From contig JAUIID010000014.1 of assembly GCA_030431615.1 (NCBI GenBank), positions 1 through 45,377 of the forward strand: a DNA stretch of 45,377 nt, read 5' to 3'. The notes below the pieces were generated by a model, which saw only the letters and a list, made by a program, of their open reading frames with translations, searched no databases and was not told where the DNA came from. This DNA comes from Alphaproteobacteria bacterium. GTDB lineage: Bacteria; Pseudomonadota; Alphaproteobacteria; Geminicoccales; Geminicoccaceae. Of the stretch, positions 1 through 45,377 are shown one piece after another. The translations under genes were made by a program, and so were the position numbers. Numbering within the stretch: position 1 is the first letter of the stretch; every line of letters begins with the position of its first letter.

Positions 1-1320
1 GCCGTTCCAGCGCTGAACAAAGAGCCCTCCCGGCCGCGGGACCAGGCGCGAGGACGGCCCGGCCTGGCGCTCGGCCTGGTAAATCCGCTGACCTGTCTTT
101 CCGGTCCGCGGGTCGAGGATTTCGATGGACTCGCGGCCTTCGCCGGAGCTCAGGACCAGCGCTCCGGCCTCGCAGCGCAGCAGGTCCGTCACGCCGGGCA
201 GCTCTCGGACCCAGACGACTCCGGGCGTTCCGGGCCTCAGAGTCAGGCGCTGCGCTCGTAGCTCTTCCAGCTCTTCGGTCATGGGCTCGCAGCGGAAGGC
301 GGTCATGTCGAGGCAAGAGAGCAAGGCGGTGGTCTCGAGGATCTCGGCGACGACGAGCTCGTCGCCGATGGCGGTCCAGGCGTCGAAGGTCTCCTGGTCG
401 AACAGATCGGCGGACAACCTCAAGTCGCCCTCCGGGACGAGGTCAACGAAGCGGTAAGCGCTCATGTCCGCCTCGAAAATGAGGACGCTCGCGACCATCG
501 GGCGGCCGTCATCGATGCCGTAGCCGCGCTCGATCACGCGCTCCCCGATCACGGCCGAGACGTAGGCTGTGCGGCAGTCCATCAGGTAGGAGCTCGTCAC
601 CTGGCGCGCTCGCTCGCGGCCCCCGGCGTCGAAAGACTGAAGCTCGCGGCAGCCCGGGGACTTCGGGTTGGTCACCAGGGCGCCGCGGACGCCGCTCTGA
701 ACAGTGTCCGCCGGCGGCAAATCGAAGAGCCGGCGGCCGAAGTCGCGTCCCAAATCGTGGGCCTGGACCTTGTCTTTGCCGTTGAGGAACAGGCGATCGA
801 AGCTCAGCGAGACCACCGGGAGAACCCCGCCGGCCTCGGCGGGGAAGGCGGCCTCCGCGACGCGCTCTCCGTCGCGGCCGGCGCGCAAGACCAGGCGGTC
901 GTCCTCGCGAAAAAGGGCGTCGTCGCCGACCAAGCCCAGGAAGTCCGGCCTTCGCTCGGCCCGCCAGAGCTCGGCCAGGCCCGCGCTGTCAAAAAAGAGC
1001 GGCCCGTCCTCGCTCGCGACCACCGTCACGACGTCGGTGACGGCGTTGATCGAGCGGCCGCCGGCGGGGAGCGGGCGCGGCGCGCCGAAGCTCCACGGCC
1101 CGCGGTAGGGGTAACAGCGCCCGCTGCTGATACGCCAATTCCAGCCCTCGACCTCGGCCAGGGCCCCATCGTCGCCGCGGCGCCCGGCCTCGCAGAGCTC
1201 GCGGAACAGGCCGCGGCGATCGCCCTGGCGCCGCAAGGCTTCGATGAGGCCGCGCCGCGCTTCGCCGTCGTTCGGATCGGCGCGCAGGCGTCGCTCGAAG
1301 CGGTCGCGGTCTCGGTCCAA
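1..1320 (-). CDS. TPR-like plus beta-propeller protein, 3' truncated by window edge
   Basis: A continuous minus-strand reading frame of 440 codons runs off the left window edge. The start is taken as TTG, 4 nt after the stop of the upstream gene; no ATG or GTG fits better. Residues ~5-45 look like a short helical repeat (RADPNDGEARRGLIEAL), similar in style to TPR or TIGR02996 repeat-companion motifs. The rest has repeated beta-strand blades with aspartate turns, ending in a PQQ/WD-like blade (IEILDPRTGKTGQRIYQ), so a cytoplasmic beta-propeller is likely. No signal peptide or membrane segment is visible. It is probably co-transcribed with the small gene just upstream. The family style is unlike the alphaproteobacterial genes to its right. 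Function is unknown; a propeller component of a MoxR-vWA-bpX type ternary system is possible but only a guess. Confidence 0.6.
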   Translation of the reverse strand, partial: MDRDRDRFERRLRADPNDGEARRGLIEALRRQGDRRGLFRELCEAGRRGDDGALAEVEGWNWRISSGRCYPYRGPWSFGAPRPLPAGGRSINAVTDVVTVVASEDGPLFFDSAGLAELWRAERRPDFLGLVGDDALFREDDRLVLRAGRDGERVAEAAFPAEAGGVLPVVSLSFDRLFLNGKDKVQAHDLGRDFGRRLFDLPPADTVQSGVRGALVTNPKSPGCRELQSFDAGGRERARQVTSSYLMDCRTAYVSAVIGERVIERGYGIDDGRPMVASVLIFEADMSAYRFVDLVPEGDLRLSADLFDQETFDAWTAIGDELVVAEILETTALLSCLDMTAFRCEPMTEELEELRAQRLTLRPGTPGVVWVRELPGVTDLLRCEAGALVLSSGEGRESIEILDPRTGKTGQRIYQAERQAGPSSRLVPRPGGLFVQRWNG

Positions 1321-1324
1321 GGTC

Positions 1325-1792
1325 TCAGAGCTCGCCGGTGAGGCGGCGCGCGACCCGGACCGTCAAGGCGCCGTCCTCGGCGACGCGGACCTCGATCTTC
1401 TTGTGCGGCGTGATGGGGCTCATCCCCACCGGCTCGCGGACCCAGGCCCGCACCACGGTCTCTTCGCCTTCGCGCTGCGCGGCCGGCGGGGCGAAGGGCT
1501 CTGGATCGCGCGGGGGCGCTTCGCGACCGGGCCGCTCGTAGAGCTCGTCTCTGAGCAGCGAGCGCAGCTCCGAGCTCTCTTCGTCGAGCACGGCGCCCTC
1601 GAAAGACCAGAGGATCTGGCGGCAACATTTCAGGGCCAGCGCCGCCTTCTCCGCGGCTGTCTTCTCGGCGTAGCCGACGCTCTTGAGAGCCTTTTCGGCG
1701 ACTTCAGACAGGCGCTCGCAGCGCTCATCGCCGACCAGGCCGACGGTGAAGACATCGCCTATGTCGTGCTCGAAGTCGAAGAACATCTTCAC
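1325..1792 (-). CDS. Hypothetical protein, probably N-terminally truncated
   Basis: About 155 residues from a GTG. Composition is acidic and amphipathic with no membrane segment. The sequence keeps looking like protein immediately upstream of the GTG (ADFPAV), until an in-frame TAG at 1807-1809 stops it. The true N-terminus may therefore have been removed at a sequence join near 1800. The stop lies 4 nt before the TTG start of the downstream beta-propeller gene, which suggests an operon. I do not recognise the family. The C-terminal part (VVRAWVREPVGMSP, then KKIEVRVAEDGALTVRV) looks like beta strands. Confidence 0.5.
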   Translation of the reverse strand: MKMFFDFEHDIGDVFTVGLVGDERCERLSEVAEKALKSVGYAEKTAAEKAALALKCCRQILWSFEGAVLDEESSELRSLLRDELYERPGREAPPRDPEPFAPPAAQREGEETVVRAWVREPVGMSPITPHKKIEVRVAEDGALTVRVARRLTGEL

Positions 1793-1802
1793 CGCCGGGA
1801 AG

Positions 1803-1889
1803 TCGGCCTATGTGACGATCCCGCCCGGCCTGCGCGCCTTCGAAGGCTACCCGGCAGCCGACGACATGCCCGACGTGCCTAGCCCTTGA
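1803..1889 (+). pseudogene. Possible 3' fragment of an unidentified plus-strand gene
   Basis: On the plus strand the stretch ending at the TGA at 1887-1889 reads like a protein C-terminus (YVTIPPGLRAFEGYPAADD). It has no start or upstream coding sequence, because the sequence to its left belongs to the minus-strand gene pair. It overlaps the 3' end of the permease gene tail-to-tail by about 11 nt. This fits a gene cut at a join near 1800. The family is not recognised, and the fragment could be chance coding potential in GC-rich DNA. Confidence 0.25.
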
Positions 1890-2754
1890 CCGCCCCCAGC
1901 GTCAGGCCGCGGACGATGTAGCGCTGGGCCAGCAGCGCCAGCAGCACCGGCGGAACCATGGCGATGAGGGCCCGCGTCGCCATGAACCAGAACTGGATGC
2001 CGCGCGTGTCGACCGCACCCGCCATGTGGGCCGGCATCATCTTGGTCTGGGTGATGCCGAGCGAGGACGAGAAGAGGAACTCGTTCCAGGTGAAGGCGAA
2101 GATGATCATCGCCGTGGCGGCTGCCGCCGGTGCCGCGAGCGGCAGGGCGATCCTGAGGAAGGCGCCAAAATAGCTCGCACCGTCGACCATGGCCGATTCC
2201 TCGAGCTCGACCGGCAGGTCGAGGAAGGTCTGCCGCATGATGACGACCACGAACGGCAGGACGAAGGTCGTGTTGATCAGGATCAGCGCCCAGGGCGTGT
2301 CCAGCAGGCCGATATTGCGGAAGACGATGTAGAAGGGGATCAGCGTCGCCACCGGCGGCAGGACGCGCTGCGACAGGAACCAGACGGTGATGTCCGCATT
2401 CGACCAGAAGCGGAAACGGGCGAGTGCATAGGCTGCGGGCATGCCGAGCCCAAGCGCCAGGAGGGTGGCGCTGATCGAGACGAAGAGGCTGGTCCTGAGC
2501 GCCCGGAAGCCCTCGGGTGTCGAGAGTTCGGTGCGGAAATTGTCGAGGGTCGGCGTGAAGTTGATGAAGGGAATGCCGATGCCGGTGACCGTGAAGGTGT
2601 CCGCCGGGTTGCGCAGCGAGGTCGAGACCGCCCAGTAGAGCGGGAAGAAGAAGACGAGCGTGACGGCGATCGCGAGCAGCCAGCACAGGCTGTCGGTCAT
2701 CGACATCTTCCGCCGCGAGGTCGGCGGCGGCACGGAGGCGCTGTGGTCAGGCAT
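1879..2754 (-). CDS. Carbohydrate ABC transporter permease (MalG type)
   Basis: A 291-residue inner-membrane permease of the MalG/binding-protein-dependent transport family. Hydrophobic segments begin at ~20-45 (LLAIAVTLVFFFPLYWA) and there are about six in all. The cytoplasmic EAA loop is clear (EESAMVDGASYFGAF, then LPLAAP), the site that docks on the ABC ATPase. Its start overlaps the 3' end of the upstream MalF-type permease by 8 nt, so the two are translationally coupled. It is the last recognisable gene of the importer operon in the window. No ATPase gene follows, because the sequence changes character just downstream. The substrate cannot be deduced; a sugar, polyol or glycerol phosphate is likely from the family. 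Confidence 0.9.
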   Translation of the reverse strand: MPDHSASVPPPTSRRKMSMTDSLCWLLAIAVTLVFFFPLYWAVSTSLRNPADTFTVTGIGIPFINFTPTLDNFRTELSTPEGFRALRTSLFVSISATLLALGLGMPAAYALARFRFWSNADITVWFLSQRVLPPVATLIPFYIVFRNIGLLDTPWALILINTTFVLPFVVVIMRQTFLDLPVELEESAMVDGASYFGAFLRIALPLAAPAAAATAMIIFAFTWNEFLFSSSLGITQTKMMPAHMAGAVDTRGIQFWFMATRALIAMVPPVLLALLAQRYIVRGLTLGAVKG

Positions 2755-3694
2755 AGATCGTCCGTATCCGCTTGAAGAGGATCGTGACGACGACCATCAC
2801 CAGGGCGAGCAGCGTGTAGGCGATCGCCGAGGCATAGCCGACGTCGAAGAATCTCAGGCCCGTTCGAAACGCGAGGTAGGAGAGCGACTGCGTGGCATTG
2901 CCGGGACCGCCGACAGTGAGCGACGCCACGATGTCGAACACCTTCATCGCCTCGGCGAAGCGCAGCAGCAGCACGATGACGATGGTCGGCATCATCAGCG
3001 GCAGGACGATGTTCCTGAACGTCGACCAGGACGAGTTGGTGTCGAGCTTCGCGGCCTCCATCAACTCGTCCGGGATGCCCTGCAGTGCCGCCAGGAAGAC
3101 GAGGAAGCAGAAGGGCGTCCACTGCCAGATGTCGACGATGATGACGGAGACGAGCGCCCAGTGCGGGCTGGAGAGCCAGGGAATCCCCGTCCAGCCGAGC
3201 GGGCCGCCTTCCTCGTAGAATATGGTGAAGAAGAGATAGCCGGCCGCCACCGGTGTGGCGAAGATCGGCAGGATCATGATGGTTCGCAACAGCGATCGGC
3301 CGGGCATGTTGCGGTTGAAGAGCAGTGCCAGGGCGAGCCCCAGGGTCATCTGGACGGCCAGGCCCACGCCCACGAAGATGGCGGTGACCTTGATCGCCTC
3401 GTGCAGCACCTTGTCCGTGAACAGCCGGGCGAAATTGCCGAGCCCGACGAACTCCCAGTTGGTGACCGTCTCGCGCACCACCTCCGTCTTCATGCGAGGC
3501 GTGCCGTCGGAGCGCAAAACCGGATTGCCCTCCTTGTCGAGGCGGGGCACCTCCATCCGGTTGACGACCGTTTCGCTCGTGACGGTGTGGAACGCCGCGT
3601 AGAGCGAGTAGCCAAGCGGAAAGATCGTGAAGACCAGCACCCAGACGACTGCCGGCATCAGGAAGAGGTTGCGGATGGAACTGGTCCAGCGCAT
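2747..3694 (-). CDS. Carbohydrate ABC transporter permease (MalF type)
   Basis: A 315-residue membrane permease. After the first membrane segment (~13-35) there is a periplasmic loop of about 60 residues, as in MalF-like proteins, then a cluster of membrane helices from ~90 onward. The EAA motif is intact (MEAAKLDTNSSWSTFRNIVL). It sits between the solute-binding-protein gene and the MalG-type permease gene, in the usual importer order. It is separated from the binding-protein gene by 85 nt holding a stable hairpin, and overlaps the next gene by 8 nt. It should form the heterodimeric channel with the MalG-type protein. Confidence 0.9.
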   Translation of the reverse strand: MRWTSSIRNLFLMPAVVWVLVFTIFPLGYSLYAAFHTVTSETVVNRMEVPRLDKEGNPVLRSDGTPRMKTEVVRETVTNWEFVGLGNFARLFTDKVLHEAIKVTAIFVGVGLAVQMTLGLALALLFNRNMPGRSLLRTIMILPIFATPVAAGYLFFTIFYEEGGPLGWTGIPWLSSPHWALVSVIIVDIWQWTPFCFLVFLAALQGIPDELMEAAKLDTNSSWSTFRNIVLPLMMPTIVIVLLLRFAEAMKVFDIVASLTVGGPGNATQSLSYLAFRTGLRFFDVGYASAIAYTLLALVMVVVTILFKRIRTIYA

Positions 3695-3736
3695 CAGCGG
3701 TCACCGCTCCGGGTAAGGCGCGAAGGCAGGCGGATT

Positions 3737-3756
3737 CGCCCGGCCGAAGCCGGGCG
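3737..3756 (-). other. Intercistronic hairpin with UUCG tetraloop
   Basis: A perfect 8-bp inverted repeat (CGCCCGGC / GCCGGGCG) encloses four bases. On the transcribed minus strand the loop reads TTCG closed by C-G, the extra-stable cUUCGg RNA tetraloop. It lies between the binding-protein stop (3780) and the permease start (3694), with no U-run. In maltose-type operons such hairpins protect the upstream mRNA from 3' exonucleases and reduce read-through, giving more binding protein than permease. That role is inferred here. Confidence 0.75.
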
Positions 3757-3779
3757 ATCCTCAGATTGTGACGGGGCGA

Positions 3780-5420
3780 TCAGCCCTGCCAGCCGATGGC
3801 CTTCTGATAGGCCTCGAGCTGCTTCTCGCGGCCGAGGCGGTCGGTGACCTGCTGCCAGGCGGCAGCCGTGTCGTCGAGCGCATCCTGCGGGGTCTTGGCG
3901 CCGCTCATCGCCGCCGACAGGTTCGAGTCCAGGATGTCGTAGTATTCCTGGGTGCCGGTGATGCGCAGATAGGGGAGCATCGTCTCCGCGTTGAAGTTCT
4001 CGTAATAGGCTGCGAGATACTCCTTTACGTCCGTCTCGTCCCAGCCAGCCGCCAGGTAGTCCTCGAGCTTGGCCTCACCGACCGGCTCCAGGAACTGGTA
4101 GTCGTAGCCGGGATCGACGCCGTTCCAGCCGTAGGTGGCGAGCCACTTGGAGATCGGCTTGGTGGCCATCAGCGACCAGAACGCATAGGTCGCCTCGGGC
4201 GCATCCGACAGGACCGAGACGGTGCCATGCCACGAGCCGCCGGTGACGTTGCCCACCTTGCGCGGTTCGTCGGTCGTGATGAACTCCTCCTGGTTCATGT
4301 CCCAGTAGGTGTCCGATGCCGGCAGGATGGTCGAGCCGATCTTGCCGCGGATGTTCGACCGGGTCTCGTCCTGGGCCAGCGGCGCCACGTCACCATAGGA
4401 GAAGTTGAAGACCGCCTTGCCGCGCAGGAAGTAGTCCCAGGCCTCGCCCAGGCTCCAGCTGACCTGCGCATCCGGCCCGAACTGCGCCAGATCCTTGAGG
4501 TACTCGAGCGCCTTGACGTGGCCCGGGCTGTTGATCAGCGGGGTCATGTCGGTCGGGTTGAACCAGTAGACGCCCTGCGTCTCGCTGAGCTCGCCCGGCG
4601 TGACGGCGAACGACGTGGCTAGGGTCATGAAGTGGTAAAGACCCTGCTCGCGCACCTTGAGGTGCAGGACGACGCCCGAGTCGGGCTCGGCATCGTTGTC
4701 GTCGAAGTTCTTGCCGTCGAAATAGGCCGCGATGTCCCGCAGATGCTGCAGCGTATCGGGCGGCACCGGGATGTCGTAGCCGTACTCTGCCTTGAATGCC
4801 GCCTGATGTTCCGGGTCGGTGAGCAGGTCGCGGCGGTAGTAGAGCACCTGGCCGTCGGCATCGTTCAGCACGCCGTAGCCGACGCCGTCCCAGGTGTAGA
4901 TGTTGCGGAGCGAATCCGGCATCACGTCGTAGGACCAGGCCGGGAAGTCGCCGCTCTCGCGCCAGTCGTCGATCGGCAGGATGTAGTTGCCGTCGATCAG
5001 GTCGCCATACATGAAGGCGCCGACGATCATGCCGTCATATTCGCCGGTGCCGTTGCGCAGATCGAGGAAGATCTTGGTGTAGAGCTCGCTGATCGGGACC
5101 AGCGCGATGTCGACCGATGCGCCCGACAGCTCCTCGAAGACCGGCCGGAACGCGTAGAGCGGGCCGGAGATGCCGCCCTTGGGGCCGGAATCGAGGGTGA
5201 GGACGGTGATCTCGTCGCCCTCGAAGGGCAGCTCGTCGGGCCCGAAGAGCCCACCGAGATCCTCGGCCGAGAGCCTGATTTCCGCCGAATCGTATTCCGG
5301 TGAGAGCTTGATGATGGCGCCGCCATCATCCTGCCACTCGACAAACTCGCCGGCCAGGGCCGGACCGGCCAGCAGCGCTAGGGTCGACGCGCCCGCAAGC
5401 AGCGTCCTCATTCCATTCAT
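3780..5420 (-). CDS. ABC transporter substrate-binding protein (family 1-like)
   Basis: A 546-residue periplasmic solute-binding protein. The N-terminus is a standard Sec signal peptide with likely cleavage after residue ~23 (LLAGPALA, then GEF). The mature part resembles the large family-1 sugar/polyol-binding proteins: LDLRNGTGEYDGMIVGAF is the typical hinge-region core and many aromatic residues could stack on a sugar. At over 540 residues it is larger than MalE (~400) and closer in size to the GlpV-type glycerol-3-phosphate binding proteins of rhizobia, but the substrate is not proven. It is the first gene of the importer operon, followed by a hairpin and two permeases. No ATPase is encoded nearby. 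Confidence 0.88.
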   Translation of the reverse strand: MNGMRTLLAGASTLALLAGPALAGEFVEWQDDGGAIIKLSPEYDSAEIRLSAEDLGGLFGPDELPFEGDEITVLTLDSGPKGGISGPLYAFRPVFEELSGASVDIALVPISELYTKIFLDLRNGTGEYDGMIVGAFMYGDLIDGNYILPIDDWRESGDFPAWSYDVMPDSLRNIYTWDGVGYGVLNDADGQVLYYRRDLLTDPEHQAAFKAEYGYDIPVPPDTLQHLRDIAAYFDGKNFDDNDAEPDSGVVLHLKVREQGLYHFMTLATSFAVTPGELSETQGVYWFNPTDMTPLINSPGHVKALEYLKDLAQFGPDAQVSWSLGEAWDYFLRGKAVFNFSYGDVAPLAQDETRSNIRGKIGSTILPASDTYWDMNQEEFITTDEPRKVGNVTGGSWHGTVSVLSDAPEATYAFWSLMATKPISKWLATYGWNGVDPGYDYQFLEPVGEAKLEDYLAAGWDETDVKEYLAAYYENFNAETMLPYLRITGTQEYYDILDSNLSAAMSGAKTPQDALDDTAAAWQQVTDRLGREKQLEAYQKAIGWQG

Positions 5421-5562
5421 CTATCGAGCCTCCCTATCTGCTCGTGCGGCAGGTTTCATTACATTCGCTAGACCGCAGCACGATTGTTAGCGGATTTTCC
5501 ACCACGTTCAATCAGGATGATGCAGGAGCGGGCGACCCCGGATCGCAACCGATTCCCGGAGG

Positions 5563-6249
5563 TCAGCCCACGATGGCGAAGCGGCTGCCGCTGCCGGGGC
5601 TGGAATCCAGCTCGATTCGCAGGCCCTGGCGCTCGGCGATCTTCCGCGCGATCGCCAGTCCCATGCCACTGCCCGGAATGGCGTCACGCGTATGCAGCCG
5701 CTGGAAGGGCTCGAAGACCCGCTCGTGGAACTCGGCAGCGATGCCGATGCCATTGTCGGCAACGGTGACGCGTCCGGTCTCGCCGAAGATGCGGATGTCG
5801 GGCGGTGCGGCACTCCGATAGGTCAGCGCATTCTCGACGAGAATGATTATCAGGCGCCGCCAGAGGTCGGGGTCGCCCTCACCGGTCGGCAGCGGCCCGA
5901 TCTCCAGCGTGCCGCCCGCCGCTGTCACTACGGGCCGGAAGCTTGCGGCAGCCGCCGCGGCGATCGCTGCCAGATCAAGGGTGACGTGCGCCGGCTCCTG
6001 CCTGCCGATGCGACCGAGCTCGAGCAGGCCGGCGAGCATGACCTCGAGCCGTTCCGCAGCGTCGACGGCGAAGCCGATGAATTCCCTGGCATCCTCGTCC
6101 AGGGCCGCCGCATGGCGCCGCTGCAGCAGGTCGAGAAAGCCGCGGATGGTGCGCGCGGGCTCGGCCAGATCGTGGCTCGTGGCGTAGAGGAGGACGTCCA
6201 TCTCCGCACGCAGGCGCTCGATCTCGGCTCGATCGGATCGCGTATTCAT
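5563..6249 (-). CDS. Short sensor-less histidine kinase
   Basis: A 228-residue kinase consisting of only HisKA and HATPase_c domains. The phospho-acceptor is His26 in the H-box SHDLAEPARTIRGF. The ATP-binding N box (ILVENALTY), G1 box (DNGIGIA), F box (FEPFQRLH) and G2 box (GSGMGLAIARKI) are all present, so it should be active. The H-box resembles phytochrome-type kinases (SHDLxEPLR). There is no sensor or membrane segment, so input must come from a partner or from an unseen coiled-coil contact at residues 5-25. No response regulator lies next to it. It stands alone between the importer operon and the HNH nuclease gene. Confidence 0.85.
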   Translation of the reverse strand: MNTRSDRAEIERLRAEMDVLLYATSHDLAEPARTIRGFLDLLQRRHAAALDEDAREFIGFAVDAAERLEVMLAGLLELGRIGRQEPAHVTLDLAAIAAAAAASFRPVVTAAGGTLEIGPLPTGEGDPDLWRRLIIILVENALTYRSAAPPDIRIFGETGRVTVADNGIGIAAEFHERVFEPFQRLHTRDAIPGSGMGLAIARKIAERQGLRIELDSSPGSGSRFAIVG

Positions 6250-6301
6250 TGAATAAGGCTAGGAGAAATTCGCCTCGGGCGCTAGCCCGATCTGCTGCCG
6301 C

Positions 6302-6880
6302 TCAGGGTTCGAGCTCGGTGTCCCAATAGAGATAGTCGCGCCAGCTCTCGTGCAGGTAGTTGGGCGGGAATGCCCGGCCGTTGCGCTGCAGCTGGTGGGT
6401 CGACGGGATCAGCGGCTTCTGGATGGGATGCATGCTGCACTCCTTCGGCAGCCGGCTCCCCTTGCGCAGGTTGCAGCGATTGCAGGCGGTGACGATGTTG
6501 TTCCAGGTCGTCACGCCGCCGCGCGAGCGCGGGACCACGTGATCGAAGGTCAGCTCCGGTGCCGGCAGCCCGGTCTGGCAGTACTGGCAGGTGAAGCGGT
6601 CGCGGAGGAAGACGTTGAAGCGGGTGAAGGGCGGACGCCGGCTTTGCGGGATGTATTCCTTGAGCGCCACCACGCTGGGCAGCCGCATCTCGAACCCGGG
6701 CGAGCGCACCGACCGGTCGTAATGCTGCACCACGGCGACGCGATCGAGGAAGATCGCCTTGACCGTCTCCTGCCAGTTCCAGAGCGAGAGCGGAAAGTAG
6801 CTGAGTGGCTGGTAGTCGGCGTTCAACACCAGGGCCGGGCAGGCGGACAACGACAAAGACGACGTGCCCGGCCCGCGCAT
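6302..6880 (-). CDS. HNH endonuclease family protein
   Basis: A protein of ~192 residues with a complete zinc-structured HNH domain: CQYC at 98-101, DHV at 113-115, Asn127 and CNRC at 133-136. The N-terminal block (ALVLNADYQPLSYFPLSLW) is the conserved extension of a large bacterial family of stand-alone HNH proteins found in many alphaproteobacteria, usually outside phage or defence contexts. The start could also be a few codons further in, near PALVLNAD. Its cellular role is not established; nicking or double-strand cleavage is inferred from the fold. It is not adjacent to the ZorAB genes and is not a good candidate for ZorE. Confidence 0.85.
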   Translation of the reverse strand: MRGPGTSSLSLSACPALVLNADYQPLSYFPLSLWNWQETVKAIFLDRVAVVQHYDRSVRSPGFEMRLPSVVALKEYIPQSRRPPFTRFNVFLRDRFTCQYCQTGLPAPELTFDHVVPRSRGGVTTWNNIVTACNRCNLRKGSRLPKECSMHPIQKPLIPSTHQLQRNGRAFPPNYLHESWRDYLYWDTELEP

Positions 6881-7052
6881 CAGGCGCGCCTACTCTCGGA
6901 TTGTCGATGCTCCACGAGCCACATCAGGACGCTCCGCGGTCGCAAGACCACCAGATCGTTGCCGCTGTCACAGTGCTAGACCAGCCGCATGACGCTTTCA
7001 AGGCAAGACGCGGGCAAGGCCCGAGGCGGCTATGCCGACCCTTGCCGCGCGA

Positions 7053-8486
7053 TCAGGGCGCGCGCTCGGGCGGCATGCGGTCGAACCAGGGATGCGCGCG
7101 CTCGAGCTGGCCGGCCACAGCCAGCAGCAGGTCCTCGCGACCGAGGGCGGTGCCGAGCATGATGCCGACCGGCAGCCCGCCCGGTGACTGCTCGAGTGGC
7201 AGGCTGATCGCCGGGCAACCGGTCATGTTGTAGAGCGGCGTGAAGGGAATGAACGTGGCGTTCAGCTCCAGGAACCGGTCGAGGTCGGCCATGTCCTGCT
7301 CGATCAGGCCAAGTGGCGGCGGCAGGGTGCCGAGCGTCGGGGTGAGGATCAGGTCGTGGCGGCCAAAGACCTGGCCGAGCTGGCGCGACGTCTGGTGCAG
7401 CGTGGCGATCGCCCGACCATACTCGGTGGCCTGGACCTGTCGGCCACGTTCGGCAAGGAGCCAGGTGCAGGTCTCGACCGCCGTGCGGTCCGCCGGCCTG
7501 CCGAGCCTCTCCGCCCAGAGGTCGAGGTCGCGGGCGAGGTTGACGGCGACGATCGTTTCCATCGTCCGCCGCAGGAGCTCTGCGTCGAAGGGCAGCGACA
7601 GCTCTTCGAGCCGATGGCCGAGCCCTTCGAGCTTGCGGGCCGCGGCCTCGGTCGCCGCGATGCACGCCGCTTCGACCGGAGCACCACCCGGCAGCGAGGT
7701 TGCGAAGCCGATGCGCAGCTTCTGCGGGTCGCGCCCGGCGGCGGCGAGGAAGCTGCCGGCAATCGGCGGGCAGGCATAGGGATCGCCCGGTTCCGGCCCG
7801 GCCGTCGCATCCAGGGCCAGGGCCGTGTCGCGCACGCTGCGGCTCAGGACATGGCCCGCCACCAGACCGTTCCAGGCCTCGCCGACCACGGGCCCGACCG
7901 GGTTGCGGGCCCGGCTGGGCTTCAGACCGACCAGACCGCAGGCGGCCGCCGGAATGCGGATGGAGCCGCCACCGTCGCCGCCATGGGCCATCGGCAGGAT
8001 GCCCGCGGCCACCGCCACCGCTGCCCCGCCGGAGCTGCCGCCGGCGCTTCGCTTTGGATCCCAGGGATTGCGGGTCGGCCCGTACAACACCGGCTCCGTC
8101 GTCACGTTGACACCGAATTCGGGTGCGGCGGTCTTGCCGAAGACGACGAGCCCGGCGGCGCGCAGCCGGGCCACGAGGGTCGACTCGAAGGAACTCTCGA
8201 GCCGGCCGAAGAGCCGGCTGCCATTGGTCAGCTGCGTCCCCGGCAGGAAGGCGAAGAGATCCTTCAGGAGAAAGGGCACGCCGGTGAAGGGTCCGGCCGG
8301 CAGGCCACGAGCGATCTCGGCCCGGGCGAAGCCGTCCTCCAGGAGGCTCAGCGGTTGCAGGGTGGGCTGCACGGCCAGCGCCCGGGCGAGGGCAATCTCG
8401 AGGAGCTCGAGGGCCGTGACCTCACCCTTTCGGACGAGGGCCGCGAGCGCCGTGGCGTCGTGGCTGCGGTACTCGGCGAACTCCAT
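7053..8486 (-). CDS. Amidase signature family hydrolase
   Basis: A 477-residue amidase-signature enzyme that hydrolyses carboxamides to acid and ammonia. The Ser-cisSer-Lys triad is visible: Lys75 (FLLKDL), the GGSSGG loop at 149-154, and the nucleophile Ser175 in GGDGGGSIRIPAA; Ser151 to Ser175 is 24 residues, as in the family. It has no signal peptide, so it is cytoplasmic. Length is usual for the family. GatA is unlikely because no gatB or gatC is nearby; a general amide or aryl-amide hydrolase is more likely. It is monocistronic, and the genes to its right are on the opposite strand. Confidence 0.88.
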   Translation of the reverse strand: MEFAEYRSHDATALAALVRKGEVTALELLEIALARALAVQPTLQPLSLLEDGFARAEIARGLPAGPFTGVPFLLKDLFAFLPGTQLTNGSRLFGRLESSFESTLVARLRAAGLVVFGKTAAPEFGVNVTTEPVLYGPTRNPWDPKRSAGGSSGGAAVAVAAGILPMAHGGDGGGSIRIPAAACGLVGLKPSRARNPVGPVVGEAWNGLVAGHVLSRSVRDTALALDATAGPEPGDPYACPPIAGSFLAAAGRDPQKLRIGFATSLPGGAPVEAACIAATEAAARKLEGLGHRLEELSLPFDAELLRRTMETIVAVNLARDLDLWAERLGRPADRTAVETCTWLLAERGRQVQATEYGRAIATLHQTSRQLGQVFGRHDLILTPTLGTLPPPLGLIEQDMADLDRFLELNATFIPFTPLYNMTGCPAISLPLEQSPGGLPVGIMLGTALGREDLLLAVAGQLERAHPWFDRMPPERAP

Positions 8487-8609
8487 GCCCCCTCCATCCC
8501 CTCGCCGCGCGTCCTTAAGCGGCCGTTAACCTTGATCCGCTAGCCTCGGGTGATGTGGTGCCCAAGGCGCGGGCACCCCCCGGCAACCGGCTGCAAAGGC
8601 AGAAGCCCG

Positions 8610-9023
8610 ATGCCCCATTTCACGACGATCAAGGCCCGCGGTGTCGGCCTTGTCGAGGTCTTTCGCAATCCGTCGTCGCGCGAGTGGCGCGATCTCCTGC
8701 GCATCGCCGATCCGATCGATGGTGTCAGGGCCTATCACGTCGAAGGCGATCTCTATGCTTGGGGCTCCTTGCCCCTGCATCGAGACCTGCGACCCTGGCT
8801 CCGCCCCGAGATCGACGCCGAAGCCGGGCTCTGGATCGGCGTGCAGATCGCACCGCAGCTCCACGCCGTAACGGTCACCGAAGCCACCTCCGCCGCGGGC
8901 GAAACGTCCGAGGTGGCCGATGCGTGTCCCGCCATCGAGCGCTCGCAGCCGCTCCGCCGCCTGCTCGGCAGCGCGTTCAACGTCCGGCATATCGAGCGCG
9001 ACAGGATAGCGGTTCCCGGCTGA
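8610..9023 (+). CDS. Small hypothetical protein
   Basis: A protein of ~137 residues beginning MPHFTTIKARG; an upstream ATG at 8550 gives a less natural, Cys/Arg-rich extension. No signal peptide or membrane segment is seen. It contains mixed alpha/beta sequence (VRAYHVEGDLYAWGSLPLH) and looks like a soluble cytoplasmic protein. No family is recognised. The opposite strand also carries a long open frame, but this frame has the more protein-like amino-acid distribution. It lies divergently from the amidase gene. Confidence 0.5.
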   Translation: MPHFTTIKARGVGLVEVFRNPSSREWRDLLRIADPIDGVRAYHVEGDLYAWGSLPLHRDLRPWLRPEIDAEAGLWIGVQIAPQLHAVTVTEATSAAGETSEVADACPAIERSQPLRRLLGSAFNVRHIERDRIAVPG

Positions 9024-9114
9024 ACAGCTCTGTCTGCCCCTCATCACCGTTGGCCGACGGTGTGCATCGACCCCATATCCCGGTGATCCTGGGACGGTGG
9101 GAGGGGCTGGGGCC

Positions 9115-9774
9115 ATGCAGCTTAGAGCGGACTTCACGGTCGCGGAGGCCGTCGACCTTGCGGCCGTGGACTGGATCGCCTCGCCGATGCCCGGGGTCGA
9201 TCGCAAGATGCTGGACCGCATCGGCGGCGAGGTGGCGCGAGCCACGAGCGTCGTGCGCTACGCGCCGAATAGCCGCTTCAGCGCCCACACCCATGACGGT
9301 GGCGAGGAGTTCCTGGTCCTGGACGGCACGTTCGGCGACGAGCACGGCCGCTATCCCAGCCTGACCTATGTGCGCAACCCGCCCGGCACCAGCCACAGCC
9401 CGATCGTCGAAGACGGCTGCGTCATCCTCGTCAAGCTCCGGCAGTTCGCCGCCGACGACCTGACACCGGTCAGTATCGACACGACGACGCCGGACGCATG
9501 GCAGGCTCTTGCATCTGGTGTGGCGTTGCTCCCTCTCCACCGGCACGGCAGCGAGGTCGTCCGGCTGGAGCGCCTCGCCCCGGGCACGGTGGTCGATCGC
9601 GAGGTCGGACCGGGCGGCATGGAGGCCTTTCTCGTCGACGGCAGCATCGAGAAGGCGGGCCGGCGGCACCGGGCCTGGGCCTGGTTTCGGCAGCCGACGG
9701 GATCGCGGTTTTCGCTGCGTGCCCTCGATGCGAGCCTCCTCTATCTCAAGGAAGGCCACCTGCCGGCCGGCTGA
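9115..9774 (+). CDS. Bicupin protein, ChrR-like cupin
   Basis: A protein of ~219 residues with two cupin barrels. The N-terminal barrel carries the metal-binding set HTHDGGEEFLVLDG plus a later His (GTSHSPIVED). The C-terminal half repeats the fold more loosely (PLHRHGSEVVRLERL). This layout matches ChrR-like anti-ECF-sigma/dioxygenase-type cupins. No ECF sigma factor is adjacent, so a stand-alone metal-dependent enzyme or sensor is more likely than an anti-sigma factor. The ATG is preceded by GGGAGGGG at good distance, which favours this start over the GTG 18 nt upstream. Confidence 0.78.
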   Translation: MQLRADFTVAEAVDLAAVDWIASPMPGVDRKMLDRIGGEVARATSVVRYAPNSRFSAHTHDGGEEFLVLDGTFGDEHGRYPSLTYVRNPPGTSHSPIVEDGCVILVKLRQFAADDLTPVSIDTTTPDAWQALASGVALLPLHRHGSEVVRLERLAPGTVVDREVGPGGMEAFLVDGSIEKAGRRHRAWAWFRQPTGSRFSLRALDASLLYLKEGHLPAG

Positions 9775-9825
9775 CCGGAAGCGGGCAGGCGTGATCTCCG
9801 GTTTACCGGGCAGGAAAGGCGGGTG

Positions 9826-10491
9826 ATGGAGCTCGTTCCTCTCGACGATTACCGACGTCTCCCCGAAGCGGAGATGGTGGCGCATGCCGAGGGCCTCGCG
9901 GCCGAGCTCGCCCGTCGCCGCACCGTGCGCGACTTTGCCGACGACCCGGTCCCCGAAGCCGTCGTTCTGGCCGCGATCCGGGCGGCGACCACCGCACCCT
10001 CGGGTGCCAACCAGCAACCCTGGCACTTCTGCCTCATCGGTCGTGGCCCGTTGCGCGCCGAGCTGCGGGCCGCGGCCGAGGCGGAGGAGCGCGCCTTCTA
10101 TGCCGAGCGCGCCGGTCCCGAATGGCTCGAGGCACTCGCCCCGCTCGGCACGGACTGGCGCAAACCCTTCCTCGAGACGGCACCCTGGCTCATCGCCGTG
10201 TTCGCCGAGCGCCACGGGATCGCTGCCGACGGCACCCGGCGCAAGCACTACTATGTTGGCGAATCGGTCGGCATCGCCACCGGGCTACTGCTCGCCACGC
10301 TCCATCGGGCAGGGCTTGTCACGCTCACCCATACGCCTTCGCCGATGGGCTTTCTCAACCGGGTCTGCGGTCGGCCGGAACGGGAAAAGCCTTTCGTGCT
10401 GGTCGTCACGGGCTATCCCGCGGTCGATGCCGCAACACCTGCCGCGGCACGAATCAAGAAGCCGCTCCATGAAGTGCTGAGCCGGCGTTGA
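9826..10491 (+). CDS. Nitroreductase family protein
   Basis: A 221-residue flavoprotein of the nitroreductase superfamily. The FMN-binding N-terminal motif RRRTVRDFADDPVPE and the following TTAPSGANQQPWHF are diagnostic, and the C-terminal portion (VGIATGLLLATLHRAGL) forms the conserved helix. Such enzymes reduce nitro compounds, quinones or enones with NAD(P)H; some of this length act as dehydrogenases in cofactor salvage. AGGAAAGG precedes the ATG at a usual distance. The cupin gene ends 52 nt upstream and a TusA-type gene follows 46 nt downstream, so they may share a transcript. Confidence 0.88.
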   Translation: MELVPLDDYRRLPEAEMVAHAEGLAAELARRRTVRDFADDPVPEAVVLAAIRAATTAPSGANQQPWHFCLIGRGPLRAELRAAAEAEERAFYAERAGPEWLEALAPLGTDWRKPFLETAPWLIAVFAERHGIAADGTRRKHYYVGESVGIATGLLLATLHRAGLVTLTHTPSPMGFLNRVCGRPEREKPFVLVVTGYPAVDAATPAAARIKKPLHEVLSRR

Positions 10492-10537
10492 CCAGCCGGC
10501 ACTTGCCCGATCCGGCGTTTGTCGGTTTCATTCGGCC

Positions 10538-10789
10538 ATGAACGACACCCCGCCCCGAGCCGCCGCTGTCCTCGTCGATGCGCGCGGACTCAGTTGTCCA
10601 CTGCCGCTGCTCGAGGCGCGGCGGGCACTGGCGCTCTTGCCTGGAGGTGCGACCATCGTCGTGCTCGCCACGGATCCGGCGGCTCCCGAGGATTTCATCG
10701 AGTTCACCGAGGCGACCGGTCATGAGCTCGCCGACGTGGCCGAGCAGGACGGCCTTTTCCGACTGACGCTGATCAAGCGACCGGCCTGA
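10538..10789 (+). CDS. Sulfurtransferase TusA family protein
   Basis: A small 83-residue TusA/SirA-like protein. The sulfur-carrying cysteine is in the N-terminal motif DARGLSCPLPLLEARRAL, matching the CPxP signature. The end (DGLFRLTLIKRP) is the last strand of the two-layer sandwich. Family members relay persulfide sulfur for tRNA thiolation or molybdenum-cofactor and sulfur-oxidation pathways. No partner (TusBCDE, Rhd or DsrE) is present nearby, so the acceptor is unknown. Confidence 0.9.
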   Translation: MNDTPPRAAAVLVDARGLSCPLPLLEARRALALLPGGATIVVLATDPAAPEDFIEFTEATGHELADVAEQDGLFRLTLIKRPA

Positions 10790-10894
10790 GCCGGTCTGGC
10801 GCGCATTGAAGCGACCCCTTGTGGAACCATCTCCGGGTCTGACACTTCATCCAGTGGGAGCTCGCGTTGCGAGCGTGCCGATGAGGAGCGAGCA

Positions 10895-11179
10895 ATGGGC
10901 GCGACGGTCGATTACGAGAAGGCGCTGGACGATCCGGCGGCACACTTCAGTGATCCCGCGGCAGTGAGGTCGGCGCCGGGACTCACGACCGAGCAGAAGG
11001 TCGCGATTCTCCGGCAATGGGAATACGACCAGAGCGAGCTGGCCGTTGCCCAGGAGGAGGGCATGCCTGGCAACGGCGCACCGCTTCTCCAGCGCATCGC
11101 CGAAATCCTGATGGAGCTCGATCCGGCTGGCGATGATCGTCCGGCACCGACCAAGCACCGGGTGCCGCCGAGCAGCTGA
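10895..11179 (+). CDS. Conserved small hypothetical protein
   Basis: A 94-residue soluble protein preceded by GAGGAGCGAGCA at ribosome-binding distance. The central segment (GLTTEQKVAILRQWEYDQ) and the following LAVAQEEGMPG form two helices, a layout I recall from short conserved proteins of many alpha- and gammaproteobacteria with no assigned function. It is charged and lacks a signal peptide. It could be co-transcribed with the gamma-carbonic-anhydrase-like gene 98 nt downstream. Confidence 0.7.
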   Translation: MGATVDYEKALDDPAAHFSDPAAVRSAPGLTTEQKVAILRQWEYDQSELAVAQEEGMPGNGAPLLQRIAEILMELDPAGDDRPAPTKHRVPPSS

Positions 11180-11277
11180 CGCGGCAACCGTCCGGGTTGC
11201 CGAGCGCTTCAAGCCGTGCTTTGCGCTCACACCGAGCGGGCTGCTTTTGCAGGCCGTCGGTAGCGGGAGGGCTAAGC

Positions 11278-11883
11278 GTGGCGCGCATCTATGAATATGC
11301 CGGCATCCGTCCGGTGATCGACGCGAGCGCCTACGTCCACCCCGAGGCCGTCATCATCGGTGACGTGATCATCGGTGTGGGAGTGTACATCGCACCCTTG
11401 GCCTCGTTGCGCGGCGATCTCGGCAGGCTGATCATCGAGGCCGGCGCCAATGTGCAGGACTCCTGCGTCATGCACGGCTTCCCGGGCAAGGACTGCGTCA
11501 TCGAGGAGGACGGGCATGTCGGTCATGGCGCCGTGCTGCACGGCTGCCGGATCGGCCGGAACGCGCTCGTGGGCATGAATTCGACCGTCATGGACGGTGC
11601 GGTGATCGGCGCCAATGCGTTCGTCGCTGCCATGGCCTTCATCAAGGCCGGCTTCGAGGTGCCGGACGGGCATCTGGCGGCAGGCGTTCCGGCGCGCGTG
11701 GTGCGCCCGCTGGAGCCCTCCGAGATCGCCTGGAAGGGAAGGGGCACCGCGGAATACCAGGAGCTTGCGCGCATGTCCGCCCGCACACTCCGGCCCTGCG
11801 AGCCGCTGCGTGCGGTCGAGCCCGACCGGCCCCGCTGTCCCAGCCTCACGGGTGTTCGTCCGAAGTTCGAAAGCCGCGGCTGA
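11278..11883 (+). CDS. Gamma carbonic anhydrase-like protein, PaaY type
   Basis: A 201-residue left-handed beta-helix protein made of hexapeptide repeats (VIIGDVIIGVGVYIAP and similar). Candidate zinc-ligand histidines are in CVMHGF and GHVGHGAVLHGC. The C-terminal extension (WKGRGTAEYQELARM) is the PaaY-type helix rather than the shorter YrdA type. PaaY is a thioesterase/carbonic-anhydrase relative tied to phenylacetate degradation, but no paa genes are in the window. The GTG start is chosen because GGGAGG precedes it at 5-7 nt. It is followed by the rhomboid gene with almost no gap. Confidence 0.85.
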   Translation: MARIYEYAGIRPVIDASAYVHPEAVIIGDVIIGVGVYIAPLASLRGDLGRLIIEAGANVQDSCVMHGFPGKDCVIEEDGHVGHGAVLHGCRIGRNALVGMNSTVMDGAVIGANAFVAAMAFIKAGFEVPDGHLAAGVPARVVRPLEPSEIAWKGRGTAEYQELARMSARTLRPCEPLRAVEPDRPRCPSLTGVRPKFESRG

Positions 11884-11897
11884 AGAGGCAGGCGGCC

Positions 11898-12584
11898 CTG
11901 TTTCCGATCAGGGACCTCAACCGGGCGAAGCGGCTGCCCGTAGTCGCCTGCCTGCTCATCGTCGCGTGCGTCGCAACCTATTTCTGGCAGATCAGTCGGG
12001 ATGGGGGCTTGGACCGCTCCGTGTACAGTCTCGGGCTGATCCCGGCCGTGATCACCGGCCGGGCCGTGCTGGCACCGGAGCTGCAACTCGTGCCCGCCTG
12101 GGCAACTCTCGTTACCTCCATGTTCCTGCATGGCGGCTTCATCCACCTCGCCTCCAACCTGCTCTTCCTCTGGGTCTTCGCGAATAATGTCGAGGACCGG
12201 CTCGGGAATCTCCGCTTCGCCCTCCTCTATCTGGCCGCCGGGCTCGCCGCGGCGGGGTTGCAGATCCTGCCGGACCCCGCCTCGACCGTGCCGATGATCG
12301 GTGCCTCGGGCGCCCTGTCGGGCGTGCTCGGCGCCTATTTCATGCTGTTTCCACGCGCGCGGGTCGTCGTCTTCTTTCCGTTCAGCTTCATGCTGCTGCA
12401 CGAGATCCGGGCCGCCTGGCTGCTCGCGATCTGGTTCGGCTTCCAGCTCTGGAGCGCGTTCTCGGCACCAGCCGACGCCGGTGTAGCCTGGTGGGCGCAT
12501 GTCGGTGGCTTCGTCGCCGGCGCCTTTTTCGTATTGCCGCTCAGCCATCGCCGGTTGCTGTTGCGGCGTGGCCCATGGGGTTGA
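11898..12584 (+). CDS. Rhomboid family intramembrane serine protease
   Basis: An inner-membrane serine protease of the rhomboid family, ~228 residues. The catalytic serine is in GASGALSGVLGAYF and the catalytic histidine in WWAHVGGFVAGAFF; the first membrane helix is PVVACLLIVACVATYF. The first TTG (12009) would remove that helix and the conserved FPIRDLN start, so translation must begin upstream. No ATG, GTG or TTG is available in frame there. The best start is CTG at 11898, with GAGG 9 nt upstream; a CTG at 11880 overlapping the previous stop is the alternative. It is probably coupled to the PaaY-like gene. The substrate is unknown. Confidence 0.85.
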   Translation: MFPIRDLNRAKRLPVVACLLIVACVATYFWQISRDGGLDRSVYSLGLIPAVITGRAVLAPELQLVPAWATLVTSMFLHGGFIHLASNLLFLWVFANNVEDRLGNLRFALLYLAAGLAAAGLQILPDPASTVPMIGASGALSGVLGAYFMLFPRARVVVFFPFSFMLLHEIRAAWLLAIWFGFQLWSAFSAPADAGVAWWAHVGGFVAGAFFVLPLSHRRLLLRRGPWG

Positions 12585-12600
12585 GAGCAGGCGGTCGCGC

Positions 12601-12720
12601 GACATCGTCTAAAATCTTCTGCAATTTATCGATAAAATATAGTTCTAATAAAAACTAAAATAACAAAAAAGAATAAAGTTGTTTTCCCGATAACTTCAAG
12701 AAATCCGAAACGATACTTCT
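12601..12720. promoter_or_regulatory. Very AT-rich upstream region of the DSF synthase gene
   Basis: GC counts are 14 of 60 bases at 12601-12660 and 18 of 60 at 12661-12720, in a replicon that is otherwise clearly GC-rich. It contains A- and T-runs and is followed by 120 nt of ordinary composition up to the rpfF-like start. It is a likely promoter/UP-element region and possible target of an AT-binding silencer such as MucR or an H-NS-like protein (inferred). No clear -35/-10 pair is claimed. Confidence 0.5.
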
Positions 12721-12840
12721 TGCGTCCAGTCAGGAAGGTTAATATTTCTGGCGGCAGGCAAGATCCATAGCCGCAAAATCAGCAAATGCCGGGATTTCCG
12801 CGAGTGCCGCGTGAAGTATCGGTCGCAGGAGGGTAAGAGA

Positions 12841-13797
12841 ATGGCTTTGTCGCATCAGTTCGTTCGTGGGCTGCAGGACGCGGTCAATGACAATTTCGAT
12901 CTCCTGCCTTCCGAGCTGCGCCGCGTGTCGGCACCCGTGGTGCCGCTGCGCCGCCCCTCGCTCGAGGTCGATTTGCCGACGCTGGCGACGCAGCTGGAAT
13001 CCGACACCGGCATCCTCTGGGCCCGCATGAAGCATCAGGACCGGGCCTGCTACACGCCATCACTGGTGGCCGACTCGCGCAGCTACCAGATCTACCTGCA
13101 GGAACAGTGCGGTCACCTGAGCACTGCTGAGATGCCGTTCCGCTATCTCGTCTGGACCTCCGAGGCGAAGGGTGCCTTCAGCCTCGGCGGTGACCTCGCC
13201 TTCTTCACCGAATGCGTGCGCGGCGGCAACGAGCAGGCCCTGCGCGACTATGCGCAACGCTGCATCGACGTGCTGCACGACAACTACAATGCGCTGGGCC
13301 TGCCGGTCCTCACCGTGGCGCTGGTCACGGGCGACGCCATCGGCGGCGGCCTCGAATCGATGATCACGAACGATATCGTGGTGGCCGAGCGCGGGGCGAA
13401 GTTCGGCCTGCCGGAAATCCTCTTCAACCTGTTTCCCGGCATGGGCGGGTACTCCTACCTCGTGCGCAAGATCGGCGAGAAGGCGGCTCGCGTATTCATT
13501 GAGGACGGCAAGTCCAGAAGTGCGGAGGAGATGCTCGAGCTCGGCCTCGTCGACGTGATTGCCGAGCCGGGCCAGGGCGAGGCCGCGTTGCGCGAGCATC
13601 TCGGCAGCCACGGCAGCCGCTTCAACATGCTGCGCACCATCCGCCGCGCCTGCAAGCGGGTCGACCCGGTGCGGAAGACGGAGCTCCTCGACATCGTCAA
13701 CATCTGGGTCGATCTCGCCATGCAGCTCGGCGCCGATGACCTCCGGCGGATGGATTGCCTGGCGCGCGTGCAGGAAAAGAAGCGGGTCAGGAACTGA
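12841..13797 (+). CDS. rpfF: RpfF-type diffusible signal factor synthase
   Basis: A 318-residue crotonase-superfamily protein that aligns by eye with Xanthomonas RpfF. FSLGGDLAFF corresponds to FNLGGDLALF, and FGLPEILFNLFPGMGGYSY to the RpfF block MGLPEVLFDLFPGMGAYSF. The two catalytic glutamates are present at Glu172 (GGGLES) and Glu192 (GLPE), 20 residues apart as in RpfF (Glu141/Glu161). The C-terminal signature (WVDLAMQLGADDLRRMDCL) also matches. RpfF enzymes dehydrate 3-hydroxyacyl-ACP and release cis-2-unsaturated fatty acid signals. The N-terminal ~50 residues are an extension relative to Xanthomonas RpfF. A strong AGGAGG precedes the ATG. It is convergent with the cognate rpfC-like gene. 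An ordinary enoyl-CoA hydratase is much less likely. Confidence 0.88.
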   Translation: MALSHQFVRGLQDAVNDNFDLLPSELRRVSAPVVPLRRPSLEVDLPTLATQLESDTGILWARMKHQDRACYTPSLVADSRSYQIYLQEQCGHLSTAEMPFRYLVWTSEAKGAFSLGGDLAFFTECVRGGNEQALRDYAQRCIDVLHDNYNALGLPVLTVALVTGDAIGGGLESMITNDIVVAERGAKFGLPEILFNLFPGMGGYSYLVRKIGEKAARVFIEDGKSRSAEEMLELGLVDVIAEPGQGEAALREHLGSHGSRFNMLRTIRRACKRVDPVRKTELLDIVNIWVDLAMQLGADDLRRMDCLARVQEKKRVRN

Positions 13798-13983
13798 GGA
13801 GCGGCGTCCTTCCCCGAAGGAAGTGCCCTCTCGGCTTCCCTGTCCGGCGCTCGCAACCCTCACGACCTCAATCGAGGAGCTCGGTCATGTCGGCTCTCGG
13901 ATTCACCATCGCCCCCGAACGCCTGCTCTGCGCCGGAGTCGAGCTCGCCGTCAGGCATCTGGTGAACACCGTGCTGCCGGGCG

Positions 13984-16608
13984 CTAGCCGATTTCTCGAC
14001 GCGACGACGGCGCTTGAAGGGCTCGCTCTTTACACTGCAGCAGTCCTGCTCGGGCCCGCTCGATTTCTCCGCGCAGCAGCTCCAAGTCGCCGGATGCCCG
14101 CATTAGCAACGCGTGGTCGTCGAGGTGTCGCAGACCCACACAGAACTCGAACACCGCCTGCGCGCCGATATGCGCCGAGCTGCTCTTCAGCGCATGCGCA
14201 GCATCCCGGAACGCCCGTGCGTTGCCCTGCGCCACAGCCTCGTGCAGCTCCTTCTCCAGCTGCGTCACATCGAGCAGATAGTCATCGACTACCTGTGCAA
14301 AGAAGCCGTCGCCTGCATCGAGCTCCAGCAGCGTATCGATCTTGCGAGCATCGAGTACGCCCGACCTCGCCGACGTCGCAGCCTGCAGCGACAGCTCCGG
14401 CGCTACCTCGATCGGCGATCGCCCGGCAGCCCGCGCCAGGGCAGCCCGCTCGGCCGCTTCGGGCAGTTGCACCACCGTGGCCGGCTGTGGTGGATGGGCA
14501 CGGGTGCCTTGGCGTGTTCGCTGACCGGCCAGCCGGTCGATCGTCGCCAGCATGTGCAGCGTCTCGATCGGCTTGGTGAGGTAGGCGGAAAAACCGAGCG
14601 ACATGGCCGCTTCGCGGGTCTCGGCCGTGGCGTCGGCGGTCAGGGCCACGATCGGCGGAAGGTCCGGGATCGGCAACATGAAGCGCAGCATCTTCAGCGT
14701 GTTGAAACCGCTCATGCCGGGCATGTTGAGGTCGAGCAGAACGATGTCGAAAACGTTCGCCTCCATGAGCTCGATGCACTCCTCGCCGCTGTCGGCGAGG
14801 GTCACCTCATGGCCGGCATGCTCGAGAATCTTGCCGATCACGTGCTGATTGGTCCGATTGTCCTCGACCAGAAGAATGCTCGACGTGGTTGGCGCCCGAA
14901 GACTGTCGCTGTCGGTCCCACCCTGCAGCTGCTCGTCGACGACGAGGGCCGCGCGCAGGGCGCGCCGGAGACCCGTGTCGCCTTCCGCCTCGGCGAGGTC
15001 GGCGAGGCTGGCTGCAAGATGCTCACGCCGACGCTCGAACAGCGTCACGACGTCGACCGGTTCGTTCGGGCGGCGCTGGTCGAGCGCCTCGACCAGCCTC
15101 TCAACGTCGACGGATGGATCGGCGTCGACCACGAGAATGGCCGTCGGGTTGGAGCTCGACGCGGCCTGGTCGACTGCCGCCACGATATCGGGCTCGGCGA
15201 TGGCCGTGATTGCGAGGCGCTCGAGCCTCGCCAAGGCCCGCTCCGTTGCCGCCCGGCCGCCCAGGACCACGACCTCCGCCCGGCGGCTGAGGCCACGGCC
15301 CGCTTCGGAATCCTCGGCCTCGCCTTCCGTCGGGTCGTGACGCAATGCGAGCTCGACCCAGAAGCTCGAGCCCTGCCCGGGTGCGCTGACGACGCCGATC
15401 GTGCCTTGCATCAGCTCGGTCAGCTCCCTGGCGATGGAGAGGCCGAGCCCCGTCCCGCCGAACCGTCGCAAGGTGTCCCCCTCGGCCTGGCCGAAGCTCT
15501 CGAAGATCCTCTGCTGGGCCTCCGCGGCGATGCCGATGCCGGTGTCGTGGACCTCGAAGCGCAGGCGCGGCCGATCTTGCTCGTTGCCGAGCGAGCGGAC
15601 GTCGAGCAGCACACCGCCCTCGTTCGTGAACTTGATGGCATTGGCCGTGAGATTGACGAGAATCTGGTGCAGGGGACCGCGGCCGCCGATCAGCGTCGGC
15701 GGAATGCGTGGATCGAGACGAAGCCGCAGATAGAGGCCCTTGGCCTGCGCCTCATGGTAGAGCATCCGACGCAGCGACGCGAGTTGCCGATGCAGGTCGA
15801 ACCGCTCCTCATCGATGACGAATCGTCCGGCCTCGATCTTGGCGATGTCGAGCACGTCGTTGACGAGAGCCAGGAGGCTGTGGGCGGCGCTTCGTGTGGT
15901 TGCCACCATATCGCGCTGCTCGGCCTCGAGCGGTGTCGTGCGCAAAAGGTCGGTCATGCCGATCACTGCGTTCAACGGCGTGCGGAATTCATGGCTCATC
16001 GTGGCGAGAAAGCGGCTCTTCGCCCGGCTGGCGTCCTCGGCCCTGTGCACGGCTCCCTCGAGCTTGCCGAGCAGGACGGCGAAGTAGCCGGGCAGCATGA
16101 CGAGAGAGAGGACGAGCCCGACATCGAGCACGGCGAGGCCTTGCCAGGCAGGCGACAGGCTGACCACAGGAATGAACAGCACCGCGCTCAGCACAGCGGA
16201 CACGGCGAGATAGAGCCGGCCGTAGCGAAAACCGTGCCCGAGAATCGACCAGAGCAGCAGCGGGAAGAACAGCATCGCCGCCTCGCCACCAGCGAACATG
16301 GCACCGTTGACGCCGATGGCATCGGTGACGATGCCACAGAATCGTCGCGCCGGGCTGACGCGGGGGCGGGCCAGCAGGTGGACGAGCAGGCCAAGTGAAG
16401 CTGTCGCCGCGAAGGCGTAGATCAGGGAGCTGTCGCGAATGATCCGGGCAGCGTCCTTGGCCTCGTGATCGACGGAGATGATGTAGAGGAACATGGCCGT
16501 CGTGATCACGATGCGGATGACGATCTGCTCGTGCTCACTGTCGGCGCGGCCCGTGAGGCGGCGGTGCAGCCAATTCCAGGCTCTGCGCAACTCGTCGGCC
16601 AGACTCAT
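13984..16608 (-). CDS. rpfC: RpfC-type hybrid sensor histidine kinase
   Basis: An 874-residue membrane hybrid kinase. The N-terminus (NWLHRRLTGRADSEHEQ) closely matches the DSF-sensing N-terminus of Xanthomonas RpfC, followed by several membrane helices at ~28-185. HisKA carries His206 (SHEFRTPLNAVIGM); HATPase boxes are DTGIGIA and GTGLGLSIA. Residues ~444-560 resemble a degenerate receiver, absent from Xanthomonas RpfC. A complete receiver follows with phospho-acceptor Asp626 (LLDLNMPGMSG) and Lys679, then an HPt domain with His805 (AHALKSSSAHIGA). The family senses DSF and relays phosphate to RpfG. Here the next gene upstream encodes an RpfG-like receiver with a different output. It is convergent with rpfF. 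Confidence 0.9.
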   Translation of the reverse strand: MSLADELRRAWNWLHRRLTGRADSEHEQIVIRIVITTAMFLYIISVDHEAKDAARIIRDSSLIYAFAATASLGLLVHLLARPRVSPARRFCGIVTDAIGVNGAMFAGGEAAMLFFPLLLWSILGHGFRYGRLYLAVSAVLSAVLFIPVVSLSPAWQGLAVLDVGLVLSLVMLPGYFAVLLGKLEGAVHRAEDASRAKSRFLATMSHEFRTPLNAVIGMTDLLRTTPLEAEQRDMVATTRSAAHSLLALVNDVLDIAKIEAGRFVIDEERFDLHRQLASLRRMLYHEAQAKGLYLRLRLDPRIPPTLIGGRGPLHQILVNLTANAIKFTNEGGVLLDVRSLGNEQDRPRLRFEVHDTGIGIAAEAQQRIFESFGQAEGDTLRRFGGTGLGLSIARELTELMQGTIGVVSAPGQGSSFWVELALRHDPTEGEAEDSEAGRGLSRRAEVVVLGGRAATERALARLERLAITAIAEPDIVAAVDQAASSSNPTAILVVDADPSVDVERLVEALDQRRPNEPVDVVTLFERRREHLAASLADLAEAEGDTGLRRALRAALVVDEQLQGGTDSDSLRAPTTSSILLVEDNRTNQHVIGKILEHAGHEVTLADSGEECIELMEANVFDIVLLDLNMPGMSGFNTLKMLRFMLPIPDLPPIVALTADATAETREAAMSLGFSAYLTKPIETLHMLATIDRLAGQRTRQGTRAHPPQPATVVQLPEAAERAALARAAGRSPIEVAPELSLQAATSARSGVLDARKIDTLLELDAGDGFFAQVVDDYLLDVTQLEKELHEAVAQGNARAFRDAAHALKSSSAHIGAQAVFEFCVGLRHLDDHALLMRASGDLELLRGEIERARAGLLQCKERALQAPSSRREIG

Positions 16609-16745
16609 GCCTCGTTCATTCGCAGCAGGTCAACGGTCACTCCGGCGCGACCGTCGCCGCGACTACGGTCGATCGCCTGGCGCTGAGAAACACCCGATCC
16701 GGATCGTGCTGTCCACGGCCACGATCCCCTCGACACCCCACCGCG

Positions 16746-18920
16746 TCAATCGATGCCGGCCAGCGAATCGGCAGCCTCGCCATCGATGGCGGCGTTGAGC
16801 TGGCGAAGCGCCAGACGGCGCTCGAACTCGGCGACGCTCAATGCCGGGCAGATGAAGTCACCCTGGACCTCGTCGCAGCCTAGGCGCTGCAATCGGCGGT
16901 GCTGACCCTCCGTCTCGACGCCCTCACCGATGACCCTGAGGCCAAGGCTGTGGCCGAGATTGACGATGGCCCGGACGATGACCTCGTCCGACGAGCCCTT
17001 CTCGAGGTTCTGGACGAAGCTCTGGTCGATCTTCAGCCGTTGCACCGGCAGCCGCTTGACGTAGGAGAGAGACGAGTAGCCCGTGCCGAAGTCATCGATC
17101 GACAGGGTCACCCCGAGCTCGTTCAGATACTTGAGTGATGCGGTAGCGGTCTGGCTGTTCTCGATCACCGCGTTCTCGGTGAGCTCGATGTCGAGCATCG
17201 AGGGCGTCACCCCGGTTTCCTTGAGGATCCGCTCGATCATCAGCTCGACGCCGCGCTCGCGGAACTGGACCGGGGACAGATTGACCGAGAGCTGCATGCC
17301 GAGCAGCCCCTTGTCGCACCAGGTGCGATGCTGCAGGCAGGCGGTCCTGAGCACCCAGGCCGTCAGCGGCGCGATCAGCCCGATGTCCTCGGCGAGACCG
17401 ATGAACTCGCCCGGCCGGACGATGCCGCGATGCGGATGATTCCAGCGGACCAGCGCTTCCATGCCGACGATGCGGCCGCTGGCGAGCTCGATCTGCGGCT
17501 GGTAATAGACGAGGAACTGCTCGCCGGCGAGCGCCTGGCGGAGCTCACGCTCCAGCGTCACGGCGCGGCGCGCCGCGAGGTTCATCTCGGCCGCGAAGAA
17601 CCGGTAGGCGTCGCGGCCCGAGGCCTTCGCCCGATACATGGCGAGATCGGCGTTCTTGAGCAGTGCGCTGACCGACTTGCCATCCGCCGGGAAGAGCGTG
17701 ATCCCGACGCTGGCGCTGACGTGCACTTCCTCGTTCTCGATGACGAAGGGCTCGGCGAAGGCATCCCCCAGCCGGCGGGCAAGCTCGGCCGAATCGTCCG
17801 GGCGCTTGAGGGCCGGCTGCAGGATCGCGAACTCGTCGGAGCGCAGCCGGGCGATGCAGTCGGTCTCCCGCAGGCGGCCGGCGAGCCTGCCGGCAACCGC
17901 CCGCATCAGGCGATCGCCGAAGCTGTTGCCGAAGGCCTCGTTGATGGTCTTGAATCGGTCCATGTCGAGGACGAGAATGGCCAGCGTCTCGTTCTGGCGA
18001 CGCGCCCGGGCCAGCTCCTGCTCGGCGCGCTCCTCGAAGGCCGAGGCCGAGATCAGCCCGGTGAGCTGGTCGGTACGCACGGCGAGGTCGGTTGTCGTCC
18101 GGTCGACCCGCAGCTCGCTGACGTCGAGGGCGAAGGTGATCACCCCGTCCACCTCGCCGGCCTCGTCGAGCACAGGGGCCTTGACGCTGACCAGATCGCG
18201 CTCGCGACCGCCGGTAATCAGCACTTCCTGCCGTGGCGAGCCGAGCGGCTGGCCGCTCTCGAGGACCTTCTCGTCGAGCACGGTGTGGCGGGTGGCGTAG
18301 GCCTCACCGAATGCCTCGATCAGGGTCTTGCCGATCAAATCGTCGCGCCGCGCGGCGAACAGCTCCTCATGCGCGGTGTTGACCATGGCAAGGCGGCCGA
18401 ACCGGTCGACCGCGGAGACCGCGAGCGGCACCCGATCAAGGAAAGCCTGCAGGCGGGCCGCCGGATTGTCGAAGGCCGGCCCCTGCTGCTCCTGCAAGGC
18501 CTGCTCGAGATCGGCCGCGCGCCGCGCCAGCATTCTCTGCTGCCGGCGCATGGTCAGGAGGTTGCGCGCGCGGGCGCGAAACTCGAGATGATCGACGGGG
18601 CTGAGCAGAAAATCAGTGGCGCCGGCATCGAGCGCCCGATAGCAGAAGTCGCGATCCTCGTAGACGGTGACGACCACGATCGGTACATCCGCGAAAGCAC
18701 GTTGCTCGCGGAGCGTCTCGATGAATGTGGCGCCGTCCATTTCCGGCATGTTGTAGTCGGTAATGATCAGGTCCGGCGGATTGGCCGCCTGCAGTCTCGT
18801 CAGCGCTTCTATCGGGCTGGCGAACGACTGCACCTGCAGGCCTTCCTCGACCGACAGCGCGAGCCGCGTAAGAATGTTGCGGTTCGTTACCCGATCATCG
18901 ATGACCACAACTTTTGCCAT
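16746..18920 (-). CDS. Response regulator: REC-PAS-GGDEF(degenerate)-EAL
   Basis: A 724-residue regulator. The receiver (1-125) has phospho-acceptor Asp55 (TDYNMPEMDG) and, with its trailing helix, resembles the RpfG receiver; Ser107 replaces the usually invariant Lys. A coiled coil (~125-148) and PAS domain (~152-270) follow. The GGDEF domain has RSDEF at 360-364 instead of GGDEF but keeps the RxxD inhibitory site (RETD, 351-354), so cyclase activity is unlikely. The EAL domain is intact: EAL 488-490, ELTEN 579-583, DDFGTG from 609, Lys630, EGVET 666-670. Predicted output is c-di-GMP hydrolysis, the same endpoint as RpfG's HD-GYP domain. It is upstream of rpfC on the same strand, 137 nt away. 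Confidence 0.9.
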   Translation of the reverse strand: MAKVVVIDDRVTNRNILTRLALSVEEGLQVQSFASPIEALTRLQAANPPDLIITDYNMPEMDGATFIETLREQRAFADVPIVVVTVYEDRDFCYRALDAGATDFLLSPVDHLEFRARARNLLTMRRQQRMLARRAADLEQALQEQQGPAFDNPAARLQAFLDRVPLAVSAVDRFGRLAMVNTAHEELFAARRDDLIGKTLIEAFGEAYATRHTVLDEKVLESGQPLGSPRQEVLITGGRERDLVSVKAPVLDEAGEVDGVITFALDVSELRVDRTTTDLAVRTDQLTGLISASAFEERAEQELARARRQNETLAILVLDMDRFKTINEAFGNSFGDRLMRAVAGRLAGRLRETDCIARLRSDEFAILQPALKRPDDSAELARRLGDAFAEPFVIENEEVHVSASVGITLFPADGKSVSALLKNADLAMYRAKASGRDAYRFFAAEMNLAARRAVTLERELRQALAGEQFLVYYQPQIELASGRIVGMEALVRWNHPHRGIVRPGEFIGLAEDIGLIAPLTAWVLRTACLQHRTWCDKGLLGMQLSVNLSPVQFRERGVELMIERILKETGVTPSMLDIELTENAVIENSQTATASLKYLNELGVTLSIDDFGTGYSSLSYVKRLPVQRLKIDQSFVQNLEKGSSDEVIVRAIVNLGHSLGLRVIGEGVETEGQHRRLQRLGCDEVQGDFICPALSVAEFERRLALRQLNAAIDGEAADSLAGID

Positions 18921-19185
18921 GGACTATCACTTGTCGCTTGTCACGGGTTGCCGGGGACCGTGCCGGATCCGCCCGATCCGAGGACTAAACCTTGCCACAG
19001 CCAGACTAGGCAAGGTCGGTTGGCGCAGCAAGTTTTAGGTGAACACACATCAATATCAATCAACTTCTGCGGGTTTCCTGTCAGATCACCACCACAGCCG
19101 GGCGGCTGATGAGCATGCAGCCTAGTCGAGCCGACGACAACCGGCTGCACGCTTTCTGCTCGTCGGGTCGTATGCGAGGGCTGGC
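18921..19185. promoter_or_regulatory. Divergent intergenic region between DSF regulator and zorA-like genes
   Basis: 265 nt separate the divergent starts of the REC-PAS-GGDEF-EAL gene and the ZorA-like gene, so both promoters should lie here. A moderately AT-rich stretch around 19028-19070 (AACACACATCAATATCAATC) is the most promoter-like part. No confident palindromic operator or RNA element was found. Confidence 0.45.
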
Positions 19186-20562
19186 ATGAAGGTCGTCGAC
19201 GGCGTCTTCCAGGTTCTGGCGCTGCCTTGGCTGCCCTGGGTACTGGCTGGCGGAATCGTTCTCCTGGCTTTCGTGCTGTGGCAGGCGTTCCTGCTGCGCC
19301 TGGGGCCATTGCGTCGGGCGCTCGCCCGGGCCATCGAGCTGCTCGATCGTGGCGAGGGGGCGGTCGCGTTCCGGCAGCGTTTTCCTGCGGTGTTCGAGGC
19401 GCTGTCGCAGGATCCCGTCCTCGGCGAGGCCTGGCGCTCCTATGCCTCGACGCTGACGCCGGTGCCCGGCAACGAGCAGACACTCGGCTCGGCCCGAGCA
19501 CCGCACGGCGTGTTCGACGACACGCTCTTTGCCCGGGTTGGAATCAACCTTCGCTTCTATCAGGCCGTGCCGAACATCCTCGTTGGGCTCGGGCTGCTCT
19601 TCACCTTTCTCGGCCTTGTTGCGGCCCTCCATTTCGCTAGCGGCGGCGTGACCGCCGACGATGTCCGCGAGGCGCAGGCGGCGCTGCGGGAGCTGCTCGC
19701 TGCTGCCACCTTCAAGTTCGTGACCTCGATTGCCGGGCTCGGCGCGTCGCTCGTCTTTTCCTGGCGCGAAAAGGTGCATCTGCACGCGGTCCAGGCCGAG
19801 ATCGGCCGGTTCTGCCGCCTGCTCGAGGCCCGCGTCGTGCCGTTGACCCCGGAGGCGCTGCTCGCCGACCAGATCCGCGAGACACAGCAGATCGGCCGCC
19901 TTGTCGCCCGTATGGGACGGTCGCTGATCATCCGGGCACCGGAGGGCATCGAGGAGCGGCTGGCGGACGAGCTGACCCTCGCGACCCGGCCGCTGAAGGC
20001 GGCGCTCGAACGGGTGGCGCGGCGCTTCGAGACGCTGGACGAGCGCGTGGCCAGCGAGCTGGTTGCCGCCGGACGTTCCGTGGGTGATCTCGCCGCACGC
20101 AGGGGGACGAGTGAGGCCGAGACACCTGTTGCGCGGGAGCCGGACCATGGGGCAGATTCGGACACTGACCGACAGGCGTCACCATCATCCACCCGGCAAC
20201 CGGACGACAGGTCCCCCGTATCAGCAACGGGAACGCCATCACCGGCGATGCGCCAGTTGCTGCATCGTCTCGACCAGGCAACCGTCGCCGTGCAGGACGG
20301 CCTCGACCGGCTGCGCGGCCGTCCGCCCCTCGACCGGGCGGCGATCGAGGCGGTTCTCCTGACCACCCACGATCGGGTGCGTGACGCCCGCCATACGCTG
20401 AACAGCGTGGCCGAGGCCATTCTCGGCGAGATCAGCGAGCCTGCCGCGGCGGCGGCGGCCCATGAGCTCCTTGGCGATATCGACACAGGCCTGAAGGAGG
20501 CGCGGCAGGCGCTGCAGGAGGTGTTCCAGGGACTGAGCGACGACCGGCGGGCGGGTGGCTGA
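19186..20562 (+). CDS. ZorA-like MotA/TolQ/ExbB family channel protein
   Basis: A 458-residue membrane protein. Helices lie at ~12-35, ~128-150 and ~170-193; the latter two carry the MotA/ExbB-like core (PNILVGLGLLFTFLGLVAAL and FKFVTSIAGLGASLVF), the arrangement typical of ZorA. A long cytoplasmic helical tail (~200-458) follows, with a charged, low-complexity break near 310-345. ZorA forms the pentameric stator that uses proton flow and signals through its tail. This tail is shorter than in E. coli type I ZorA. The next gene is the ZorB-like partner, starting 3 nt after this stop. ZorC, ZorD and ZorE homologues are absent nearby. A cell-envelope motor unrelated to phage defence remains possible. 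Confidence 0.78.
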   Translation: MKVVDGVFQVLALPWLPWVLAGGIVLLAFVLWQAFLLRLGPLRRALARAIELLDRGEGAVAFRQRFPAVFEALSQDPVLGEAWRSYASTLTPVPGNEQTLGSARAPHGVFDDTLFARVGINLRFYQAVPNILVGLGLLFTFLGLVAALHFASGGVTADDVREAQAALRELLAAATFKFVTSIAGLGASLVFSWREKVHLHAVQAEIGRFCRLLEARVVPLTPEALLADQIRETQQIGRLVARMGRSLIIRAPEGIEERLADELTLATRPLKAALERVARRFETLDERVASELVAAGRSVGDLAARRGTSEAETPVAREPDHGADSDTDRQASPSSTRQPDDRSPVSATGTPSPAMRQLLHRLDQATVAVQDGLDRLRGRPPLDRAAIEAVLLTTHDRVRDARHTLNSVAEAILGEISEPAAAAAAHELLGDIDTGLKEARQALQEVFQGLSDDRRAGG

Positions 20563-20565
20563 AGC

Positions 20566-21465
20566 ATGAACGGGACCGGCTGGGCACGCGGCTGGGGTAG
20601 CGCGGCGAAGGGCAGCGACCGGCACGCCGAGGACGAGAGCTACTTCGTTTCGGTGAGCGACCTGATGGTCGGGCTGCTCTTCCTGTTCATCATCATTCTC
20701 ATGGCTTTCGCGCTCAACTTCCGCAGCGCCGAGGACGCGGCGAAGGCGTCGCTCGACGCCCTGACCTCGCAACGCAACGCGCTCGAGCGCGATCGGGCCG
20801 CCCTGTCGCTCGAGCGTGATCGCCTGCTGATCGAGCGTGATCGGCTTGCCGCCATCACCGGACAGCTGCTCGCGCGCGATGCGTTGCGGGCCGAGCTCCT
20901 GACCCTCATTCGCGAGGCACTCGCGGCGCGCGGCCTCGAGGTCGAGATCGATGTCGAGAACGGCATCCTGCGTCTGCCGGAGTCGCTGCTGTTCGCCACG
21001 AACGAGGCCGAGCTGAGCGAGGCGGGCCGAACGGCGATCGGCGCGCTCGCCGAGGTGCTTTGGCGCTATCTGCCCTGCTACGCGGCAATGGCCGCTGCGG
21101 AGGGCTGTCCGACTGGCGTGCACGACGTGCTGGAAACCGTGCTGATCGAGGGGCATACGGACGATCGGCCGATTCGTAGCGGACCGTTCCCCGACAACTG
21201 GGCATTGTCCGCGGCCCGCAGCCGCTCGACCTATCGTGCCCTGATCGCGGCCGAGCCGCGACTCGACGACCTTCTCAATGGAGGTGCGGCTGCATTGCTG
21301 GGGGTGAGCGGCTATGAAGCCCGTCGACCTGTTGCGGCTGGCGTGACCGACGAGGCGCGACGGGTGAACCGGCGCATCGACGTGCGTTTCTTGAGCCGTG
21401 GCCCCGACGCCGCGGCACTGGCAGACCTTCTGGAGACGCTCGAGACCAGCTTCGTACCCCGGTGA
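20566..21465 (+). CDS. ZorB-like OmpA/MotB domain protein
   Basis: A 299-residue partner of the ZorA-like protein. A single N-terminal membrane helix at ~30-51 begins with Asp32 (SVSDLMVGLLFLFIII), the position of the proton-carrying aspartate in MotB/ExbD/ZorB proteins. A highly charged coiled coil (~55-115, with repeats of the LERDR type) leads to an OmpA-like peptidoglycan-binding domain (LIEGHTDDRP and NWALSAARS). Family members anchor the stator to the cell wall. It starts 3 nt after the zorA-like stop, so the two are one transcript. It is followed by a strong hairpin with no effector gene in between. Confidence 0.8.
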   Translation: MNGTGWARGWGSAAKGSDRHAEDESYFVSVSDLMVGLLFLFIIILMAFALNFRSAEDAAKASLDALTSQRNALERDRAALSLERDRLLIERDRLAAITGQLLARDALRAELLTLIREALAARGLEVEIDVENGILRLPESLLFATNEAELSEAGRTAIGALAEVLWRYLPCYAAMAAAEGCPTGVHDVLETVLIEGHTDDRPIRSGPFPDNWALSAARSRSTYRALIAAEPRLDDLLNGGAAALLGVSGYEARRPVAAGVTDEARRVNRRIDVRFLSRGPDAAALADLLETLETSFVPR

Positions 21466-21536
21466 GGCGCATGAAGTTGACGGCGTGGCCAGAGATGCGC
21501 CTATGGTCCAGATCGATGGCGAGTCGACGACGGGAA

Positions 21537-21560
21537 GGGACTGTTCTTGCGAACAGTCCC
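21537..21560 (+). terminator. Perfect 10-bp hairpin downstream of zorB-like gene
   Basis: GGGACTGTTC and GAACAGTCCC pair perfectly around a TTGC loop, 72 nt after the zorB-like stop. The 3' flank is C-rich with no U-run, so it is not a textbook intrinsic terminator. It could be a Rho-associated 3' stabiliser, an attenuator for the FIST gene, or a dyad protein site. Confidence 0.45.
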
Positions 21561-21702
21561 CCCAGGGTCCCATCTCGTCAGTCGAGCACGTCGGTCACCG
21601 GCAGTTTCGCTCAACCGATGACTGAACGCTTCCCGGTATTGCCAAAAAGTTGAGTTATGGTCAAGATGATTCCTTGATGGTTGAAATCATCCCCAACCTG
21701 CC

Positions 21703-22827
21703 GTGTGTGCTCCGCCGCTTGACGACGGCGTGAGCGGCCTCGTCTATGCGGCCGGTCGGCCGTGGCCGCAACTTCTGCGCAGCGTGCTCGATCAGCTCGA
21801 TACGGAAGTGGCACCGGCCCCGCTGGGCCTCGTCTTCCTCGCCGATCCAACGACCGAGATGGCCGACGTCATGCTGGACGGGCTGCGTCAGCGGACCGGC
21901 ATCCAGACCTGGCTCGGGGCGGCCAGCACCGCGGTCTTCGCCGGTGGCCGCGAATTGAGTGGCGAGGGGGCCATTGCCGCGCTGCCGTTGGCACTGGAAG
22001 GGGTCGACCTGCACCCCTTTGCCGGTTCGCCGCCGGTCGGCGCAAAGGGAGCGGTCTGCGGCATCCTGCACGTGCCCGACGCAGCGGATGCGGGAGCGGC
22101 GGTGGCGACGCTCGCCGCGTCCACCCCGGCCGTGCTGGCTGGTGCACAGGGAGCATCCATCTTCGATCACGCGCAGATTGCCGGTTCGCCGTCGGCCGGT
22201 GCGGCGACTGGCGTTCTCGTCTCCGGCAGTGTCGCCATGGCGGCGGGCATCAGCCATGGCTGCCGGCCCCTTGGCCCGACGCATCGGGTTACGGCAGGTG
22301 CCGGCAACACGCTCACGGCGCTCGACGGCCGGCCGGCCACCAGCTGGCTGGCAGAGGAAGCCGGCGAGCTCGTCCTGCGCGACCAGCGGCAGCTTCGCCG
22401 TCAACTTCTGCTCGCCCAGGTGCCGACGAACGCCGAGCTCACCAATGCCCCGCTCGACCAGGCGGGCTCGGTTTTTGGCATCGACCATGCCGATCCGCTG
22501 CGTGGCGCCATCCAACTGTCGGGCATCGGGGAGGGCGGCCCGCCCGGTCGGGTCCAGCTCTTCCGTCGGGATCCGGCGCTGGCGCTTCATGACCTCCAGG
22601 CGCTGGCCGCGGGCCTTCTGCAGAAACTGGGTGGTAGGCCGCCCAAGGCGGCACTCTTCTACAGCTCGATCGAGCGCGGCATCGGCTTCTTCGGGCCGGG
22701 TGTCGACGAGGCGACGGTCCTCGGGCGCGTGCTTGGACCCGTGCCGGTGATCGGCATGCGCAGTGCCGCCGAAGTCGTCGGCACCAAGCTCACACGCTAC
22801 GCTGCAGCACTGGCGCTGATCGCCTGA
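21703..22827 (+). CDS. FIST domain-containing sensory protein
   Basis: A protein of ~374 residues with FIST_N and FIST_C domains, the FIST signal-input fold predicted to bind small ligands such as amino acids. Typical features are LGLVFLADPTTEM, the GASTA-like turn (TWLGAASTAVF), and the FIST_C ending (ALFYSSIERGIGFFGPGVDE, then IGMRSAAEVV). No kinase or other output domain is attached, so it probably acts with a partner. The start is a GTG without a strong ribosome site; an in-frame stop at 21682 limits how far upstream it could begin. It follows the ZorAB-like pair at 237 nt; a functional link is not shown. Confidence 0.82.
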   Translation: MCAPPLDDGVSGLVYAAGRPWPQLLRSVLDQLDTEVAPAPLGLVFLADPTTEMADVMLDGLRQRTGIQTWLGAASTAVFAGGRELSGEGAIAALPLALEGVDLHPFAGSPPVGAKGAVCGILHVPDAADAGAAVATLAASTPAVLAGAQGASIFDHAQIAGSPSAGAATGVLVSGSVAMAAGISHGCRPLGPTHRVTAGAGNTLTALDGRPATSWLAEEAGELVLRDQRQLRRQLLLAQVPTNAELTNAPLDQAGSVFGIDHADPLRGAIQLSGIGEGGPPGRVQLFRRDPALALHDLQALAAGLLQKLGGRPPKAALFYSSIERGIGFFGPGVDEATVLGRVLGPVPVIGMRSAAEVVGTKLTRYAAALALIA

Positions 22828-22861
22828 GGGCGGGCGCGGCCGGTGATCGAAGGAGGCGACG

Positions 22862-23293
22862 ATGCGGCGAGATTTCCCGGACCGGCCGATCGTGGGCGTC
22901 GGTGTTGTCGTCTGGCGGGACGACCGCGTTCTGCTGATCCGACGTGGCAAGCCGCCACGGGCCGGTCAGTGGTCGCTGCCCGGCGGTGCTCAGGAGCTCG
23001 GCGAGACGGTGGCCGAGACCGCGCTTCGCGAGGTGGCCGAGGAAACCGGTCTCGATCTCGCCCGTCTCGATCTCTTGACCGTCGTCGACCTCGTCGAACG
23101 GACACCTGACGATGCCCGCGTGCTCTACCACTATACGTTGATCGACTTCACGGCCGAGGCTGCACCCGGCCCCGCCGTGGCCGGCGGCGACGCCGCTGCC
23201 GTGGGCTGGTTCCACGCCGGCGAGCTGGACGATCTGGGCTTGTGGGCCGAAACGATCCGGATCATCCGGCTCGCGGCGACACGGCGCGCCTGA
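22862..23293 (+). CDS. NUDIX hydrolase
   Basis: A 143-residue Nudix pyrophosphatase. The Nudix box is complete: Gly42, Glu48, then REVAEETGL at 56-64, coordinating Mg2+ for hydrolysis of nucleoside-diphosphate-linked compounds. The sequence [18 protein letters not shown] is the usual first strands of ADP-ribose pyrophosphatase/MutT-like members. AAGGAGG lies 7 nt before the ATG. It may be co-transcribed with the FIST gene 34 nt upstream. The substrate cannot be decided. Confidence 0.9.
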
Positions 23294-23334
23294 CGCGTTC
23301 CTGCAGGGCTCGCCGGCAGGCAGCGTCCGCCCGG

Positions 23335-23763
23335 TCAGCTCTCGGCGCGCTCGCTCGATGCCAGCACCCGGGCCAGATTGCAGATCGCATCCTGATGCTT
23401 GCGGTTGCCGATCGCCGCGAAGTTGCGGGCGAGCTCGAGCAGCATGCGCTGCTGCGGCATCATTTCCGTCGATTTCGGCCGGCTCTGCTTGTCGGGATCG
23501 AGATCGTCGAAGAAATAGCCGATATCGACGCCGAGGGCCTGGGCGATCTGATAGAGGCGGCCCGCCGAGATGCGGTTGATGCCGGTCTCGTACTTGTGCG
23601 CCTGCTGATAGGTGACACCGATGAGCTCGGCCATCTGCTGCTGCGTGAGGCCGAGCATGATGCGGCGCTGCCGGATGCGGAGACTGACATAATGGTCGAC
23701 GTCCAGCGCCCGACTGCGCCCCCCGACCCCCTTGCCGACGGCCTTGCTGGCGACCTGGTTCAT
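23335..23763 (-). CDS. XRE family helix-turn-helix transcriptional regulator
   Basis: A protein of ~142 residues. The Cro/CI-type helix-turn-helix at ~23-76 (TQQQMAELIGVTYQQAHKYE) is strongly conserved among alphaproteobacteria, as is the tail (ALGVDIGYFFDDLD, then QQRMLLELARNF). The start MNQVASK is chosen over an upstream one because AGGAG precedes it. Close relatives are general regulators, some tied to the cell cycle or lipid metabolism. A perfect AT-rich inverted repeat sits just upstream and may be its own operator. Confidence 0.88.
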   Translation of the reverse strand: MNQVASKAVGKGVGGRSRALDVDHYVSLRIRQRRIMLGLTQQQMAELIGVTYQQAHKYETGINRISAGRLYQIAQALGVDIGYFFDDLDPDKQSRPKSTEMMPQQRMLLELARNFAAIGNRKHQDAICNLARVLASSERAES

Positions 23764-23839
23764 GACGAAACGACTCCTGCTGCGGCGCACGCTGGGGTTG
23801 CGTGATCCCCTAGTCGCTCGCCAACTGAACCTGATTTAG

Positions 23840-23862
23840 TTAAAATACCCGCGATATTTTAA
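23840..23862. promoter_or_regulatory. Inverted repeat, candidate operator of the XRE gene
   Basis: Perfect 8-bp arms TTAAAATA / TATTTTAA are separated by seven GC-rich bases (CCCGCGA). It lies about 77 nt upstream of the XRE start on the minus strand, in the only AT-rich stretch nearby. The dyad shape fits binding by a homodimeric XRE protein; autoregulation is inferred. Confidence 0.45.
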
Positions 23863-23889
23863 ACTTCCAGATAAAACGCGAATTTCTCA

Positions 23890-24531
23890 TCAACCTGATG
23901 GGTGTGGCTCTTGGGAGTGTGAGGACAGGGCTTCAACCTCCAGATGGCCGAGAACCAGCCGTGCTGAAACCGGCCGTAATGGCCCCATGGCTGGTGCATT
24001 ATACGCGTCCAGAACGTAATTACCGGCTTCGATGGCCGGCGCCAGGCGGCGCAGGAACTGCCGGCCGTCATCGAGCTCGGCGACGACATGCCGGCCGACG
24101 AGGGGTTCCAGCGTGGCGGTCGCCAGCCGGGCGACCAGCAGAATCTGCCCGGTGCGGAAGACGGGCCGCATCGCCTCGTCCTCGACCATCAGGGCCGCCA
24201 GCCGGTCGTCAGCCAGCGCCAGCGGCCCAGCGTGAGCCGGGCTGGCCAGTTGCCCCGCGGCTCCCAGCCGGCCGAGCTGCGGCAGGCTGCTGCGGTAGGG
24301 CATGCGGCCGAACTGCAGGTATTCCGGGCTGGTTTCGAGCGCTGCCGCGAGCTTCTCGACGACGTCGCGCCCCGGCATGTACTCGTCGCGCTCATAGGGA
24401 CCGATCGCGGTCTGATGCCGCCCGATGCGGCGCGCGAGTTCGGCCTGGGACAATTCCAGCCCGACGCGCAGGGAGCGGAGGCGTTGGCCGAAGCTGCGAA
24501 GCTCGCTCAGCTGCATGCCGGTTTCTCGCAT
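23890..24531 (-). CDS. XRE regulator with degenerate S24 (CI/LexA-like) domain
   Basis: A protein of ~213 residues (~208 if it starts at MQLSELR). The N-terminal helix-turn-helix at ~18-70 (SQAELARRIGRHQTAIGPYE) is followed by a C-terminal half resembling the S24 peptidase/repressor fold (MVEDEAMRPVFRTGQILLV, then GRHVVAELDDG). The catalytic serine of the usual GDSM motif is replaced (EDEAM), and no Lys sits at the expected position (RQFLRRL). It probably dimerises or senses without self-cleavage, unlike CI or LexA. No prophage genes are nearby, so it looks like a domesticated regulator. Confidence 0.8.
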   Translation of the reverse strand: MRETGMQLSELRSFGQRLRSLRVGLELSQAELARRIGRHQTAIGPYERDEYMPGRDVVEKLAAALETSPEYLQFGRMPYRSSLPQLGRLGAAGQLASPAHAGPLALADDRLAALMVEDEAMRPVFRTGQILLVARLATATLEPLVGRHVVAELDDGRQFLRRLAPAIEAGNYVLDAYNAPAMGPLRPVSARLVLGHLEVEALSSHSQEPHPSG

Positions 24532-24596
24532 CTGGGGTGAGGTTGGAAAATCTCATAGGGGACAAGAGGAAAACAGGGTAGGAGTTTCTGTCACTT

Positions 24597-27026
24597 TCAT
24601 GGGCTGAGCACGAGCTCCGAGCGCCCCCGGTACGCCGGCCGCGCGATTTCCAGCGTGTGCAACTCGCCGTTGCGCCACCGACCGGTCTGGTCGTCGTAAT
24701 GAGGCGAGAGGGGATGGCCGGACTGACCGGTCGGCAGGATGACGTGGAGCGTTCCGGTCTCGGCGAGATCGGTCACCATGCGCAGGCTCGCTGCCGCGAC
24801 AGTGTCGTAGGGCGCAGCGGCGGCGTATCGGGCTACACGAACGGTGCCGGCATCACCGCCGCCCGTGCCGGTGACGATCGAGAAGATGCGGCCAATGCCG
24901 GGCACGCCATCCAGCGGGCGATGGGCGAGGCGCGCCTGGCTGGCTTCGCCCCAGCGCCAGGCCCGCCAGTCTTCGCCGTACGCCGCCCGCAGCTCGTCGA
25001 GGGCACTCGTCAGCGCGGCGGCCGCCATGTCGTCGCAGCTTTCCCTCAGGTCGGTCGTCGTGACGTCGTCGCACCAGTCGGGTGCCTGCTCCAGGATGTG
25101 CCGCATGGCCGCCGATCTGATGCCCCGATAGGCGGCAAAATCGTCGCCGAGATTGTCCGCCAGGACGTGGCGGACCAGCGAGCGATACCAGGCCTGGAAG
25201 ACCAGCGGCTCCGGCCGGTCCGGCATGGCCGCCCCGTCCCATGCGTCGATCGCCTCGAGGATGCGGGCGGTCCCGGCGTCCCCTGACGGCACGGCTGCGA
25301 GCCAGGGCCGGAAGTCGCCGACCAGGGTCGAGAGCCGGTCGTTCTGCAGTTGGCGCATGACCTCGGTGTCGAGCGGCTCGCCGGCTGTAGTTGCCGCATC
25401 GAGCACGGCGACGATGCGCCGGGCCCTGAGATCGTCGTTCCAGTCGGCGGTGACGAGATGGGGATAGCGCTCGTCGACCAGGCGGTTGTTGGCATTCTGC
25501 AGGAAGCCCGCGTCAGTGGCCGCGGGCGTTCTCGGGTTCTCCGCCGCCGGCAGCAGGCCCAGCCAGTCGTGGCTGCCGTCCCAGCCCGGGGCCGGCAGGC
25601 TGCCGTCGCCGGCGCGGCGGAGCGGTAGCCGGCCGGCCATGGCCATGCCGATCCGCCCTTCCGCATCGGCGTAGAAGGCGTTCTGCGTCGGGCTGTGGAA
25701 AAGCTCGATGGCCCGGCTGAAGTCGTCCCAGTCCTGGGCCCGGGCGAGCCCGATGCCGGCCTCGACGGTCCGGTCCTCGGGCAGGAGCGCGGTCCAGGCG
25801 AGGGCCAGCACCCGGCCTTCGCCGGCGATGTCGGTGGCCCGGGTCATGATGTCCGAGATGACCGGCCCGTGGCGGGTCTCGCGCACCCTGAGCCGCACGG
25901 GCTCGCTTCCCTGCACCCGGATCACCTCGTCGCGGCGAAGGAATGGTTGGCTGCCGTCCTGCGTCAGGTAGCGATCGGGGTCGGCCGGGTCGAGGCGCTC
26001 GATGAAGAGGTCGTCGGTGTCGCCGGCGGTATTGGTGAAGCCCCAGGCGATGTGCTCGTTGCGGCCGATCACCACGACCGGCAGCGCCGGCAGGGTGGCA
26101 CCCATGACGGTACCCCCGGGCGTGCTCAGGGCTGCGAGGTACCAGTGCGCCGGCGCCGTGAGGCCCAGATGCGGGTCGTTGGCGAGCAGCGCCGCCCCGC
26201 TTGCGGTGTGGGCGCCGGAAACGGCCCAGATGTTCGAGCCGAGCCCGGCATTGTCGGGGAGCGGCAGTGCCGTAAGGAGCGCTCCGGCCAAAGCGGCCGA
26301 CGCGCTGGCGGCATCCGGGAGGGTGGGTTCTGACCGGGGCGAGACATCGCCGGTCCATTGCGCCGGGCCCGACAGGGTCGTCACCTCGTCCGAGCGGGGC
26401 GGCGGCCAGAGATCGGCGAGGGCTTCGGGCCGCAAGCGGTCGAGCAGGCTGGCGCGGGTCAGCTCGCTCCGCCAGCTCGACACGAGGTCGAGCGCCATCA
26501 GCTTGATCAGGACGAGGCTGTCGGCCGGCTGCCAGGGCTCCGGCCGGTGCTGCAGGAGCAGGAACTCGGGCGGCAGCGGGTGGGATCTCTGGGCGAGGAA
26601 GCCGTTGACGCCTTCGGCATAGGCGGCGAGGCGATCGAGCGCTTCCGCCGAGAGGTGCTCGAGGCTCGCCTCGGCGGCGCGGTAGAGGCCGAGCGTGCGC
26701 ATGAACCGGTCCACCGGCAGGCCGCGCTCACCCACCACCTCGGCGAGCCGCCCGGCGCCGATCCGGCGGCTCATCTCCATCTGCCAGAGCCGGTCCTGGG
26801 CATGGACGAAGCCCAGCGCCATGGCCGCGTCACGCTCGCTCGCGGCCTCGATCAGCGGCACGCCGAGCTCGTCCCGGAGGACCCGGACCGGTGCGCCGAG
26901 CCCGGCGAGACGGAGCTCGCCGTCCAGCGCCGGCAGCGAGCCCCAGGCGAAGAACGCCGCCAGACCCGCCGCACCCAGCCCGAGGCCGAAGGCGACGGCG
27001 ACGAGCGTGGCGAGCAGCCGGCCCAT
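24597..27026 (-). CDS. Penicillin acylase family protein (Ntn hydrolase)
   Basis: An 809-residue penicillin amidase-family enzyme. An N-terminal hydrophobic segment at ~8-29 serves as signal or anchor, so it acts in the periplasm. The autocatalytic cleavage site is before Ser264 in GLGSNIWAV, giving a beta chain with Ser as N-terminal nucleophile. The following LLANDPHLGLTAPAHWY and the later AWGFTNTAGD are family landmarks. Members cleave beta-lactam side chains, N-acyl-homoserine lactones or other acyl amides; the substrate here is open. Its start lies 5 nt after the HAD gene stop, so the two form an operon. Confidence 0.9.
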   Translation of the reverse strand: MGRLLATLVAVAFGLGLGAAGLAAFFAWGSLPALDGELRLAGLGAPVRVLRDELGVPLIEAASERDAAMALGFVHAQDRLWQMEMSRRIGAGRLAEVVGERGLPVDRFMRTLGLYRAAEASLEHLSAEALDRLAAYAEGVNGFLAQRSHPLPPEFLLLQHRPEPWQPADSLVLIKLMALDLVSSWRSELTRASLLDRLRPEALADLWPPPRSDEVTTLSGPAQWTGDVSPRSEPTLPDAASASAALAGALLTALPLPDNAGLGSNIWAVSGAHTASGAALLANDPHLGLTAPAHWYLAALSTPGGTVMGATLPALPVVVIGRNEHIAWGFTNTAGDTDDLFIERLDPADPDRYLTQDGSQPFLRRDEVIRVQGSEPVRLRVRETRHGPVISDIMTRATDIAGEGRVLALAWTALLPEDRTVEAGIGLARAQDWDDFSRAIELFHSPTQNAFYADAEGRIGMAMAGRLPLRRAGDGSLPAPGWDGSHDWLGLLPAAENPRTPAATDAGFLQNANNRLVDERYPHLVTADWNDDLRARRIVAVLDAATTAGEPLDTEVMRQLQNDRLSTLVGDFRPWLAAVPSGDAGTARILEAIDAWDGAAMPDRPEPLVFQAWYRSLVRHVLADNLGDDFAAYRGIRSAAMRHILEQAPDWCDDVTTTDLRESCDDMAAAALTSALDELRAAYGEDWRAWRWGEASQARLAHRPLDGVPGIGRIFSIVTGTGGGDAGTVRVARYAAAAPYDTVAAASLRMVTDLAETGTLHVILPTGQSGHPLSPHYDDQTGRWRNGELHTLEIARPAYRGRSELVLSP

Positions 27027-27031
27027 GGCGC

Positions 27032-27661
27032 TCAGCCGATGAGCTGGAGGTCGCGCAGGTGACGCTCGAGCCCGGCGGGGTTCGCGAAGCGATGGGCGAC
27101 GAAGCCGAGCCGCTCGGCGGTCCGGATATTGGCGGCCGAATCGTCGATGAAGAGGATCGATGCCGGGGCGAGGCCGGTGTCCTCGAGGACGTGCTCGAAG
27201 ATGTCGTCGTTGGGCTTGATCATGCCGAGCGCGCCCGAGACGTAGATATGGGCGAACCGGCCGAGGAAGCCGTAGTCCGGGTCGTCATGGACGAGCGCGA
27301 AGGTCTCCGCCGACCAGTTGGTCAGGGCACGAAGCGGTGTCTGGCGCGCCGCCAGCTCTTCCAGGAGGGTCACCGTCCCGCCGATGGGCCCGCCGATCAT
27401 CTCGAGCCAGCGGTGCCGGTAGGCCTCGATCAGCGGCCGCTGCTCGGGATGGGCCGTCGCCAGCTCCTCGACCGCCAGGGCGAAGGAGCGGCCGCGGTCG
27501 AGCTCGAGGTTCCAGGCCGGCGTGCAGACGGTCGTCAGGAACTGCTCCATCGCCGCCTCGTCGGCGATGATCTTGCGGTAGAGCCGCCGCGGGTCCCAGT
27601 CGATCAGAACGCCGCCGAGATCGAAGAGGACGAGCTCGAACTGTGGCACGGTTTCGGGCAT
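27032..27661 (-). CDS. HAD superfamily hydrolase (subfamily IA)
   Basis: A 209-residue HAD phosphatase-like protein. Motif I is FDLGGVLIDWDPRRLY, with the nucleophile Asp and Gly replacing the second Asp, as is common in this YihX/haloacid-dehalogenase-like branch. Motif II is ALTNWS and motif III/IV includes KPNDDIFEHVLEDTGL and FIDDSAANI. It may act as a phosphatase on a small sugar phosphate or nucleotide. It leads the two-gene operon with the penicillin acylase. The repeat-rich region lies directly upstream of its start. Confidence 0.9.
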   Translation of the reverse strand: MPETVPQFELVLFDLGGVLIDWDPRRLYRKIIADEAAMEQFLTTVCTPAWNLELDRGRSFALAVEELATAHPEQRPLIEAYRHRWLEMIGGPIGGTVTLLEELAARQTPLRALTNWSAETFALVHDDPDYGFLGRFAHIYVSGALGMIKPNDDIFEHVLEDTGLAPASILFIDDSAANIRTAERLGFVAHRFANPAGLERHLRDLQLIG

Positions 27662-28014
27662 TGAGCAGTCACTTTCCTGCGCGGTCGAGGAGGGGCCGGA
27701 CGCCCGGCCCGAAAGGCCCGGTCCGGACCCCGGGGCGGGAGGCGAGGCCCCCGCTGACCGGGTGAAAGCCGGATCGGCGGCGCGGAGAATGCCCGCATGA
27801 CGCCTGCCGGTCGAGCCCTTCCCGTGCCAGCGCCCGACATCCGCGCCACCCGTGATTGCTATAGGAAATATAGCCTAGATCGGTGTTGGCTGCAAGCCTG
27901 CCGCGAGGGGCTCGGGTTGGTTCGGCAATTTGCCGTTTCGGCAGCCCGCCGCTGCCGGGCCGGGCGCCTCTCGAGAGCAGAAACATGTTTGTTTTCATGA
28001 TCTTGAATGACCCC
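27662..28014. promoter_or_regulatory. Noncoding upstream region with several palindromes
   Basis: This stretch carries no convincing gene. It holds the inverted repeat GCTATA / TATAGC (27858-27874, 5-nt spacer) in a short AT-rich patch, and two perfect 10-bp palindromes, CTCTCGAGAG (27968-27977) and AAACATGTTT (27981-27990). Together with the repeat arrays to its right it forms a divergent regulatory region between the HAD gene and the Tat-exported hydrolase gene. Open frames here on the minus strand are low-complexity. Confidence 0.45.
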
Positions 28015-28110
28015 GGGTTCGTTCGTCGGCGGCCGGGTTCGTTCGTCGGAAAGGTGGGTTCGTTCGTCCGAATCCCGGGTTCGCTCGTCGATTCCGTGGG
28101 TTCGTTCGTC
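28015..28110. repeat. Five tandem ~21-bp direct repeats, core GGGTTCGTTCGTC
   Basis: Copies start at 28015, 28035, 28056, 28077 and 28098, with periods of 20, 21, 21 and 21 bp. The 13-bp core GGGTTCGTTCGTC is kept in all except for one C in copy 4 and one C near the end of copy 3's extension; the intervening ~8 bp vary. The period equals two DNA helical turns and also seven codons. On the minus strand the repeat would encode TNEP/DERT-like heptads, but no real gene is supported. Confidence 0.85.
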
Positions 28111-28116
28111 GCCAGC

Positions 28117-28262
28117 TGTCGCGGAATACGCGACATTTCCCGGCAAGTGTCGCGGATTCCGCGACATAAGCGATCGTGATGTCGCATATAACGCGACAGT
28201 TCGGCGGGTACTGTCGCGCTATATGCGACAAGCCAGGTCTTGCTGTCGCGTTATATGCGACA
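28117..28262. repeat. Array of five 19-bp palindromes TGTCGC-N7-GCGACA at 31-32-bp spacing
   Basis: Sites are at 28117-28135, 28148-28166, 28180-28198, 28212-28230 and 28244-28262. All share the arms TGTCGC and GCGACA; centres differ (GGAATAC, GGATTCC, ATATAAC, GCTATAT, GTTATAT). The third site is the exact reverse complement of the fifth, and the fourth differs from the fifth by one base. Start-to-start distances of 31, 32, 32 and 32 bp are close to three helical turns, so all sites would face the same side of the DNA. This is the geometry of cooperative operators or iterons. The binding protein is unknown. Confidence 0.9.
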
Positions 28263-28417
28263 GTTCGGGTGTCAGCGCGGTGCATGGGAGGCCGGATGCA
28301 CCATCGGGACGGCTGACCACGATGCTGGCATAAGCATTCGTGATGGGCTCAGGGCGAGGGGTTCCAAGGGTGGCCCGTGCCGCACGGCGGTCGCTTGACC
28401 TTGCATCGGCGGCGGCC

Positions 28418-29467
28418 ATGTTTTCGGCCATGGAGTGGAACCGGCGAAAGATCCTGACCTCTGGCGGCGCGCTGGCCGCGGCCGCCTGCTTCGCGCGACC
28501 GTCATGCGCCGTGGCGGAGATCGACCCGGCAGCACTCCTGGAACGTGCCAGGGCGCTGCCGCGGCTGCGCACGCTCATCGTCGGGCGGGGGAGCGAGATC
28601 GTCCTGGCGGAGACGTTCCGCGGCCCGGCCGCCGACCGGCCGGTCAACATCAAGTCGCTGGCCAAGACGATCGTCGCCACGCTGGTCGGCTGCGCCATCG
28701 ACCGCGGCGTGCTGGAGGGGCCGGACCAGGGGATCACCACCGTGCTCGGCCCGCTGGTGCCGGCCGATGCCGATCCACGGGTCGAGGAGGTGACGATTGG
28801 CAACCTCCTCTCCATGCAGGCGGGCCTCGAGCGCACGTCCGGCGCGAATTACGGCGCCTGGGTGACGAGTCCCGACTGGGTCGCCTACGCGCTGAGCCGC
28901 CCGTTCGTCGCCGAGCCCGGCGGCCGCATGCTGTACTCGACGGGCAGCTCGCACCTGCTTTCGGCAATCCTGACGCGGGCGACCGGCGAGAGTACGCTCG
29001 GCCTCGCCCGTGCCTGGCTCGGCGAGCCGCTCGACATCGAGATCCCGCCCTGGGACCGGGACCCGCAGGGCATCTATTTCGGCGGCAACAACATGCTGCT
29101 CTCGCCAGAGGCGATCTTCCGCTTCGGCCGGATGATCAACGCGGGCGGCACGCTCGACGGGCGGCGCGTCGTCGCCGAGAGCTGGATCGCCGCTTCCTGG
29201 CAGCCGCGCACCGCGTCCCGCTGGACCGGCCACCGCTACGGCTATGGCTGGTTCATGACCGAGACCGGTGGCCATCCCCACTATTACGGCTGGGGCTATG
29301 GCGGCCAGATGCTGCACGTCGTCCCGAGCCTGGACCTGACGATCGCCATCACCTCCGACCCGACGGTGCGATCGCGCGAGGAGGGGCATATGGCAGGGCT
29401 GCGGGGGCTGGTGGCGGCGGCGATCGGGGAGGGTCAGGCGGGCGGCCCGTCGATCAGCGAGTTCTGA
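28418..29467 (+). CDS. Tat-exported serine hydrolase, beta-lactamase class C-like
   Basis: A protein of ~349 residues of the serine beta-lactamase/AmpH-EstB-like family. The twin-arginine signal (NRRKIL, then GGALAAAACFA) predicts folded export by Tat. The catalytic SxxK is SLAK at 80-83; the Tyr motif is YSTGSS at 173; a later GWGYGGQMLHVVP takes the place of the KTG region. Family members hydrolyse esters, peptides or D-amino peptides, and this need not be a resistance enzyme. The start is uncertain: ATG at 28418 or 28430. It lies immediately right of the operator-like array, which may control it. Confidence 0.82.
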   Translation: MFSAMEWNRRKILTSGGALAAAACFARPSCAVAEIDPAALLERARALPRLRTLIVGRGSEIVLAETFRGPAADRPVNIKSLAKTIVATLVGCAIDRGVLEGPDQGITTVLGPLVPADADPRVEEVTIGNLLSMQAGLERTSGANYGAWVTSPDWVAYALSRPFVAEPGGRMLYSTGSSHLLSAILTRATGESTLGLARAWLGEPLDIEIPPWDRDPQGIYFGGNNMLLSPEAIFRFGRMINAGGTLDGRRVVAESWIAASWQPRTASRWTGHRYGYGWFMTETGGHPHYYGWGYGGQMLHVVPSLDLTIAITSDPTVRSREEGHMAGLRGLVAAAIGEGQAGGPSISEF

Positions 29468-29605
29468 CCGCAGGCAGGCCAGCGATCGCGGCCGGCCCGG
29501 CGTCCGTGTCGTTGGACGTCCTGCCACCCGGGCGCGATGCATTAACCTCGGCTTAAGGCGACATCGTCAAAACGGTCACTTCCATCGACCCCGAGAGATA
29601 CCGCC

Positions 29606-30010
29606 ATGCGTTTTCCGGTCGTTGTCGCCGCCTTGTGCATCACGCTCGCGGGCGGCCTGCCGGTCCATGCCGACGGTGCCGCCGACAGCACGGCGGACAA
29701 GGTGCGCCTGCAGGCTGCGATGCAGAGGCACATCGATTCGCTCACCATCGACGGCGCGGTCCTGCACCTCGACCTGGCGAGTGGCGAGGGGATCGAGCTG
29801 TTCCCGACCCAGGCGCATCCCATGATCATGACGATGGGCGACCACTTCGTGCTCTGCGCCGAGCTCAAGGACGCCGCCGGTCGACCCCTGCCCATCGATC
29901 TCTACATGGCCGACACGGACGGACGCTTCGTCACCTTTCGCACCGAGATCGGCAACCGTTCGCCACTTCAGGAGATGATGAAGCGCGGGCAGGTGAAGCC
30001 GCTCAGATAG
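29606..30010 (+). CDS. Small secreted hypothetical protein
   Basis: A 134-residue protein with a clear Sec signal peptide (residues 1-23, VVVAALCITLAGGLPVHA). The mature part is a short alpha/beta domain with conserved-looking hydrophobic strands (IDLYMADTDGRFVTF) and a charged tail. No family is recognised. It ends 8 nt before the likely start of the GGDEF-EAL gene, so it may provide a periplasmic input to that sensor, as small partner proteins do in some c-di-GMP systems (inferred). Confidence 0.72.
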   Translation: MRFPVVVAALCITLAGGLPVHADGAADSTADKVRLQAAMQRHIDSLTIDGAVLHLDLASGEGIELFPTQAHPMIMTMGDHFVLCAELKDAAGRPLPIDLYMADTDGRFVTFRTEIGNRSPLQEMMKRGQVKPLR

Positions 30011-30018
30011 GCGGGGCG

Positions 30019-32523
30019 GTGGCTGCGGCGAGTGCCCCGGAGACGACGCAGCCGCGCTGGCCCCGCTGGTGCCGGCTCGATGGCAGCGCCAACTGGCTCT
30101 TCGCCAAGCTGGCCCTGCTGCTGGTTCCCGGTTTCGTCATTCCGGCGTCGATCGGACTCTGGTCGTTGGCGGCACTCGACATGGAGGCGGCGCACGACCG
30201 GTTGACGTCGCGCATCGGCAATGCCGCGGGTCGGGTCGCCGCCGCGACCCGACGGATCCGCGACACCGGGATCGGCGAGACCGCCATGCGGGACGCCGAG
30301 CAGGAGCTCCTCGGGACCTTGCTCGCGGACCAGGCCGTACGCTGCGCCGAGCTCTTCAGCGGTCGCACGAGGGACCGGCTGTCGCTGGTGCCGCCGCGGA
30401 TCGGCTGCACGGGCGAGGCGATCGACGTCAGCATCGAGCTGCCCCTGGACGGCCCCGACGACGATCGCGTGGTCGTCCACCTCTCGACCGCGGAGATCGC
30501 GCTGGCACGGCAGTCGCGGCGCGAGCTCGCGCTGATCATGCTGGTCGGCGGGCTGGCGATCGCCCTCGGCGCCTGCTGGATCGGTTTTCACCTGATCGTC
30601 GGTCGGCCGCTCGAGAGCCTCCTGCAGGCGATCCGGCTGAGCGAGCGGTCGGGCGAGGCCCGCCTGGCCCCGCATCGCTCGAACGACGAGATCGGGCGCA
30701 TCACCGTCGCCTTCAACGACATGCAGACGCGCATGCAGGCCGACGCCAACCGGCTGCGTCAGGCCTTTCTCGACCTCGATCGGATCTACAACATCACGCC
30801 GGCCCTGCTGTGCGCGACGGATGCGGCGGGCGTCGTCACCAGCGTCAGCGATCACTGGCTGACCGCCACGGGATTCGCCCGCGACGACGTCCTCGGCCGG
30901 CCTCTCGCCCGATTCCTCCCGGCTGCCGCCGCCGAGGTCTACGAATCCCGGGTGCGCGCGCCGTTGGCGCGGGGCGAGGCTGTCGTCGACGTCCCGCTGC
31001 GGCTGAAGCGCCGCGACGGCACGGAGCTGGATATCCTGCTCTCCGGGGTCGACGATCGGGGTCCGGCCGCCCAGGGCTCCAGCCGTCTCTTCGTCTCGAC
31101 CGACATCAGCGACCTGCGCTCGGCCGAGCGGCGCCTCGAGCGCCTGGCGCTGACCGATCCGCTTTGCGAGCTGCCGAACCGGCGGGGCTTTCTCGCCCAC
31201 CTGCATGCGTCGCCGGGCCGGCGCCCGGTCGGCGGCATGCTCGATGCCGTGCTCTTCATCGACCTCGATAACTTCAAGTGGATCAACGACACCTACGGCC
31301 ATCAGGTCGGCGACAAGCTGCTGCTGGCGGCTGCCGGGCGGCTGCGATCCTGTGTCCGTCCGACGGACGTCATCGCCCGGTTGGGGGGCGACGAGTTCGC
31401 GATCATCTGCCATGGCCTGCAGGAGCGTGCCACGGCCACGCGGCTCGCCGACGAGCTGATCGGGCGCCTCGCGGTGCCCTTCGATCTCGATGGGGTCAAA
31501 GCCTGCGTCAGTGCCAGCATCGGCATCGCCTTCACCGACTGGGAGAACGAGGAGCCGGACGAGGTCCTAAGGTTCGCCGACCTCGCGATGTACACGGCGA
31601 AGCAGGACGGCAAGAACACCCACGTCGTTTACAACGGGGCGATCGGCCAGAAGGCGGTCGAGCGGGCCAGGGTTCGCGAGCTCATTCGGGACGGCCTGGA
31701 GCGCGACTGGTTCTCGCTGGTCTACCAGCCGATCATCGATGCCCGCACCGGCCGCATCGTCGGCATCGAGGCGCTGCTGCGACTTGCCTGCCCGACCGGC
31801 GGTCCGCTCGGCCCCGAGCGGTTCATCCCGATCGCGGAGGAGACCGGCCAGATCATCGAGCTCGGTCATCTCGCGCTCACGCGCGGCGTGACGGACCTCC
31901 TGGCGGTCGGGCAACGCCATTGCTCTGCCGGGCTCTATCTTGCCGTCAACCTGTCGCCGCGCCAGCTCGACGACCGGCTCGAGGAGAAGCTGGACGCGGT
32001 TCTGGCTGAACAGCCGGGTCTCGCCGGCAGGCTGGTTCTGGAAATCACCGAGACCATGCTGCTCCAGCGGCCCGACGACGTGGCCCGCCGGCTGCACCGG
32101 CTGCGCGACCGCGGCATCAGGATCGCCCTCGACGATTTCGGCACGGGCTATTCGTCGCTCAGCCACATCCAGCACTTCCCCGTCGACATCATCAAGATCG
32201 ACAAGAGCTTCATCCGCCAGTTGTCCGCCGGGGCGAGCTCGCGGCTTCGCCCGCTTGCCATGATCCGGGCGACGGCGTCGCTCGGCCAGGAGCTCGGCAT
32301 CGATGTGGTGGCGGAAGGGGTCGAGGAGGCGGCGACGATCGAGCTTCTGCGGGACTGCGGAATCGATCTGCTGCAGGGCTATCTCTTTGCGATGCCGATG
32401 GATCGGCTTTCGCTCGACAAGTGGCTGGCGCATCGGCACGCGGCGGCGTGCGAGGCGGCGCATGACCCCCGGGTGGACGTCGCGGCGGACTGGACGACGC
32501 AGCGTCCGGTCCTGACGGGTTGA
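30019..32523 (+). CDS. Membrane HAMP-PAS-GGDEF-EAL protein (c-di-GMP turnover)
   Basis: An 834-residue inner-membrane protein. Membrane helices lie at ~28-50 and ~172-193 with a ~120-residue periplasmic sensor between them that holds two cysteines (Cys110, Cys130). HAMP (~195-245) and PAS (~250-368) follow. The GGDEF domain is intact (456-460) with an RxxD I-site (RPTD, 447-450). The EAL domain is intact (584-586, EITET, DDFGTGYSSL, EGVEEA). It could synthesise or degrade c-di-GMP. The GTG start is chosen because it follows the previous stop by 8 nt; a longer frame upstream overlaps the secreted-protein gene and is not natural. Probably an operon with that gene. Confidence 0.9.
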   Translation: MAAASAPETTQPRWPRWCRLDGSANWLFAKLALLLVPGFVIPASIGLWSLAALDMEAAHDRLTSRIGNAAGRVAAATRRIRDTGIGETAMRDAEQELLGTLLADQAVRCAELFSGRTRDRLSLVPPRIGCTGEAIDVSIELPLDGPDDDRVVVHLSTAEIALARQSRRELALIMLVGGLAIALGACWIGFHLIVGRPLESLLQAIRLSERSGEARLAPHRSNDEIGRITVAFNDMQTRMQADANRLRQAFLDLDRIYNITPALLCATDAAGVVTSVSDHWLTATGFARDDVLGRPLARFLPAAAAEVYESRVRAPLARGEAVVDVPLRLKRRDGTELDILLSGVDDRGPAAQGSSRLFVSTDISDLRSAERRLERLALTDPLCELPNRRGFLAHLHASPGRRPVGGMLDAVLFIDLDNFKWINDTYGHQVGDKLLLAAAGRLRSCVRPTDVIARLGGDEFAIICHGLQERATATRLADELIGRLAVPFDLDGVKACVSASIGIAFTDWENEEPDEVLRFADLAMYTAKQDGKNTHVVYNGAIGQKAVERARVRELIRDGLERDWFSLVYQPIIDARTGRIVGIEALLRLACPTGGPLGPERFIPIAEETGQIIELGHLALTRGVTDLLAVGQRHCSAGLYLAVNLSPRQLDDRLEEKLDAVLAEQPGLAGRLVLEITETMLLQRPDDVARRLHRLRDRGIRIALDDFGTGYSSLSHIQHFPVDIIKIDKSFIRQLSAGASSRLRPLAMIRATASLGQELGIDVVAEGVEEAATIELLRDCGIDLLQGYLFAMPMDRLSLDKWLAHRHAAACEAAHDPRVDVAADWTTQRPVLTG

Positions 32524-32577
32524 GGCGGGCAGGGCACCGGGCAAAGGCGGCCTGCTCGAGGCTCTTCCGGTTTTTCC

Positions 32578-33795
32578 TCAGCCAAGCGCCTGGTCGAGGT
32601 CGGCGATCAGGTCGTCGACGTGCTCGAGGCCGACGGAGAGGCGGATGAGGTCGTCGGTGATGCCGAGGGCCCGGCGTTCCTCGACCGGCAGCTTCGAGTG
32701 GGTGGTGGTGGCGGGGTGGGTGACCATGGTCTTGCTGTCGCCGAGATTGTTGGAGATGACGGCGAGCTGGAGCCTGTTCAGGACCTCGAAGGCGCGTTCC
32801 TTGTCCTTCTCCGCGCCGGCGGCACCGCCCTTCGGGCCGTCGCCGACATGGAAGGCGACGAGGGTCGAGCCGGCCTGCATCTGGCGGCGGGCGAGGTCGT
32901 ATTGGGGGTGGCTCGCGAGGCCGGGATAGATGGTGCGGCGGACCTTCGGGTGGGCTTCCAGGTGCTCCGCGATCCTTTGGGCGCTCCGGCATTGCTGGGC
33001 GACGCGGAGCGGCAGGGTCTCGAGGCCCTTGAGCAGCACCCAGGCATTGAACGGGCTGAGGCTCGGGCCGGTATGCTTGAGGTAGGGGTGGAGGGTATCG
33101 TCGCGGTAGCTCTTTCTGCCGAGGACCGCACCGCCGAGGCAGCGGCCCTGGCCGTCGATGTGCTTGGTGGCGGAATAGACGACGACGTCGGCGCCTTCCG
33201 CGAGCGGCCGCTGCAGGAGGGGCGTGGAGAAGACGTTGTCGACCACCACCTCGGCCCCGGCGGTGTGGGCGAGCCCGGCCACGGCGGCGATGTCGACGAG
33301 CTCGAGGGTGGGGTTCGAGGGGGTCTCGAAGAAGACGAGCGCGGTTGGCCGCGAGAGGGCGAGGCGCCACTGATCGAGGTCGGCGCCGTCGACGAATTCG
33401 TGCTCGATGCCGAAGCGCGGCAGGATATTGACGATGATGTGGCGGCAGGAGCCGAAGAGGGCGCGGGCGGCGACGACTCGGTCGCCGGCCTTGAGGCGGC
33501 ACATGAGGGCGGCGTTGACCGCCGCCATGCCGGAGCCGACGGCGCAGCAGGCCTCGGCCCCCTCGATGGCGGCGAGGCGCTCCTCGAAGGTACTGACGGT
33601 GGGGTTGCCGTAGCGGGAGTACATGAAGCCGGGGGCACGGTCGCGAAAGCGGTCCTCGGCGTGCTCGGCGCGTTCGTAGACGAAGCCCGAGGTGAGGTAG
33701 AGCGCTTCGGCGGTCTCGCCGTGGTGCGAGCGGTCGAGCCCGCCCTGCACCAGCCGGGTCTCCAGCCGCCAGTCCCGTGCCGCGTTCGCCGTCAT
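32578..33795 (-). CDS. metZ: O-succinylhomoserine sulfhydrylase
   Basis: A 405-residue PLP enzyme of the Cys/Met metabolism family that makes homocysteine from O-succinylhomoserine and sulfide. The schiff-base lysine is in YSATKHIDGQGRCLGG; YSRYGNPTVSTFEERLAAIE and GSGMAAVNAAL are the family landmarks. MTANAARDW is taken as the start, with GGAG 8-11 nt upstream; a longer frame from 33864 would read through the terminator stem. It is controlled by an upstream SAM-II riboswitch and terminator, the expected arrangement for alphaproteobacterial metZ. MetB-type gamma-synthase is less likely given that regulation. Confidence 0.92.
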   Translation of the reverse strand: MTANAARDWRLETRLVQGGLDRSHHGETAEALYLTSGFVYERAEHAEDRFRDRAPGFMYSRYGNPTVSTFEERLAAIEGAEACCAVGSGMAAVNAALMCRLKAGDRVVAARALFGSCRHIIVNILPRFGIEHEFVDGADLDQWRLALSRPTALVFFETPSNPTLELVDIAAVAGLAHTAGAEVVVDNVFSTPLLQRPLAEGADVVVYSATKHIDGQGRCLGGAVLGRKSYRDDTLHPYLKHTGPSLSPFNAWVLLKGLETLPLRVAQQCRSAQRIAEHLEAHPKVRRTIYPGLASHPQYDLARRQMQAGSTLVAFHVGDGPKGGAAGAEKDKERAFEVLNRLQLAVISNNLGDSKTMVTHPATTTHSKLPVEERRALGITDDLIRLSVGLEHVDDLIADLDQALG

Positions 33796-33829
33796 GTGCC
33801 TGCTCCATCGCGCCGGACGAGGGCGCAAC

Positions 33830-33857
33830 AAAAAACCCCGGCCGGAAAAGGCCAGGG
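33830..33857 (-). terminator. Intrinsic terminator of the metZ leader
   Basis: On the minus strand CCCTGGCC pairs with GGCCGGGG (one G-U wobble) across a TTTTCC loop, followed directly by TTTTTTG. It lies 16 nt after the SAM-II aptamer and 35 nt before the metZ ATG. It would end transcription when SAM is abundant. Confidence 0.88.
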
Positions 33858-33873
33858 TCCACATGACGCCCGG

Positions 33874-33929
33874 CCTTTTAGCGGATTGTTTAACGTGGCC
33901 CGCAAGCCGACCGGCTCAAATCACCACGG
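33874..33929 (-). ncRNA. SAM-II riboswitch aptamer upstream of metZ
   Basis: The minus strand reads CGTGGTGATTTGAGCCGG, then CTTGCGGGCCACGTTAAACA, then CGCTAAAAGG, the conserved SAM-II pseudoknot blocks in order. The P1 arms CGTGG and CCACG pair, and GCTAAAAGG is the 3' pseudoknot strand. The class is largely alphaproteobacterial and usually precedes metA, metX or metZ. SAM binding should favour the terminator just downstream. Confidence 0.93.
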
Positions 33930-34055
33930 ATCGAGGACTAGGCGCGGGCGGGAGTCCCGTCAAGCGGATAGCGCTGTGCGGGGAGCAGTGCGCCGGGTTT
34001 CGCCATGCCGGGGGATGGTCGATAGTCGATGCCATGGCCAGAAGGAGGCGATGAC

Positions 34056-34883
34056 ATGGGCGACATGGGCAAGGCGTTCCGGGCACTGCACGAAGCTGCC
34101 GGCGCCTTCATCATTCCCAATCCCTGGGACACAGGCACGGCGCGCATCCTGGCGGCCCAGGGGTTCCCGGCCCTCGCCACGACCAGCGCCGGCATGGCGT
34201 TCTCCCTGGGTGTGGCAGAAGGCCGGGTGTCGCGTGAGGCGACGCTCGATCACTGCCGAAGCATCGTGGCAGCGACGTCGCTGCCGGTCTCGGCCGATCT
34301 CGAGATGGGGTTTGGCGACAGCCCGGAGAGTGTGGCCGAAACGATCCGGGCGGCCGCCGGCCTCGGGCTCGCCGGTTGCTCGATCGAGGATCATACCGGC
34401 CGCCCGGAGGCACCGATCTATGATTTCCGGCTTGCGGTCGAGCGCATCGAGGCTGCCGCCGAGGCGGCACGTGCCCTGCCGGGTGATTTCGTGCTCACGG
34501 CCCGGGCCGAGAACCTTCTCTGGGGCCGCACCGATCTCGACGACACCATCCGGCGTATCCAGGCGTTCGAGGAGGCTGGTGCCGACGTGCTCTACGCGCC
34601 GGGCCTATACGACCTCGCCGCCATCCGCACAGTCTGTGGCGCCGTAACCAGGCCGGTCAACGTCGTCATGGGGATGCCGGGGCCGGTGTTCGGCGCTGGC
34701 GAGCTGGCCGAGGCGGGCGTCAAGCGGATCAGCGTCGGCTCGGCTCTGGCGCGCCTGGCCTATGGCTCGATGGTGCGGGCAGCGCGGGAGATGGCGGCCG
34801 AGGGCACGTTCAGCTTCGCCGGGGAGGCCATGGGCTTCGCCGAGCTGGACGGTTTCTTCGCGGACACCGGCCGGGCCGGCTGA
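34056..34883 (+). CDS. Isocitrate lyase/PEP mutase family protein
   Basis: A 275-residue TIM-barrel enzyme of the ICL/PEP-mutase superfamily. Evidence includes the N-terminal IPNPWDTGTARIL and ATTSAGMA blocks, the metal-binding SADLEMGFGD, the SIEDHTGRP loop with its acidic pair, and TARAENLLWG. Length and loop sequence fit the oxaloacetate-decarboxylase/2-methylisocitrate-lyase-like subgroup rather than isocitrate lyase. AAGGAGG lies 7 nt before the chosen ATG. It is divergent from metZ. The substrate is not determined. Confidence 0.87.
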   Translation: MGDMGKAFRALHEAAGAFIIPNPWDTGTARILAAQGFPALATTSAGMAFSLGVAEGRVSREATLDHCRSIVAATSLPVSADLEMGFGDSPESVAETIRAAAGLGLAGCSIEDHTGRPEAPIYDFRLAVERIEAAAEAARALPGDFVLTARAENLLWGRTDLDDTIRRIQAFEEAGADVLYAPGLYDLAAIRTVCGAVTRPVNVVMGMPGPVFGAGELAEAGVKRISVGSALARLAYGSMVRAAREMAAEGTFSFAGEAMGFAELDGFFADTGRAG

Positions 34884-34889
34884 GGGCCC

Positions 34890-35948
34890 TCAAAGCCCGG
34901 CGCCGATGGCCGAGGCGAGGTCGGCATGGCCGTCCTTGACGAGGCAGTCCTCGAGCTCGTCCAGAACGCGCGCGATGATGGCGGGGCCCGCGTAGACGAA
35001 GGCGGTGTAGAGCTGCAGCGCCGAAGCACCGTTCAGGATCTTCTCGTAGGCGTCGGCACCGGAGGCGATGCCGCCGACGCCGATGAAGGCGAGGCGGCCG
35101 GCGGCGCGGCGAGCCATGCGCTGCAGGAGACGGGTGGCTGGTGCCTTGAGGGGTCGGCCGCTGAGGCCACCCTGCTCGGTGCGTTCGGGCGAGCGCAGGT
35201 CGGAGGGGCGGGCGATGGTCGTGTTGGTGGCGATGATGCCGTCGATGCCGCGGGAGATGGCGGTCTCGGTGATGGCGTCGGCCGAGCGGTCATCGAGGTC
35301 GGGGGCGACCTTGAGGAAGACCGGCTTTGCCAGGCCGGCGTTCCGGCGCGCCTCGAGCACGGCGTCGAGCACGGTCCCGAGGGCTTTTTCCGCCTGCAGG
35401 TCGCGCAGGCCCGGCGTGTTGGGCGAGGAGACGTTGACGGTCAGGTAGTCGGCGAGCGGCAGGACGCGGGCCGCGGCGACGGCGTAGTCGCGGGCCGGGT
35501 CGGTCGAGTCCTTGTTGATGCCGATATTGATGCCGGTGACGCCGGTGCGCGGGCGGTCCTCGAGGCGGGCGGCCATGGCTTCGATGCCCCGGTTGTTGAA
35601 GCCCATGCGGTTGATGATGGCGCGATCGGCGGCGAGGCGGAAAAGCCTCGGCTTCGGGTTGCCGGGCTGCGGGCGGATGGTGACCGTGCCGACCTCGACG
35701 AAGGCGAAGCCCTGGCGGAGCAGCCCCTCGGCGGCGCGCGCGTCCTTGTCGAAGCCGGCGGCGAGGCCGAGCGGATGGGCGAGGTCGATGCCGGCGATGG
35801 TTGTCCTGAGCCGTGGGCGCTCGGCCTGCCGGGAGCGTGGCGCCAGCGGAATCAGGCGGATCGCCAGGTCGTGCGCGGTCTCGGGCGGCAGGCAGGCGAG
35901 CAGCCGGGGCGGCAGCTCCTGGAGTGTCTGGGCGAGCCCCCGGGCCAC
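34890..35948 (-). CDS. pyrD: Dihydroorotate dehydrogenase (quinone, class 2)
   Basis: A 352-residue FMN enzyme of pyrimidine synthesis that oxidises dihydroorotate with quinone at the inner membrane. Class 2 is shown by the N-terminal helical extension (LAQTLQELPPRLLACLPPE) and the catalytic serine in NVSSPNTPGLRDLQ. GIDLAHPLGLAAGFDKDA and IGVGGIASGADAYEKI are other landmarks. The GTG start lies 5 nt after the cysQ stop, so translation is coupled. The open frame continues upstream across cysQ, but that part is a shadow. Confidence 0.93.
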   Translation of the reverse strand: MARGLAQTLQELPPRLLACLPPETAHDLAIRLIPLAPRSRQAERPRLRTTIAGIDLAHPLGLAAGFDKDARAAEGLLRQGFAFVEVGTVTIRPQPGNPKPRLFRLAADRAIINRMGFNNRGIEAMAARLEDRPRTGVTGINIGINKDSTDPARDYAVAAARVLPLADYLTVNVSSPNTPGLRDLQAEKALGTVLDAVLEARRNAGLAKPVFLKVAPDLDDRSADAITETAISRGIDGIIATNTTIARPSDLRSPERTEQGGLSGRPLKAPATRLLQRMARRAAGRLAFIGVGGIASGADAYEKILNGASALQLYTAFVYAGPAIIARVLDELEDCLVKDGHADLASAIGAGL

Positions 35949-35953
35949 CGGGC

Positions 35954-36721
35954 TCAGCCGTGGGCGCGGGCGATGAAGCCGCCGTTGCGGAAGTCGGGCT
36001 TGGTGTAGGTGAAGGGCTGGCCCTCGACCGTCACCACCTCGCCGCCGGCGGCGCGCAGCACGGCGTGGCCGGCCGCGGTGTCCCATTCCATGGTGGGGCC
36101 GAAGCGCGGGTAGACGTCGGCCCGGCCCTCGGCGACCGCGCAGAACTTGAGCGAGCTGCCGCAGGAGATGGTCTCGGTGATGCGGTGCTCGGCGAGCCAG
36201 GCGTCGGTCTCGGCGTCGCGGTGCGAGCGGCTGGCGACGGCGACGGCACCGCCTTCGGGCGGGGTCCCGCGCACGGCGATCGCTTCGGTCCGGCCCGCCT
36301 TGCGGCGTTCGGCGCCGTGGCCGAAGGCACCCCACCACATGGTGTCGATGGCCGGGGCGAAGACGACGCCCATGACCGGCAGGCGGGCGACGACGAGGCC
36401 GATGTTCACGGTGAACTCGCCGCGCTTGTTGATGAATTCCTTGGTGCCGTCGAGCGGGTCGACCAGCCAGAAGGGGCCGTCGTCGACGGCCGGGATCTGG
36501 CCAGCGCTCACCGCCTCCTCGGCGACGATCGGCCAGTTGGGGGTGAGCGTGCGCAGGCCTGCCAGGATGATCGCCTCGCCGGCTGCGTCGGCGAGGGTGA
36601 CCGGCGAGTTGTCGGCCTTGTAGTCGACGGCGGTATCGGTGCCGTAGTGGCGCATGATCTCGACCGCGGCGGCATCGGCGAGGCGGATCAGCTCGGGCAG
36701 ATGCCGCTTGGGGTCGACCAT
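35954..36721 (-). CDS. cysQ: 3'(2'),5'-bisphosphate nucleotidase CysQ
   Basis: A 255-residue inositol-monophosphatase-fold phosphatase that hydrolyses 3'-phosphoadenosine 5'-phosphate from sulfate assimilation. The metal-binding motif WLVDPLDGTKEFI is specific to CysQ (KEFI after the DGT). GPTMEWDTAAGHAVL is the second motif. The start MVDPKRH has GGAG 8 nt upstream; a longer upstream frame is Pro-rich and unlikely. It heads an operon with pyrD. Confidence 0.93.
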   Translation of the reverse strand: MVDPKRHLPELIRLADAAAVEIMRHYGTDTAVDYKADNSPVTLADAAGEAIILAGLRTLTPNWPIVAEEAVSAGQIPAVDDGPFWLVDPLDGTKEFINKRGEFTVNIGLVVARLPVMGVVFAPAIDTMWWGAFGHGAERRKAGRTEAIAVRGTPPEGGAVAVASRSHRDAETDAWLAEHRITETISCGSSLKFCAVAEGRADVYPRFGPTMEWDTAAGHAVLRAAGGEVVTVEGQPFTYTKPDFRNGGFIARAHG

Positions 36722-36920
36722 GTGGGGCTCCAGCTCTCTCGGGGATCGGTGGCCGGCGGGTGCGGGCCGCAGGGTGGTGCTAGCGAACGGGGGGAGCGGA
36801 AACAAGCACGCGGGCGTCGCACCGGGGACGTTGCGGCGGCGGGTGTCGTTAACGCGATATCAACCGCACGCTGCTAGCGTCAGCTTCGACGAGGCCGGCA
36901 AGCGTGCCGGACTCCTGACC

Positions 36921-38375
36921 ATGGCCGGAGCGATGCTGCAGCGAGCAGTGGCCGATCGACCCGTTCGAAGTGCGCCGCCGATGGCCGGCGCTGCGGCCGC
37001 ACAGGCGTCGCGCGAGGCGGCGCCTGGCTCCTTCGCGCTGCACCCGCCGCGGACTGCGCACGGGCTCGACCCGCGCCATCCGGGCCGGTTCGCCGAGCGG
37101 ATCGAGGCGTTCCGCCGCCACCATGCGGCCCTGTCGGCGCCGCGACTGACCGGCGGGCTCCAGCTCCTCGACATCGAGGAACTGCGCCTGCGCTTCTGCA
37201 ATCGCTGGCCTTCGGTGCGCGAGAAGGCCTACCAGATCGTCGAGGGCTGCCTGGCGAAGCGCCTCGGCGCGCACGATCTCTACGTGGCGGTCGAGGGCGA
37301 CCGCTTTCATCTCCTGACCACCGACATCGATCGTCTCGCTGCCGAGCGGCGCGGCCGCTTCATCGCGGCGGAGATCACCGAGCGGCTGTGCGGCATGGTG
37401 CCGGGCGGGGTTGCCTGCCGGCTCAAGACGACCGGCTTCGACCTGGTCCAGGGCCTTGCCGGGATCACCGGCCTTGGCGAGCTCGAGACGCGCATCAGGA
37501 ATTTCGGGCGGCAGGTCGACGATGCCGAAGCGGCCCTCTTCGCCGCGCACGAAAGCCGGATCGAGGCGCTCTTCCAGCCGATCCTCAACGTGCAGAAGCG
37601 GCTGGTGGCGGGCTACGCGCTGACGCCGATGCTCGATGGCGAGGCCGGTCGCCGGGGCGTCGCCGAGCTCTGCCCTGCGAGCCTCAACGGCGTCTTCGAT
37701 GCGGCCCTCGACCGCTGGTCGATCGGCCAGGTGGCGCCGCATCTGCAGGCCGCGCGGGCGGCGCTGCGCGTCACGCTGCACTATTCGACGCTGGCGACGA
37801 TGCGCCACCGCGAGCAGCTGGTCCATGCCTGCCGGCGATTGCCGGGAGGCGCCGGGCGCCGGCTGATCATCGAGCTCGCCGGCCTGCCGGCGAGCCTGCC
37901 GCAGGCCCGGGTGCGCGAGCTGGTGAGCTATCTGCGCCCCTTCGCCGTCGCCATCGTGGTCCGGATCGAGCCCGACCTGCTCGCCGCCGCCGGATCGGGC
38001 CCCGGCCTGACGGACCGGCTGCCGATGGTTACGGACAACCTGCAGGCGTCGGGCGTCGCCGGCATTTCCGTGGCATTGCGGGCCGGCCGCACGGGGGGTG
38101 ACGGCAGCAACGAGGATGGGGCCGGGACGGCAGGCGCTGGCGACGACGAACACGGGGCGGCGGTGCTTGCCGGGCTCGCAGCGCTCGGCCGGGCGGCAGG
38201 CATACGGACCTGTGCCCTCATTGAATCGGCAGTCGAGACGGGTGCCGGGACGGACAGTGTCGCCGGGATGGGCCCGGCCCGCGCCGCCATCGCCGCCGGC
38301 ATCGACTACCTCTCGGGCGAGGCGCTCATGCCACCGACACTCCAGCCGGGCCGGGTGATCGCCCTGCCGAGGTGA
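36921..38375 (+). CDS. Degenerate EAL-like domain protein
   Basis: A protein of ~484 residues from the ATG after LLT. The middle (ESRIEALFQPILNVQKRLVA) lines up with the start of EAL domains, but the EAL triad is absent (GYALTP instead) and no ELTEN or DDFGTG motif is present, so it cannot hydrolyse c-di-GMP by the normal mechanism. The region before it (~60-215) resembles a worn GGDEF-like fold. The C-terminal part contains a Gly/Ala-rich insertion near 395-415. No membrane segment is seen. Related large alphaproteobacterial proteins are uncharacterised; a c-di-GMP binding or protein-scaffold role is a guess. Confidence 0.7.
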   Translation: MAGAMLQRAVADRPVRSAPPMAGAAAAQASREAAPGSFALHPPRTAHGLDPRHPGRFAERIEAFRRHHAALSAPRLTGGLQLLDIEELRLRFCNRWPSVREKAYQIVEGCLAKRLGAHDLYVAVEGDRFHLLTTDIDRLAAERRGRFIAAEITERLCGMVPGGVACRLKTTGFDLVQGLAGITGLGELETRIRNFGRQVDDAEAALFAAHESRIEALFQPILNVQKRLVAGYALTPMLDGEAGRRGVAELCPASLNGVFDAALDRWSIGQVAPHLQAARAALRVTLHYSTLATMRHREQLVHACRRLPGGAGRRLIIELAGLPASLPQARVRELVSYLRPFAVAIVVRIEPDLLAAAGSGPGLTDRLPMVTDNLQASGVAGISVALRAGRTGGDGSNEDGAGTAGAGDDEHGAAVLAGLAALGRAAGIRTCALIESAVETGAGTDSVAGMGPARAAIAAGIDYLSGEALMPPTLQPGRVIALPR

Positions 38376-38647
38376 CGGGGACAGACGGGGCAGAACTCCG
38401 GTGGCCGGTGGCGGGGCTGTCGGCAAGGCACCGGCGGCCGAAGGTGATCGCCAGCTCTCGGGTCGCACACCCAAAGGGCGGATGCGCGGGGCTGCGGACT
38501 TTCCCGTCGGCGGCCAGCGGATGACGCTCCGCGTCATGGTCGCGGCCACTGGTGGCCGAGCGTCCCGGCAAGCGCCGTCGGCTTCGGTGCCATGGACCTG
38601 ATCGCGCGCGCCGCCCTTTAGAAGACGAGCGCGTGTGTCGCTCCCGC
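38376..38647. other. Intergenic region between convergent genes with a short hairpin
   Basis: 272 nt lie between the tails of the degenerate EAL gene and the inositol-phosphatase-like gene. It contains ATGACGC-TCC-GCGTCAT (38521-38537), a perfect 7-bp hairpin without U-runs, possibly a bidirectional 3' end signal. Open frames here are short and compositionally unconvincing. Confidence 0.35.
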
Positions 38648-39442
38648 CTACCAGTGGTCGGTCAGCCGGGCGAACTCCGCCTCGAGCGCCTTCGGCCCGG
38701 CGATCACGGGGTTGCCGTCGAGCAGGCCGTTGCTCTTGAGGAAATCGTTGGTGAAGCCGCCGGCCTCCTCGACCAGGAGCAGCCCGGCGAGGCAGTCCCA
38801 GCTGTTCATGTGCGGCTCGAGATAGCCGATCAGCCGGCCGGCGGCGGTCCAGGCGAGGCCGAGGGCGCCGGAGCCGTGGCGCTGGTACATGCCCCGGGAA
38901 TTCAAGAGCTTGTCGAAGAGCGGCAGCATGGAGTCGACGGGCACGCGCAGCGAATAGCCGAGGCTGACCGTGCCGTCGGCGAGCGAGGTGGCGTCGGCGA
39001 CCCGGATCGGCACGCCGTTCAGCCTGGCCCCGCCGCCGCGCCGGGCGGCGAAGAGCTCGCCCGCCATCGGATCGTAGACGACGCCGGCCTGGATCTCCCC
39101 GGCCCGCTCGTAGGCGAGGCTGACGCACCAGGAGCCGATGCCGTTGAGGAAGCACCAGGTGCCGTCGATCGGGTCGATTACCCAGTGCCCGCCGCCATCG
39201 CCCTTGAGCTCGTGTTCGTGCTCCTCGCCGACGAAGCCGTCCTTGGGGAAGAGCCTGGCCAGGCGGTTACGGATGAGGGTCTCGACCTCGCGGTCGGCCT
39301 TGCTCACGAGGTCCTGGGCACCCTTGCTCTCGATCTCGAGCGTGTCGCGGGCGTCGTAATAGCGCCGGGCGAGGCTGCCGGCCTCGCGGGCGACGGCTTC
39401 GGCGGCGGCGAGCCGCAGGTCAAGTTCGATCTCGGGCATCAT
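38648..39442 (-). CDS. Inositol monophosphatase family protein
   Basis: A 264-residue phosphatase. The metal site is WVIDPIDGTWCFLNG, and DLVSKADREVE precedes it; the C-terminal SWDCLAGLLLVEEAG is the second signature. It resembles SuhB/histidinol-phosphatase-like members more than CysQ (DGTW rather than DGTKEFI). The reaction could be inositol-1-phosphate, histidinol-phosphate or another phosphate ester hydrolysis; no pathway neighbour decides. Confidence 0.88.
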   Translation of the reverse strand: MMPEIELDLRLAAAEAVAREAGSLARRYYDARDTLEIESKGAQDLVSKADREVETLIRNRLARLFPKDGFVGEEHEHELKGDGGGHWVIDPIDGTWCFLNGIGSWCVSLAYERAGEIQAGVVYDPMAGELFAARRGGGARLNGVPIRVADATSLADGTVSLGYSLRVPVDSMLPLFDKLLNSRGMYQRHGSGALGLAWTAAGRLIGYLEPHMNSWDCLAGLLLVEEAGGFTNDFLKSNGLLDGNPVIAGPKALEAEFARLTDHW

Positions 39443-39533
39443 AAGGTCCGGGCTTGGGGTGCTGGATGGCGCGGGTTATAGGACGCATCGGACGCCGCGA
39501 CGAGAGCGGGGCGAGAAAATCGGAGGGATGCGC

Positions 39534-40358
39534 ATGATCATCGTCGAGGCGAACGGGGCGAGGATCCCGGCCATCGGCTTCGGCACCTGGGCCCTGCCCC
39601 AGGAGCGGGTGCAGGCGCTGGTCGAGCACGCGATCGCCACGGGCTACCGGCATGTGGATACCGCCAAGGCCTATGGCAACGAGAAGGAGGTCGGGGCCGG
39701 CATCCGCGCCTCGGGTCTGAAGCGCGACGACATCTTCCTCACGACCAAGATCTGGCCGGACCAGTTCCGGGGCGACGAGCTGAAGCGGGCAGCCGACGAG
39801 CGGCTGAAGCTGCTCGGCGTCGATGCCGTCGACCTGCTCCTCCTGCACTGGCCGGCGAAGGACGTGCCGCTCGCCGAGACGATCCTGGCGCTGAACGCGG
39901 TCCGCGAATCCGGCAAGGCCCGGCATATCGGCATCAGCAACTTCACCGTGGCGATGGTCGAGGAGGCGGTGCGGTTGAGTGCGGCGCCGCTCGTCACCAA
40001 CCAGGTCGAGTATCACCCCTATCTCAGCCAGGCGAAGGTCATGGCGGCGGTCCGGGGCCATGGCATGGCGCTCACTGCCTATTGCCCGATCGCGCGCGGC
40101 AAGGTGCTGGGCGACCCGGTGATCGGCGAGGTGGCCGAGGCGCATGGCCGCTCGGCGACCCAGGTGACGCTGCGCTGGCTGGTCCAGCAGGAAGGTGTCG
40201 TCGCCATTCCCAGGAGCTCGAACGAGGAGCGGATCACCGAGAATCTCGGCGTCTTCGACTTCGCCCTCTCGGACGAGGAGATGCGCCGGATCAGTGCACT
40301 GGGCTCGCCGACGGGCCGGCTGGTGAACGGCGCCTTCGCGCCGGCATGGGACGCATGA
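39534..40358 (+). CDS. Aldo/keto reductase
   Basis: A ~274-residue NAD(P)H-dependent aldo/keto reductase of the 2,5-diketo-gluconate reductase/prostaglandin-synthase-like branch. The tetrad is visible: Asp and Tyr in DTAKAYGNEKEVG, Lys in TTKIWP, His in LLHWPAKD. The C-terminal IPRSSNEERITENLGVFDF binds the cofactor phosphate. The ATG at 39534 is preferred over that at 39528 because GGAGG ends only 1 nt before the latter. The stop overlaps the start of tag by 4 nt. Confidence 0.92.
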   Translation: MIIVEANGARIPAIGFGTWALPQERVQALVEHAIATGYRHVDTAKAYGNEKEVGAGIRASGLKRDDIFLTTKIWPDQFRGDELKRAADERLKLLGVDAVDLLLLHWPAKDVPLAETILALNAVRESGKARHIGISNFTVAMVEEAVRLSAAPLVTNQVEYHPYLSQAKVMAAVRGHGMALTAYCPIARGKVLGDPVIGEVAEAHGRSATQVTLRWLVQQEGVVAIPRSSNEERITENLGVFDFALSDEEMRRISALGSPTGRLVNGAFAPAWDA

Positions 40359-41026
40359 ACCCGATCTCCTTCCAGGCCGTCGAGGAAGCGGCGCTGATGC
40401 GCCTCGGCTCGGCGGCGCTGCGGGATCGGCTGGTCGTGCCGAAGAGTGCGAAGGAGCTCGAGGCCACGGGCGACGACCGCTACCTCTCGGCCATGTCGCT
40501 CCGGCTCTTCAGGGCCGGGCTCAAGCACGAGCTGGTCGACCGGAAGTGGCCCGCCTTCGAGGAGGTTTTCCTGGATTTTGACCCGGCCCGGGTGGCGGGG
40601 CTCTCGGACGAGGACCTGGAGGCGCTGCTCCAGGACAAGCGGCTGATCCGCCACATGGGCAAGCTCCGGGCGGTCCGGGCGAATGCGGGCGAGTTCCTGG
40701 TGATCGCCCGGGAGCACGGCAGCTTCGGTCGCTGGCTCGCGGCCTGGCCGGTGGGCGAGATCACCGGGCTCTGGGCCAGCCTGACGAAGCGCATGCAGCA
40801 TCTGGGCGGCCAGTCGGCGCCCTATTTCCTGCGCATGGTGGGCAAGGACACGTTCGTCCTGACCGAATCCGTGGCGCGGGCCCTGGTCTACTGGGAGGTT
40901 GCGGACGGCCCGCCAAAGGGCAAGGCGGAGATCGCCGGCGTGGAGGCGGCCTTCAACCGCTGGCAGGAGGAGACCGGCCGGCCACTCTGCCAGCTCTCGC
41001 AGATCCTGGCGCTCTCGATCGACTGA
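40355..41026 (+). CDS. tag: DNA-3-methyladenine glycosylase I family protein
   Basis: A 223-residue base-excision repair glycosylase. The helix-hairpin-helix-like block (FRAGLKHELVDRKWPAFEEV, then VAGLSDEDLEALLQDKRLIR) is the Tag signature. It removes 3-methyladenine from alkylated DNA in the cytoplasm. The start is inside the AKR stop (ATGA overlap). It is slightly longer than E. coli Tag (~187 residues), with an extended C-terminus; the usual zinc-ligand pattern is not obvious, so it may be a divergent subgroup. Confidence 0.82.
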   Translation: MNPISFQAVEEAALMRLGSAALRDRLVVPKSAKELEATGDDRYLSAMSLRLFRAGLKHELVDRKWPAFEEVFLDFDPARVAGLSDEDLEALLQDKRLIRHMGKLRAVRANAGEFLVIAREHGSFGRWLAAWPVGEITGLWASLTKRMQHLGGQSAPYFLRMVGKDTFVLTESVARALVYWEVADGPPKGKAEIAGVEAAFNRWQEETGRPLCQLSQILALSID

Positions 41027-41036
41027 AGGAGGGACG

Positions 41037-41780
41037 ATGACACCTGTGGATTTCGCGGCGGGCGGCTATCGCTATCTGCCGGGGGTGAGCCAGTATTCGG
41101 GCGGCGTGGCGGCCACAAGCGGCCACGAGATCGTGCGCGTGCGCTTTCGCCGAAGGCTGCCGCTGGCGGACGGCTTCGCCCGGGCCCGGGCGATCATCGA
41201 GGCCGCCGGGCGGCCGCTCACTGCCTTCTGCGCCTGCGAGCTCCGCTCGCCCGCCCCCTTCACCGAGGAGGGCTTTCGGCAGTTCAACGAGGCCTATGTG
41301 GCGAGGCTCGAGGACTGGGGCATCGTCCGGGACGGGGCCAACCCGGTGGCCAGGAGCAATCTCTGCCCCGAGATCGACCCGCCGGCAGCGCCCTCCTTCC
41401 ACGCCTTCTGCTTCACCACCGAAGCGGATGCGGAACCGAGCTTCGTGATCTCCGGGAGTGGCGAGGTGCCGGAGGGCCAGGGCAACTACCGGGACCACGT
41501 CATCCGCCCGGGCGACACCAGCCAGGGCGGCATCGCCGAGAAGGCCCGCTTCGTGCTGGCCGAGATGGAGCGCCGCATGGCAGCCCTCGGCTTCGCCTGG
41601 CCCGACACGACGGCGAGCCAGGCCTATACGGTCTTCGATTTTTCTTCGGTGTTCGCGGAGGAGATCGTGCGGCGCGGGGCGGCGGCGCACGGGCTGACGT
41701 GGTTCTACGAGCGGCCGCCGGTGGTGGGGCTGGACTTCGAGATGGATTGCCGGGGCGTGGTGCGGGAGGGGGTGGTTTAG
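41037..41780 (+). CDS. RidA-like family protein
   Basis: A 247-residue protein. The C-terminal half (MERRMAALGFAWPDTT, then QAYTVFDFSS and ERPPVVGLDFEMDCRG) resembles the YjgF/RidA fold in a longer two-domain family of proteobacterial unknowns. The arginine that binds carboxylates in RidA is not certain. AAGGAGGG precedes the ATG. It ends the run of genes AKR-tag-RidA-like, with 10 nt after tag, so the three are likely one operon. Deamination of reactive enamines is a possible but unproven role. Confidence 0.75.
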   Translation: MTPVDFAAGGYRYLPGVSQYSGGVAATSGHEIVRVRFRRRLPLADGFARARAIIEAAGRPLTAFCACELRSPAPFTEEGFRQFNEAYVARLEDWGIVRDGANPVARSNLCPEIDPPAAPSFHAFCFTTEADAEPSFVISGSGEVPEGQGNYRDHVIRPGDTSQGGIAEKARFVLAEMERRMAALGFAWPDTTASQAYTVFDFSSVFAEEIVRRGAAAHGLTWFYERPPVVGLDFEMDCRGVVREGVV

Positions 41781-41903
41781 GGGGGTGGCATGCTGGCTGA
41801 GTTCGTAGTGTCCTTCGAACGATCCCAATGGGTCATGCGCTCCCATCTCTTACAAGTGATGTCGTCGCTCGCATTCACGCTGGAACAATAGTATCGTACA
41901 AAA

Positions 41904-42749
41904 TCACTCCGTGAAAATGCAACTGAATACTGGAAAGAATACTCCAAACTCCGATTCTGCAGAGAAGATGCCATCCTCATACCGACATACATTATAACCT
42001 TCTAACTCCATCCGCAATAGGTCAAACTTGCGTTGATCAATATAGCCATCAATCATAGTATTGCCAAAATAAATATTCTCGATGAAAATGTTCGCTCCAG
42101 CAGGCTTCGATTGAAGTCGGATTCTTATTTGTGGTCTGGCAAACGCACTTACCTCAATTCCCTCCATGAGTTCGGGAAATTCGTCAAATCTCATTGCCGA
42201 TAATTGCTCTGTCATGCTTTCATACTGCCAAGGTATTTCGTTCATCGTTCCATCACGATAGTATTCCATTATATCTACAGTATTTGTTTGCAAGTTATTG
42301 TATTTGAGAACAGAATTTGATGCTACCTCTCTTACTTCCATTGCCTCGGTCGGCGTCACTATTTTGACAGGTTCTTCAACCGAATCTGCAAGAAACGCAT
42401 CAACAATGGCAAAAGCAGGCTCGGAATTAGTGTCGACCCACCAATCTCGAACGATACCAGTCATTTTTCCGTCGGTATCAAAAACGAATGAACCTATTGT
42501 GCTTCCAGCAGTAGCCCGATCTATAGCTCGTGATGATTCGGCATTTACTAACGGTGATATTCCAGTAACCGTGCATTCATATGCTTGATTTAATATCTCA
42601 TTAGGGTCGGCGCCTTCAGGAATGGGGATGAAAGCTGGCAAGTTTTTCAATGCAAAATCTATCTTCTCACTAGTACATATTTGGCCGTATAGCGTCCCAG
42701 CATAAGAATATATGAATACAGCTAAGAGAATTGCTATTTTTGATGGCAT
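41904..42749 (-). CDS. AT-rich secreted hypothetical protein with PEGA-like segment
   Basis: A 281-residue protein with an N-terminal signal peptide (residues ~1-22, IAILLAVFIYSYAGTLYG). Near residues 208-225 the segment LQSKPAGANIFIENIYFGN resembles a PEGA-type surface repeat. The rest is not recognised. Base composition is far lower in GC than the flanking genes (23 of 60 bases G or C at 42001-42060), with AT-rich codons, so it is probably recently acquired. It pairs with the membrane-protein gene 22 nt upstream, which has the same composition. Confidence 0.72.
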   Translation of the reverse strand: MPSKIAILLAVFIYSYAGTLYGQICTSEKIDFALKNLPAFIPIPEGADPNEILNQAYECTVTGISPLVNAESSRAIDRATAGSTIGSFVFDTDGKMTGIVRDWWVDTNSEPAFAIVDAFLADSVEEPVKIVTPTEAMEVREVASNSVLKYNNLQTNTVDIMEYYRDGTMNEIPWQYESMTEQLSAMRFDEFPELMEGIEVSAFARPQIRIRLQSKPAGANIFIENIYFGNTMIDGYIDQRKFDLLRMELEGYNVCRYEDGIFSAESEFGVFFPVFSCIFTE

Positions 42750-42771
42750 TATCTGTCTCCCTAGTTTTCAT

Positions 42772-43371
42772 TCAATCTTCGCGAATCGCCGACGCTATTT
42801 CTCGTATAGCATTTCTGGCCTCGTGTGAGGATGTAGATTTTACAGTCGCGAATGTCGCAAGAAGCGAGAGTGCGGCCACAAACAGTGCGGATACACTCGA
42901 AAAACACAGGAACAACCCTTGACGCCATAGATTTGTTATCGCTTCATCAAAGTCAATGCCGCCCGTATTTACCACTACAAGCGCCTCCATACGAGCAGCA
43001 AATCCTAAGTACAATGAAATGAAACTAAAAACCACAAAAAGCATAGCTCCCAACATGACTGGAAAAATATATGAAAGGCACATCGGTGTTTTGTATAATG
43101 AGTACCCGACGATAGCAAATAGCCCTATTTGTAAGTTTGCAGTCATATTTATAGTATTGTCAATAACAGAAGTGGATGTTGATAAATAAGACGAAATTGC
43201 GTCAATACGATCTACATCTTTGCTAATGGATAAAAATGGGGAAAATGAAGCTATTGGAATGTAATTTGATAATATCGACCAGACAACAAAAAAGAAACCG
43301 CACGAAAATATTATCGCACCTAGAAGGACCAAGGCTGATCTTGGCAAGGCAATTGATGTGAAATTAATCAT
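42772..43371 (-). CDS. AT-rich integral membrane hypothetical protein
   Basis: A 199-residue protein with four predicted membrane helices: ~13-36, ~79-100, ~102-126 and ~150-175. Loops are short, and the C-terminus is hydrophilic (SSHEARNAIREIASAIRED). No catalytic motif or known family is recognised. It shares low GC and AT-rich codons with the gene after it, and the two appear to be a unit. A secreted protein plus a small membrane protein could be an export, immunity or surface-binding pair, but nothing proves this. Confidence 0.7.
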   Translation of the reverse strand: MINFTSIALPRSALVLLGAIIFSCGFFFVVWSILSNYIPIASFSPFLSISKDVDRIDAISSYLSTSTSVIDNTINMTANLQIGLFAIVGYSLYKTPMCLSYIFPVMLGAMLFVVFSFISLYLGFAARMEALVVVNTGGIDFDEAITNLWRQGLFLCFSSVSALFVAALSLLATFATVKSTSSHEARNAIREIASAIRED

Positions 43372-43380
43372 AGCTGCGCC

Positions 43381-43764
43381 CTAACCTCGCACAAACTGTA
43401 TGTTAAGGGTGTTCAGAGAAAGCGACAATAGGCTTTGTGCGGAGTTCGTGTACGGAGCTGGCATTGACCTGACAGTGCCGTGTTGAGCGGGCTTCAGGCG
43501 GCTTTGGCTGCAGATGTGTTTTCTCCCTTCGTCGGTTGTGACTAAGGCAGGCCTTCTTTGAACGCCCGGGCCGGAGTGCGGCCGTTCATGCCGCGCCCCT
43601 AATGCGGCCGGCGGCTATTGTAGCGCCGGGGCAGAGGGCGAAACCGGTTTGAAACCTCTTGGTGGTAGCGAACCAGCGCGGCGGCTCTCGATAGGGAATG
43701 ATTCGTCAAGCAACTAGCTGCAAAACCCATATGTGATTCTTGCCGTGCTACGGAACTGCCTCGA
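43381..43764. other. Intergenic region with insertion-sequence debris
   Basis: 384 nt between the AT-rich island and the HD-domain gene. It holds the 3' end of an IS481-type transposase (annotated separately) and a possible IS terminal sequence near 43449 (TGTACGGAGCTGG). The remainder near the edges has mixed composition and no gene. Confidence 0.5.
43494..43690 (-). pseudogene. Remnant of an IS481-type transposase, C-terminus only
   Basis: Minus-strand frame reads RRYNSRRPH, stop, GRGMNGRTPARAFKEGLP, stop, then SQPTKGENTSAAKAA and a normal-looking final TGA. This is the characteristic C-terminus of DDE integrase-core transposases of the IS481 kind (usually YNxxRPHQGRGMNGRTP). Two in-frame TAGs (43599-43601, where CAG for Gln is expected, and 43542-43544) inactivate it, and the catalytic core is missing. 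It marks an old insertion at the edge of the AT-rich island. Confidence 0.8.
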
Positions 43765-44391
43765 CTAAAGTGGAGCGTCTTCCTTAGTCTCTTCCTGGTC
43801 GCTTACCACCTCGACCCCACCCGCCCGCATCTTCGCCAGCGCGCGCTCGCGCACCGCTTCGGCGAGGGCCTTGAGGAAGCGGTCGTGGGCGCAGGGGATG
43901 TCGAGCTTGTCGTAGATCAGGCCGTATTCGGCCTCGGTCCAGGTCGAGAAGTCGGCGAGGTTGTGCTGGATCTGGACTTCGAGGTTGTCGATGGCGCCGG
44001 CGAAGCGGGCTTCGGGGGTCTGGCGGTTCTCGAATTCGAGGAAGAGGTCGTGAATGCGGTCGCCGGTGGGCGGGCCGAGGCGCCTCCGGATTTCCTCGAT
44101 GGCCTCGGCCTCGCGCTGCTTCTTCAGGCGCTTCCTCTCGCCGGTCTCGAAATAGGGGACGTCACCGACCAGCGCCTCGACGAGGTCATGGACGGTGATC
44201 ATCTCGAGTGTTTTGCCGAGATCGACCGGCTCCTCGAGGTGGGGGTGGGCCAGGATGGCGATGAGGGCCATCTGCCAGGAATGCTCGGCGACGCTTTCCT
44301 GGCGACCGTCGGAGAGCCAGCTATGGCGCAGCTCGCGCTTGAGGGCCTCGCTGAGCGCCAGGAAATCGAGGATCGTGGCGGTGGCGCTCAG
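43765..44391 (-). CDS. HD domain protein, YfbR-like 5'-deoxynucleotidase family
   Basis: A 208-residue metal-dependent phosphohydrolase. Metal ligands are His in AEHSWQMALIA, the HD pair in TVHDLVEALVGDVPY, and a later Asp. The first ATG (44271) would delete the AEHSW histidine, so translation must begin further up; CTG at 44389-44391 with AGGAG 6 nt upstream is the only good start. Family members dephosphorylate deoxynucleoside monophosphates. It follows typA by 19 nt on the same strand, so the two are probably co-transcribed. Confidence 0.82.
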   Translation of the reverse strand: MSATATILDFLALSEALKRELRHSWLSDGRQESVAEHSWQMALIAILAHPHLEEPVDLGKTLEMITVHDLVEALVGDVPYFETGERKRLKKQREAEAIEEIRRRLGPPTGDRIHDLFLEFENRQTPEARFAGAIDNLEVQIQHNLADFSTWTEAEYGLIYDKLDIPCAHDRFLKALAEAVRERALAKMRAGGVEVVSDQEETKEDAPL

Positions 44392-44410
44392 CTGGGGCTC
44401 CTGTGGAAGG

Positions 44411-45377
44411 TCAGGCGACCTCGGGGCGGCGGGCGGCCTTCTTGCGCTCGTTGGGGTCGAGGAGGCGCTTCCTCAGCCGGATGTGCTGGGGGGTGACCTC
44501 GACCAGCTCGTCGTCGGCGATGTAGGCGATGGCGCGCTCGAGGGTCATGCGGACGGGCGGGGTGAGGAGGATGGCGTCGTCCTTGCCGGCGGCGCGGACA
44601 TTGCTCAGCTTCTTGCCCTTGAGCGGGTTGACCTCGAGGTCGTTGCCGCGATTGTGCTCGCCGATGATCATGCCGGAATAGACCTTGGTGCCGTGCTCGA
44701 CGAACATCGAGCCCCGGTCCTCGAGGTTCCAGAGCGCATAGGCTACGGCCTCGCCCTGCTCGCCGCTGACGATGACGCCGGTGTGGCGCTGGGCGATCGG
44801 GCCCTTGTAGGGCTGCCAGGCGAAGAAGAGGCGGTTCATGACGCCGGTGCCGCGGGTGTCGGTCAGGAACTCGCCGTGATAGCCGATGAGCGAGCGCGAC
44901 GGGCAGTGGAAGACGAGGCGCTGCTTGCCGGCGCCGGCGGGGCGCATCTCGGTGAGGTCGGCCTTGCGGCGGGTCAGCTTCTCGACGACGGCCCCGGCAT
45001 ACTCCTCGTCGACGTCGATGACGACCTCCTCGATCGGCTCGAGGCGCTGGTTGGTCTCGGGGTCGTTCTGGAAGAGGACGCGGGGGCGGCTGATCGAGAG
45101 CTCGAAGCCCTCGCGGCGCATGGTCTCGATGAGCACGCCGAGCTGCAGCTCGCCGCGACCCGCCACCTCGAAGGCGTCGTTCTCGGGCGAGCGGCTGATG
45201 CGGATGGCGACATTGCCCTCGGCCTCGCGCACGAGGCGGTCCCAGATCTGGCGCGAGGTGACCTTGCTGCCGTCCTGGCCGGCATAGGGGCTGTCATTGA
45301 CCGAGAAGGTCATGGCGATGGTCGAGGGGTCGATCGGCTGGGCGGCGATCGGCTCCTCGACGGCGGGGTCGGCGAGG
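44411..45377 (-). CDS. typA: Translational GTPase TypA/BipA, N-terminus outside window
   Basis: The C-terminal ~321 residues of TypA (BipA), a ribosome-associated GTPase used in ribosome assembly and stress growth. The frame is open at the right window edge, so the G domain is not seen. Domain III-V landmarks are present: STIAMTFSVNDSPYAGQDG, GRGELQLGVLIETMRREGFE, DTRGTGVMNRLFFAW and the C-terminal LTPPVRMTLERAIAYIADDE. The reading begins upstream of any visible start. The HD-domain gene follows. Confidence 0.95.
   Translation of the reverse strand, partial: LADPAVEEPIAAQPIDPSTIAMTFSVNDSPYAGQDGSKVTSRQIWDRLVREAEGNVAIRISRSPENDAFEVAGRGELQLGVLIETMRREGFELSISRPRVLFQNDPETNQRLEPIEEVVIDVDEEYAGAVVEKLTRRKADLTEMRPAGAGKQRLVFHCPSRSLIGYHGEFLTDTRGTGVMNRLFFAWQPYKGPIAQRHTGVIVSGEQGEAVAYALWNLEDRGSMFVEHGTKVYSGMIIGEHNRGNDLEVNPLKGKKLSNVRAAGKDDAILLTPPVRMTLERAIAYIADDELVEVTPQHIRLRKRLLDPNERKKAARRPEVA

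Follow-up and report, generated by a model that had tools for sequence, protein, structure and literature searches.

What do five palindromes of one design do when set three helical turns apart in an alphaproteobacterial contig? The window, by which is meant the whole stretch of DNA analysed (45,377 nucleotides), is one contig of a 5.33-Mb alphaproteobacterial MAG of 314 contigs that is 97% complete, here called G000. The original prediction was that a dimeric protein binds the palindromes cooperatively along one face of the DNA, as at replication iterons or multi-operator promoters. The five exact TGTCGC-N7-GCGACA sites on which it was built are all present in the window where it placed them, with starts 31, 32, 32 and 32 bp apart, and pairwise comparison confirms that sites 3 and 5 are exact reverse complements of each other (100%).

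The palindromes as one module of a dispersed element

A genome-wide scan, which the original prediction had called for, returned 169 exact sites and 0 for the reversed control pattern, far beyond chance. The prediction was to fall if the motif proved to be scattered as unphased single copies; instead, 167 of the 169 sites lie inside elements that bear the array, so the site is practically never a single operator.

The five-palindrome array occurs about 38 times in the MAG, and nearly every copy is part of one composite, non-coding element of about 490 bp. Most of this element had been overlooked, namely the D repeats, a promoter-like module at 27862-27895, the B site and two F dyads. A sequence model of the direct-repeat (D) array, R1, matches nearly 40 elements in G000 and about 9 in each of two genomes of the same genus, G001 and G002. 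Thirty-eight loci of 5-11 kb were retrieved and 36 full elements were parsed; one of the remaining two is truncated after two dyads and the other is degenerate. The order of modules is promoter A, the B site GGGTTCGTTCG, five D repeats GGGTTCGTTCGTC, five E dyads TGTCGCR-N5-YGCGACA and, in some copies, two F dyads ATAAGCGWTCGTGAT. The F pair, 164 bp apart, is found in over a third of the copies, and the F motif was seen only on contigs with elements. Judged from its sequence, then, the element is a genus-specific, intergenic, non-coding composite, of which the palindromes are the E module. The copy in the window is laid out in Table 1; its D repeats are spaced by 20, 21, 21 and 21 bp, or two helical turns.

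Table 1. Modules and sites of the window copy of the element
Feature	Position	Strand	Basis or remark
Whole composite element	27860..28346	.	Comparison of 36 full copies and R1 model matches
Module A, TAGG-N8-CCTA palindrome overlapping the -10 region	27862..27877	.	Alignment of 33 copies
-10 hexamer TATATT of the apparent outward (leftward) sigma70-type promoter	27867..27872	-	17-bp spacing in 32/36 copies
-35 hexamer TTGCAG of the same apparent promoter as TATATT (-10); TTGACn in many copies	27890..27895	-	
Module B, solitary D-like site GGGTTGGTTCGGCAA	27914..27928	+	Near-fixed distance to A
Module D, five direct repeats GGGTTCGYTCGTC	28015..28110	+	Starts 28015, 28035, 28056, 28077, 28098
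Module E, dyad 1 TGTCGCGGAATACGCGACA	28117..28135	.	Exact TGTCGC-N7-GCGACA
Module E, dyad 2 TGTCGCGGATTCCGCGACA	28148..28166	.	Exact TGTCGC-N7-GCGACA
Module E, dyad 3 TGTCGCATATAACGCGACA	28180..28198	.	Exact TGTCGC-N7-GCGACA
Module E, dyad 4 TGTCGCGCTATATGCGACA	28212..28230	.	Exact TGTCGC-N7-GCGACA
Module E, dyad 5 TGTCGCGTTATATGCGACA, reverse complement of dyad 3	28244..28262	.	Exact TGTCGC-N7-GCGACA
Module F, internal ATAAGCGATCGTGAT, halfway between E2 and E3	28166..28180	.	
Module F, terminal ATAAGCATTCGTGAT	28330..28344	.	84 bp (8.0 turns) from E5 centre; 164 bp from internal F

In three elements of G000 (L143, L146 and L147, on contigs C4, C120 and C150), the first two D repeats stand in inverted orientation, CGACGAACGAACCC. 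These elements form a subfamily and show that D sites can change orientation as units. A loose GACAA-N-TTGTC-like word stands just upstream of D in G000.

Helical phasing, divergence and the reading of the sites in DNA

Across the 36 full copies, successive palindromes are separated by 31 bp (39 times), 32 bp (98 times), 41 bp (once) or 42 bp (twice), such that 137 of 140 gaps are 31 or 32 bp and all three exceptions are longer by one helical turn. E dyads are three turns apart and D repeats two. From the last D repeat to the first dyad, 33 of 36 copies have 18 bp start to start, equal to 21 bp, or two turns, centre to centre. The terminal F dyad lies 84 bp from E5, again centre to centre, in most F-bearing copies, and otherwise at 74 or 53 bp (about 8, 7 and 5 turns). 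Of the 16 copies with an internal F, 13 also have a terminal one, about 164 bp further on (154 bp in one of them), as against 0 of 20 at that position where the internal F is missing (hypergeometric p about 2e-7, calculated by hand). In 27 of 28 copies, the distance between A and the B site, GGGTTCGTTCGGCA, is 41-44 or 51-53 bp. The distance from A/B to D varies, and no helical phasing between them was found at 10.5 bp, suggesting that there are two rigid blocks, D-E-F and A-B.

Between copies, mean identity in the flanks of the arrays (58 bp upstream of D, 66 bp downstream of E) is 31%, about the level of unrelated GC-rich sequence, and the sequence between sites is near saturation; E spacers have a mean identity of 46%. 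Despite this divergence, the 12-base arms are perfect in 164 of the 176 dyads of the parsed elements, so the sites are maintained by selection or conversion and not by recent copying alone. Some pairs of elements are 86-88% identical in their E spacers and form subfamilies. L136 and L149 have spacers that are 88% identical and upstream sequences that are 28% identical; copies that have the E block in common but not the left end suggest that gene conversion was at least partly involved.

The predicted cooperative dimer on one DNA face is well supported by this comparison of sequences, since the 3.0-turn spacing is kept in 36 copies with diverged spacers, the other gaps add one turn, and the half-sites show no strand bias. 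No replication function, such as the likeness to iterons might imply, was found. Direct and inverted repeats beside a promoter do look like a rep locus, and the element could in principle be the replication origin or iteron region of a plasmid or chromid. However, one genome has about 38 copies, no rep gene turned up among the Pfam families of the genes next to them, and no similar plasmid was found. The replication initiator expected at a plasmid iteron origin is likewise absent beside the window copy and among the families shown for the flanking proteins of the other copies. An origin of this kind is thus very improbable, and a phage, plasmid or viral origin was rejected when the collections searched gave no match.

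Each palindrome could also fold into a hairpin of 6-8 bp, and a promoter is close by, such that the array might be a structured RNA or a transcribed array of hairpins. The first and last positions of the N7 spacer (7 and 13) argue otherwise, with G-C in 61 dyads, G-T in 52, A-C in 52 and A-T in 11. Given that G-T, which would be G-U in RNA, is no more frequent than A-C, there is no wobble bias, and the code appears to be read in duplex DNA as two half-sites. Moreover, spacing by helical turns has no bearing on RNA, the dyads of G001 and G002 include non-complementary half-sites, and the promoter is directed away from the array. A search of Rfam found no family at or above the gathering score, and this result and the symmetry of G-T and A-C together led us to reject an RNA structure, a reading to which we give almost no weight.

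An apparent outward promoter and its gene context

On the opposite strand, module A reads TTGACn-N17-TATAAT/TATTAT, the pattern of an outward sigma70-type promoter, and CTTGAC-N17-TATWAT is conserved in all three members of the genus. Of the 36 copies, 32 have the 17-bp spacing and 19 reach a score of 9/12 or more, compared to 0.8% of shuffles. With its conserved -35 and -10 hexamers 17 bp apart, module A is therefore an apparent sigma70-type promoter. No conserved transcript was found downstream of it in the aligned copies. The neighbours of the window element are HAD, penicillin amidase and beta-lactamase-fold genes, and promoter A points at the start of the HAD gene (27032-27661, minus strand), with a leader of about 200 nt; gene starts come from a simple in-house gene finder and are approximate.

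On the promoter side, the adjoining gene runs towards the element in 24 of 33 copies (p = 0.014), and its end is often no more than 15 bp from A. Convergent genes flank 13 of 33 copies, compared to 11 of the 82 other intergenic gaps that are 100 bp or longer (p = 0.0002). Flanking genes, taken up to two per side, yielded 132 proteins and 176 Pfam families with no enrichment, and the idea of a regulon with one shared gene function was rejected. An operator local to the HAD or the hydrolase gene was rejected as well, given that about 38 copies adjoin unrelated genes. Near one element, BrnT toxin and BrnA antitoxin domains fall in one predicted frame of 204 aa (L124:5168-5779), either a fusion or a frame error. 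Beyond the dyads of L144 and L145, stretches of about 3.3 kb and 2.2 kb have no predicted genes and are possibly foreign or decayed DNA.

The best-supported part of our explanation is that two or more oligomeric DNA-binding proteins would bind the sites cooperatively as arrays; that the arrays regulate the outward promoter is less certain, but probable. A dimeric protein of helix-turn-helix type would bind E, with one dimer per dyad, and a second protein would bind D and B. The dimers would touch along one face of the DNA to form a continuous wrapped or filamentous nucleoprotein complex, with three-turn geometry on E and two-turn geometry on D, and the F pair, where present, would be bound at its edges. 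The complex would govern RNA polymerase at promoter A through contact at the B site beside the -35. Outward transcription would thereby be switched jointly at dozens of loci, in most cases into the neighbouring gene from its 3' end and, in the window, towards the HAD/penicillin-amidase genes. Taken whole, the proposal that cooperative E and D/B arrays control promoter A at dozens of loci seems to us about evenly balanced between right and wrong. Against it, a promoter that faces the 3' end of an inward-reading gene (24 of 33) is odd for a gene promoter, the neighbouring genes have no common function, and other genera have the D core without E arrays. The unphased and variable distance between A/B and D also makes it less likely that the E/D complex and RNA polymerase are in rigid contact.

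Two PF01037 proteins are encoded in G000, one a full-length AsnC-type protein and the other a stand-alone sensor domain. The full-length protein is 51% identical to its nearest relative in G002, and its putative recognition helix reads PCGERL in G000 and PCWARL in G002. As a candidate binder of E, it is a lead only.

The strongest rival holds that the element organises the chromosome, as a centromere-like or nucleoid-anchoring sequence that offers a dispersed scaffold to an architectural protein and whose exact location is of little importance. Such a role would fit sites that are kept despite unrelated neighbouring genes, the enrichment between convergent genes and the turnover of element positions between species. 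In ParB-type arrays, regular inverted repeats are bound by dimers, and centromeres of the sopC type have inverted repeats within longer iterons, at one locus or scattered (PMC5016525). The element resembles these in its regularly repeated inverted repeats, but it adds D, F, B and promoter modules and is present in about 38 copies. A chromosome-organising role leaves the conserved sigma70-type promoter and the B site unexplained, and no ParB-like or other partner was found. Beside the copies there are no par genes beyond two generic matches to ParA/MinD-like ATPase domains, and ParB is not among the top 25 Pfam families. We consider this role possible but unlikely.

Relatives of the element and known systems

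The palindrome pair was not found in 145 other genomes, G001 and G002 included. G001 and G002 do carry the D array, together with five dyads spaced by 32, 31, 31 and 32 bp and two F sites about 163 bp apart; their dyad arms differ from those of G000, reading TGNGTC and TGGCGC. Elements L150-L165 of these genomes have an extra conserved word, CTGCGACAASCTGTCC, ahead of the first D repeat. The promoter-side flanking genes are orthologous to those in G000 at two loci, an S49 peptidase (L143/L153) and a MatE gene (L119/L165). L136/L242 is a third shared position, at which L242 looks like a collapsed remnant that consists of one D and one dyad. Different arms within the same layout, also at the two orthologous loci, indicate that the recognition code differs between species. 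A concerted change of arms through gene conversion is plausible, given that some copies have E blocks but not left ends in common (L136/L149).

Among the 28 best G001/G002 matches to genes beside G000 elements, only two have an intact or multi-repeat D array and one has the remnant L242, but both genomes are fragmented and several elements lie at contig ends, which makes absence there uncertain. Orthologous positions that mostly have no intact D array are also what might be expected of a non-autonomous mobile or recombinationally copied element (MITE-, BIME- or mobile-promoter-like), whose sites would serve a transposase or recombination complex, as are multiple intergenic copies, often right behind stop codons, and subfamilies with similar E spacers. 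However, reading the aligned ends of 24 copies brought neither terminal inverted repeats nor target duplications to notice, and no match came from viral, phage and plasmid collections. With non-site sequence near saturation, the copies look old while their motifs are intact, and E blocks shared without the left end point to gene conversion at least in part. Mobile promoters and MITEs are likewise repeated cassettes with an outward-facing promoter at the edge, but the element has elaborate phased operator arrays, and no link to a transposase was seen.

REP and BIME sequences are dispersed, intergenic, palindromic, mosaic and species-specific repeats (PMC2817692), as is the element. Unlike them, it has rigid helical phasing and a promoter, it is without alternating REP pairs, and no GTAG-type head was noticed. 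The structural selection on hairpins that marks REP and BIME sequences is not evident either, given the lack of wobble bias and the mismatched half-sites in G001 and G002. PF01797 (Y1 transposase, RAYT) has 0 matches in G000 and G001 and 2 in G002, and was detected in 5 of 14 control genomes. A REP or BIME with RAYT was rejected, as the element's own genome is without the Y1 transposase. Mobility or copying by recombination we judge to be less likely still than a chromosome-organising role.

Other genera of the family have the D core CGGGTTCGTTCG in excess over its control (109 vs 0 in G021, 41 vs 0 in G010 and 36 vs 0 in G011). It forms CTCGGGTTCGTTCGTGCAAAA arrays near TAGG-N8-CCTA-like sites, often near gene ends, and at these loci no E dyads and no clear -35 were found. 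Some single copies of the D core fall within predicted coding regions, so not every match belongs to an element. Long arrays in G021 (L204, L213, L217, L219 and L220) alternate CTCGGGTTCGTTCGTGCAAAA with CCCGGGTTCGTTTGG-type sites, and some continue with GATAGCAT and TAGGN8CCTA-like sites. The element there is related to the one in the window but distinct from it.

Two public MAG contigs labelled Chloroflexia and Myxococcales (L058 and L059) also carry complete or nearly complete copies of the element and are probably misbinned DNA of the same alphaproteobacterial genus. Three matches to the palindrome pair in an 'Akkermansia' MAG were rejected as a different tandem repeat (GTCGCCTTSAAGGCGAC). 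Those contigs, labelled 'Akkermansia muciniphila' (L057, L060 and L061), contain a REP-like tandem repeat of about 32 bp, GGAGTGTCGCCTTCAAGGCGACATGACGGAGC, and their GC content of 67-69% suggests that they are mislabelled.

Cooperative protein arrays, the explanation preferred here, recall the operators of Lrp/AsnC regulators, which are clusters of (semi)palindromic sites with cooperative binding and DNA wrapping; sites for archaeal regulators of the Lrp type are clustered on one face, two or three turns apart centre to centre (PMC2995911). The E dyads, at 31/32 bp, are spaced in this way, and the D repeats, at 20/21 bp, are not dyads. The element differs in that its sites are nearly invariant, its layout of five and five recurs at about 38 unrelated loci, and it has further types of site. 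The resemblance is one of geometry and not of membership.

In bacteria, most multi-operator arrays have been described at single promoters, and most dispersed repeats are hairpin-type or linked to a transposase. To our knowledge, the composite element fits no named regulatory or repeat element. In short, one helically phased layout for several proteins appears to be maintained at dozens of unrelated loci, and a sister species has it with another dyad sequence. We propose, tentatively and with more doubt than confidence, that these are platforms of one design at about 38 loci, each with a promoter and with two-turn, three-turn and 164-bp-paired sites for three or more proteins, and that their dyad code was switched in concert between sister species while the layout and some positions were kept. 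If true, a protein-DNA code would be co-evolving over more than 150 sites in one genome. With dozens of natural replicates, the requirements of a cooperative DNA-binding assembly for spacings and half-sites could be measured, and the genus may offer a comparative case of how a protein and all of its genomic sites shift specificity jointly.
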